Below are positions 1 to 44,585 of a DNA stretch of 44,585 nt, one piece after another. Source of the stretch: Desulfobulbaceae bacterium (GTDB taxonomy: Bacteria; Desulfobacterota; Desulfobulbia; Desulfobulbales; Desulfobulbaceae); assembly GCA_019163135.1 (NCBI GenBank), contig JAFLKR010000082.1:1-44585 (forward strand), in the 5' to 3' direction. Each line of letters opens with the position of its first letter. Position 1 is the stretch's first letter. The position numbers were made by a program, and so were the translations under genes. The notes beneath the pieces were generated by a model. That model worked only from the letters and a program-made list of their open reading frames with translations, ran no database searches and was not told where the DNA came from.

Positions 1-18
1 CTAGGAGTCTGTCGGAGT
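1..18 (+). repeat. Left terminal inverted repeat of the IS
   Basis: These 18 bases match the reverse complement of 1662-1679 without mismatch. The match stops at base 19 (A on the left, T in the inverted right end). Confidence 0.92.
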
Positions 19-86
19 AAGAGCCCGTATGCGGAAGGCAGGATCGCATAATTCGAAATTAACTCATTGAGTTTACGATATAAAGG

Positions 87-115
87 TTGCGACCTGCGGG
101 AATTTTTTGTATTAT
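87..115 (+). promoter_or_regulatory. Putative transposase promoter
   Basis: TTGCGA (87-92) and TATTAT (110-115) are separated by 17 bases, inside an AT-rich stretch upstream of the transposase. The -10 region is a run of TATTAT-like repeats, so its exact register is uncertain. Predicted by eye only. Confidence 0.4.
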
Positions 116-165
116 ATTATATTATATCATATAATTTCAAGAGATTACCAGCAGAGGTCAAGGCT

Positions 166-1524
166 ATGAGTTCAAATTTTGTCCCCGTCGACAGAGCGCA
201 ACAATATCTCTTCCCACCCTCTATTCAAGACTGGCTACCGGAAAACCATCTGGCCAGATTTGTTGTCGATATCGTCTCGCAACTTGATTTGCGACCTCTG
301 GTGGAAACCTATGCCGGAAATGGGGTTAAGGCGCATCACCCGCAAGTTCTTTTATCGCTTCTGTTCTACGGGTATGCCACCGGTATTTTCTCCAGTCGGA
401 AGATTGAACGGGCTACCTATGATTCCATTGCTTTCCGGTATGTTTCCGCCAACACTCATCCCGATCACGACACCATCGCCACATTTCGCAAGCGCTTTCT
501 TGAGCATCTCAACCCGCTCTTTAAGCAAATTTTGCTCCTTGCACACGAAATGGGCTTTTTGAAATTAGGTAAGGTGAGCCTCGACGGTACCAAGATCAAG
601 GCCAACGCTTCCAGGCATCATGCTTTGAGCTGGGACTATGCCAATAAACTCGAACAACAGTTGCAAGCTGAAGTCGACGAACTCATGTGCCTTGCCGAAA
701 AAGCGGACTCGGAGAACATTCCCGACGGCATGGACATTCCTGAAGAATTGTCCCGTCGTCAAGACCGCCTTGACGCCATAGCCAAGGCCAAAGAGCAAAT
801 CGAGCAACGCGCGGCCAAACGATACGACCAGGAGCAACACGAGTACGAGAAAAAGGTTGCCGCCCGCCGGGACAAAGCAGAAGAAACCGGTAAAAAGCCT
901 CGCGGTCGTGAGCCTAAGCCCCCGGAATCCGGTCCTCGGAAAAACGATCAGGTCAATTTGACCGACGAGGAGTCCCGCATCATGCCTTCCTCGAACAAGG
1001 GATTCGACAGTGCCTACAACGCCCAAACCGCAGTTGACGTTGCCACCATGATAATTGTTGAGTCGCATGTCAGTCAAGCGGCTAACGACAAGCAGGAGAT
1101 TGCCCCCGCACTTGTTGCCCTGGCCGCCTTACCTGCACAATTGGGTCAAGTGGAGGCCCTTTTGGCGGATGCTGGTTATTATAGCGAAGACAATGTTGTC
1201 TCCTGTGCGCAGTCTCAAATAGAGGCGTTCATTCCACCGGGTCGGATGGGTCACAATCAACCTCTTGGCGAACGCTTTGCCCAACCTGCTCCCTTGCCGG
1301 AAAACGCGAAGCCCATTGACGAGATGCGCCATAAACTCAAAACCGAAGAAGGGCGCGCGGTCTATGCAAAAAGGAAGAGCACCGTTGAACCTGTATTTGG
1401 CATCATCAAACATGTCCTGGGGTTTCGGCAATTTTTCCTGCGGGGCCTTAAAGCTGTTACCGGTGAATGGACACTTGTGTCCATTGCATGGAATATCAAG
1501 CGGATGTTTGCCTTGAAAGGATGA
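166..1524 (+). CDS. IS1182-family transposase
   Basis: This 452-residue DDE transposase cuts and rejoins the ends of the surrounding element. The N-terminal part (about 10-110) resembles the DUF772-type domain of IS1182/IS5-like transposases. The catalytic triad can be read as Asp140 (context SLDGTKIKA), Asp335 (LLADAGYY) and Glu408 (KSTVEPVFG). A charged Lys/Glu/Arg-rich helical region lies between about 155 and 270. I start at the ATG at 166 because AGAGGT (153-158) sits 7 bases upstream; the frame is open back to a TTG at 67, but that extension is AT-rich and covers the likely promoter. No frameshift or internal stop is visible. Confidence 0.9.
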   Translation: MSSNFVPVDRAQQYLFPPSIQDWLPENHLARFVVDIVSQLDLRPLVETYAGNGVKAHHPQVLLSLLFYGYATGIFSSRKIERATYDSIAFRYVSANTHPDHDTIATFRKRFLEHLNPLFKQILLLAHEMGFLKLGKVSLDGTKIKANASRHHALSWDYANKLEQQLQAEVDELMCLAEKADSENIPDGMDIPEELSRRQDRLDAIAKAKEQIEQRAAKRYDQEQHEYEKKVAARRDKAEETGKKPRGREPKPPESGPRKNDQVNLTDEESRIMPSSNKGFDSAYNAQTAVDVATMIIVESHVSQAANDKQEIAPALVALAALPAQLGQVEALLADAGYYSEDNVVSCAQSQIEAFIPPGRMGHNQPLGERFAQPAPLPENAKPIDEMRHKLKTEEGRAVYAKRKSTVEPVFGIIKHVLGFRQFFLRGLKAVTGEWTLVSIAWNIKRMFALKG

Positions 1525-1661
1525 AAAAGGTCAAAAAAAAACGCCTCGCAAAGAAGTTCGGCGAGAAAAATCCCTTAATTCCGAAATTTAACGGGAACTA
1601 ATATCAGCTTAGGTTGTTTTAAAATCTCCCGGCCGGATTTGACATGCAAATCGGTGGTCCA

Positions 1662-1679
1662 ACTCCGACAGACTCCTAG
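1662..1679 (-). repeat. Right terminal inverted repeat of the IS
   Basis: This is a perfect inverted copy of bases 1-18 and marks the junction with the folP downstream region. The chromosome resumes at 1680. Confidence 0.92.
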
Positions 1680-1707
1680 AAAGTTGACAAGACACCAGCC
1701 AGCTCAT
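1680..1707 (-). pseudogene. Possible 5' stub of the gene after folP, cut by the IS
   Basis: On the minus strand, 21 bases after the folP stop codon, a GAGGA ribosome-binding site (1718-1714) precedes an ATG at 1707 by 6 bases. The frame encodes MSWLVSCQL and then runs into the IS end. In related bacteria ftsH-folP is commonly followed by cdaA (diadenylate cyclase) and glmM, and the first residues would suit a membrane protein such as CdaA. Nine codons are too few to identify the gene; the good RBS and operon position are the only direct evidence. Confidence 0.35.
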
Positions 1708-1728
1708 CACCCATCCTCGCCCCCCTCG

Positions 1729-2523
1729 TCACTCCAGAACAGCCATCAATAACACCGACTGCCGGGTAGGTCGAACATCATGCACCCGGAGGATATCCGC
1801 ACCCTGCTGAGCACAAAAAGCCGAGACCACAGCGGTGGAGCCGTCGCGCTCCGCAACTGGAATATCGAGCAGTTGCCCCAGAAAGGACTTGCGGCTATGG
1901 CCGATGAGCACCGGGCAGCCGTGGTGTTTAAAGGCTTGGATATTGCGCAAAATAGCCAGATTATGCTCCAGGGTCTTGCCAAAGCCGATGCCGGGATCGA
2001 CGATGATTCGCGCACGTTTGATCCCCTGCTGCTCCATCCAGGCGATGCGCTCGGTGAAAAAACTATTGATCTCCGCCACCACATCTCCGTAATGGGGACT
2101 GACCTGCATGTCGCCGGGGCGGCCCTGCATGTGCATGATAATCACCGACCCAGTGTACGAACGGACCACCTCGACCATGGCCGGGTCATGACGCAACGCC
2201 GAGATATCATTGATCATGGTAGCCCCGGCGGCCAGGGCTTCACAGGCCACCACCGCCTTGGTAGTGTCGATGGAAATAGGAATGGGGCTGCGCTCGCGGA
2301 TTTTCCGGATCGCCGGAAGAACCCGTGCCAGTTCCTCGGCCGCATCGACCGGATCGGCAAAGGGTCGGCTGGATTCCCCCCCGACATCGATGATATCGGC
2401 CCCCTCGGCCAGCAGCTCGTTAATGCGGGCCGTAAGCGCCGCTTTGCTGCCCCAGCAACCGCCGTCGGAAAAAGAATCCGGCGTAATGTTGAGAATCCCC
2501 ATGATTTGTGGTTTTTTTTCCAT
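1729..2523 (-). CDS. folP: Dihydropteroate synthase
   Basis: The enzyme condenses p-aminobenzoate with 6-hydroxymethyl-dihydropterin diphosphate to make dihydropteroate in folate synthesis, and is the sulfonamide target. The 264-residue protein shows the family blocks in order: GILNITPDSFSDGG (9-22), IDVGGESSRP (45-54), Asp86 in PISIDTTK, INDISAL, MHMQGRPGDMQ, VDPGIGFGKT, IGHSRKSF (207-214) and RVHDVRPT. I start at the ATG at 2523, preceded by GGGAGGA; the open frame extends to 2637 but those residues are unlike the family. It lies downstream of ftsH, as in many proteobacteria, but behind a strong terminator. Its 3' end is complete and is 49 bp from the IS. Confidence 0.95.
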   Translation of the reverse strand: MEKKPQIMGILNITPDSFSDGGCWGSKAALTARINELLAEGADIIDVGGESSRPFADPVDAAEELARVLPAIRKIRERSPIPISIDTTKAVVACEALAAGATMINDISALRHDPAMVEVVRSYTGSVIIMHMQGRPGDMQVSPHYGDVVAEINSFFTERIAWMEQQGIKRARIIVDPGIGFGKTLEHNLAILRNIQAFKHHGCPVLIGHSRKSFLGQLLDIPVAERDGSTAVVSAFCAQQGADILRVHDVRPTRQSVLLMAVLE

Positions 2524-2638
2524 GTTCCATCCTCCCGGAATCGATGCACCTTGCAAATAAGCAGCTGACCTACAGAACAACCGAAGCCTTTCGTGAAGAC
2601 CATCTGGTGGAGATTGCAACCCGCTCGGTGCTCCCAAT

Positions 2639-2683
2639 AAAAAAGGGTGGGCTGAATTCTCCGCAGAAAATTCAGCCCACCCT
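2639..2683 (-). terminator. Intrinsic terminator after ftsH
   Basis: A perfect 15-bp stem (2644-2658 with 2669-2683) with a 10-base loop is followed on the minus strand by a run of six T (2644-2639; the innermost T also pairs in the stem). It begins 23 bases after the ftsH stop, so most ftsH transcripts should end before folP. Confidence 0.88.
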
Positions 2684-2706
2684 GAGCACTGACCACCACC
2701 TTAGTT

Positions 2707-4575
<1,869 letters not shown>

Positions 4576-4677
4576 AAATCATCTCCAAGAAATCATCGTC
4601 AAGAGAAGGCGACAACCTGTTTCGCAGCTTTCCCCTTCGTCTACGGTTTAACGGATTACAGTAACACCGATTTTCGT

Positions 4678-7600
4678 TCAGTCAATGCCTTGGGCAAATT
4701 CCTGGATGGTCTTCACCCCAACCTCTTTCTGCCGCAGGGATTCCATGGCCTGGGTCATGGCCGAACCACCGGTAATAGTTGTGGTATAGGGTATACGATA
4801 ATCCAGGGCGGCTCGCCTAATAATATAGGAATCTTCAGTGGTGCGGGTGCCAGCGGAGGTGTTGATGATCCACTGCACCTCGCCGTCCTCGATTTTATCG
4901 AGAATATGGGGGCGGCCCTGGGATATTTTATTTACCTGGGTACAATTGACGCCGCTTTCCGCCAGTTTGGCAGCCGTTCCCCGGGTTGCCAGAATGGTAT
5001 AGCCGAGCTCATCGAGTTTTTTGGCCACCGGGACCACGGCATCTTTGTCGCCATGGCGAACACTGATGAACACCGCACCGCTGAGCGGCAACTGCGATCC
5101 GGCAGCCATCTGCGATTTCGCCAAAGCCTGCCCCAGATCGTCGTCGATGCCCATGACCTCGCCGGTGGACTTCATCTCCGGCCCCAGCAGGGTGTCGACG
5201 TTCTGGAACCGATCAAAGGGAAAGACCGCCTCTTTCACCGCCCAGTGGCGCAAAACTTTTTCCTTGGTAAAACCGAGTTGTTCCAGGGTCATCCCCAACA
5301 TGACCTTGGTAGCGATCTTGGCGAGCGGCACACCGGTGGCCTTGGAAACAAAGGGCACAGTCCGCGAGGCCCGTGGATTGACCTCAAGAATATAGAGAAC
5401 CTCGCCCTGGATTGCGTACTGGATATTCATCAGGCCGATCACCCCGAGTTCTTTGGCCATGGCCTTGGTGGCCGCGGTGATTTCGGTAAGGATGGCAGCG
5501 GTCAGCGTGTGGGGCGGCAGGACGCAGGCCGAATCGCCGGAATGTATGCCCGCCTCTTCGATATGCTCCATAATCCCCCCAAGCACCGTCATGGTGCCGT
5601 CGCTGACCGCATCGACATCGACTTCGATGGCATCTTTGAGGAACTGGTCGAGCAGCACCGGATGTTCGCCCCCGGTCATGCCGGGTATGGCCATGAAACT
5701 ACGAATCCCCTGCTCGTTGTAGACAATTCGCATATCGCGGCCCCCCAACACGTACGAAGGCCGCATCACCACCGGGTAGCCGATCTCGCCAGCGACGGCG
5801 AGGGCCTCTTCAAGGGTGTGGGCGGTACCGTTGGCAGGCTGTCGCAGCCCTAATTTTTGCAGAAATTGCTGAAACCGTTTACGGTCTTCAGCCCGGTCGA
5901 TGGCGTCCGGCGGTGTCCCGATAATCGGCACCCCGACCTTAGCCAGCGGCACCGCCAGGTTGAGCGGAGTCTGGCCGCCGAACTGGACAATGACCCCATC
6001 GGGCCGCTCCCGTTCGATGATATTGAGTACATCCTCGCGGGTCAACGGTTCAAAGTAGAGCTTGTCCGAGGTGTCGTAGTCGGTGGATACAGTTTCCGGG
6101 TTGGAGTTGACCATGATCGACTCGACTCCAATCTCGCGCAGGGCAAAGGAGGCGTGAACGCAGCAATAATCGAACTCGATCCCCTGCCCGATTCGGTTGG
6201 GCCCACCGCCTAAAATCATAATCTTCTTGCGATCACTCCGCTTGGACTCGTCTTCCTGCTCATAGGTGGAATAATAGTAGGGGGTATACGACTCGAACTC
6301 GGCGGCACAGGTGTCCACCAGCTTATAGGCAGGTACCAGACCCAATTCGATGCGGCGGGCGCGGATATCATTCTCCGAAGTCCCGGTCAGATGGGCCAAC
6401 TGGACATCGGAGAAGCCATGCTGTTTGACCTCATAGAGAAAATCCCGGTCTAGCCCGGCAAAACCGCGCCCCCGAATTTCTTCCCCCTTGTCCACCAGTT
6501 GCTTGAAATTATGCAGGAACCAGGGATCGATCGAGCTGAGCTCATAGATGCGCTCAATGGACATGCCCCGATGCAGGGCCTCAAAGATATGATTGACCCG
6601 TTTAGAATTCGGCCGGTGCAAGCCACGCTCCAGGTCGTCTTCATGCAGGTCGGCCATGTCATCCTTGCCGTCAAAGCCAAAGCCCATCCGTCCCATTTCC
6701 AAGGAACGCATCCCCTTCTGGAAGGCCTCCTTGAAGGTTCGCCCGATGGCCATGGTCTCGCCCACCGATTTCATCGCAGTGGTCAGGATGTCCTCGGCTT
6801 CAGGGAACTTTTCGAAGGTCCAGCGAGGAATTTTGACCACGCAGTAATCGATGCTCGGCTCAAAGGAGGCGTACGTTTCCCGGGTGATATCGTTCTTAAT
6901 CTCATCCAAGGTATAACCGACGGCCAGTTTCGCGGCAATCTTTGCGATGGGAAACCCAGTGGCCTTGGAGGCTAGGGCCGAGGAACGCGAAACCCTGGGG
7001 TTCATCTCGATCACCATCAATTCGCCGTCGGCGGGATTAACCGCAAACTGGACATTGGACCCGCCGGTCTCTACCCCAATCTCGCGGATGATGGCAATAG
7101 CCGCATCCCGCATTTCCTGGTATTCCCGGTCGGTCAGCGTCTGGGCAGGCGCCACCGTGATGGAATCACCGGTGTGCACGCCCATGGCATCGATGTTTTC
7201 GATGGAACAGATGATGACGACATTATCGTTGCGGTCGCGCATCACTTCCAGTTCGTATTCCTTCCAGCCGAGCAGGGAGCGCTCGAGCATGACCTCGTTG
7301 GTCATCGACAGGTCGATCCCGGATGAGGCCATCCGGTTGAGCTCAGATCGATTGTAGGCCACGCCGCCTCCGGTCCCGCCCAGGGTGAAACTCGGCCGGA
7401 CGATGATCGGAAAACCGATCTGTTCGCCGGCCGCCATGGCCTCTTCGATGGTATGGACAATGGCGGATTCCGGCACTTTGAGGCCGATCTTCAGCATGGC
7501 GTCGCGGAACTCTTCCCGCCCCTCGGCCTTGCGAATAACATCGATATTGGCAGCCAGCAGTTCCACCCCGTATTTTTCGAGGACACCCAATTCAGCCAAT

Positions 7601-7902
7601 TTGATCGCGGTGTTCAACCCGGTCTGTCCGCCCAAAGTGGGCAGGAGGGCATCGGGCCGCTCCCGCTCGATCACCTTGGCCACACATTCAGGGGTGATCG
7701 GTTCAATATAGGTCCGATCAGCCAGACCGGGATCGGTCATGATGGTCGCCGGGTTGGAATTGATCAGCACAACCTCATACCCCTCTTCCTTGAGGGCCTT
7801 GACCGCCTGAGCGCCGGAATAATCAAACTCGCAGGCCTGGCTGATGATGATCGGGCCGGAACCAATAATAAGAATCTTGTGTATATCTGTGCGTTTAGGC
7901 AT
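4678..7902 (-). CDS. carB: Carbamoyl-phosphate synthase large subunit
   Basis: The large subunit makes carbamoyl phosphate from bicarbonate, ammonia and two ATP for pyrimidine and arginine synthesis. At 1074 residues it is full length. The two ATP-grasp halves are recognisable from paired motifs: [19 protein letters not shown] (12-30) with [17 protein letters not shown] in the second half, and LGGQTGLN with FGGQTPLN. The last ~130 residues form the MGS-like allosteric domain ([19 protein letters not shown] region). A ribosome-binding site AAGGAA lies upstream of the ATG. carA lies 28 bp upstream on the same strand, so the two are surely co-transcribed. Confidence 0.97.
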
Positions 7903-7930
7903 CTTTTTTTATTCCTTTCCCGCCGAGCAA

Positions 7931-9046
7931 TCAGCTCGCCTGTTCCATCAGTTGAATGAACCGGTCAAAAAGATATTCGGCATCATGGGGACCGGGGGCA
8001 TATTCGGGGTGATACTGCACCGAAAAGGCAGGCCACTCGCGGTGGCGCATTCCCTCCAAGCTACCGTCATTAAGGTTGATATGGGTCACCTCAACACTGG
8101 GGGGCAGGCTGGCGGGATCGACGCAAAAACCGTGGTTCTGCGAGGTGATCTCCACTTTGCCGGTCAGCAGATCCTTGACCGGCTGATTGCCGCCCCGATG
8201 GCCGAACTTGAGTTTGTAGGTGGTGGCGCCATAGGCCAGACCCAGCATTTGATGGCCCAGACAGATGCCGAAGATCGGTACTTTTCCCAGCAACTGCTGG
8301 ACATTGCCGACCACGCCCCGTACTCCGGCCGGATCTCCGGGACCGTTGGAGAGAAAGACGCCGTCCGGCGCCAGAGCCAGCACCTCTTGGGCCGAGGTGG
8401 TGGAGGGCACGACCAGCACCCGGCAACCCTTGCGGGTCAACAGACGCAACTGGTTATATTTAATACCGAAATCATAGGCCACCACCTTGAACCGCGCCCC
8501 GGCGTTCTCCGGGAACCCACTGCCGGGTACCGGCGCGTTCTGCTCCCAGCGATAGCTGGTGGTGCTGGCTACCCGCTCCACCATGTCGCGACCGACCAAT
8601 CCCGCCCAAGAGCGAGCCCGCCTGACCAAGGAGTCGCCATCCAGATCTTCGGTGGAGACCACGGCCTTCATTGCCCCGGTGGTTCGAATCAGACGGGTCA
8701 GCATCCGGGTGTCCAAGCCTTGGACACCGAGCACTCTGTATTGCTTCAGGAAATCAGCAAGGTTGCCGGTGGAACGATAGTTGCTCGGTTGCCCCTGGTA
8801 CTCACGCACCAGGAAGGCGCGCGGATGAACACCGGCGGACTCCATGTCCTCTGGATTCACGCCGTAATTGCCGATCAACGGATAGGTCATGGTCACCAGT
8901 TGTCCGGTGTAGGAGGGATCGGTCAACACCTCCTGGTAGCCGGTCATACTGGTATTGAACACAATCTCCCCTACGGCTTCGCCGGATCCGGTAAAGGAAC
9001 GTGCGGTCATCACTGTGCCGTCTTCAAGTCCGATTAATGCTTTCAT
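7931..9046 (-). CDS. carA: Carbamoyl-phosphate synthase small (glutaminase) subunit
   Basis: This subunit hydrolyses glutamine and channels ammonia to CarB. It has 371 residues. The N-terminal CPSase small domain opens with [14 protein letters not shown]. The class I glutamine amidotransferase domain shows the nucleophile Cys262 in [15 protein letters not shown], and the His346/Glu348 pair in [11 protein letters not shown]. The ATG at 9046 follows AGGTAA by a few bases. The 144-bp gap to waaA upstream has an AT-rich part near 9060-9100 that could hold the carAB promoter, but no convincing -35/-10 pair was found and no attenuator was recognised. Confidence 0.97.
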
Positions 9047-9190
9047 TGGTTACCTAAAAAAGAAGAACGAAATACCGGCCATCTATTTATTTTTAAACAG
9101 TTTGTCGTGCAGCGCCCCACCACGAAACAGCCCGAGGGGGCCCGGTTGCAGTGTCTATGATAATCATGTCGGCCGAAATCGCCAGTTGCA

Positions 9191-10516
9191 TCAAGACAGA
9201 AAAGCGGGGTCCCCGGTCGCTTTGCCCACGGATGGCATAAATTGCCAGACGATCCCGGCCTGACGCTCAACCGCGCCACGCTGCTGGGCGGCGGCAATGG
9301 CCGCATGGCCGCAGGCCGCCTGATAGAGTGCCGTATGACTATGATGTTGCAGCAGCAAGGTCGTCAACTCCCCGGCATCGGCGACCTGAAACCCGCCGCC
9401 GATTGCGGTCAGCAACTCGGCCGCATCGCGGAAATCTTTCATAGAAGGGCCGAAGTACACGGGTCGACCCCAACGGGCGGCTTCCATGACATTGTGCCCG
9501 CCCCGCTCAACCAGACTGCCGCCGCAAAAAATATAGTCGCCGCTGGCGTACAAATCGGCGAGATCGCCCATGGTATCAACAAGCACGACCTCGGCCAAAC
9601 GATCCCGACTGGCCAACTCCGAGTACCGGTCAAAGGCAAGCCCGGCGCGGCCCATAAAAGCCTCCACAGCAGACAATCGTTCCAGATGACGCGGGGCCAC
9701 AACCCAAATTACCGGGAAGGAAGCGCGCAAACGCCGAAAAACCGGAAGGAGCAATTGTTCTTCCCCTTCATGCGTCGATCCACAAATAAAAACCGCCTGC
9801 TCGGTAACCCTCAAACGATGGCGACCGGATGTGCGAATCTGTTTCGGGTTCGCAACCGGCATATCGTATTTCAGATTGCCGGAAACTTGCACCCGGGAGG
9901 GAGGGACGCCAAGGCCGACAAACCGCTGCCCGTCGGCCTCGCTGATAACCGCAACTGCTTGAAAACCAGCAAGCAGGGAACGCATGAAGCTGCGCGCTAA
10001 TCGATAGCGACCGTAGGACCGCTCGGAAAGCCGACCATTGAGCAGCAGCAGGGGAATCCCTCGCTTGCCGATCTCGGTCAGCATGACCGGCCACAACTCG
10101 GTCTCGATACAAATATATAAATCCGGCTGCAAGGTTTGCAGGGCTCGCCTGACCGCTGGCGGCACATCAAGCGGCGCCAGCAGGCACGCCACCGTCTTGG
10201 GCAACCGGTTATGGGCCATTTTATTGCCCTGTTCGGTGGTGGCGGTAAGGATAATATGCAAATCCTCCCCAGTCTTGAGCAATTCGGTAATCAGAATAAT
10301 CGCCGCTTGCGCTTCGCCCACCGAGGACGCATGGACCCAGAGGGTCCGCCAACCGGACAATTTGCGGCCGGAACGCGTGGGATAGCGGCCCAAACGTTGA
10401 TCCAGGCCATAGCCATATCTTCCGCCCAAGGCATGAAGCAACGGGGAGAAAAGCAGCAGGATCAGATACAAGCCGATTCCCAGAACCCTATAGAGCAGGT
10501 GCAGTAATCTTTCCAA
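9191..10516 (-). CDS. waaA: 3-deoxy-D-manno-octulosonic acid (Kdo) transferase
   Basis: WaaA adds Kdo to lipid A precursor at the inner face of the inner membrane during LPS synthesis. The 441-residue protein has an N-terminal hydrophobic anchor (about 5-28) followed by a GT-B fold glycosyltransferase. HASSVGEAQA (62-71) is the family motif, with Glu68 the expected catalytic base. Other family-like blocks are IETELWPVML, LLNGRLSERSYGRY, ICGSTHEGEE and GGSLVERGGHNVMEAA (donor-site loop). The start is a TTG at 10516 with a good GGAGG five bases upstream. It is divergent from the PPIase gene and precedes carA by 144 bp. Confidence 0.93.
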   Translation of the reverse strand: MERLLHLLYRVLGIGLYLILLLFSPLLHALGGRYGYGLDQRLGRYPTRSGRKLSGWRTLWVHASSVGEAQAAIILITELLKTGEDLHIILTATTEQGNKMAHNRLPKTVACLLAPLDVPPAVRRALQTLQPDLYICIETELWPVMLTEIGKRGIPLLLLNGRLSERSYGRYRLARSFMRSLLAGFQAVAVISEADGQRFVGLGVPPSRVQVSGNLKYDMPVANPKQIRTSGRHRLRVTEQAVFICGSTHEGEEQLLLPVFRRLRASFPVIWVVAPRHLERLSAVEAFMGRAGLAFDRYSELASRDRLAEVVLVDTMGDLADLYASGDYIFCGGSLVERGGHNVMEAARWGRPVYFGPSMKDFRDAAELLTAIGGGFQVADAGELTTLLLQHHSHTALYQAACGHAAIAAAQQRGAVERQAGIVWQFMPSVGKATGDPAFLS

Positions 10517-10970
10517 GTGCCTCCGGACCCATTGAACTCTACGGCAAAAAAATCTGTTTATTTAACCAGGATCATACCTATCCGTCAACCTTGAACGGCT
10601 GAAGTGCCGGAAAAAAACGACTCTACGCCCACCTCGCCAGGCTTCGGCATCAGCGACCCAAAAGATTGGCGCACTAAGAGGAGCCGACCGAACTCTGGTT
10701 TTCCTCAATAGCAACGGCCCGCCAACGCCCCAACCGACGCCGGCCGAACCCACCAGTTGGCCATACAGCCCAGAGGAAAGAACCAGCGAACCCTCTGCAT
10801 TTGCGTACAAACCATCCCCGGCAGGCCATTGCCGGAGCCTATCATTTTGATTGACAAGCAGACGACAGCCTTGTAAGCAACCCTGATTCTGTATTCGACC
10901 CTATCTGCCGCCCGCCGACAGGAAGGACCCGCTCATAAACAACGAACAAAACGTATCGCCGGAGACCTGA
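10517..10970. other. 454-bp divergent intergenic region
   Basis: No convincing gene is visible here. Open frames on the minus strand at 10562-10810 and 10842-11027 lack family resemblance and good ribosome-binding sites. The stretch 10610-10730 has an unusual, structured character and resembles, from memory only, sequences that recur between genes in related genomes and yield spurious ORFs. A candidate promoter for the downstream PPIase is listed separately. Confidence 0.5.
10851..10879 (+). promoter_or_regulatory. Candidate promoter for the PPIase gene
   Basis: A perfect -35 TTGACA (10851-10856) is followed after 17 bases by TAAGCA (10874-10879), a weak -10. It lies about 90 bases upstream of the ATG at 10971. 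Confidence 0.35.
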
Positions 10971-12008
10971 ATGAACAGACTGCTTGCACTGCTGCTCTTG
11001 ACCGCGCTCGTTTTTTGTTCCGGACAACCCGCATCATCTGCCGAGGAAAAAAAAATGAAAGACGGACTCTACGCAAAAATAACCACCAGTAAAGGGGATA
11101 TTCTCCTCAAACTTTTTTACAACAAGACCCCGCTGACAGTAATCAATTTTGTGGGCCTCGCCCAAGGAAGCCTGCACCTGGGAGGCAGCACCAAGCCAAC
11201 CGGAACCCCCTTTTACAACGGGATGACCTTCCACCGGGTCATCCCGGACTTCATGATCCAAGGCGGCTGCCCGTTGGGAACCGGCACCGGCGGCCCCGGC
11301 TACACCTTCCCCGATGAATTCGACCCCTCGCTGCGCCACGACAGCCCCGGCATTTTCTCCATGGCCAATGCCGGCCCCGGCACCAATGGCAGCCAGTTCT
11401 TCATCACCCATGTCCCCACCCCCCACCTCGACGACAAGCACACGGTGTTTGGCCGGGTCGTAGAGGGGCAGGCTGTGGTCAATGCCATTGCCAAAGGCGA
11501 CACCATCAAAACCGTCGAAATTATCCGGGTCGGCAAGGAAGCTGAGCAGTTCAAGACCGATCAGGCCGCCTTTGACGCCACTCTGGCCGCAATCAAGGGC
11601 GATTCAAACAAGGCGCAGCAGGAACAGCAGGAAAAAATCAAAAAAATGATCAAGGAGCGCTGGCCCAAAGCGGTTCGCACCTCCTCCGGGATGTATTCCA
11701 ATCTTGAGCAGAAAGGTGAGGGCAACGTACCCGCGGTGGGGACCACCATCAAGGTTCATTACAACGGCCATCTTTTACTGGGTAACCGCAAATTTGACAG
11801 CTCTTATGACCGGGGCGAGCCCATTGCCTTTCCGGTGGGCACCGGCCGAGTCATTCCGGGGTGGGACGAAGCCTTGGGCCAAATGACCAAGGGCGAGAAA
11901 CGCACTCTGATCATTCCGCCTGAACTTGCCTATGGCGAGCGGGGCGCCGGCGGGGTCATCCCTCCTAACGCCTGGCTGGTCTTTGATGTCGAGTTGGTGA
12001 GTTTCTGA
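10971..12008 (+). CDS. Periplasmic cyclophilin-FKBP fusion peptidyl-prolyl isomerase
   Basis: The 345-residue protein joins two unrelated prolyl isomerase families. Residues 1-24 form a Sec signal peptide with a likely signal peptidase I site after ASSA; Cys16 lies in no good lipobox. Residues about 33-188 are cyclophilin: [13 protein letters not shown] (87-99) with the catalytic Arg89, and NGSQFFIT (139-146). A charged Gln/Lys/Glu helical linker (about 190-235) leads to an FKBP domain (about 255-345) with [18 protein letters not shown] and AYGERG, all typical drug-binding pocket positions. It probably assists folding of exported proteins. GGAG lies upstream of the ATG. The gene is single, between a divergent neighbour and a bidirectional terminator. 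Confidence 0.93.
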
Positions 12009-12034
12009 TCTCACTTGACCCGAGGCAGTAAATT

Positions 12035-12065
12035 AAAAAAGGCGGGGATGATCCCCGCCTTTTTT
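12035..12065. terminator. Bidirectional terminator between PPIase and trpS
   Basis: GGCGGGG (12041-12047), loop ATGAT, CCCCGCC (12053-12059), flanked by AAAAAA on the left and TTTTTT on the right. It can end both convergent transcripts. Confidence 0.88.
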
Positions 12066-12133
12066 ATTGCACACGCCGTATTCTTACCGTTTGATTGCGG
12101 CCCAGTCTTAAAAAGACCCGCCACCATGCGGCA

Positions 12134-13102
12134 TCAATATTTGAGTCCCATCCTATCCCTAACGAGTTCCAAGGTCACCATCGCCTTGGCCCGGGCCTTA
12201 TCCGCACCCTTGGCCAACACCTCACGCAGATAATCAGGATTGTCGAGCAGTTCTTTTTTCCTTGCTCTGGCTTTGGCAAAATAGGCATTGATCAGTTCAA
12301 ACAGATCCTGCTTGAGGTAGCCGTAGGCCGCCCCTCCGTTGACATAGAGTGCATGCACCTCCTGCATTTGCTCCGGCGGCGCAAAGAGCTTGAGCAAAGC
12401 GTAAAGATTGCAACGCTCCGGATCCTTGGGCGCTTCCACCGGGGTGGCATCGGTCTGGATAGCCATCACCCGTTTACGCAACTCCTTTTCATCCAGGAAG
12501 ATCGGGATAGTGTTGTGGTAGGACTTGGACATCTTCTGCCCGTCAAGCCCGGGGACGATCGCGGTGGTTTCGTTGATTTCGGGTTCCGGGACGACAAAGG
12601 TCTCGCCGTAGGTATTGTTAAACCGGATGGCGATATCACGAGCCACTTCCACATGCTGCTTCTGATCCTTACCCACCGGGACGATTTCGGCCTGATAAAG
12701 CAAAATATCGGCGGCCATCAGCACCGGATAGGCGAACAGGCCATGACTGGCCGGAATGTTTTTGGCCACCTTATCCTTATAGGAATGGCAGCGCTCCAAC
12801 AGTCCCATCGGCGTCAGGACCGACAGCAGCCAGGTCAACTCACACACCTCCGGCACATCGGACTGCACCCAGAAGGTGCAGCGGTCCGGGTCCAACCCAA
12901 GGGCGATAAAATCCGCCGCCGCCTCGAGTGTCCCCTGACGCAGGCGATCACGGTCATGGACCGAGGTCAGGGCATGTAAATCGACAATAAACACATACAA
13001 CTCCGCCGACTCCATATGACGGATCATTGACTCCATCATGCCAAAATAATTGCCGATATGGAGCTTTCCGGAAGGTTGAATTCCCGATAATATTCGTTTC
13101 AT
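12134..13102 (-). CDS. trpS: Tryptophanyl-tRNA synthetase
   Basis: A class I aminoacyl-tRNA synthetase that charges tRNA-Trp. From the ATG at 13102 the protein has 322 residues, normal for bacterial TrpRS. The HIGH-type motif is HIGN at 15-18 in SGKLHIGNYFG, and the KMSKS loop is exact at 190-194. The N-terminus MKRILSGIQPSGKLHIGN is typical, so I reject the 21-residue extension that is open up to 13165. The Shine-Dalgarno is weak. It follows dnaK on the same strand, but a strong terminator lies between, so it probably has its own promoter in the 135-bp gap. Confidence 0.95.
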   Translation of the reverse strand: MKRILSGIQPSGKLHIGNYFGMMESMIRHMESAELYVFIVDLHALTSVHDRDRLRQGTLEAAADFIALGLDPDRCTFWVQSDVPEVCELTWLLSVLTPMGLLERCHSYKDKVAKNIPASHGLFAYPVLMAADILLYQAEIVPVGKDQKQHVEVARDIAIRFNNTYGETFVVPEPEINETTAIVPGLDGQKMSKSYHNTIPIFLDEKELRKRVMAIQTDATPVEAPKDPERCNLYALLKLFAPPEQMQEVHALYVNGGAAYGYLKQDLFELINAYFAKARARKKELLDNPDYLREVLAKGADKARAKAMVTLELVRDRMGLKY

Positions 13103-13163
13103 AGCTTTCTCTTGTTCAAAAGGGTGATCATAACTGCAAACGCCAGGGTTATAGCGCAATTCC

Positions 13164-13197
13164 AAAAAAAAAGGGAGTGCAGAATATCTGCACTCCC
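13164..13197 (-). terminator. Intrinsic terminator after dnaK
   Basis: An 11-bp stem (13173-13183 with 13187-13197) is followed on the minus strand by nine T (13172-13164). It lies about 40 bases after the dnaK stop codon. Confidence 0.88.
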
Positions 13198-13237
13198 AAG
13201 CTCAGGTTCAACCCGAATCAAACGGGAAGAAAACCGA

Positions 13238-15157
13238 TTATTTCACTTCTTCGAAATCGGCATCAACGACATCGTCGTCATCCTTTTTGGGTTTGGCGCC
13301 GCCCGCTCCCGCTCCCGCTCCGGCATCGCCGGAACCTCCGCCCTGCTGCCCCTTGGCCTGGGCATACATCAACTCGGCAAGTTTATGGGAAGCCTGGGTC
13401 AAGGCCTCGGTGGCTTCCTTGATGGCGGTGACATCTTCCCCCTCCAACACCTTCTTGACCTTTTCGATCTCTTTCTCCACATTGCCCTTGGTTTCGGCAT
13501 CAACCTTATCGCCCAGTTCCTTGAGGGTCTTGGTGGTCATGTGGATCATGGAATCGGCGTTGTTCTTGGCCTCAACCAGTTCCTTGCGCTTTTTATCCTC
13601 TTCCGCATGCAACTCGGCATCCTTCTTCATCCGCTCGATTTCCGCCTCAGAAAGGCCGGAAGAGGCGGTAATCCGGATCGACTGTTCCTTGTTGGTGCCA
13701 AGATCCTTGGCCGAGACATGGAGGATGCCGTTAGCATCCAGGTCAAAGGTAACCTCGACCTGGGGGACACCGCGAGGCGCGGGCGGAAGGTCGGACAGCT
13801 CAAAACGACCAATGGTCTTGTTGTTCTGTGCCATCTCGCGTTCTCCTTGGAGTACGTGGATGGAAACCGCCGGCTGATTGTCGGCCGCCGTGGAAAAAAC
13901 CTGGCTCTTCTTGGTCGGCACGGTGGTGTTCTTCTCAATCAGCTTGGTCATGACGCCGCCCAGGGTCTCGATCCCCAACGACAGCGGCGTAACGTCGAGC
14001 AGAAGTACATCCTTGACATCACCCCTGAGCACACCGCCCTGGATAGCCGCGCCGATGGCTACGACCTCGTCGGGATTCACGCCTTTGTGGGGATCCTTGC
14101 CGAAAATAGCCTTAACCTTTTCCTGAACCTTGGGCATGCGGGTCATGCCGCCCACCAGAATGACCTCGTCGATATCGGCCGGGTTCAACCCCGCATCCTT
14201 CAGCGCGGTGCGGCAAGGGCCTTCGCAGCGATCGATCAGGTCATCGACCAGACTCTCCAACTTAGCTCGACTCAGTTTGACATTGAGATGCTTGGGGCCG
14301 GAGGCGTCCGCAGTGATGAAGGGCAGATTGATGTCGGTTTCCATCGCGGTGGACAACTCTTTTTTGGCCTTCTCCGCCTCTTCTTTCAAGCGCTGCAGGG
14401 CCATTTTATCGGTGCGCAGATCAACGCCCTGATCCCGTTTGAATTCATCGGCCAGCCAGTTGACGATGCGCATGTCAAAATCTTCGCCGCCGAGGAAGGT
14501 GTCGCCGTTGGTCGATTTGACCTCAAAGACGCCGTCGCCGATCTCGAGGATGGACACGTCGAACGTGCCGCCGCCGAGGTCGAAGACCGCGATTTTTTCC
14601 TCGCCTTTCTTATCCAGGCCATAAGCCAGGGAGGCTGCGGTCGGCTCGTTGATGATCCGCAGAACATTGAGTCCGGCGATCTTGCCCCCGTCCTTAGTAG
14701 CCTGGCGCTGGGCATCGTTAAAATAGGCGGGGACGGTGACTACGGCATCGGTGACCGTCTCGCCCAGATACTCCTCGGCAGTCTGTTTCATCTTGCCGAG
14801 GATCATCGCTGAAATCTCGGCGGCGGTGTAGGTCTTTCCATCCACCTCCACCACGGCGTCGCCACCGGAACCCTCGACGATGTTAAATGGACTGATGCCG
14901 ATCGATTTCTTGACTTCGGCATCGCTGAATTTTCGGCCGATCAGCCGTTTAATGGCAAACAGCGTCCGGGTAGGATTGGTCACCGCCTGACGCTTGGCGA
15001 TCTGCCCGACTAGACGTTCGCCGTTGTCGTTAAAAGCAACGATCGAAGGGGTGGTTCTGTTGCCCTCGCTATTTTCAATAACCTTAGGATCGCCACCCTC
15101 CATGATCGCCACGCATGAATTGGTAGTACCCAGGTCAATTCCTATAATTTTTCCCAT
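13238..15157 (-). CDS. dnaK: Molecular chaperone DnaK (Hsp70)
   Basis: DnaK binds exposed hydrophobic peptides in an ATP-driven cycle with DnaJ and GrpE. The 639-residue protein has the nucleotide-binding domain from [12 protein letters not shown] (6-17), including [14 protein letters not shown] and [13 protein letters not shown]. The substrate domain begins after [16 protein letters not shown], and the tail ends in Gly/Ala-rich sequence followed by [21 protein letters not shown] precedes the ATG. grpE lies 101 bp upstream on the same strand. No dnaJ follows; a terminator and trpS come next. Confidence 0.97.
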
Positions 15158-15258
15158 GATGCTTCTCTCCTGTCTCCAGTATTTATAATCAGCTTAAAGC
15201 CTGTAAAATCTTAATTTGCGGAATTACTTTTGCTACTTTGCGAATAAACCACGCCTTG

Positions 15259-15849
15259 TCAAGCCTCTTTCGGGGGCCCGCTTGAAACAACCACCTGAGC
15301 ATGCCGCAAAACCCGATCTTTGAAACGATATCCTCGGGCAAACTCACGCAGCACATGGTTGGGAGGAACCTCGGAACTGGCCTCCATGGTCAGGGCGTCA
15401 TGCTCATCCGGATTAAACGCCAAACCGACTGCAACAAGTGGCTCCACCCCGAACCGCTCCAAGGTCGCCACCAGGCCTTTCCTGGTCAATTCAAGCCCTT
15501 GCAGCATTGACTCCAAAGTATTAGCGTTGTCTTCGCCAACGGCACGACACTGCTCTACCGCCCGATCCAGATTATCTAAAGTGGGCAGCAAGTCCCGGAG
15601 GATATTTTCGCCGGCATACTTGAGCAGTTTGCTCCGCTCCCGCTCCATCCGTTTCTTGTAGTTGTCGAATTCAGCGGCTACCCGCAACAACTGGTCACGG
15701 CTCTCCTCGAGTTCCCGCCGCAAGGTTTCCTCCTCTGCTTCCGGAGGCCCGCCGTCCTCTGTAATAGTCTCCACATCGCCAAGGTCTTCGGGTGCATCCG
15801 TTGCTTGTTGCTCACCGACAGGACCTTGTTCTTTTGCCTCGTCTATCAC
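15259..15849 (-). CDS. grpE: Nucleotide exchange factor GrpE
   Basis: GrpE releases ADP from DnaK. The protein has 196 residues. An acidic, probably disordered N-terminus (1-40) is followed by a long coiled coil (about 40-100, containing LRVAAEFDNYKKRMERE) and the C-terminal beta domain (VEPLVAVGLAFNPDEHDAL and VLREFARGYRFKDRVLRHA). The start is a GTG at 15849 with AGGAGAG seven bases upstream. It is the first gene of a grpE-dnaK unit. hrcA, often found just upstream, is absent here; an unrelated aminotransferase sits there instead. Confidence 0.95.
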   Translation of the reverse strand: MIDEAKEQGPVGEQQATDAPEDLGDVETITEDGGPPEAEEETLRRELEESRDQLLRVAAEFDNYKKRMERERSKLLKYAGENILRDLLPTLDNLDRAVEQCRAVGEDNANTLESMLQGLELTRKGLVATLERFGVEPLVAVGLAFNPDEHDALTMEASSEVPPNHVLREFARGYRFKDRVLRHAQVVVSSGPPKEA

Positions 15850-15944
15850 CTAATCTCTCCTTGTTCTGATGCTCTGTTGAGCGGTATATTTCATGCCCGG
15901 GACTGCGTCCCCAGGGGCGGTTGAGCCGGTCAAATCTGGTGCCA

Positions 15945-15973
15945 ACAATAAGTATGGGAAAAACCAGTGTCAA
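15945..15973 (-). promoter_or_regulatory. Strong promoter for grpE-dnaK
   Basis: On the minus strand, TTGACA (15973-15968) and TATTGT (15950-15945) are 17 bases apart, a near-ideal housekeeping promoter about 95 bases before the grpE start. The surrounding bases CCCTTGACA...CCCAT also recall a heat-shock sigma-32 promoter, but the spacing (about 10 bases) is too short for that class. No CIRCE element was found. Confidence 0.6.
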
Positions 15974-16085
15974 GGGCGGGAAAAAGGGATTTAAACCGGA
16001 AAAAAACCGCAGAAAAACCAAGAAAAAGCCGATTGGAAAACAAAAGCCCCCGAAACCGGCAAAGGAATCAGGGGCGCAACCGTAG
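15954..16085 (+). CDS. Possible small Lys-rich protein (43 aa)
   Basis: An ATG-started frame encodes 43 residues beginning MGKTSVKGGKKGFKPEKN and ending AKESGAQP, with roughly a third Lys/Arg and several Pro. It reads antisense through the grpE promoter spacer and -35 and the aminotransferase terminator. There is no good Shine-Dalgarno, and an A-rich strand can create Lys codons by chance, so it may be noise. I do not recognise a family. Confidence 0.2.
   Translation: MGKTSVKGGKKGFKPEKNRRKTKKKPIGKQKPPKPAKESGAQP
16037..16075 (-). terminator. Intrinsic terminator after the aminotransferase
   Basis: On the minus strand GCCCCTGA (16075-16068) pairs with TCGGGGGC (16053-16046), with one G-U pair, followed by TTTTGTTTT. 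It lies about 36 bases past the aminotransferase stop. Confidence 0.7.
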
Positions 16086-16111
16086 AGGAGGCTATCGCCG
16101 GGGTCCACCTC

Positions 16112-17443
16112 TCAACAACAATGGGCACAACTCTGGTGGGAGCCGATGTATCGCTTGATACTGCTCGCAATGGTCTTGAAAATCTGGACGAACTCCTCTT
16201 CATTTTTTTCCAGCAAGGTGATGCGGAACCCTTGCAGGTCGGTGGCAAAAGACGATAGCGGCACCACGCAGATACCGGTGGCCGCCAGCAGGTAATAGAC
16301 AAAGCGCTTGTCCGGCTGGATATTGGGCCCGGTAACCAACCGCTCGATGGTTTCGCGGACCTCATCGCTTTCTATGGGCAAGGTTTGATGGTGATTGAGT
16401 ACCCATTCCTCGAACACCGCACTCATGTAAAAGGCGCCATTGGTGCGATTAACCAGCAATCCTTTGACATTTTTAAGGATATCGTAGGCCAGATTGGAAT
16501 AGCGCTCGTAGCGTTTGATCCGATTTTTGAGATGCACCAGGTACTGCGGATGCGACTTAATCCGCGGTAGCACGGCCTGCGGCAGGGTGGTTGAACAGAC
16601 CTCAAGCATCTTGGCATTGAAGATCGACTGCACATAGGTGGCGAACATCGGGTCCCGTCGCCGATTATAGACCTCGATCCAGCCGCAACGACTGCCCGGC
16701 CAGGGCATTTCCTTTGAGATCCCACGCATGCAGATCGCCGGAACCTTATCGCCGATGACCGTGGAAAGCGGGGCTGAAACGGTGCCATTGTAAGTCATGT
16801 TCTGATAAATCTCATCGCAAATAATGAAGAGATCATTCTTCTCGCAGATCTCGACAATCGCCCGCATCACATCCGCCGGATAGACCGCGCCGGTGGGGTT
16901 GTCGGGGTTGATCATCAGAATACCGGCAACCGCCGGATTATATTTGATATGATTTTCGATGTCCTCGAGATCCGGATACCAGAGGTGGTTGGGATCCAGG
17001 ATATAGGTCACCGGCTGATCGCTGGCATGGGCGGCCTCGGCCGAACTGTGAGTGGTGTAGCTCGGGGTCGGCACGATCACCCGGGCGGTGGGCTTGAGGA
17101 AACCATAGACCTTGGAGATCGCATCACCCAGGCCGTTGAAGAAAATGATATCGTCGGCATCAATCTGCACCCCGCCCCTGCTGTTGGTACAGGCGGCGAC
17201 ATACTCCCTGGTTGCCAGCAGTCCCTTGGTAGGGCTGTAGGCATAGGTGGCGTCTTCGCGCACCGCTTCGGCGACGATATCTTTCATCCATTCCGGGACC
17301 TGCTCACCTTTGGCAATCGGGTCGCCGATGTTCTCCCAGTTGATCTGCACGCCCATTTTCTGGAGTTTTTCGGCGACGATGACAATATTGCGGATTTCGT
17401 AGTTCAGTTCACCGGCGCCGATGTGTAAAATATCAGTTCGCAT
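16112..17443 (-). CDS. PLP-dependent class I/II aminotransferase
   Basis: A fold-type I aminotransferase of 443 residues, probably acting on an amino acid/2-oxo acid pair; the substrate cannot be told from sequence. Visible PLP-site elements are Tyr69-Ser70 context (YAYSPTKGL), NPDNPTGAVYP (179-189) with the Asn ligand, CDEIYQ (209-214) with the Asp that holds the pyridine nitrogen, and Lys244 in GISKEMPWPGSRCGW as the Schiff-base lysine, with Arg252 near the phosphate. The block SKEMPWPGSRCGW differs from the SKA-type motif of common aspartate or alanine aminotransferases and marks a distinct subgroup. The C-terminus ends in CAHCC, which is unusual. The gene is flanked by terminators on both sides, so it seems monocistronic. 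Confidence 0.9.
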   Translation of the reverse strand: MRTDILHIGAGELNYEIRNIVIVAEKLQKMGVQINWENIGDPIAKGEQVPEWMKDIVAEAVREDATYAYSPTKGLLATREYVAACTNSRGGVQIDADDIIFFNGLGDAISKVYGFLKPTARVIVPTPSYTTHSSAEAAHASDQPVTYILDPNHLWYPDLEDIENHIKYNPAVAGILMINPDNPTGAVYPADVMRAIVEICEKNDLFIICDEIYQNMTYNGTVSAPLSTVIGDKVPAICMRGISKEMPWPGSRCGWIEVYNRRRDPMFATYVQSIFNAKMLEVCSTTLPQAVLPRIKSHPQYLVHLKNRIKRYERYSNLAYDILKNVKGLLVNRTNGAFYMSAVFEEWVLNHHQTLPIESDEVRETIERLVTGPNIQPDKRFVYYLLAATGICVVPLSSFATDLQGFRITLLEKNEEEFVQIFKTIASSIKRYIGSHQSCAHCC

Positions 17444-17480
17444 TGCGGATAGGCTCTTAAATAATTGGTTGGTCGCACAT

Positions 17481-17543
17481 GAAAAATCAACAGCATCCTG
17501 CTGCCGTCGAGGTGCGGGATGACGGCAGCAGGATGCTGTTGAT
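17481..17543 (-). terminator. Long-stem intrinsic terminator after the GGDEF gene
   Basis: A perfect 23-bp inverted repeat (17486-17508 with 17521-17543) encloses a 12-base loop. On the minus strand it is followed by TTTTTC. It lies about 45 bases past the stop of the GGDEF gene and upstream of the aminotransferase. The stem is far longer than needed for termination. Confidence 0.75.
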
Positions 17544-17588
17544 CAGAAAAAAACAAGGTGTGAAATTTACCACAGGGGACGGGAGGCG

Positions 17589-20333
17589 TCAACCGCCAGT
17601 TTCAGAACCCGGCAAGAGCGACAGCACCAGTTCCCGACCCAGGGCCGGCGACCACAGTGGCCCCTGAACCTGATCGCAACCGTGACGGCGAAGAAAAGCC
17701 AGTTGCGATTCTTCCTCGACGCCCTCGGCCAGCACAGTCAGCCCCAGGGCATGCCCCAGGCCGATGATGGCGGTGGCCAACGTCGCAGCTTTCCGGTCAG
17801 CGAGCACGCCACCGAGCACTTCGCGATTCAAGGCGATCCGCCCAAATGGCAACTGCTGCAGCCGAGACAGTGCACATCGGTCCGTACCGAAATCCCCCAC
17901 TGCAAGCCCCAGGCCAAGACGACCGATCTGCTCGATGCATTCCAACCCCTGAGCAGTGGCATCGGTGACCGCGTTCTCCCGCAACTCCAAGATCAGCAAG
18001 GCCGGAGAAATTTCGTACTGGGCCAGCACCCGCTCGATCATGGGAAGAAAATCTGGGTCCAACAACTGCCGGGAGATTAAAGGGACGGTCACCGGCAACA
18101 GGCGTTTCCCTTCTTGTCGCCAACCCTGTAGCGAACGGCATACCTCAAGCAGCAGCCACTCGCCCACCCCGGCCAGCATACCGCACTCGGTGGCTGCAGG
18201 GATGAAGGTCTCTGGCTGGAGCACCCCCATCTCCGGATGATTCCAGGTCAGTTTTGACGCAAGACCGACGAGATGACCGGTAGACAATTCGTACTCCGGC
18301 AGGTAATCGAGCAACAGCTGGCCCAATGCGATGGCCCGCCGAAATTGCTGCTCATCCAATCTTGGCCGCTGGCCGCCTTGCGGAATATCCTTCCGAAAAA
18401 ACTGGAAGTTGCTCCGGCCGAAATCCTTGGCTGCATACAGGGCGAGGTCGGCGCACTTGAGCACCCCCTCGATCTCGTTGGAATCGTCGGGGAAAAGCGC
18501 AATACCGATACTGGTGGTGATCGTGAGTTCGTTGTCCTGGGCCAATACCGGCACGGTCAGAGCCGACATGATTTTGGTGGCCACCACTGACGCGTCCTCC
18601 CGGCTACCGATATTTTCCAGGATGAAGACAAATTCGTCGCCGCCCAGCCTGGCCACCGTATCAGATTGCCGGCACTGCCGCTGCAGCCGCGCCGCGACCT
18701 CAATCAGCAAAAGGTCGCCGATGTCATGGCCCAGGGAGTCGTTGATCACCTTGAAGCGATCCAGGTCGAGGAACAGAATGGCCACATTGGTTCGGTTACG
18801 CCCGGCCTTGTTGATCGCCTGGGTGAGCCGATCCCGGAACAACAGCCGATTGGGCAGACCGGTGAGGGTGTCGTGGTGCGCCAGCCGGTAAAGATAGGAC
18901 TGACTTTCACGCAGTTCCTTCTCGATCCGCAACCGGTCGGTGATGTCCCGGGCCACCTCGATGATCCCGTAGAGCCCGCCCTGGCTGTCCCGAAGCGGTG
19001 AAACTTCAAGCTCAAAGGTGTTATTGACGCCGTTGCCGTGATAGGGATTATGGATGAGTTTGGTCTGGAGAAGCGTTTCCCCGACTTCGGTGACCGGGCA
19101 GGGAAAGCGGCGATCCTGACAGGGGGAGTCGCTGCCGCAGAACAGGCGGTAACACTTTTGTCCCTGCATCGAGGCGATATCCCCGCCGTTCCGGACCAGA
19201 CCGGCGGCGGCCTGATTGATCAGCAACAGATTGAAATCAAGGTCGATGACCATGACCGGATCGCCGGCGCTGTCGATCACGGTCTGCAGGAAACTGCGTT
19301 CATGATCGACGGCCTCGTGCAACTGCTGCTGCACGGCCGCCAGCGCCTGGTCCTGTTTTTTTTGCAGGGTGATGTTCTGGTGAGTGCCGGTCATGCGCAC
19401 CGGCATGTTATTTTCGTCCCGTTCCACCACCCGGCCGCGGTCAAGAAACCAGATCCATTCCCCGCCTTTGTCCTGGACTCGATATTCGATCCGGTATTCT
19501 TCAGTCTTGCCGGTCAGGTGCTCGTTGAGCACGGTCAGCACCCGGTCCCGATCATCGGGATGAATCACGCGCTGGGCGTCGGCCGAATCGCCATTGCCTG
19601 ATCGATAATCGAGGAATTTCCACTGATCAGGACTGGTATACATTTCACCGGTCTTGATATTCCAGTCCCACAACCCGGCCTGGGAGGCATGCAGGGCCAG
19701 TTCGTACCGTTCCTCAACCAGCTGCAGTTCCACTTCGCGTTGTTTCGCGGCCTCATCGTCAAACAACTGCCGGAGCGCCTGGGTGATGGATACTGCCAGA
19801 TCGGCAATAATCCGCCGTTCCAGTGCAGTTGCTTGCGTACCCGGCGGCAACTGAATGGTAAAAAATCCTGACAGGCTCGGACTGCAGCGGATAGCTGCAC
19901 AGATGGCCGAGGAAACCTCAGGCCCACCTGAATCAATACAGACACCGCAGTCGCAGCGCTCACAGAGCACGGTTTCGCCGTCACCGGCCTGGAGGGCCAG
20001 CGTCCCGCAATTCGGCAACTGCCCTTCCCGGAGGCGATCCATGATCAGCGCAAAACGATCGCCGAGACCGGTTTCAGCGGTGATCACTCCGCCCGCGTCC
20101 TGATCGCGCAGCACCAGCAGAGCCGACGGATTACGCCCATCAACCGTCAAACGATCGCAGATGCCCTGGAGCAGGTTGGCCAAGTCCCTCTCCTGGAGAA
20201 GGAACCGACAGACGGCATAGGCGGCCTGAAGCAAGTCTGACGTTATTTTCATGGGGGTCAGAGGAATCATTTGGATGGTTAGTGGCCCGGTACGCACCGA
20301 AGCAAGAACAAAGCCCGTTCTCGACTTCTTCAT
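17589..20333 (-). CDS. PAS-PAS-GGDEF protein with degenerate EAL domain
   Basis: A 914-residue cytoplasmic c-di-GMP signalling protein. Residues 1-200 look like a GAF-type sensory region with a Cys cluster (124, 127, 129, 132). PAS 1 spans about 205-325 and PAS 2 about 345-470, the latter with Cys394, 399, 405 and 412. The GGDEF domain (about 480-645) has an intact GGDEF (564-568) and an inhibitory RxxD site (RQSD, 555-558), so it should make c-di-GMP under product control. The EAL domain (about 660-905) keeps AEGVEEESQL and QGPLWSP but has lost EAL (GLASKLTW), the DD metal pair (VGDFGTD) and the KID lysine (IALN), so phosphodiesterase activity is unlikely. No good Shine-Dalgarno supports the ATG at 20333; the Met at residue 28 is an alternative. 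The response regulator gene lies 54 bp upstream. Confidence 0.9.
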   Translation of the reverse strand: MKKSRTGFVLASVRTGPLTIQMIPLTPMKITSDLLQAAYAVCRFLLQERDLANLLQGICDRLTVDGRNPSALLVLRDQDAGGVITAETGLGDRFALIMDRLREGQLPNCGTLALQAGDGETVLCERCDCGVCIDSGGPEVSSAICAAIRCSPSLSGFFTIQLPPGTQATALERRIIADLAVSITQALRQLFDDEAAKQREVELQLVEERYELALHASQAGLWDWNIKTGEMYTSPDQWKFLDYRSGNGDSADAQRVIHPDDRDRVLTVLNEHLTGKTEEYRIEYRVQDKGGEWIWFLDRGRVVERDENNMPVRMTGTHQNITLQKKQDQALAAVQQQLHEAVDHERSFLQTVIDSAGDPVMVIDLDFNLLLINQAAAGLVRNGGDIASMQGQKCYRLFCGSDSPCQDRRFPCPVTEVGETLLQTKLIHNPYHGNGVNNTFELEVSPLRDSQGGLYGIIEVARDITDRLRIEKELRESQSYLYRLAHHDTLTGLPNRLLFRDRLTQAINKAGRNRTNVAILFLDLDRFKVINDSLGHDIGDLLLIEVAARLQRQCRQSDTVARLGGDEFVFILENIGSREDASVVATKIMSALTVPVLAQDNELTITTSIGIALFPDDSNEIEGVLKCADLALYAAKDFGRSNFQFFRKDIPQGGQRPRLDEQQFRRAIALGQLLLDYLPEYELSTGHLVGLASKLTWNHPEMGVLQPETFIPAATECGMLAGVGEWLLLEVCRSLQGWRQEGKRLLPVTVPLISRQLLDPDFLPMIERVLAQYEISPALLILELRENAVTDATAQGLECIEQIGRLGLGLAVGDFGTDRCALSRLQQLPFGRIALNREVLGGVLADRKAATLATAIIGLGHALGLTVLAEGVEEESQLAFLRRHGCDQVQGPLWSPALGRELVLSLLPGSETGG

Positions 20334-20387
20334 GCGGCTACGGCAAACACGGCATTTTTCGTTGCAACCCTATGGGTGAATAGCCCC

Positions 20388-21782
<1,395 letters not shown>

Positions 21783-21794
21783 ATCTTGAATATA

Positions 21795-21812
21795 GTAGCA
21801 TTAAACTGCTAC
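21795..21812. promoter_or_regulatory. Dyad in the regulator/rlmD divergent gap
   Basis: GTAGCA (21795-21800) and TGCTAC (21807-21812) form a 6-6-6 dyad inside the 39-base gap between two divergent starts. It overlaps a possible plus-strand promoter (TTGAAT 21786-21791, 18 bases, TACAGT 21810-21815). It could be an operator, but six-base dyads occur by chance. Confidence 0.3.
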
Positions 21813-21821
21813 AGTGTGCAA

Positions 21822-23120
21822 ATGGAACATACGCTTGTCATCAAAAAGGTCATCACCGGCGGCAAAGGGCTGGCTTCGCTCCCGGACGGCATGGTACTCA
21901 TGGTTCCGGCCGTCCTGCCAGGCGAGACCGTGGTCGTCCGCGAAACCAGGACGCGCAAGGGATACAAGGAAGCCCGCCTGATCCGGATTATCGAAGCGGC
22001 CCCGGAACGGATCACCCCGCCCTGCCCCCATTATCTGGACTGCGGCGGCTGCGACCTCCAACACGCCGCCTATCCGGCTCAACTGGAAATCAAAGGGCAG
22101 ATCCTGCACGAAATCCTGGAACGGGCCAAACTGGAACTCCCTGCCGATCAGCCCGGCCCGCCCCTGCCCTCGCCGGCCGCCTTCGGCTACCGACACCGGG
22201 TGCGACTACACCTCGACCCAGCCGGCCAGCTCGGTTTCCATCAAAGCGCCAGCAACCGGGTGGTGCCGATCCGGCGCTGCCTGTTGGCCACCGAACCGAT
22301 CAACCGGGCCATTGGCGCGCTGGTCGACGAAGGTTGGCCGCAACGATTAAAGGAAACGATCGCGGCCCTGGAACTGCTCCACTGCCCGGCCAGCGGTCGG
22401 GTCATCCTGGTGCTCCAGCCTCGCCCGGCGGCACCGAATACGGTCGATGCCGCCCAGATAGCAGAACTGGCAGCTCTCGCCGACGAGATAGTGGTCCAAG
22501 AAGACCGGCCCGGCCGCAATAAAGGGGAACAAAGCACCGCCGCTCTATCCCAGGATTTCGTTATTGGAGCGCAAAACTACCGCCTTGACTGGGATCATCG
22601 CTGTTTTTTCCAGGTCAATGTGCAGCAGAACCAGCGAATGCTGGCCTTGGCCATGGACCTGCCGGCATCGCGCCCAACTCCCTTTTCCGCTCTGGATCTG
22701 TTCTGCGGCATGGGTAATTTCTCCATCCCCCTGGGGTTGCTGGGCGCCATAGTAACCGGCATTGAGCACAACCAGCGCAGTATTCATTGGGCTGGACACA
22801 ATAGCCGCAGGGCCGGCCTTCAACAGATGCGATTCATCGCCGCTGATGTTGAACAGCAACTCAAACAAGCCGTCGCTCACCAGGAAACCTTCGACTGCAT
22901 TTTACTCGACCCGCCCCGCCAGGGGCTGGGCAAAGCCGCTGCCCTCCTGCCGCTGCTCCGGCCGGAGCGGATCATCTCCATCTCCTGCGATCCGGCGACC
23001 CTGGCCCGCGATCTCCGCCTGATCGTCGCCGGCGGCTACCGGCTCGCCGCCATCACTCCGGTGGATATGTTTCCCCAGACCCATCACATCGAATCCGTCG
23101 CCATCCTTGAAAGGAATTGA
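21822..23120 (+). CDS. RlmD/RumA-type 23S rRNA (uracil-C5)-methyltransferase
   Basis: A SAM-dependent RNA m5U methyltransferase of 432 residues. An N-terminal TRAM domain (about 1-55) binds RNA. The [4Fe-4S] ligands can be read as Cys68, Cys74 and Cys77 (PPCPHYLDCGGCDLQH) with Cys153. The methyltransferase domain has LDLFCGMGNFSIPL (291-304), DPPRQGLG (363-370) and the catalytic Cys389 in SISCDPATLARD. Which uridine is modified (RlmD, RlmC or TrmA-like) cannot be assigned with confidence. I start at the ATG at 21822; a TTG at 21786 would add 12 residues that nearly fill the divergent gap. Confidence 0.9.
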   Translation: MEHTLVIKKVITGGKGLASLPDGMVLMVPAVLPGETVVVRETRTRKGYKEARLIRIIEAAPERITPPCPHYLDCGGCDLQHAAYPAQLEIKGQILHEILERAKLELPADQPGPPLPSPAAFGYRHRVRLHLDPAGQLGFHQSASNRVVPIRRCLLATEPINRAIGALVDEGWPQRLKETIAALELLHCPASGRVILVLQPRPAAPNTVDAAQIAELAALADEIVVQEDRPGRNKGEQSTAALSQDFVIGAQNYRLDWDHRCFFQVNVQQNQRMLALAMDLPASRPTPFSALDLFCGMGNFSIPLGLLGAIVTGIEHNQRSIHWAGHNSRRAGLQQMRFIAADVEQQLKQAVAHQETFDCILLDPPRQGLGKAAALLPLLRPERIISISCDPATLARDLRLIVAGGYRLAAITPVDMFPQTHHIESVAILERN

Positions 23121-23207
23121 CATCGAGTAGACCTCGCACTATTCTGGAGCTTTTGTTCGCTCGTACGCATATTTTCCTTGTGCCCGCAGGGTGTCACCAG
23201 ACCTTAG

Positions 23208-23229
23208 TGCCCGACGGGCAAGATGCCCG
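23208..23229. repeat. Palindromic repeat-like element in the lysS leader
   Basis: TGCCCG (23208-23213), CGGGCA (23215-23220) and TGCCCG (23224-23229) can form two mutually exclusive hairpins. The core CGGGCAAGATGCCCG resembles short palindromes that I recall as dispersed in other genomes; this is memory, not a search. A further TGCCCG lies at 23181-23186. Confidence 0.4.
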
Positions 23230-23259
23230 CCATAACCTCATCCCCCCCCAGATACCTAC

Positions 23260-24747
23260 ATGGAAACAACCAGCAATCTCCTCCAACAGCGACGGGAAAA
23301 AGCAGATTCCCTGGCAGCAGCAGGCGTCAAGCTGTTCAGCAATACTTTCAACAATCCCCAGCCCATCGGCGAACTCCTGCCACAAGGTAAAACCTTAGTA
23401 GCAGAAGGCCACGATGACAGCGGCATCCACTACCGGGTTGCTGGCCGGGTGATGTCGATGCGCAAATTCGGCAAGGCCGCCTTTTTTCATCTCCAAGACG
23501 TGGAAGACCGCATTCAGGTCTATGCCCGCCGCGATCTACTGGGCGAAGAGGTCTTCGATAACTTTAAAAAATGGGATGTCGGCGACATCGTCGGCATTGA
23601 GGGGCGGCTCTTCAAAACCAAGACCGGGGAGTTATCGCTCGAGGCCACCACCCTGCAAATGATCACTAAATCGCTGCGCCCCCTGCCGGAAAAATTCCAT
23701 GGGCTCACCGATGTCGAAACCCGGTACCGCCAGCGCTATCTTGACCTGATCGTCAACCCCGAAACCCGTGATGTCTTTAAAAAACGGGTGGAAATCATCC
23801 GACTGGTCCGCGAATTTCTCAACAACCGCGGTTTCATGGAAGTCGAAACCCCGATGATGCAGCCGGTCCCCGGCGGGGCGACCGCCAAACCTTTCAAGAC
23901 CCATCATAACGCTCTGGACATGGACCTGTTCCTGCGAATCGCCCCGGAACTCTACCTCAAACGGCTCTTAGTGGGTGGATTTGAAAAGGTCTTTGAGATC
24001 AACCGTAATTTTCGCAACGAGGGGTTATCCACCCGCCACAATCCTGAATTCACCATGCTGGAATTCTACCAGGCCTATTCAACCTACCATGACCTCATGG
24101 ACCTGACCGAGGAAATGATCTCCTGGCTGGCCCACGAGATTACCGGTTCCATGGACATCACCTACCAGGGCGTTCCGGTTAATCTGGCCCCGCCCTGGCA
24201 GCGGCTGACCATGGAAGAGGCCCTGGAGCAGATAGCGGGCATCGACCCGGCTATCCTCAAGGATGACGCCGCAGTCATGGCGCTCGCCAAAACCAAAGGA
24301 ATCGAGCTGCAGCCCGAGGCCGGTCCGGGCAAGGCCAAAACCGAACTATTCGAGTTGCTGGTCGAGGAGCGCCTGATCGACCCGACCTTCATCACCTCTT
24401 ACCCCACCGAGGTCTCGCCGCTGGCCCGACGCAACGAGGACGACCCGTCGGTCACCGACCGGTTCGAGCTCTTTATCACCGGTCGGGAAATCGCCAACGC
24501 CTTCTCCGAGCTCAACGACCCCATCGACCAGCTGCAGCGCTTCCAGAAACAGATCAACGAGCGCGGCGACGACGACGAGGTCCACCCGGTCCTGGACCGC
24601 GACTATGTCCGCGCCCTCGAGTACGGCATGCCGTCGGCGGCGGGCGAGGGCATCGGCATCGACCGGCTGGTCATGCTCCTGACCGATGCCCCGTCGATCC
24701 GCGACGTCATCCTCTTTCCGCAGCTCAAACCGGAAACCGGCGAGTAA
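23260..24747 (+). CDS. lysS: Lysyl-tRNA synthetase, class II
   Basis: A class IIb aminoacyl-tRNA synthetase that charges tRNA-Lys; 495 residues, the usual length. The N-terminal OB-fold (about 60-150) contains [19 protein letters not shown] and FKTKTGELS. Catalytic motifs include the long block from [10 protein letters not shown] through [40 protein letters not shown] (motif 2) and the C-terminal [15 protein letters not shown] (motif 3). The ATG at 23260 has no recognisable Shine-Dalgarno, but the start fits the family. The lolC/E start codon lies 10 bases after its stop, so lysS-lolC-lolD form an operon. Confidence 0.96.
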
Positions 24748-24757
24748 GCCCTTACCC

Positions 24758-25976
24758 ATGGCCTCCTTTGAGTGGTTTGTCAGCCTGCGGTATCTGCGGG
24801 CCAAACGTAAGCAGAAATTCATCTCGCTGATCACCCTCATCTCCATTCTCGGGGTGGCGGTCGGTGTCCTGGCCCTGATCGTCGTGCTGTCGGTCTGGAC
24901 CGGCTTCACCGAAGGGCTGCGCGACCAGATCATCGGCGTCAATGCCCATGCCCTGGTGCAGCGCCACGGCGGAGTGATCGGGGATACCGAAGAGGTCACC
25001 GCCAAGATCAAAGCCATCGATGGCGTCGAGGCGACCACGCCTTATATCTACGCCCAAGCCCTGATCAGCTCAGCCACCCAGTCCACCGGGGTGGTGCTGC
25101 GCGGCATCGACGCCGCCACGGCCCTCAAAGTCCTGCGCATCGGCCAGAAGATGACCGCCGGAAATTTAATTGACCTGGACCGATCCGCAGACGTTCCGGC
25201 CATTGTCCTGGGCCAGGACATGGCCCGGCAGTTGCGGGTCGGCGTCGGCGACAAAGTCAGGCTGCTCTCGCCCAACGGCCCGCTCTCCCCCATGGGGGTC
25301 CTTCCCAAAATTCGGACCTGCATGGTGGCGGGCATCTTTGAAACCGGGATGTCCGAGTACGACGCCACCATGGGCTTCATCAATCTGGACACCGCCCGTA
25401 GCCTCACCGACCTGCGTCAGGGCGTGCATGGCATCGAGATCCGCGTAAACGATGTCGACCATGCCGACCGCATCGCCGCCGCAGTGCAGCAAGCCCTGGG
25501 CCAGGGCTATTCGGTGCGCGACTGGATGCAGCTCAACCAGAACATGTTCGCCGCGCTCAAGCTGGAGAAAGCGGGAATCTTCATCGCCCTGGACCTGATC
25601 ATCCTGGTAGCGGCCCTGAACATCATCAGCGCCCTCATCATGGTGGTTATGGAAAAAACCCGGGATATCGCCATCCTCAAATCTATGGGGGCCACCACCC
25701 GGTCGATCATGCGGATCTTCTTTTATCAAGGCGCAGTCATCGGCCTTTCCGGTACCACCCTCGGCTTGGCCGGCGGGCTTACCCTCTGCGCCCTGCTCAA
25801 GCACTACAAATTCATCGAACTGCCCCCCAAGGTCTACCCCATGTCCACCATGCCGATCAAGGTGGTGCCCTTTGACGTCACCCTGATTGCGGTGTCCGCC
25901 ATCCTCATCACCTTGGCCGCCACCCTCTACCCATCGTGGAAGGCCTCACAAATTCGACCGGCCGAGGCGCTAACCT

Positions 25977-25984
<8 letters not shown>
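24758..25984 (+). CDS. lolC: Lipoprotein-releasing ABC transporter permease (LolC/LolE)
   Basis: A 408-residue inner-membrane permease that extracts mature lipoproteins for delivery to LolA. Four TM helices are visible: about 22-46, 273-297, 320-345 and 374-394, with the large periplasmic domain between TM1 and TM2, as in the LolC/E (FtsX-like) family. The N-terminus FEWFVSLRYLRAKRKQKFIS is typical. It overlaps the lolD start by 8 bases. Only one permease gene is present, so the complex probably uses a permease homodimer rather than the LolC/LolE heterodimer of enterics; a second gene elsewhere cannot be excluded. Confidence 0.92.
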
Positions 25985-26654
<670 letters not shown>

Positions 26655-26683
26655 GGCCGCCTCTTATCGACAAGGGACTGCAT

Positions 26684-27472
26684 ATGAACAACACCTCGCT
26701 CACTTTCCGTTTTTTCCTCATCCTTGCCTTCCTGCTCGCCTCCACCGGTTGCACCCGATCCCCGCATCTTAGCCAGTCCGCTCAACCTTCGGAGCCCATT
26801 TCGCCCGCCGTGAACGCCGAGCAGGCGAAAGCCCTTGCCAATGCCGCTGGGCAGGAAAAACCAGAAAGCCTACAGGGTAAGTGCCCGGACGATCGCACCA
26901 TCCGGGAGAGTGAACACAACCGAGCCAACTGTTATCACCTGCAACCGGGGGCGACGACAACAATCACCAAAAAAAAACGGGCTACCTGCAAAGCGGTTAA
27001 AACGACCCTGAAAAAAGGCCAGAAGGCTACCGCCAAAAAAACGACCGCAACGAAAACAACCGTGGTGCGAACCACCGGTCGCTGCCAACCGCAGAGCCTG
27101 ATCTACGCCCGCTGCCGTACCGGCATCACGACCTGCAGGCTGGGAGACACCAGCCCGGTGCAATGGTTCGCCTGTGCCCGTAAAAACGGCGACACCTCCT
27201 CCATTCCAACAGCAGGTTCAGTCATGGTGCTGGACAGCAACTCCGGCCGGGGCATGCCCACCGGCCACCCGATGTATGTCGAAGCTGTCAAAGAGAACAA
27301 AGACGGTACCTGGACTCTCCGCATCAGCCACACCAACTACGATCGCAAATGCCATCTTGATCAGGATGCCACCGTCCTCTATCATCCCAAACACCTGACC
27401 GCCAACTTCCAGTCCGGCCCCTGGGCAACCTGGGCCAATAGCCTGAAAGCCCTCGGATTTATCCTGCGCTGA
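26684..27472 (+). CDS. Putative lipoprotein with CHAP-like domain
   Basis: A 262-residue exported protein. Residues 1-22 are a signal peptide ending STGC, an acceptable lipobox with Cys23 as the lipidation site. A Lys/Thr-rich low-complexity segment (about 90-130) leads to a C-terminal domain that resembles CHAP amidases: SLIYARCRTGI (138-147), a middle block with TAGSVMVLD (176-184) and GHPMYVEAV (194-202) with a candidate His195, then LRISHTNYD. At the position where CHAP domains usually carry the nucleophilic Cys I read Ser138; Cys143 lies five residues on. It may bind or cut peptidoglycan, or be a non-catalytic relative. An AAGGGA site precedes the ATG. It is 29 bp after lolD. The domain call is by eye and moderate. 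Confidence 0.65.
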   Translation: MNNTSLTFRFFLILAFLLASTGCTRSPHLSQSAQPSEPISPAVNAEQAKALANAAGQEKPESLQGKCPDDRTIRESEHNRANCYHLQPGATTTITKKKRATCKAVKTTLKKGQKATAKKTTATKTTVVRTTGRCQPQSLIYARCRTGITTCRLGDTSPVQWFACARKNGDTSSIPTAGSVMVLDSNSGRGMPTGHPMYVEAVKENKDGTWTLRISHTNYDRKCHLDQDATVLYHPKHLTANFQSGPWATWANSLKALGFILR

Positions 27473-27530
27473 GGTCATCTCGACAAACGACAGCCACGGC
27501 ACCCCTTCTTTCTCTCCTCGTAATCGACCA

Positions 27531-30500
27531 ATGACTCAACCAACTCCCCCCACACCTCGCGAAACCTTACTGGATGCCTTCGATCATCTTGCTCCCTTGG
27601 AACAGTCGGTGCTCCAGGTGCTGGCGGTGGTGGCCGAATCGGTGACCAATGGCAAGATACTCGAAATCTGCACAAAAGCCGGCCTGACGCTCCAGGAGGG
27701 CACCGATACTACCGCATCGCGGGCTCTTGCCCATCTGTTGCAAAGGCTGAAAACGCTCCAGCTCATTGATGAGAACCATCTCGTCAACGACGCCATCCTT
27801 GAAATCATCGCTCGGAGACTATTTGCCGACCGGCAGACAACCGTCGTGCCGCCAGCGGCCATGGCGGAATCCAACCATCGTGCGCCCAATCGCACCGCCA
27901 GCAAAACCCGCGGGTCGAAGCCGCTCCCTTTGCCTTTGCCCGTTCCCCTGAGACGGGCCGTGGTGGATGCCGTGCGCGACGTGCTGCCCGCGCCGACCTC
28001 GCTCTATTATCTCCCTGCCCAGCGACTGGCTTCCGCCTGCCGTCGAACCCGGCGGGAATTACGTATCGCCCTGCTGGAAGGCAACGGCCCTCGCCTGGAA
28101 AACCTTACGGACACCCTGCTCACCCACTGCACTGCGCCAAATGATTTGATCGATCCACTGATCCGGTTCGTCAACAACCCCTTCGATGCCTCCTGGTTCA
28201 GCACCTTACCTCCCGAATGGCAGGCCCGGATTCTCTCACGGATTTTCAACCACACCTTCTATTTTCTCGAAGCAGATCGAGAAAGCCTGGATTTCGCCCG
28301 CAATCCGGGTTTATGGAAAGTGGTCCCCGCCAATTACCGGGTGGATCTGGCCTACAACCTGATCACCCATCTCATCCTCGGCGGCCGCATTGCGCAAGCC
28401 CGGCTCTTCTTCAAGGAGATCCGGGTCAAAGGCTTTGTCACCTATTCGTTCGGATTCGAGGGCTGGATCACCCTGCTCGAGGGACGACTGGAGGAGGCGA
28501 TCGACCTCTTTGACGCGGATCTCAAGGAACTGCGCCGCCTGCAAAGCAAGCGCACCATTTTCCTCAGCGGCTATGCCGCTCCCTTTTTCCTCCTCGCCCT
28601 GCTGCGCAAGGGAGACGCCGACAGCCTCAACAAGGCCAAAGTGTATCTCGATCAGGCCCTGCGACGATGCGAACAATTCACCTTCATGGCCGCGGCCCTT
28701 GGCGCCCTTGAGGCCATGCTGGACAGTCACAACGGCCTGAAGCCGAATACCTCCCGGCTGATTTTGTCTAACTTTGTCGATGCCGAGCGCAACGTCCGGG
28801 GAGGCTTGGCCCCCCTGTTCCTCGGCATGGCCTTTTTTGCCATCAACGGCCGACTCACCCCAAAAGACATCGAGGTGCTCAACCTTTGTTTTCTCAAGGC
28901 CCGCGAGGCCGGACTCCTCTGGCTGGCCATGGAATACGCCGAACTTCTCTGCCGCGCCGACCGGGAGACCACGGATCTTCGCAACTTTGTCAACCAGACC
29001 CAAGCCGCAACGGGCCTGCTGCCCCTGAGTGCAGGGGTGATCGTCGAGGAACCGTGGCAAAAAAGCCTACGGGCCCTACGGTTGGCTGCGGAAATGACCC
29101 CAGCAAAAAGCAAAGGGCCGAACAGCGGGACGCAGACCAGGATCGTCTATCTGCTCCGCTTTACCAAAGCAGGGGCGCTGACGGAGATCAGCCCGCTGGA
29201 GCAGAAGTTCACCGCCAAGGGCGCCTGGACCAAGGGACGGCCTATCGCCCTCCAACGGCTGGCCAGCGGCGAAAAACTCGAGGGACTGACCGCAGCCGAC
29301 CAACCCCTGCAGTCCGCTCTCCGCCGTGAGCAATACTATTATGGCAATTTTCAATACGAGTTCAATCTCAATCGGGCCCTACCCGGCCTGATCGGACATC
29401 CGCTCCTGTTTCTTGCCGACTCGCCCGCAACCCCAGTGGAGGTGCTCAAGGGCGAGCCTGAGATTCTGGTGCTGGGCAAGGGCAAGAATCTGGTCATCCA
29501 ATTCTCACCCGAGATCGCCACCGACGAACGCCATGTGCTGGTGCGGGAAACGCCCACCCGCTATCGGGTGATCGAGCTCTCCGAGGCCCACCAGCGCCTG
29601 GCCCGGATTCTCGGGACCAAGGGATTGACCCTGCCGGCCAAAGCCCAAGACGAGATCGCCGCAGTGCTCGCCTCGGTCTCCTCGCTGGTCACCGTCCACT
29701 CCACCATCCCCGGCACCGCGCACTCGATCGAAACGATCCAGGCCGACCCCACCCCCCGCGTCCACCTCCTGCCCCATGGCGAAGGATTCCGCCTGGAGAT
29801 TTTCGTTAAACCCTTCAAGGAAGGCGGGCCCTACCTTAAACCCGGCCAGGGAGTGAAGAATCTCATCGCCGAAGTGACCGGCCGCAAATGCCAGACCGAG
29901 CGCGACCTGAAAGAAGAAAATGCCAGGAGTGCGGCACTGGAGCGTAATCTCCCCGCCCTGACCGCCCTGCCCGAGGTGGACGGCCAGTGGTTTACGGCCG
30001 GCCCGGAGGAGGCGCTGCAGGTGCTGCTGGAACTCCAAGAGGCCCAGGAACGGGGGGAGACCCAGGTCGAATGGCCGGAGGGCGAAAAACTCAAAGTCGG
30101 CAAGGTGGCCTCATTTGCCAATCTGCGCTTAAAGCTCCGCGCCTCGGCCAACTGGTTTGAGGTAGACGGTGACTTGCGCGTGGACGCTGAGCGGGTCCTC
30201 GATATGAAACAGCTCCTCGATCTGCTTCAGGCCACCCCCCATCGCTTCCTGCCCCTGGGGGACGGCCAGTTTGTCGCCCTTTCCCGGGAATTGCGCAAAC
30301 GGTTGGACGAGTTAGCCGCCTATGTCGATAAGCGGGGCAAGAAAGTGAGTCTGCATCCCCTGGCGGCGCTGGCCCTGGAGGAACTCACCGGCCAGGCCGG
30401 CCAGTTAGATGCCGATCCCCAATGGTATGCCCGCTTGGATCGCATCCGTGAAGGGCTGACCGTAACCCCGCCCCTGCCCTCCACCCTAAAGGCGCAATTG

Positions 30501-31868
30501 CGCGACTATCAGATCGAGGGCTATCAGTGGCTGGCCCGGCTTTCACACCTGGGGTTCGGGGCCTGCCTGGCTGATGACATGGGCCTGGGCAAGACCGTCC
30601 AGACCCTGGCGGCAATCCTCCATAACGCTCCGCAGGGGCCGACGCTGGTGGTTGCCCCCACCTCGGTCTGCGCCAACTGGCTGCAGGAGGCCGGACGTTT
30701 CGCCCCCACCCTCAATCTTATCCCCTTTGGCGGCACCAATCGCGAAGCCCTGGTGGCCAGCCTCGGTCCCTTTGACGTGCTGGTGTCGAGCTACGGCCTG
30801 CTCCACCAGGAAGCCGAGACGCTCGCCGCGGTGGACTGGCAGACCGTGATTCTCGACGAGGCCCAGGCCATCAAGAATGCCGCCACCAAACGTTCCCAAG
30901 CGGCCATGGGGCTCAAGGCCAAATTTAAAGTGGTCACCACCGGCACCCCCATCGAAAATCATTTGGGCGAATTCTGGACCTTGTTCAACTTCATCAATCC
31001 CGGCCTGCTCGGCTCCAAAGAACGGTTTCACACGCGCTTTGCCGGCCCCATTGAACGGTCCAATGATCGCGAGGCCCGGAGGCGGTTAAAAAAGCTGGTG
31101 CAGCCCTTCATTCTCCGTCGCCTCAAGTCGCAGGTGCTGGAAGAACTGCCGCCCCGTACCGAGGTGATGCTACAGGTGGAGTTAAGCCCTGAAGAGACCG
31201 CTTTTTACGAGGCCCTGCGCCAAAAAGCCTTGGAGCGGATCGAGGCGGAACAGGGCTCGGCCGGGCAGAAACCGATGCAGATCCTCGCCGAGATCACCCG
31301 GCTCCGCCAGGCCTGCTGCCATCCCCGGCTGATTCACCCCGAAAGCCCGCTGGTCGGTGCAAAACTGACGTTGTTTGGCGAGGTGGTTGCGGAACTCCTG
31401 GAAAACGGGCACAAGGCGCTGGTCTTCAGCCAGTTTGTCGGCCATCTCGCCCTGATCCGCGAATATCTGGACAAACGCAAAATCGCCTACCGCTATCTCG
31501 ACGGCTCCACCCCGGCCAAAGAGCGGCAACAGCAAGTGACCGCCTTCCAGGCCGGCGAAGGCGACCTCTTTCTCATCAGCCTCAAAGCCGGTGGCCTGGG
31601 CCTCAACCTGACCGCAGCCGACTACGTCATCCATATGGACCCCTGGTGGAATCCGGCGGTGGAGGACCAGGCCTCGGACCGGGCCCACCGCATCGGCCAG
31701 GAGCGGCCGGTGACCGTCTACCGGCTGGTGGCGCAGAATACCATCGAGGAAAAGATCGTGCGCATGCACGCTGAAAAACGGGACCTGGCCGACAGCCTGC
31801 TCGACGAAACCGACGCCAGTGCCCGGATTTCTGCGGATGAACTGCTCCGGCTCATCCGCGAGCCGTAG
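27531..31868 (+). CDS. Large SNF2-family DEAD/DEAH-like ATPase
   Basis: A 1445-residue Swi2/Snf2 (HepA/RapA-like superfamily) ATPase. The motor occupies the last ~450 residues: motif I DDMGLGKT (1015-1022), motif II DEAQ (1109-1112), TGTPIENHLGEFW, then the second RecA lobe with ALVFSQFVGHL, YRYLDGSTPAKERQQ, GGLGLNLTAADYVIH and DQASDRAHRIGQ. It probably translocates on double-stranded DNA or remodels protein-DNA complexes. The ~980-residue N-terminal part is not recognised; around 290-400 it has helical-repeat character (LEGRLEEAIDLFDADLKEL). The target is unknown. It follows the lipoprotein gene by 58 bp, with no obvious Shine-Dalgarno, and ends at a bidirectional terminator. Confidence 0.9.
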   Translation: MTQPTPPTPRETLLDAFDHLAPLEQSVLQVLAVVAESVTNGKILEICTKAGLTLQEGTDTTASRALAHLLQRLKTLQLIDENHLVNDAILEIIARRLFADRQTTVVPPAAMAESNHRAPNRTASKTRGSKPLPLPLPVPLRRAVVDAVRDVLPAPTSLYYLPAQRLASACRRTRRELRIALLEGNGPRLENLTDTLLTHCTAPNDLIDPLIRFVNNPFDASWFSTLPPEWQARILSRIFNHTFYFLEADRESLDFARNPGLWKVVPANYRVDLAYNLITHLILGGRIAQARLFFKEIRVKGFVTYSFGFEGWITLLEGRLEEAIDLFDADLKELRRLQSKRTIFLSGYAAPFFLLALLRKGDADSLNKAKVYLDQALRRCEQFTFMAAALGALEAMLDSHNGLKPNTSRLILSNFVDAERNVRGGLAPLFLGMAFFAINGRLTPKDIEVLNLCFLKAREAGLLWLAMEYAELLCRADRETTDLRNFVNQTQAATGLLPLSAGVIVEEPWQKSLRALRLAAEMTPAKSKGPNSGTQTRIVYLLRFTKAGALTEISPLEQKFTAKGAWTKGRPIALQRLASGEKLEGLTAADQPLQSALRREQYYYGNFQYEFNLNRALPGLIGHPLLFLADSPATPVEVLKGEPEILVLGKGKNLVIQFSPEIATDERHVLVRETPTRYRVIELSEAHQRLARILGTKGLTLPAKAQDEIAAVLASVSSLVTVHSTIPGTAHSIETIQADPTPRVHLLPHGEGFRLEIFVKPFKEGGPYLKPGQGVKNLIAEVTGRKCQTERDLKEENARSAALERNLPALTALPEVDGQWFTAGPEEALQVLLELQEAQERGETQVEWPEGEKLKVGKVASFANLRLKLRASANWFEVDGDLRVDAERVLDMKQLLDLLQATPHRFLPLGDGQFVALSRELRKRLDELAAYVDKRGKKVSLHPLAALALEELTGQAGQLDADPQWYARLDRIREGLTVTPPLPSTLKAQLRDYQIEGYQWLARLSHLGFGACLADDMGLGKTVQTLAAILHNAPQGPTLVVAPTSVCANWLQEAGRFAPTLNLIPFGGTNREALVASLGPFDVLVSSYGLLHQEAETLAAVDWQTVILDEAQAIKNAATKRSQAAMGLKAKFKVVTTGTPIENHLGEFWTLFNFINPGLLGSKERFHTRFAGPIERSNDREARRRLKKLVQPFILRRLKSQVLEELPPRTEVMLQVELSPEETAFYEALRQKALERIEAEQGSAGQKPMQILAEITRLRQACCHPRLIHPESPLVGAKLTLFGEVVAELLENGHKALVFSQFVGHLALIREYLDKRKIAYRYLDGSTPAKERQQQVTAFQAGEGDLFLISLKAGGLGLNLTAADYVIHMDPWWNPAVEDQASDRAHRIGQERPVTVYRLVAQNTIEEKIVRMHAEKRDLADSLLDETDASARISADELLRLIREP

Positions 31869-32218
31869 AGATCACGGGGGAATCCACGACGAACAATCGT
31901 AACGGCATGTATGAGTAGCGGCATTTTCCCCTAAAAACCCTGATGGCCGGAAATGCATCTGCCCTTCCCCGGCATCGGCCACGACCGGGCCGAGGGTAGG
32001 GGCAGCTATGCCTGGGTGCCGATTGGAGTATGGACCGATGCCCAATCCAGCGGGGCAGTGAAGAAAACGACAAAAAATCTCCTTAGCAGCGCAGGCCCTT
32101 TATTCGCGTCAACCGCTTGAAATCCAAAAGAAAAGCCGCTTCCCGGAAAGGAAGCGGCTTTTCTTTGGCGCTGTACCCAAAACAGACGGCCGTTCAATCG
32201 GCGCGCCGGGAATTCTTT
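31869..32218. other. 350-bp convergent intergenic region
   Basis: No gene is visible between the SNF2 gene and asd. The only feature supported is the terminator at 32126-32166. Confidence 0.6.
32126..32166. terminator. Bidirectional terminator between SNF2 gene and asd
   Basis: AAAAGCCGCTTCC (32131-32143) pairs perfectly with GGAAGCGGCTTTT (32150-32162) around a six-base loop. With one bulged A the pairing extends outward into AAAAG and CTTT. A- and T-runs on the two sides suit both convergent transcripts. Confidence 0.88.
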
Positions 32219-33334
32219 TTACCCCAAATACTCCAAAGCAATCTTTAGCATCCGGCGCACCGGTTCGGCGGCGCCCCACAATAATTGATCGCCGACGGAA
32301 AAGGCGCTCAGGTATTCGGGCCCGAGGTTCATCTTGCGAAGGCGACCCACCGGGATATCGAGGGTACCGGTGACCCGGGCTGGAGTTAGTTCCCTCAAGG
32401 TCTGTTCCTTGGTGTTTTCCACCAGATAGACCCATTGGTTCTGATTGGCGATGGCCTGCTCGATCTCGGCCAAGGGAATATCGCGTTTGAGCTTGATGGT
32501 AAAGGCCTGGCTGTGGCAGCGCATGGCGGAAATGCGGACGCAGCAGCCGTCAATCGGAATGGGCTGGCCGGTGCCCCCCAGGATCTTATTGGTCTCGGTG
32601 ACGCCCTTCCATTCCTCACGGGTCTGGCCGTTTTCCATGAGGGTGTCGATCCAGGGTATGAGGCTGCCAGCGAGCGGCGCCCCGAAATTGGTGATTGGGA
32701 AGGCCGGGTTGCGCAAGGTTTCGACCACGTTGCGATCGAGATCAAGGATGGACGAAGGATGGTCCAGCAGGTTTTCGGCGTTCTCGCCGACCAACCGCAT
32801 CTGCTCCACCAGTTCCCGCATGTTCTTGGCGCCGGCCCCGGAGGCGGCCTGATAGGTCTGGCTGGTGACCCATTCCACCCAGCCCTGCTCGAACAGTCCG
32901 CCCAAGGCCATTAGCATCAGGGAAACCGTGCAGTTGCCACCGATATATTTTTTAATGCCCTTGGCCAGTCCCTGATCGATGACCTTGCGGTTCACCGGAT
33001 CAAGGACAATAATCGCATCCTTATCCAGGCGCAGCTTGGAAGCGGCATCAATCCAGTAGCCCTGCCAGCCCAATTGCATCAGTTGCGGATAAATTTCAGC
33101 AGTATAACTGCCACCCTGACAACTGACGATGATATCCAGATCTTTGAGCAGGCCCGCATTGCGGCCATCGAGCAGTTCATAAACCGTACCGTTGACGGTT
33201 GGGCCGGCCTGACCGGCCTGGGAGGTGGAAAAAAAACGGGGCTCATAGCCGTCAAAATCCCCTTCTTGCCGCATCCGCTCCATGAGCACGGAACCAACCA
33301 TGCCGCGCCAACCAACAATACCTACTCTTTTCAT
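32219..33334 (-). CDS. asd: Aspartate-semialdehyde dehydrogenase
   Basis: Asd reduces aspartyl phosphate to aspartate semialdehyde, the branch point to lysine/diaminopimelate, threonine and methionine. The 371-residue protein starts with the NADP-binding [11 protein letters not shown] (5-15). The nucleophile is Cys135 in [13 protein letters not shown] and the acid-base His is His274 in [14 protein letters not shown], the same numbers as in the E. coli enzyme. The length and these blocks put it in the E. coli-like Gram-negative class rather than the shorter Gram-positive class. It is the last gene of a leuB-prs-asd cluster, 49 bp after the PRPP synthetase gene. Confidence 0.95.
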
Positions 33335-33383
33335 AGCTTCCTTCTGCTGTTGATCACGATCTGATGTTGCGACGACCGAGATA

Positions 33384-34304
33384 TTATTGAATTCGAAAAT
33401 ACTTTTTCAACTCTTCCGCAATCACCGGGGCCACAGAATAAATCTGCAAGAGTGCATCGCTCTCCCGCCCTGGATAGGTGTCGGCTCCGATAATGCAGCC
33501 GATGCCTTTTTCGACAAATCGTTCCCGGGCCCCCCCGGACAGGACCAGATGGGTGGCCATCACCATCACCCCGATTGCCCCGGCCTGGTAGCAGCGGTCC
33601 ACGGTCTGCAACATGGAACCGCCGGTGCGAATCATATCGTCGCAAATGATCGCGGTTCGCCCTCGGACGGCCCCGGACAACTGGCCGACAATGGTCTGGT
33701 CGACATCGTACCGATCCTTGTTAGCGGCGGTATGCGGGCACCCCAGCAGCCCCGCCAGCCGCGCCACCCGCTTGCTGAAACCGTAATCCGGCGACACCAG
33801 CACCATATTCTCCAACCGCAGCTGCCGGATTTTTTCGGCGGCCACTTGTTCGGTCCAGAGGTGGCGGGTGCGGACCTCACCGGTGTGGGCGTGCATCACC
33901 GATTCCGAATGGAGATCGATAAAGGCGACAAAATCGGGCCGGGCCCTGAAGATCTGCCGGGTACGGGTGATCCCCTTGGGGATCTCACCGGACTCGGGTT
34001 TGGCACGCTCCATGGTGGAGTAGCCCAGATAAGGAATGACCACATTGACCGACAAGGCATTCCAAAATCGCGCCCCGGCGATCAGGTCGATCAGTTCCTG
34101 GTGGGCGGTGTCATCCGGGGTATTGGCAATGATCACCAGGTCGTGGCCGGCAATGTCACGGGGAAAGGCATGAAAGATTTCACCGTCGGCAAAGGTCTTA
34201 GTGATCATCTCGGTCACCGGGACATCGAGTTCCCGGGCGACCTCGGCGGCCATCCGGGCGGCGGAGCGGTTACTGATCAGAATGAGATTCTTCCGTTTCG
34301 ACAT
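33384..34304 (-). CDS. Divergent ribose-phosphate pyrophosphokinase (PRPP synthetase)
   Basis: This 306-residue protein has the PRPP synthetase layout, making PRPP from ribose 5-phosphate and ATP. The PRPP-binding loop is [13 protein letters not shown] (219-231). The catalytic Lys/Arg pair is kept as NKDR (Lys196, Arg198). DLH at 130-132 and FADGE at 38-42 match the family. However, the flexible catalytic loop region reads [17 protein letters not shown] (95-111) in place of the usual YARQDRK-type sequence, and the DLHxxQIQGFF block is replaced by [13 protein letters not shown]. It is thus a distant subgroup, or possibly a related phosphoribosyl enzyme. The gene lies 21 bp after leuB. Confidence 0.8.
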
Positions 34305-34325
34305 GCCTCTTCCTCGCTGGTAATT

Positions 34326-35462
<1,137 letters not shown>

Positions 35463-35516
35463 TCAGAACAAAATTGTTTACTACCAGATCAAAGGCATTT
35501 ATTCCAGAAAGAAGTA

Positions 35517-36200
35517 TCAGTAAATCCCCACCACCGCCAGCAGTCGGGGGACGCCGGTGAGCGGCAGGGCCAAAGGCTTGGTTTCGATGATCCGCCAGGG
35601 TCCGAAAGCCATCTCCTCTATCCCGGCCAGAGCTTCCTCGCGGGCCAGCATGAGGATAACTTTGGTTTCGGCAGTGACCAGCGACCGCACCAAGGGCAGG
35701 AAGAGACCCGGCTCGGCCACCGCCCGGCTGGTAATATGGGAAAATCGCCCCTGCCAGGCGAGGGCATGGGGCTCAATCCGATCGGCCACCACCTCGACGT
35801 TGTTCAACTGCAAGGTGCGAAGCAGGTGACGGAGAAAGGTGACCCGTTTCTGGCGCGGCTCCACCAGGGTGAAGCGGGCCTCAGGCAGGACGCAAGCCAG
35901 CACCAAACCGGGGAAGCCGGCACCGGTGCCAACATCGAGCAGATGTACCTCGCGGCTCCCCTCGGCGAGCAACAGGGGCAGGAGGGTGAGCGAGTCGAGG
36001 AAATGATTTCCCAGGATCTGGACTTCCGGGGTATCGCGGGCGATCAGGTTGATCCGCCGGCTCCATTTGGTCAGCTCACCAAAATAGATCAGGAGCCGGT
36101 CGAGTTCCGCGCTACCGAGGGCGATTCCCAGTTTTCCGGCACCTTCCTGAAGGAGTTTGCGCTTATCAAGCACCGACCCGTACCGCCACCGAATTTCCAT
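35517..36200 (-). CDS. rsmG: 16S rRNA (guanine-N7)-methyltransferase RsmG
   Basis: RsmG (GidB) methylates G527 of 16S rRNA. From the ATG at 36200 the protein has 227 residues. The family blocks are LTKWSRRINLIARD, NHFLDSLTLLPLL, the SAM-binding LLDVGTGAGFPGLVLA and ITSRAVAEPGLFLPL. The ATG start overlaps hisD by 35 bases; an in-frame GTG at 36173 would give 218 residues, an 8-base overlap with the hisD stop (GTGCTTGA), and an N-terminus VLDKRKLLQEGA that fits the family better, so the GTG is a real alternative. It is translationally linked to hisD. Confidence 0.93.
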   Translation of the reverse strand: MEIRWRYGSVLDKRKLLQEGAGKLGIALGSAELDRLLIYFGELTKWSRRINLIARDTPEVQILGNHFLDSLTLLPLLLAEGSREVHLLDVGTGAGFPGLVLACVLPEARFTLVEPRQKRVTFLRHLLRTLQLNNVEVVADRIEPHALAWQGRFSHITSRAVAEPGLFLPLVRSLVTAETKVILMLAREEALAGIEEMAFGPWRIIETKPLALPLTGVPRLLAVVGIY

Positions 36201-37476
36201 GGGCGGTCAAACCCTCGAGGGCGGCCAGCCGCCGGATATGAACACTATCGGCCACCAGGGCCTGGCGGGAATAGGAGATGATCGAGCTTTTTTTCAAGAA
36301 GGTCTCCACCCCCAGGGCCGAGGAGATCCTCGCCGTACCCATGGTCGGCAGGACATGGTTGGGACCGGCGACATAATCGCCCACAGCCTCCGGTGTCCAG
36401 GAACCGAGGAAAATCGCGCCGGCGTGGCGAATGCGCGGCAGCCACTGCCAGGGCTCCCTGACCTGCAGTTCCAGATGTTCGATGGCAATTTCGTTGGCCA
36501 AATCCATCGCCTCTTCCAGGCTGTCGACCAGCAGGATCAAGCCCCGAGCCGCCAATGCAGTCCGTGCAATATCGGCCCGCGGCAACTGCGGCAACTGCTG
36601 CTCCAGTTCCCGGAACACCTGAGCGGCCAATTCCTCACTGGTGGTGATCACCATGGCCAGGGCCTGGGGATCGTGCTCGGCCTGAGCCAGCATGTCGGCG
36701 GCGACAAAGGCGGCTTCAGCGGTTTCATCGGCCACGATCAGCACCTCGCTGGGACCAGCGATCATATCGATCCGTACCCGGCCCATCACTTGGCGCTTGG
36801 CCTCGGCCACATATTGGTTGCCCGGCCCGACAATCACATCCACCGGAGCAATGGTGGCGGTGCCGTACGCTAACGCGCCGATGGCCCAGGCTGATCCGAC
36901 CTTGTAAATTTCTGTGATGCCGATCTCGCGGGCCGCGACCAATAGAGCCGGACTGACGCCTCCCTCGGGATTAGGCGGAGTCACCATCACCCGCCGCTGC
37001 ACACCGGCTATCTGAGCCGGAATACCGTTCATCAGCACCGAGGACACCAAGGGAGTCGAGCCCTCTTTGCCGCCCGGCACGTAAAGGCCCGCCGAGTCCA
37101 CCGGGCGCACCAGCCGGCCGGTGATGGTCCCATCCTCGCGGGTCAGCATCCAGGAATCCTCAAGCTCGCGCTCATGGAAGGTGCGGATCCGATCGGCCGC
37201 AAACCGCAAGGTCTCACGAAAAGCCGAATCCACGGCCTGCTGCGCCCGTTCAAATTCTTCGGGGGTAACCCGCAGGGTCTCCATAGTCATCGCCGGGCTG
37301 TCGAATTGCCGGCAGTAATCAAGCAACGCCGCATCCCCTTCATGCCGGACTCGGGCAAGAATGGCGTCTACCGCAGCCCGGCAGCCGGTGTCGGTTTCTT
37401 CGGCAAACCGATTGCGCAAGGCCTGCATGCAATGCCGCCCTTCCGGGGAATTGCTTCGAATCGTCTGAATCTTCAT
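36166..37476 (-). CDS. hisD: Histidinol dehydrogenase
   Basis: HisD oxidises histidinol to histidine in two NAD-dependent steps. The 436-residue protein has the zinc ligands Gln265, His268, Asp367 and His426 and the catalytic Glu333/His334 (AIEHLEL). Other blocks are GLYVPGGKEGSTPLVSSVLM, VGPGNQYVAEAKR and AGPSEVLIVAD. I use the ATG at 37476, with AGGTGA about 10 bases upstream, rather than the Met at 37497. It is followed by rsmG with overlap. No other his gene is in the window. Confidence 0.95.
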   Translation of the reverse strand: MKIQTIRSNSPEGRHCMQALRNRFAEETDTGCRAAVDAILARVRHEGDAALLDYCRQFDSPAMTMETLRVTPEEFERAQQAVDSAFRETLRFAADRIRTFHERELEDSWMLTREDGTITGRLVRPVDSAGLYVPGGKEGSTPLVSSVLMNGIPAQIAGVQRRVMVTPPNPEGGVSPALLVAAREIGITEIYKVGSAWAIGALAYGTATIAPVDVIVGPGNQYVAEAKRQVMGRVRIDMIAGPSEVLIVADETAEAAFVAADMLAQAEHDPQALAMVITTSEELAAQVFRELEQQLPQLPRADIARTALAARGLILLVDSLEEAMDLANEIAIEHLELQVREPWQWLPRIRHAGAIFLGSWTPEAVGDYVAGPNHVLPTMGTARISSALGVETFLKKSSIISYSRQALVADSVHIRRLAALEGLTAHGNSVAVRVGA

Positions 37477-37552
37477 AATCTCGTCACCTGCGTCCATCTC
37501 GTTTACGATATACGATATAAGCCGAAAAACGATCTCCGGATAAAAAGCCGTT

Positions 37553-37582
37553 TTATTAGCATGAAAGAGGTTGGTTTGTCAA
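37553..37582 (-). promoter_or_regulatory. Candidate hisD-rsmG promoter
   Basis: On the minus strand TTGACA (37582-37577) and TAATAA (37558-37553) are 18 bases apart, about 77 bases before the hisD start. Downstream, 37504-37517 holds two tandem copies of TACGATA in the leader. Confidence 0.5.
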
Positions 37583-37616
37583 TGTTTGGCCCCGCCGCAT
37601 GCAGGCGTTTGCAACC

Positions 37617-39503
37617 TCAGCCGCCATGACGATGAAACCATTTTTCCACTTCCTGCGTGGAAAAGGATTTGACCACTGGGCGGCCATGGGGACAGTGCGA
37701 GAAGACCTCGCCGGCCTGCATCTGCTGCAGCAGTTTGAGCATCTCCACTGGCTGCAGTCGGTTGCCGGCCTTGATCGCCGCCTTGCAGGCCATGGAGGCC
37801 AGCAGATCATCGACCGCTTGGGGCACGGGGCGAAGGCCTTCCGCCTGCACCGGCCCCCTGAGTGCGTCCAGCGTCTCCCGCAGCAGCGCCCCGGGATCGA
37901 CGTGGCTGACCAGGGCGGGGACGCTCTTGACCACATAGGTGGTATCGCCAAAAAAATCGGCCTCCAGCCCAAGGGCGGCCACTTCGGCCGTTCGACGATC
38001 GAAGGTTTCTGCCTGCGTCGGCGTCAGTTCGACGGTCAACGGAAACAGCAAAGCCTGCCGGGGCACTTTGGCCGCCAGATACCCTTGGCGGAGTTGGCCG
38101 AAGAGGAGCCGCTCATGGGCGGCATGCTGATCGATGACAATAAATTCACCGTCCTTTTCGCAAAGCAGGTAGAGGGAGAAGAGCTGGCCGATCAAGGTCA
38201 GACCGGCATAATTCGCGGTCGTCCCCTGGCTGACCGGGGGAGATAAAGAGGCGGGCGTTTCGACGGCGGCTGCCTGATATGCAGGTTCCGGGAAAAAAGC
38301 CCCCGACGGTCGGGAGACCGGCTTCGTCGACGGCAAGGGCACCTGGCAGTGGACCACCGGCTCGGCAGTGGCCAGGGGAGCAAAGGAGGGCACCGCCAAC
38401 TGCGGCTGCGGCAGCCCCTCCGACTGCGACGGCGACCAGGGCGCAGGCTCTCGCTCCGTCGGCGGTTGTGGCGGCGACGAGGCGAAGAGGCTGGCTCTAA
38501 GGGTCTGCTGATACGCCCCCATGGCGGCCGCCACCTGGTCGACGACAAACCGATGGACCACCTCGCTTTTTCGAAAGCGGACCTCGCGCTTGGAGGGATG
38601 GACATTGACATCGACCTGATCGGGCGCAATCGATAACAGCAAGGCCCCCGCCGGCTGATAGCCTTTCATGAGAAAACCCTGCAACCCCTCATGGACAGCA
38701 TGCCGGAGCATCGTATCCTGCACCGGCCGGTTATTGACCAGGAGCCGCAACCGGGCTGTCGCGGCGGCGGCTACTTCAGGCAAAAGCAGATACCCGGTCA
38801 GCTCCATCTCGCCGCGCTCGTCGGCCGTCATCGACTGAAGCGGCAGCAAGCGGCCCGGGTAGCGGAAGACCGCGCGGATCCGCTGTTCCAGATCCGCGTC
38901 CGGATGATAACTCAGCACCTCTTTACCATCGACCTGGAGGCTGAAGCCGATGTCCGGATGCGCAAGGGCCTGGTTTTTCACCACCTCTTCGATGTGATGC
39001 ATCTCGGTGCGCGCGGACTTGAGGAATTTTTTCCGCACGGGCATGTTGCCGAACAGATGCCGCACCTCGATCACCGTGCCCCGGGCGCAACCGTCCTGAT
39101 GCACAGCCTGCAGGCTGCCGTAACGGATCTCCGCCCGGGTGCCGAGGTCGTGCTCACGGGGCCGGGAGAGAATGGTCAGCCAGGAGACCGAAGCAATACT
39201 GGGGATAGCCTCACCACGGAACCCCAAGGTGGCGATCGCGACCAGTTGCCCTTCGTCCCGGAGCTTGGAGGTGGCGTGCCGCTCGAGGCAAAGCAGGACA
39301 TCGTCGCCATCCATGCCCTCGCCGTTGTCAGCGATCCGCAGTAGTCCGCTGCCGCTGCCCTCGACGTGGATATCGATCCGGGTGGCGCCGGCATCCAGGC
39401 TGTTTTCCAACAGTTCCTTGACCACCGAGGCGGGCCGCTCCACCACCTCGCCGGCGGCGATCTGGTTGGCTAACTGTTCTGAAAGAATCCTAATTCGTGA
39501 CAC
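37617..39503 (-). CDS. mutL: DNA mismatch repair protein MutL
   Basis: MutL couples MutS mismatch recognition to strand incision. The 628-residue protein has the GHKL ATPase (ELLENSLDAGA near 30-40, DNGEGM 59-64, ATSKL 77-81, GFRGEAI 94-100) and the N-terminal transducer domain up to about 330. A Pro/Ser-rich linker runs to about 430, then the C-terminal dimerisation domain. That domain carries endonuclease-type metal motifs DQHAAHER (458-465), ACKAAIK (572-578) and CPHGRP (604-609), but the Glu usual four residues after ER is Gly469. The start is GTG (39503) without a clear Shine-Dalgarno. It is 140 bp upstream of hisD, and divergent from the PBP gene. Confidence 0.95.
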   Translation of the reverse strand: MSRIRILSEQLANQIAAGEVVERPASVVKELLENSLDAGATRIDIHVEGSGSGLLRIADNGEGMDGDDVLLCLERHATSKLRDEGQLVAIATLGFRGEAIPSIASVSWLTILSRPREHDLGTRAEIRYGSLQAVHQDGCARGTVIEVRHLFGNMPVRKKFLKSARTEMHHIEEVVKNQALAHPDIGFSLQVDGKEVLSYHPDADLEQRIRAVFRYPGRLLPLQSMTADERGEMELTGYLLLPEVAAAATARLRLLVNNRPVQDTMLRHAVHEGLQGFLMKGYQPAGALLLSIAPDQVDVNVHPSKREVRFRKSEVVHRFVVDQVAAAMGAYQQTLRASLFASSPPQPPTEREPAPWSPSQSEGLPQPQLAVPSFAPLATAEPVVHCQVPLPSTKPVSRPSGAFFPEPAYQAAAVETPASLSPPVSQGTTANYAGLTLIGQLFSLYLLCEKDGEFIVIDQHAAHERLLFGQLRQGYLAAKVPRQALLFPLTVELTPTQAETFDRRTAEVAALGLEADFFGDTTYVVKSVPALVSHVDPGALLRETLDALRGPVQAEGLRPVPQAVDDLLASMACKAAIKAGNRLQPVEMLKLLQQMQAGEVFSHCPHGRPVVKSFSTQEVEKWFHRHGG

Positions 39504-39661
39504 AATGCGTTGGAATTGAAAGTTTTTTTAGAGGTGCTGAAATCCTGCAATCATGGTAATTACCAAGAGAAAGATCTTGGACAGCCGATGCGCAGCACCC
39601 TTTTCCCGAACAACTGCGGGAGCAAGCCGCGCCCTTTTTTTAAAATCAACACTACTGTTTC

Positions 39662-41518
39662 TTGCCCTGCTTGTCCACCATACCCGATGCAAAAACAGAT
39701 CCGCTCTCGCAACCACCCCCTTATCGGGGCTGGATTTTGGATCAGCGCCATCTCACCCATTTGCTGCTCGCCACCGCGGGCCTGGCCACCCTGCTGATCG
39801 GCGTGGTTCTGGCCTGGTTTATGGCGCTTCCCGATATCCGTTCGGCCGAGGATTATCGGCCGCAGGTAGCGACCCTGATTCTTGATCGCAATGGCCGCCC
39901 CATCGACTCCATTGCCAAGGAGTTCCGAATCGTCATTCCTTATGCCGCGATGCCTCCACTGTTGCCCCAGGCCTTTGTCGCTGCCGAGGACAGCCGCTAC
40001 TGGGAACACACCGGCCTGGATGGCTGGTCGATTTTTCGGGCGGCCTTCAATAATCTTCGCTCCGGGCGCAAGAGCCAGGGGGGCTCGACCATCACCCAAC
40101 AGGTCACCAGAGCCTTGCTGCTCACTCGAGAAAAGAGCTATCAACGCAAAATTGCCGAGGCCGTCCTCTCTTTCAGGCTGGAAAAACTCCTGAGCAAGGA
40201 AGAGATCCTCTTCATTTATCTCAACGAGATTTACCTGGGCGAGGGCGCCTATGGGGTCGAAGCCGCGGCCCGGACCTATTTCGGTAAAAAGGCCGGACAG
40301 TTGACCCTGGGAGAAATTGCGCTACTGGCCGGTCTGCCGCAGTCGCCGAGCAACTATTCCCCGATCAAACAACCGGAATCGGCCAGGATCCGGCAGCGCT
40401 ATGTACTCAACCGCATGGCCGAGGACGGCATGATTACTGCCGACGACGCCCGTACCGCTTTTGAGCAAGGCTTGCAACTGGCCGGCGACTGGCGCAAGTC
40501 GCTCAATGGCTATTTCGCCCACTATGTCCACAACCAGTTGCTCTCCCGGTACACCGAGGCTGATATCTGCCAGAAGGGGCTGACTGTGGCCACCACCATC
40601 GACAGCGACCTGCAACTGGCGGCGGCGCAGGCCATCGCCGACGGCGTGGCCAAGGTGGTCGAACGGCATCCCATGCAGGCCGAACCACAGGGGGCGCTGG
40701 TGGCGCTCGATACTGCCAGCGGCCGAATCCGGGCAATGATTGGTGGGGTTGATTTCAACGAAACCCAATACAACCGAACCCTGCAGGCCAACCGCCAGCC
40801 GGGTTCGGCCTTCAAACCTCTACTTTTTGCCGCGGCCTTGGAACAGGGCCTTGCCCAGGGCACCGTGCTCATTGACACCCCGCTCTCCCTGCCCAGCGGC
40901 GGCGACAAACTATGGCAACCACGAAATTTTAAAAATGAATATCACGGCTCACTGACCCTGACCGAGGCTCTGGTACGATCAAGCAACGTAGCTGCCGTTC
41001 GCCTACTGCAGCAAACCGGCCTGGATAACGTCATCCATCTCGCCAAGAAAATGGGGATCACTTCGCCCCTGCAAACCGACCTGACCTTGGCCTTGGGAGC
41101 CTCCCCGGTTTCGATACTGGAAATGACCGCAGTCTATACCGCGTTCAACAATCAGGGCATGTACCATGCGCCCGTAGGCATCACCAGGGTCAGCGATCGG
41201 GATGGCCGGGTCACGCCCTGGCCGCAGTCAGCCGTCCAACAGGTACTCTCAAAAGACACCGCCGCCTGGATTACCGCAACGCTGACTCAGGTGATTCAAC
41301 GGGGTACGGGGAAAAACGCCGCCGGCATCCCCGGTGCCAGCGGCAAAACCGGGACCACCGACAACAACGTCGACGCCTGGTTTATCGGCTCCGTTCCGGA
41401 CCTGACCGCCGGAGTCTGGGTTGGCTATGACCGTAACACCTCGCTAGGTGATGGCGAAACCGGTGGGCAGGCTGCTGCCCCCATCTGGAAAAAATTCATG
41501 CTCCACGCCGTCAACTAA
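39662..41518 (+). CDS. Class A penicillin-binding protein (PBP1-type)
   Basis: A bifunctional peptidoglycan synthase in the inner membrane. It has a TM helix at about 32-55, a GT51 glycosyltransferase (catalytic Glu109 in AAEDSRYWEH, GGSTITQQVTRALLL at 140-154, EIYLGEGAYGVEAAA) and a transpeptidase with the nucleophile Ser382 in SAFK, SSN at 440-442 and KTG at 562-564. At up to 618 residues it is shorter than E. coli PBP1A and seems to lack the inserted OB-type domain. No ATG exists in frame before the TM helix; the TTG at 39662 is the first candidate, and TTG at 39671 or 39737 are alternatives, none with a good Shine-Dalgarno. The next gene starts 16 bases on. Confidence 0.93.
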   Translation: MPCLSTIPDAKTDPLSQPPPYRGWILDQRHLTHLLLATAGLATLLIGVVLAWFMALPDIRSAEDYRPQVATLILDRNGRPIDSIAKEFRIVIPYAAMPPLLPQAFVAAEDSRYWEHTGLDGWSIFRAAFNNLRSGRKSQGGSTITQQVTRALLLTREKSYQRKIAEAVLSFRLEKLLSKEEILFIYLNEIYLGEGAYGVEAAARTYFGKKAGQLTLGEIALLAGLPQSPSNYSPIKQPESARIRQRYVLNRMAEDGMITADDARTAFEQGLQLAGDWRKSLNGYFAHYVHNQLLSRYTEADICQKGLTVATTIDSDLQLAAAQAIADGVAKVVERHPMQAEPQGALVALDTASGRIRAMIGGVDFNETQYNRTLQANRQPGSAFKPLLFAAALEQGLAQGTVLIDTPLSLPSGGDKLWQPRNFKNEYHGSLTLTEALVRSSNVAAVRLLQQTGLDNVIHLAKKMGITSPLQTDLTLALGASPVSILEMTAVYTAFNNQGMYHAPVGITRVSDRDGRVTPWPQSAVQQVLSKDTAAWITATLTQVIQRGTGKNAAGIPGASGKTGTTDNNVDAWFIGSVPDLTAGVWVGYDRNTSLGDGETGGQAAAPIWKKFMLHAVN

Positions 41519-41533
41519 CAGAGGTACGCTCGC

Positions 41534-42082
41534 ATGACCACCCAGGACGCCTATTTTATTGAATCCTACTACAGCGGCACGGCGGCGGCAAAACTGACCG
41601 CAGCCCGCGAATTGTACAACCGCCATGCCCATCGCCTGACCGGGTCTTACCTGATCGGAGAGGAATTGGAGCTATTGCAGCGCCACGCCCTTGCCCTTGA
41701 CCGACACATGCAGGTCATGCATCTTGGCCGACTCTGCAGCCAATGCGCCACCCATCCAGACGGTGGTTGCTGCAGCGCCTACATGGCCGACAACACCGAC
41801 AGCATCCTGCTGCTCACCAACCTGCTCCTGGGGATCAAGGTGGACTGCCAGCATAATGATGCAGCAAACTGTTGTTACCTAGGCGAACGCGGGTGCCTTT
41901 TTTTGATCAAACCTTTTTTCTGCTTGAACTATAACTGCAAAACTATCCTCAACGCCGCCGATCCCCTGAGCCTTGCAGTCCTGTATCAGGCAACCGGGAC
42001 GCTCCTGCGCCAGCAAAGTCGGATGGAGACCTTGCTGCTCGAAGCGCTCCGCCCTGGCAACCAGGAACTGAGGAACAGCTGA
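41534..42082 (+). CDS. Cysteine-rich YkgJ-like protein
   Basis: A 182-residue soluble protein with ten cysteines: 68, 71, 79, 80, 105, 113, 114, 121, 130 and 135. They fall in blocks CSQC...GGCCSAYM, NCCYLGERGC and FFCLNYNC, whose spacing recalls the YkgJ (CxxCxxxCC) family of putative zinc or iron-sulfur binding proteins. No signal peptide or TM helix is seen, although 89-100 is hydrophobic. Function is unknown. A good AGAGGT site precedes the ATG, and the 15-base gap to the PBP gene implies co-transcription. The ogt gene follows 59 bp later. Confidence 0.75.
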   Translation: MTTQDAYFIESYYSGTAAAKLTAARELYNRHAHRLTGSYLIGEELELLQRHALALDRHMQVMHLGRLCSQCATHPDGGCCSAYMADNTDSILLLTNLLLGIKVDCQHNDAANCCYLGERGCLFLIKPFFCLNYNCKTILNAADPLSLAVLYQATGTLLRQQSRMETLLLEALRPGNQELRNS

Positions 42083-42141
42083 GCTGGCCGCGACCGGCAA
42101 TCTCAGCGACAGTTTGAACCCCTTAATTTGGGAGATAGACC

Positions 42142-42642
42142 ATGCCTGTTTTTGCCTCGATCCCCACCTCCCTGGGCGCCTTCACCCTGGTGGCCGATGC
42201 AGTCGGCCTTTGCGCCCTCTCTTTTCCGGGAAAAGCGAGCCCCAGAGCCTCCGCTTCTCCTGTGGAAATGGCCGTTCATCCTCTCATCAGGGAAGCCAGC
42301 CGACAACTGCTGGCCTATCTCAACGGGACCCTGCGCGATTTCGACCTACCGCTCTCGATCCAGGGGACCCCCTTCCAACTCCAGGTTTGGGAGCAGCTCC
42401 GAGCCATCCCCTATGGCCAAACCCAGACCTATGGAGAGCTCGCCGAAATGGTCGGAGGAAGGCATAAGGCCAGAGCCGTGGGTGGTGCGGCCCAGGCCAA
42501 CCCTCTGGCCATTATCATCCCCTGTCACCGCTTGATCGGGGCGGGTGGTGGCCTGACTGGTTTCGGCGGCGGATTACCGATGAAACAGGCATTGCTCGAA
42601 CTGGAAGGTTGCACTATCCGCAGCATGAAAAAATATAACTAA
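42142..42642 (+). CDS. ogt: Methylated-DNA--protein-cysteine methyltransferase
   Basis: A suicide DNA repair protein that moves alkyl groups from O6-alkylguanine to its own Cys. The 166-residue protein has the active-site IIIPCHRLI with Cys128, the Arg-finger region KARAVGGAAQANPLAII, and the helix-turn-helix TPFQLQVWEQLRAIPYGQTQTYGELA (75-101 region). There is no Ada-like zinc domain, so it is an Ogt/MGMT type. GGGAGA precedes the ATG. It probably belongs to the PBP-led transcription unit. Confidence 0.95.
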   Translation: MPVFASIPTSLGAFTLVADAVGLCALSFPGKASPRASASPVEMAVHPLIREASRQLLAYLNGTLRDFDLPLSIQGTPFQLQVWEQLRAIPYGQTQTYGELAEMVGGRHKARAVGGAAQANPLAIIIPCHRLIGAGGGLTGFGGGLPMKQALLELEGCTIRSMKKYN

Positions 42643-42693
42643 AAGAAATAAGCGATACGTCAAACAACATCTTCATTTCAGGGAGGAAAGCAT

Positions 42694-42966
42694 ATGGTGG
42701 ATATAATCATTGGGTCGATACCCCCAACCGGATCGCCGACCAACAAACCCCCGGCCAGCGGTGTACCGGTTGAGGCCGAACTGCTCCATATCCGCGAACC
42801 GCGCCAGCGCATCACCGGACCGCTTGGCCAGGAACGCCGCAAACAGGCACGCCGGGACCCTCTGAACGGCAGAGTCCTCACCCTGCTGATCCCTGACGGC
42901 ACGCACCTGCCCAAAGATCTGGATGGAAAAACCTACAAGGTCCTGCTTCGGTTTATGAAGAAATAA
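42694..42966 (+). CDS. Small protein of unknown function (90 aa)
   Basis: I do not recognise this protein. It begins MVDIIIGSIPPTGSPTNKPP, with a Pro-rich first third, then a charged Arg-rich middle (REPRQRITGPLGQERRKQARRD), then a predicted beta-rich end (GRVLTLLIPDG and KTYKVLLRFMKK). There is no signal peptide or TM helix. A very strong GGGAGGAAAG lies just upstream of the ATG and a terminator begins right after the stop, which supports a real gene. It lies 51 bp after ogt. Confidence 0.7.
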   Translation: MVDIIIGSIPPTGSPTNKPPASGVPVEAELLHIREPRQRITGPLGQERRKQARRDPLNGRVLTLLIPDGTHLPKDLDGKTYKVLLRFMKK

Positions 42967-43007
42967 AAAAAGCCCCCCACCGCGATGCGGTGAGAGGCCC
43001 TAGTTTT
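42965..43007. terminator. Terminator between the small gene and the GltD-like gene
   Basis: CACCGC (42978-42983), loop GAT, GCGGTG (42987-42992), with outer GCC/GGC pairing, an A-run to the left and TTTTT at 43003-43007 to the right. It can serve both convergent genes. Confidence 0.75.
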
Positions 43008-43026
43008 TCCAGGAAAAGGCTGCGCT

Positions 43027-44585
43027 TTAGAACGGTCGCAACACCCAGATGCCGCAAGGGCAGGTGTCGGCGCAGAAGCCGCAGGCAATGCATTTGCTGT
43101 CGTCAGAGACATACTCGTAATCCACCCCGTCAGGACTGGCGGGCTTATCCTGACGAGTAATGGCATTGGTGGGACAGATAGTCTCGCAGAGATGACAATC
43201 GCGACAGGAACCACAACTCAGACAACGGGCAGCCTGCTGGTCTTCGGTTGCGCCACGGTCGGTCACCGGATCGTAATGGGCCAGAGTCAGGTCTTCATAG
43301 CGGATCAACTGCTGCCGGAACGGCACCCAGGGTTCCCCTTTGAACTTGGCCAGAAGATATTCTGCGGTGCGCTTGCCTGCTCCCAGGGCGTTGGTCGCCA
43401 GGCCGGGACGCTCGACATCGCCAATCGCGAAGATCTTGTCATCGCTGGTGCGACCGGCGTCGTCGGTCTTGACCCAGGAAGCCCCGCCGACCTTGACCAC
43501 CTCCACCGTATCCGGCAGAAAGGGCAGACTGGGGATATCGCCGATCGAAATAATAACCGTCTGCGCAGGAATAACGGTGCCGTCAGCACCAACCAATCCT
43601 TCCGCAGTCACTTCCCTGGTCATAACCGGCCATTTGAAAGTGGCGCCCAAGGCCTCGGCCGCTTCCCGCTCCTTGCCGAAAGCCAGGGGTTTCTGGATAT
43701 CGACCAGCACCACCTGCTCAGCTCCCAACCGGTAGGCCTCGGCAGCAACGTCGCAGCCGACGTTGCCGGCACCGATAATGACCACCTGCTTGCCGGTGGG
43801 CATGGGTTTGGCGCTCTTGGCGGCCTTAAGATATTCGAGCGCGGGGATAACCCGTTCGTGCCCTGGGAACGACAAGGTTCGAGGCTGATGGGTACCGACC
43901 GCCACCACCACATAATCAAAATCTTTTTTCAGTTCCTCGACTTTGTCTTTGCTCAGGCTGACCCCGAGATTGACATGGAGATTTTTGGTTTTGAGGAATC
44001 GCGCCACCTCGGTCTCCCAAACTGCCTTGGAAAGCCGTTCCCAAGGAATGGTCTGGGCCAGTTTGCCGCCGAGCACAGTGTCGCGCTCAAAGATGTGGGC
44101 TTCAACACCGCCCAAGGCCAAATGCCAGGCTGCCGCCATCCCGGCCGGGCCGCCGCCGATGATCGCCACCCGTTTACCGGTGCCTGGCAGTGCTTCCGGT
44201 GGATCGACCAGTTGCACCGCCCGTCCAAGTACCGAGGCGTCAATACTGTAATCGACCTTTTCCCGGCTGCAGTTCTGGATACAGAGATTAGGGCAGATAG
44301 TGCCGCAGACCGAGGCTGGAAATGGGGTGTAGCGCAGCAGCATTTCGTAGGCTTCGACGTTGCGGCCTTCGCGGATCATCCGCAGCCGATCGATGGTCGG
44401 AATGTGGATCGGACAGTAAAAGGTGCAAGGGGCCGCACTGCTCCGGTTATTCCAGAAGGGTTTTTTGCGGCGGAATTCGCCGGTTTCGACCACGCCGATC
44501 AGGCTGCGTTCCAGCCCGGGCGCGATGTCACGCAACGGATCACCACCACCAAAGGCCTGGTCCCAAATCCGCTTACGGAACTCCG
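43027..44585 (-). CDS. GltD-like FAD-dependent oxidoreductase with ferredoxin domain (5' end outside window)
   Basis: A glutamate synthase small-subunit-like flavoprotein, partial. The frame remains open to the window edge and upstream codons read EFRKRIWDQAFGGGDPL, so the TTG at 44535 is not the likely start. Counting from there, residues 37-89 hold the N-terminal iron-sulfur cysteines (CTFYC, CGTICPNLCIQNC). FAD binding is at VAIIGGGPAGMAAAW (123-137) and a second Rossmann site at VVIIGAGNVGCD (251-262). The C-terminus adds two 4Fe-4S motifs, CLSCGSCRDCHLCETICP and CIACGFCADTCPCG. It should pass electrons between NAD(P)H or ferredoxin and a partner; whether it is a true GltD is unclear without the partner gene. 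Confidence 0.88.
   Translation of the reverse strand, partial: EFRKRIWDQAFGGGDPLRDIAPGLERSLIGVVETGEFRRKKPFWNNRSSAAPCTFYCPIHIPTIDRLRMIREGRNVEAYEMLLRYTPFPASVCGTICPNLCIQNCSREKVDYSIDASVLGRAVQLVDPPEALPGTGKRVAIIGGGPAGMAAAWHLALGGVEAHIFERDTVLGGKLAQTIPWERLSKAVWETEVARFLKTKNLHVNLGVSLSKDKVEELKKDFDYVVVAVGTHQPRTLSFPGHERVIPALEYLKAAKSAKPMPTGKQVVIIGAGNVGCDVAAEAYRLGAEQVVLVDIQKPLAFGKEREAAEALGATFKWPVMTREVTAEGLVGADGTVIPAQTVIISIGDIPSLPFLPDTVEVVKVGGASWVKTDDAGRTSDDKIFAIGDVERPGLATNALGAGKRTAEYLLAKFKGEPWVPFRQQLIRYEDLTLAHYDPVTDRGATEDQQAARCLSCGSCRDCHLCETICPTNAITRQDKPASPDGVDYEYVSDDSKCIACGFCADTCPCGIWVLRPF

Follow-up and report, generated by a model that had tools for sequence, protein, structure and literature searches.

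A divergent PRPP synthetase paralogue with class IV sequence marks beside leuB, and often asd, in Desulfobulbus and its relatives

Class IV PRPP synthetases were named in June 2026 in a bioRxiv preprint by Karki, Meller, and Cunningham (PMC13252144). The part of that preprint drawn on here gives their marks as an STMER flexible loop, a FLAG glutamate (E39) that is mostly retained, and C-terminal residues that are not conserved or are absent; it describes a eukaryotic class IV enzyme as active on ribose 5-phosphate (R5P) and ATP, and reports that class I is also present in 74% of class IV species. Class II enzymes are described there as having a TTMER loop and having lost C-terminal residues, with several donors used by the plant enzymes, and the profile that best fits the ancestor of eukaryotic class II is assigned to Thermodesulfobacteria. 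No word beginning with "Desulfo" occurs in its main text; since it names Thermodesulfobacteria and Desulfobulbus belongs to the phylum Thermodesulfobacteriota (order Desulfobulbales), its authors may hold sequences related to those described below. Within the set of papers searched, STMER together with PRPP returned nothing apart from this preprint, and there was no joint mention of Desulfobulb names and PRPP synthetase names among the matches listed. For class I, the portion of PMC6332680 used here lists R96, Q97, and D98 of the E. coli enzyme as nucleotide contacts and R49, S81, Q136, D144, S308, S310, and F313 as allosteric residues.

Here we describe prsX, a gene found in a 44,585-nucleotide stretch of DNA from a Desulfobulbaceae bacterium (assembly GCA_019163135.1, contig JAFLKR010000082.1), hereafter the window. 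Our reading, to which we give a probability of roughly 0.7, is that it encodes an auxiliary, class IV-type second PRPP synthetase that would work without allosteric control, beside a class I enzyme, from a cluster with leuB and often asd.

The prsX gene and its predicted fold

The prsX gene occupies positions 33384 to 34304 of the minus strand, with an ATG start and a product of 306 residues. A first-pass annotation had placed a divergent PRPP synthetase here, between leuB and asd, without giving a strand; the coordinates are right, and all three genes lie on the minus strand. The leuB gene (34326 to 35426; isopropylmalate dehydrogenase family, Pfam Iso_dh) ends 21 nt upstream, and asd (32219 to 33334; aspartate-semialdehyde dehydrogenase family, Pfam Semialdhyde_dh and dhC) begins 49 nt downstream. 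A purine-rich stretch read from the sequence just upstream of prsX, AGGAAGAGG (34306 to 34314, minus strand), is a probable ribosome-binding site. On the same strand lie rsmG/gidB (35517 to 36200; Pfam GidB) and hisD, encoding histidinol dehydrogenase (36166 to 37497; Pfam Histidinol_dh). A scan for promoters and terminators gave nothing clear, and Rfam families had no match anywhere in the window. Opposite prsX and part of leuB there is an open frame of 409 aa (33387 to 34616, plus strand). A gene named by reading as an SNF2-type helicase lies at 27531 to 31868, and such a helicase is also found near the asd or hisD side in seven other loci (L040, L045, L046, L052, L058, L067, and L105).

The prsX product scores 178.7 bits against TIGR01251, the NCBIfam model for PRPP synthetase (cut-off, 113; E = 1.3e-52), and falls well under the cut-off of each of ten further, narrower NCBIfam models reported; Pfam identifies PRPP-synthetase N-terminal and phosphoribosyltransferase domains. 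An AlphaFold2 model built from an input of 30 family members has a mean pLDDT of 88.1 and a pTM of 0.87, and is less certain at residues 91-110 and 201-210 (pLDDT 67-69), in or near two catalytic loops. A Foldseek search with this model gave, among the 50 matches listed, nothing but PRPP synthetases of solved structure, at query TM scores of 0.80-0.86.

A scan of named genomes found 78 prsX loci whose products are 56-96% identical to the window protein; the scan seeds on short peptide patterns of the query, so it finds close relatives, and it is the sole coverage of other phyla. Locus titles include Desulfobulbus, Desulfogranum, Desulfopila, Desulforhopalus, cable bacteria (Electrothrix and Electronema), and other Desulfobulbaceae; some are broad (Deltaproteobacteria, Desulfobacteraceae, bacterium), which leaves the order not proven for each. 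From the TIGR01251 E value, the identity across these loci, and the match of model to fold, the open reading frame is a real gene, far beyond chance, and prsX is a real, conserved, divergent PRPP synthetase paralogue.

Catalytic, nucleotide-binding, and allosteric residues

Residues were counted over 77 aligned members of the prsX family and 20 class I sequences, with E. coli numbering used for class I sites. F38, D40, E42, D130, H132, D173, K196, R198, D222, D223, T227, and G229 are invariant in all 77. They include the FLAG F/D/E, the D/H and K/R pairs, and the DD-T-G loop, which we take to have the core catalytic roles; D173, D222, D223, T227, and G229 presumably act on R5P. The FLAG region, F38-A-D40-G-E42 (34179 to 34193, minus strand, as are all the following features), which holds nucleotide contacts, is kept, with F, D, and E in every aligned member. 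The catalytic arm, K196-D197-R198 (33711 to 33719), where class I has K-R-R, has each of its residues in 77 of 77, in agreement with the first-pass statement that the Lys/Arg pair is kept. The same annotation had the PRPP loop as kept, which is true in part: the PRPP/R5P loop DDMIRTGGS (residues 222-230; 33615 to 33641) is present, but Arg stands in for E. coli Asp224 and Ser for Thr228, in 77/77 members and in 5/5 relatives from viral contigs described below.

Two further regions had been noted as differing strongly, and both do. The regulatory flexible (RF) loop reads STMER (residues 96-100; 34005 to 34019) against ARQDR in the YARQDRK region of class I; E. coli R96 corresponds to T97 of prsX. 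The substitutions R96T, Q97M, and D98E are found in 77/77 members, and the residue after STME is Arg in 64 and Gln in 13. In the block equivalent to the class I DLHxxQIQGFF (residues 130-143; 33876 to 33917), D130 and H132 are kept across the alignment of 77 members, the allosteric Gln136 is lost, and there is a two-residue insertion.

At R49, S81, Q136, and D144, none of the 77 family members has the class I residue. S308 and S310 are Ser in 2/77 each, the S310 column being a gap in 67; the F313 column is a gap in 71 and is never Phe. The window protein itself ends before E. coli S310 and F313, lacks the RQD loop, and has none of the seven class I allosteric residues. The earlier suggestion of altered regulation thus stands at the level of residues: in nearly all members the allosteric positions and the tail of class I have been substituted or lost.

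These same residues bear on whether prsX might be a diphosphotransferase with the PRPP-synthetase fold that acts on another sugar-phosphate acceptor or prefers a donor other than ATP. We regard this as doubtful. An Arg in the loop for the R5P phosphate, also present in the 5/5 viral-contig relatives, would suit it, as would the Asp flanked by the catalytic Lys and Arg, Tyr174, the loss of R96, the HAH motif, and the setting beside leuB and asd. Set against it, D173, D222, D223, T227, and G229, whose R5P role we assume in part, are all kept, and the preprint (PMC13252144) describes activity of a class IV enzyme on R5P and ATP. A more specific form is tentative in like degree: an order-specific enzyme in which the adenine-site change and the R5P-loop Arg shift the donor or acceptor, for example to GTP or another NTP, or to a sugar phosphate other than R5P, and which would supply a route linked to amino acids or to energy rather than the general pool of PRPP. 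The first-pass idea of a new phosphoribosyl enzyme finds no support: none of the core catalytic residues tested varies, and the substitutions are those of class IV, one of whose enzymes used R5P and ATP in the preprint.

That prsX is an ordinary class I enzyme changed by no more than drift is improbable. Such an origin would account for the shared family and fold and for the TIGR01251 score above cut-off, but R96, Q97, D98, D224, and T228, which are kept in 20/20 class I sequences, are each swapped for one identical residue in 77/77 prsX members, the allosteric positions are not kept, and class I groups without prsX in the tree described next.

Kinship, distribution, and coexistence with a canonical prs

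Three class IV marks are found in prsX: the STMER loop with Thr for R96, the FLAG glutamate (E42, 77/77), and the disappearance of the class I C-terminal residues. A DNA pattern scan of IMG/VR returned at least 80 stretches, and three of the matches listed encode STMER PRPP synthetases, which score higher with a prsX-family profile than with a class I profile; two further STMER proteins on viral contigs are relatives of one of these three, making five (L201, L225, L237, L269, and L271). All five carry R96T, Q97M, D98E, D224R, and T228S. They share with prsX the RF loop, the PRPP-loop Arg, a short deletion near position 65, and an insertion after DLH, and differ by a three-residue insertion before DLH. 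The K-D-R, SPDYG, and HAH motifs of the prsX family are not shared with them, so the substrate details of prsX may differ from those of the viral-contig class IV proteins. A polynucleotide kinase/phosphatase-like gene lies near the viral STMER PRPP synthetase in two of these contigs (L237:1073-3064 and L201:76-2721).

In a tree of the prsX family, the five viral-contig proteins, class I sequences, and a single class III stretch of archaeal origin, the first two grouped apart from the rest (UFB 100, SH-aLRT 98, with a warning from the tree tool of long branches meeting). The subgroup phylogeny proposed as a check by the first-pass annotation accordingly has class I forming a group without the prsX family. 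A simpler model gave the same grouping (SH-aLRT 99.6, UFB 100). With the motif regions removed it stayed at SH-aLRT 58.9 and UFB 88, and from this drop we conclude that the kinship of prsX and the viral-contig proteins rests largely on active-site regions; the shared loops could be partly convergent, or prsX could be a deep separate branch. When a class II row was added, the prsX family, the viral contigs, and class II came together (UFB 99, SH-aLRT 96, with the same long-branch warning), and the sister relation of the prsX family and the viral-contig proteins reached only UFB 90 and SH-aLRT 77. A class IV profile run against 395 genomes of the phylum scored 12 prsX members at 160.9-185 bits and ranked nine of them first; the top-scoring class I protein, whose loop reads GYARQDR, reached 165.6 bits and outranked three of the 12. 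Going by its sequence marks, prsX is a class IV member or a close sister.

Class II was considered and rejected. A plant class II sequence had no match in the window's genome at E 1e-12; it matched 256 of the 395 phylum genomes (best E, 5.3e-21), and for the best 20 of these matches the class I profile gave much higher scores than the prsX-family profile did. Against plasmids and phages the same query found nothing closer.

A profile search of the 395 phylum genomes, whose kinship is known, found the prsX family in 12, every one of which belongs to the window's order; a single-sequence search agrees, its next matches beyond the family being about 30-33% identical. Among 55 related genomes, the window's included, the family is present in 33 (E < 1e-100) and absent from 22, some of which are incomplete. 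A phage or plasmid origin was rejected: 36 phage and 175 plasmid records matched, none at 60% identity or above, and a search of viral contigs with the prsX-family profile found no relative.

The first-pass annotation had offered prsX either as the sole PRPP synthetase of its genome or as a paralogue, and had proposed looking for a canonical prs elsewhere. One is found on contig C12 (positions 16571-17491; TIGR01251, 414 bits) of the window's genome, which is 98.95% complete. This refutes the first alternative and bears out the second. The two proteins are 27% identical, and prs adjoins ispE-, rplY-, and pth-like genes, named by reading their open reading frames. Each of the 33 prsX-bearing genomes among the 55 also has another match at class I level, which in one genome (G025) is partial. 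One relative (L141, G040:C162) has a third, different PRPP-synthetase-like gene, with a YARKD loop and the PRPP loop DDLISSGTT.

This constant company of a class I-level protein would also suit a protein that regulates the class I enzyme without being catalytic itself, comparable to the PRPS-associated proteins, and the preprint reports more than 30 PRPS pseudoenzyme events in eukaryotes (PMC13252144). There is little likelihood of this: a pseudoenzyme would not need the core catalytic residues, and those tested do not vary in 77/77 members. Least probable of all, and unlikely as a route for prsX, is an ADP-ribose-pyrophosphate synthetase (Adps, NARP1) that pyrophosphorylates ADP-ribose for NAD+ repair (as described in the parts of PMC12774641, PMC13232231, and PMC12846349 drawn on here): Adps is a counterpart of PRPP synthetase that acts on a different substrate, and a bacterial NARP1 exists (PMC12774641), but the phage PAK_P1 protein, which an analogy with phage Adele suggests to be Adps, keeps YARQDR, has DDICDGG, and lies near a gene annotated as nicotinamide phosphoribosyl transferase; the PAK_P1, KB57, and Aswh_1 proteins (three sequences, with Adps identity by analogy) all keep RQD and form a clade separate from prsX; and PF04095, a Nampt/Namat-type family, has no match in the window's nearly complete genome or in 23 of 33 prsX-bearing relatives.

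Gene neighbourhood and proposed role

Of the 78 loci, 64 have leuB upstream of prsX on the same strand, 58 of them at a distance of no more than 300 nt, and 46 have asd downstream on the same strand; where found, neither is ever on the opposite strand. Three of the 14 loci without leuB have no more than about 440 nt of sequence upstream. Eleven loci (L098-L104 and L106-L109), whose proteins are 56-62% identical to the window protein, have no leuB neighbour. In these, a gene for a Zn-ribbon ParA-like ATPase is found in 7/11 and a PilZ-like gene follows in 8/11, names that come from Pfam for L099 and L102, the downstream PilZ in L102 being below cut-off; the setting suggests a possible tie to signalling or to functions of the cell surface.

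In two loci a corA Mg2+ transporter gene lies between leuB and prsX (L061:3310-5169, Desulfobulbus sp. F5; L062:7058-7990, Electronema), and in L061 CorA and PrsX share one open frame of about 620 aa, which may be a genuine fusion or an error of assembly. What looked like a second prsX in L061, L062, and L072 was rejected as a clustering artefact, the extra gene in L061 and L062, the two run against Pfam, being corA.

A link to histidine synthesis through hisG was considered and rejected, as the presence of prsX does not track that of hisG: both occur in 27 of the 55 genomes, prsX alone in 6, hisG alone in 20, and neither in 2 (Fisher p 0.45; the hisG model missed 1/14 controls, and some of the genomes are incomplete). 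For leuB, 34 genomes of the window's family gave both genes in 26, neither in 7, leuB alone in 1, and prsX alone in 0, so that 33/34 have the two in the same state; at 89% completeness or above, 19 have both and 3 neither. Across all 55 genomes the counts are 33 with both, 14 with leuB only, 8 with neither, and 0 with prsX only. Because the genes are neighbours and the genomes related, loss as a block accounts equally well for this co-presence. The tie to amino-acid synthesis proposed at first pass has synteny in its favour, through the position of leuB in most loci, and is weakened by the 11 loci that lack it and by hisG.

Returning to an auxiliary, class IV-type second PRPP synthetase as the preferred reading, we propose that prsX, with the usual fold and core catalytic residues, would move the diphosphoryl group of ATP, and possibly of other NTPs, to C1 of R5P. 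Since Thr takes the place of R96 in the adenine-recognising loop, and the allosteric residues and tail are substituted or absent, the enzyme would be expected to accept further donors, to be independent of phosphate, and to escape allosteric inhibition by ADP. The gene is probably cotranscribed with leuB, and often asd, which would match PRPP supply to amino-acid synthesis; PRPP might then be made at the pace of that synthesis even when ADP holds back the class I enzyme, the weakest step of the proposal.

The kind of enzyme is already known; what is new here is the lineage and the gene setting, a deep bacterial branch with class IV marks in Desulfobulbus and the relatives of cable bacteria, kept beside class I. 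It offers a test case for whether the STMER loop relaxes the use of nucleotide donors, and for why many bacteria keep a second PRPP synthetase without the class I feedback site.

Compared with class I, represented by E. coli Prs and the genome's own prs, prsX has the same predicted fold, FLAG region, D/H and K/R residues, and most of the PRPP loop, but differs in the RF loop, at Asp224, in the allosteric site, and in the tail. Compared with class II, it has STMER against TTMER and a similar loss of C-terminal residues, whereas class II lacks the FLAG glutamate that prsX keeps, a difference that favours class IV over class II. With class IV it shares the STMER loop with Thr for R96, the retained FLAG glutamate, the lost class I C-terminal residues, and coexistence with class I; it differs in that the prsX family forms a deep branch (length 2.5) of the window's order, has the K-D-R, SPDYG, and HAH motifs, and clusters with leuB and often asd.
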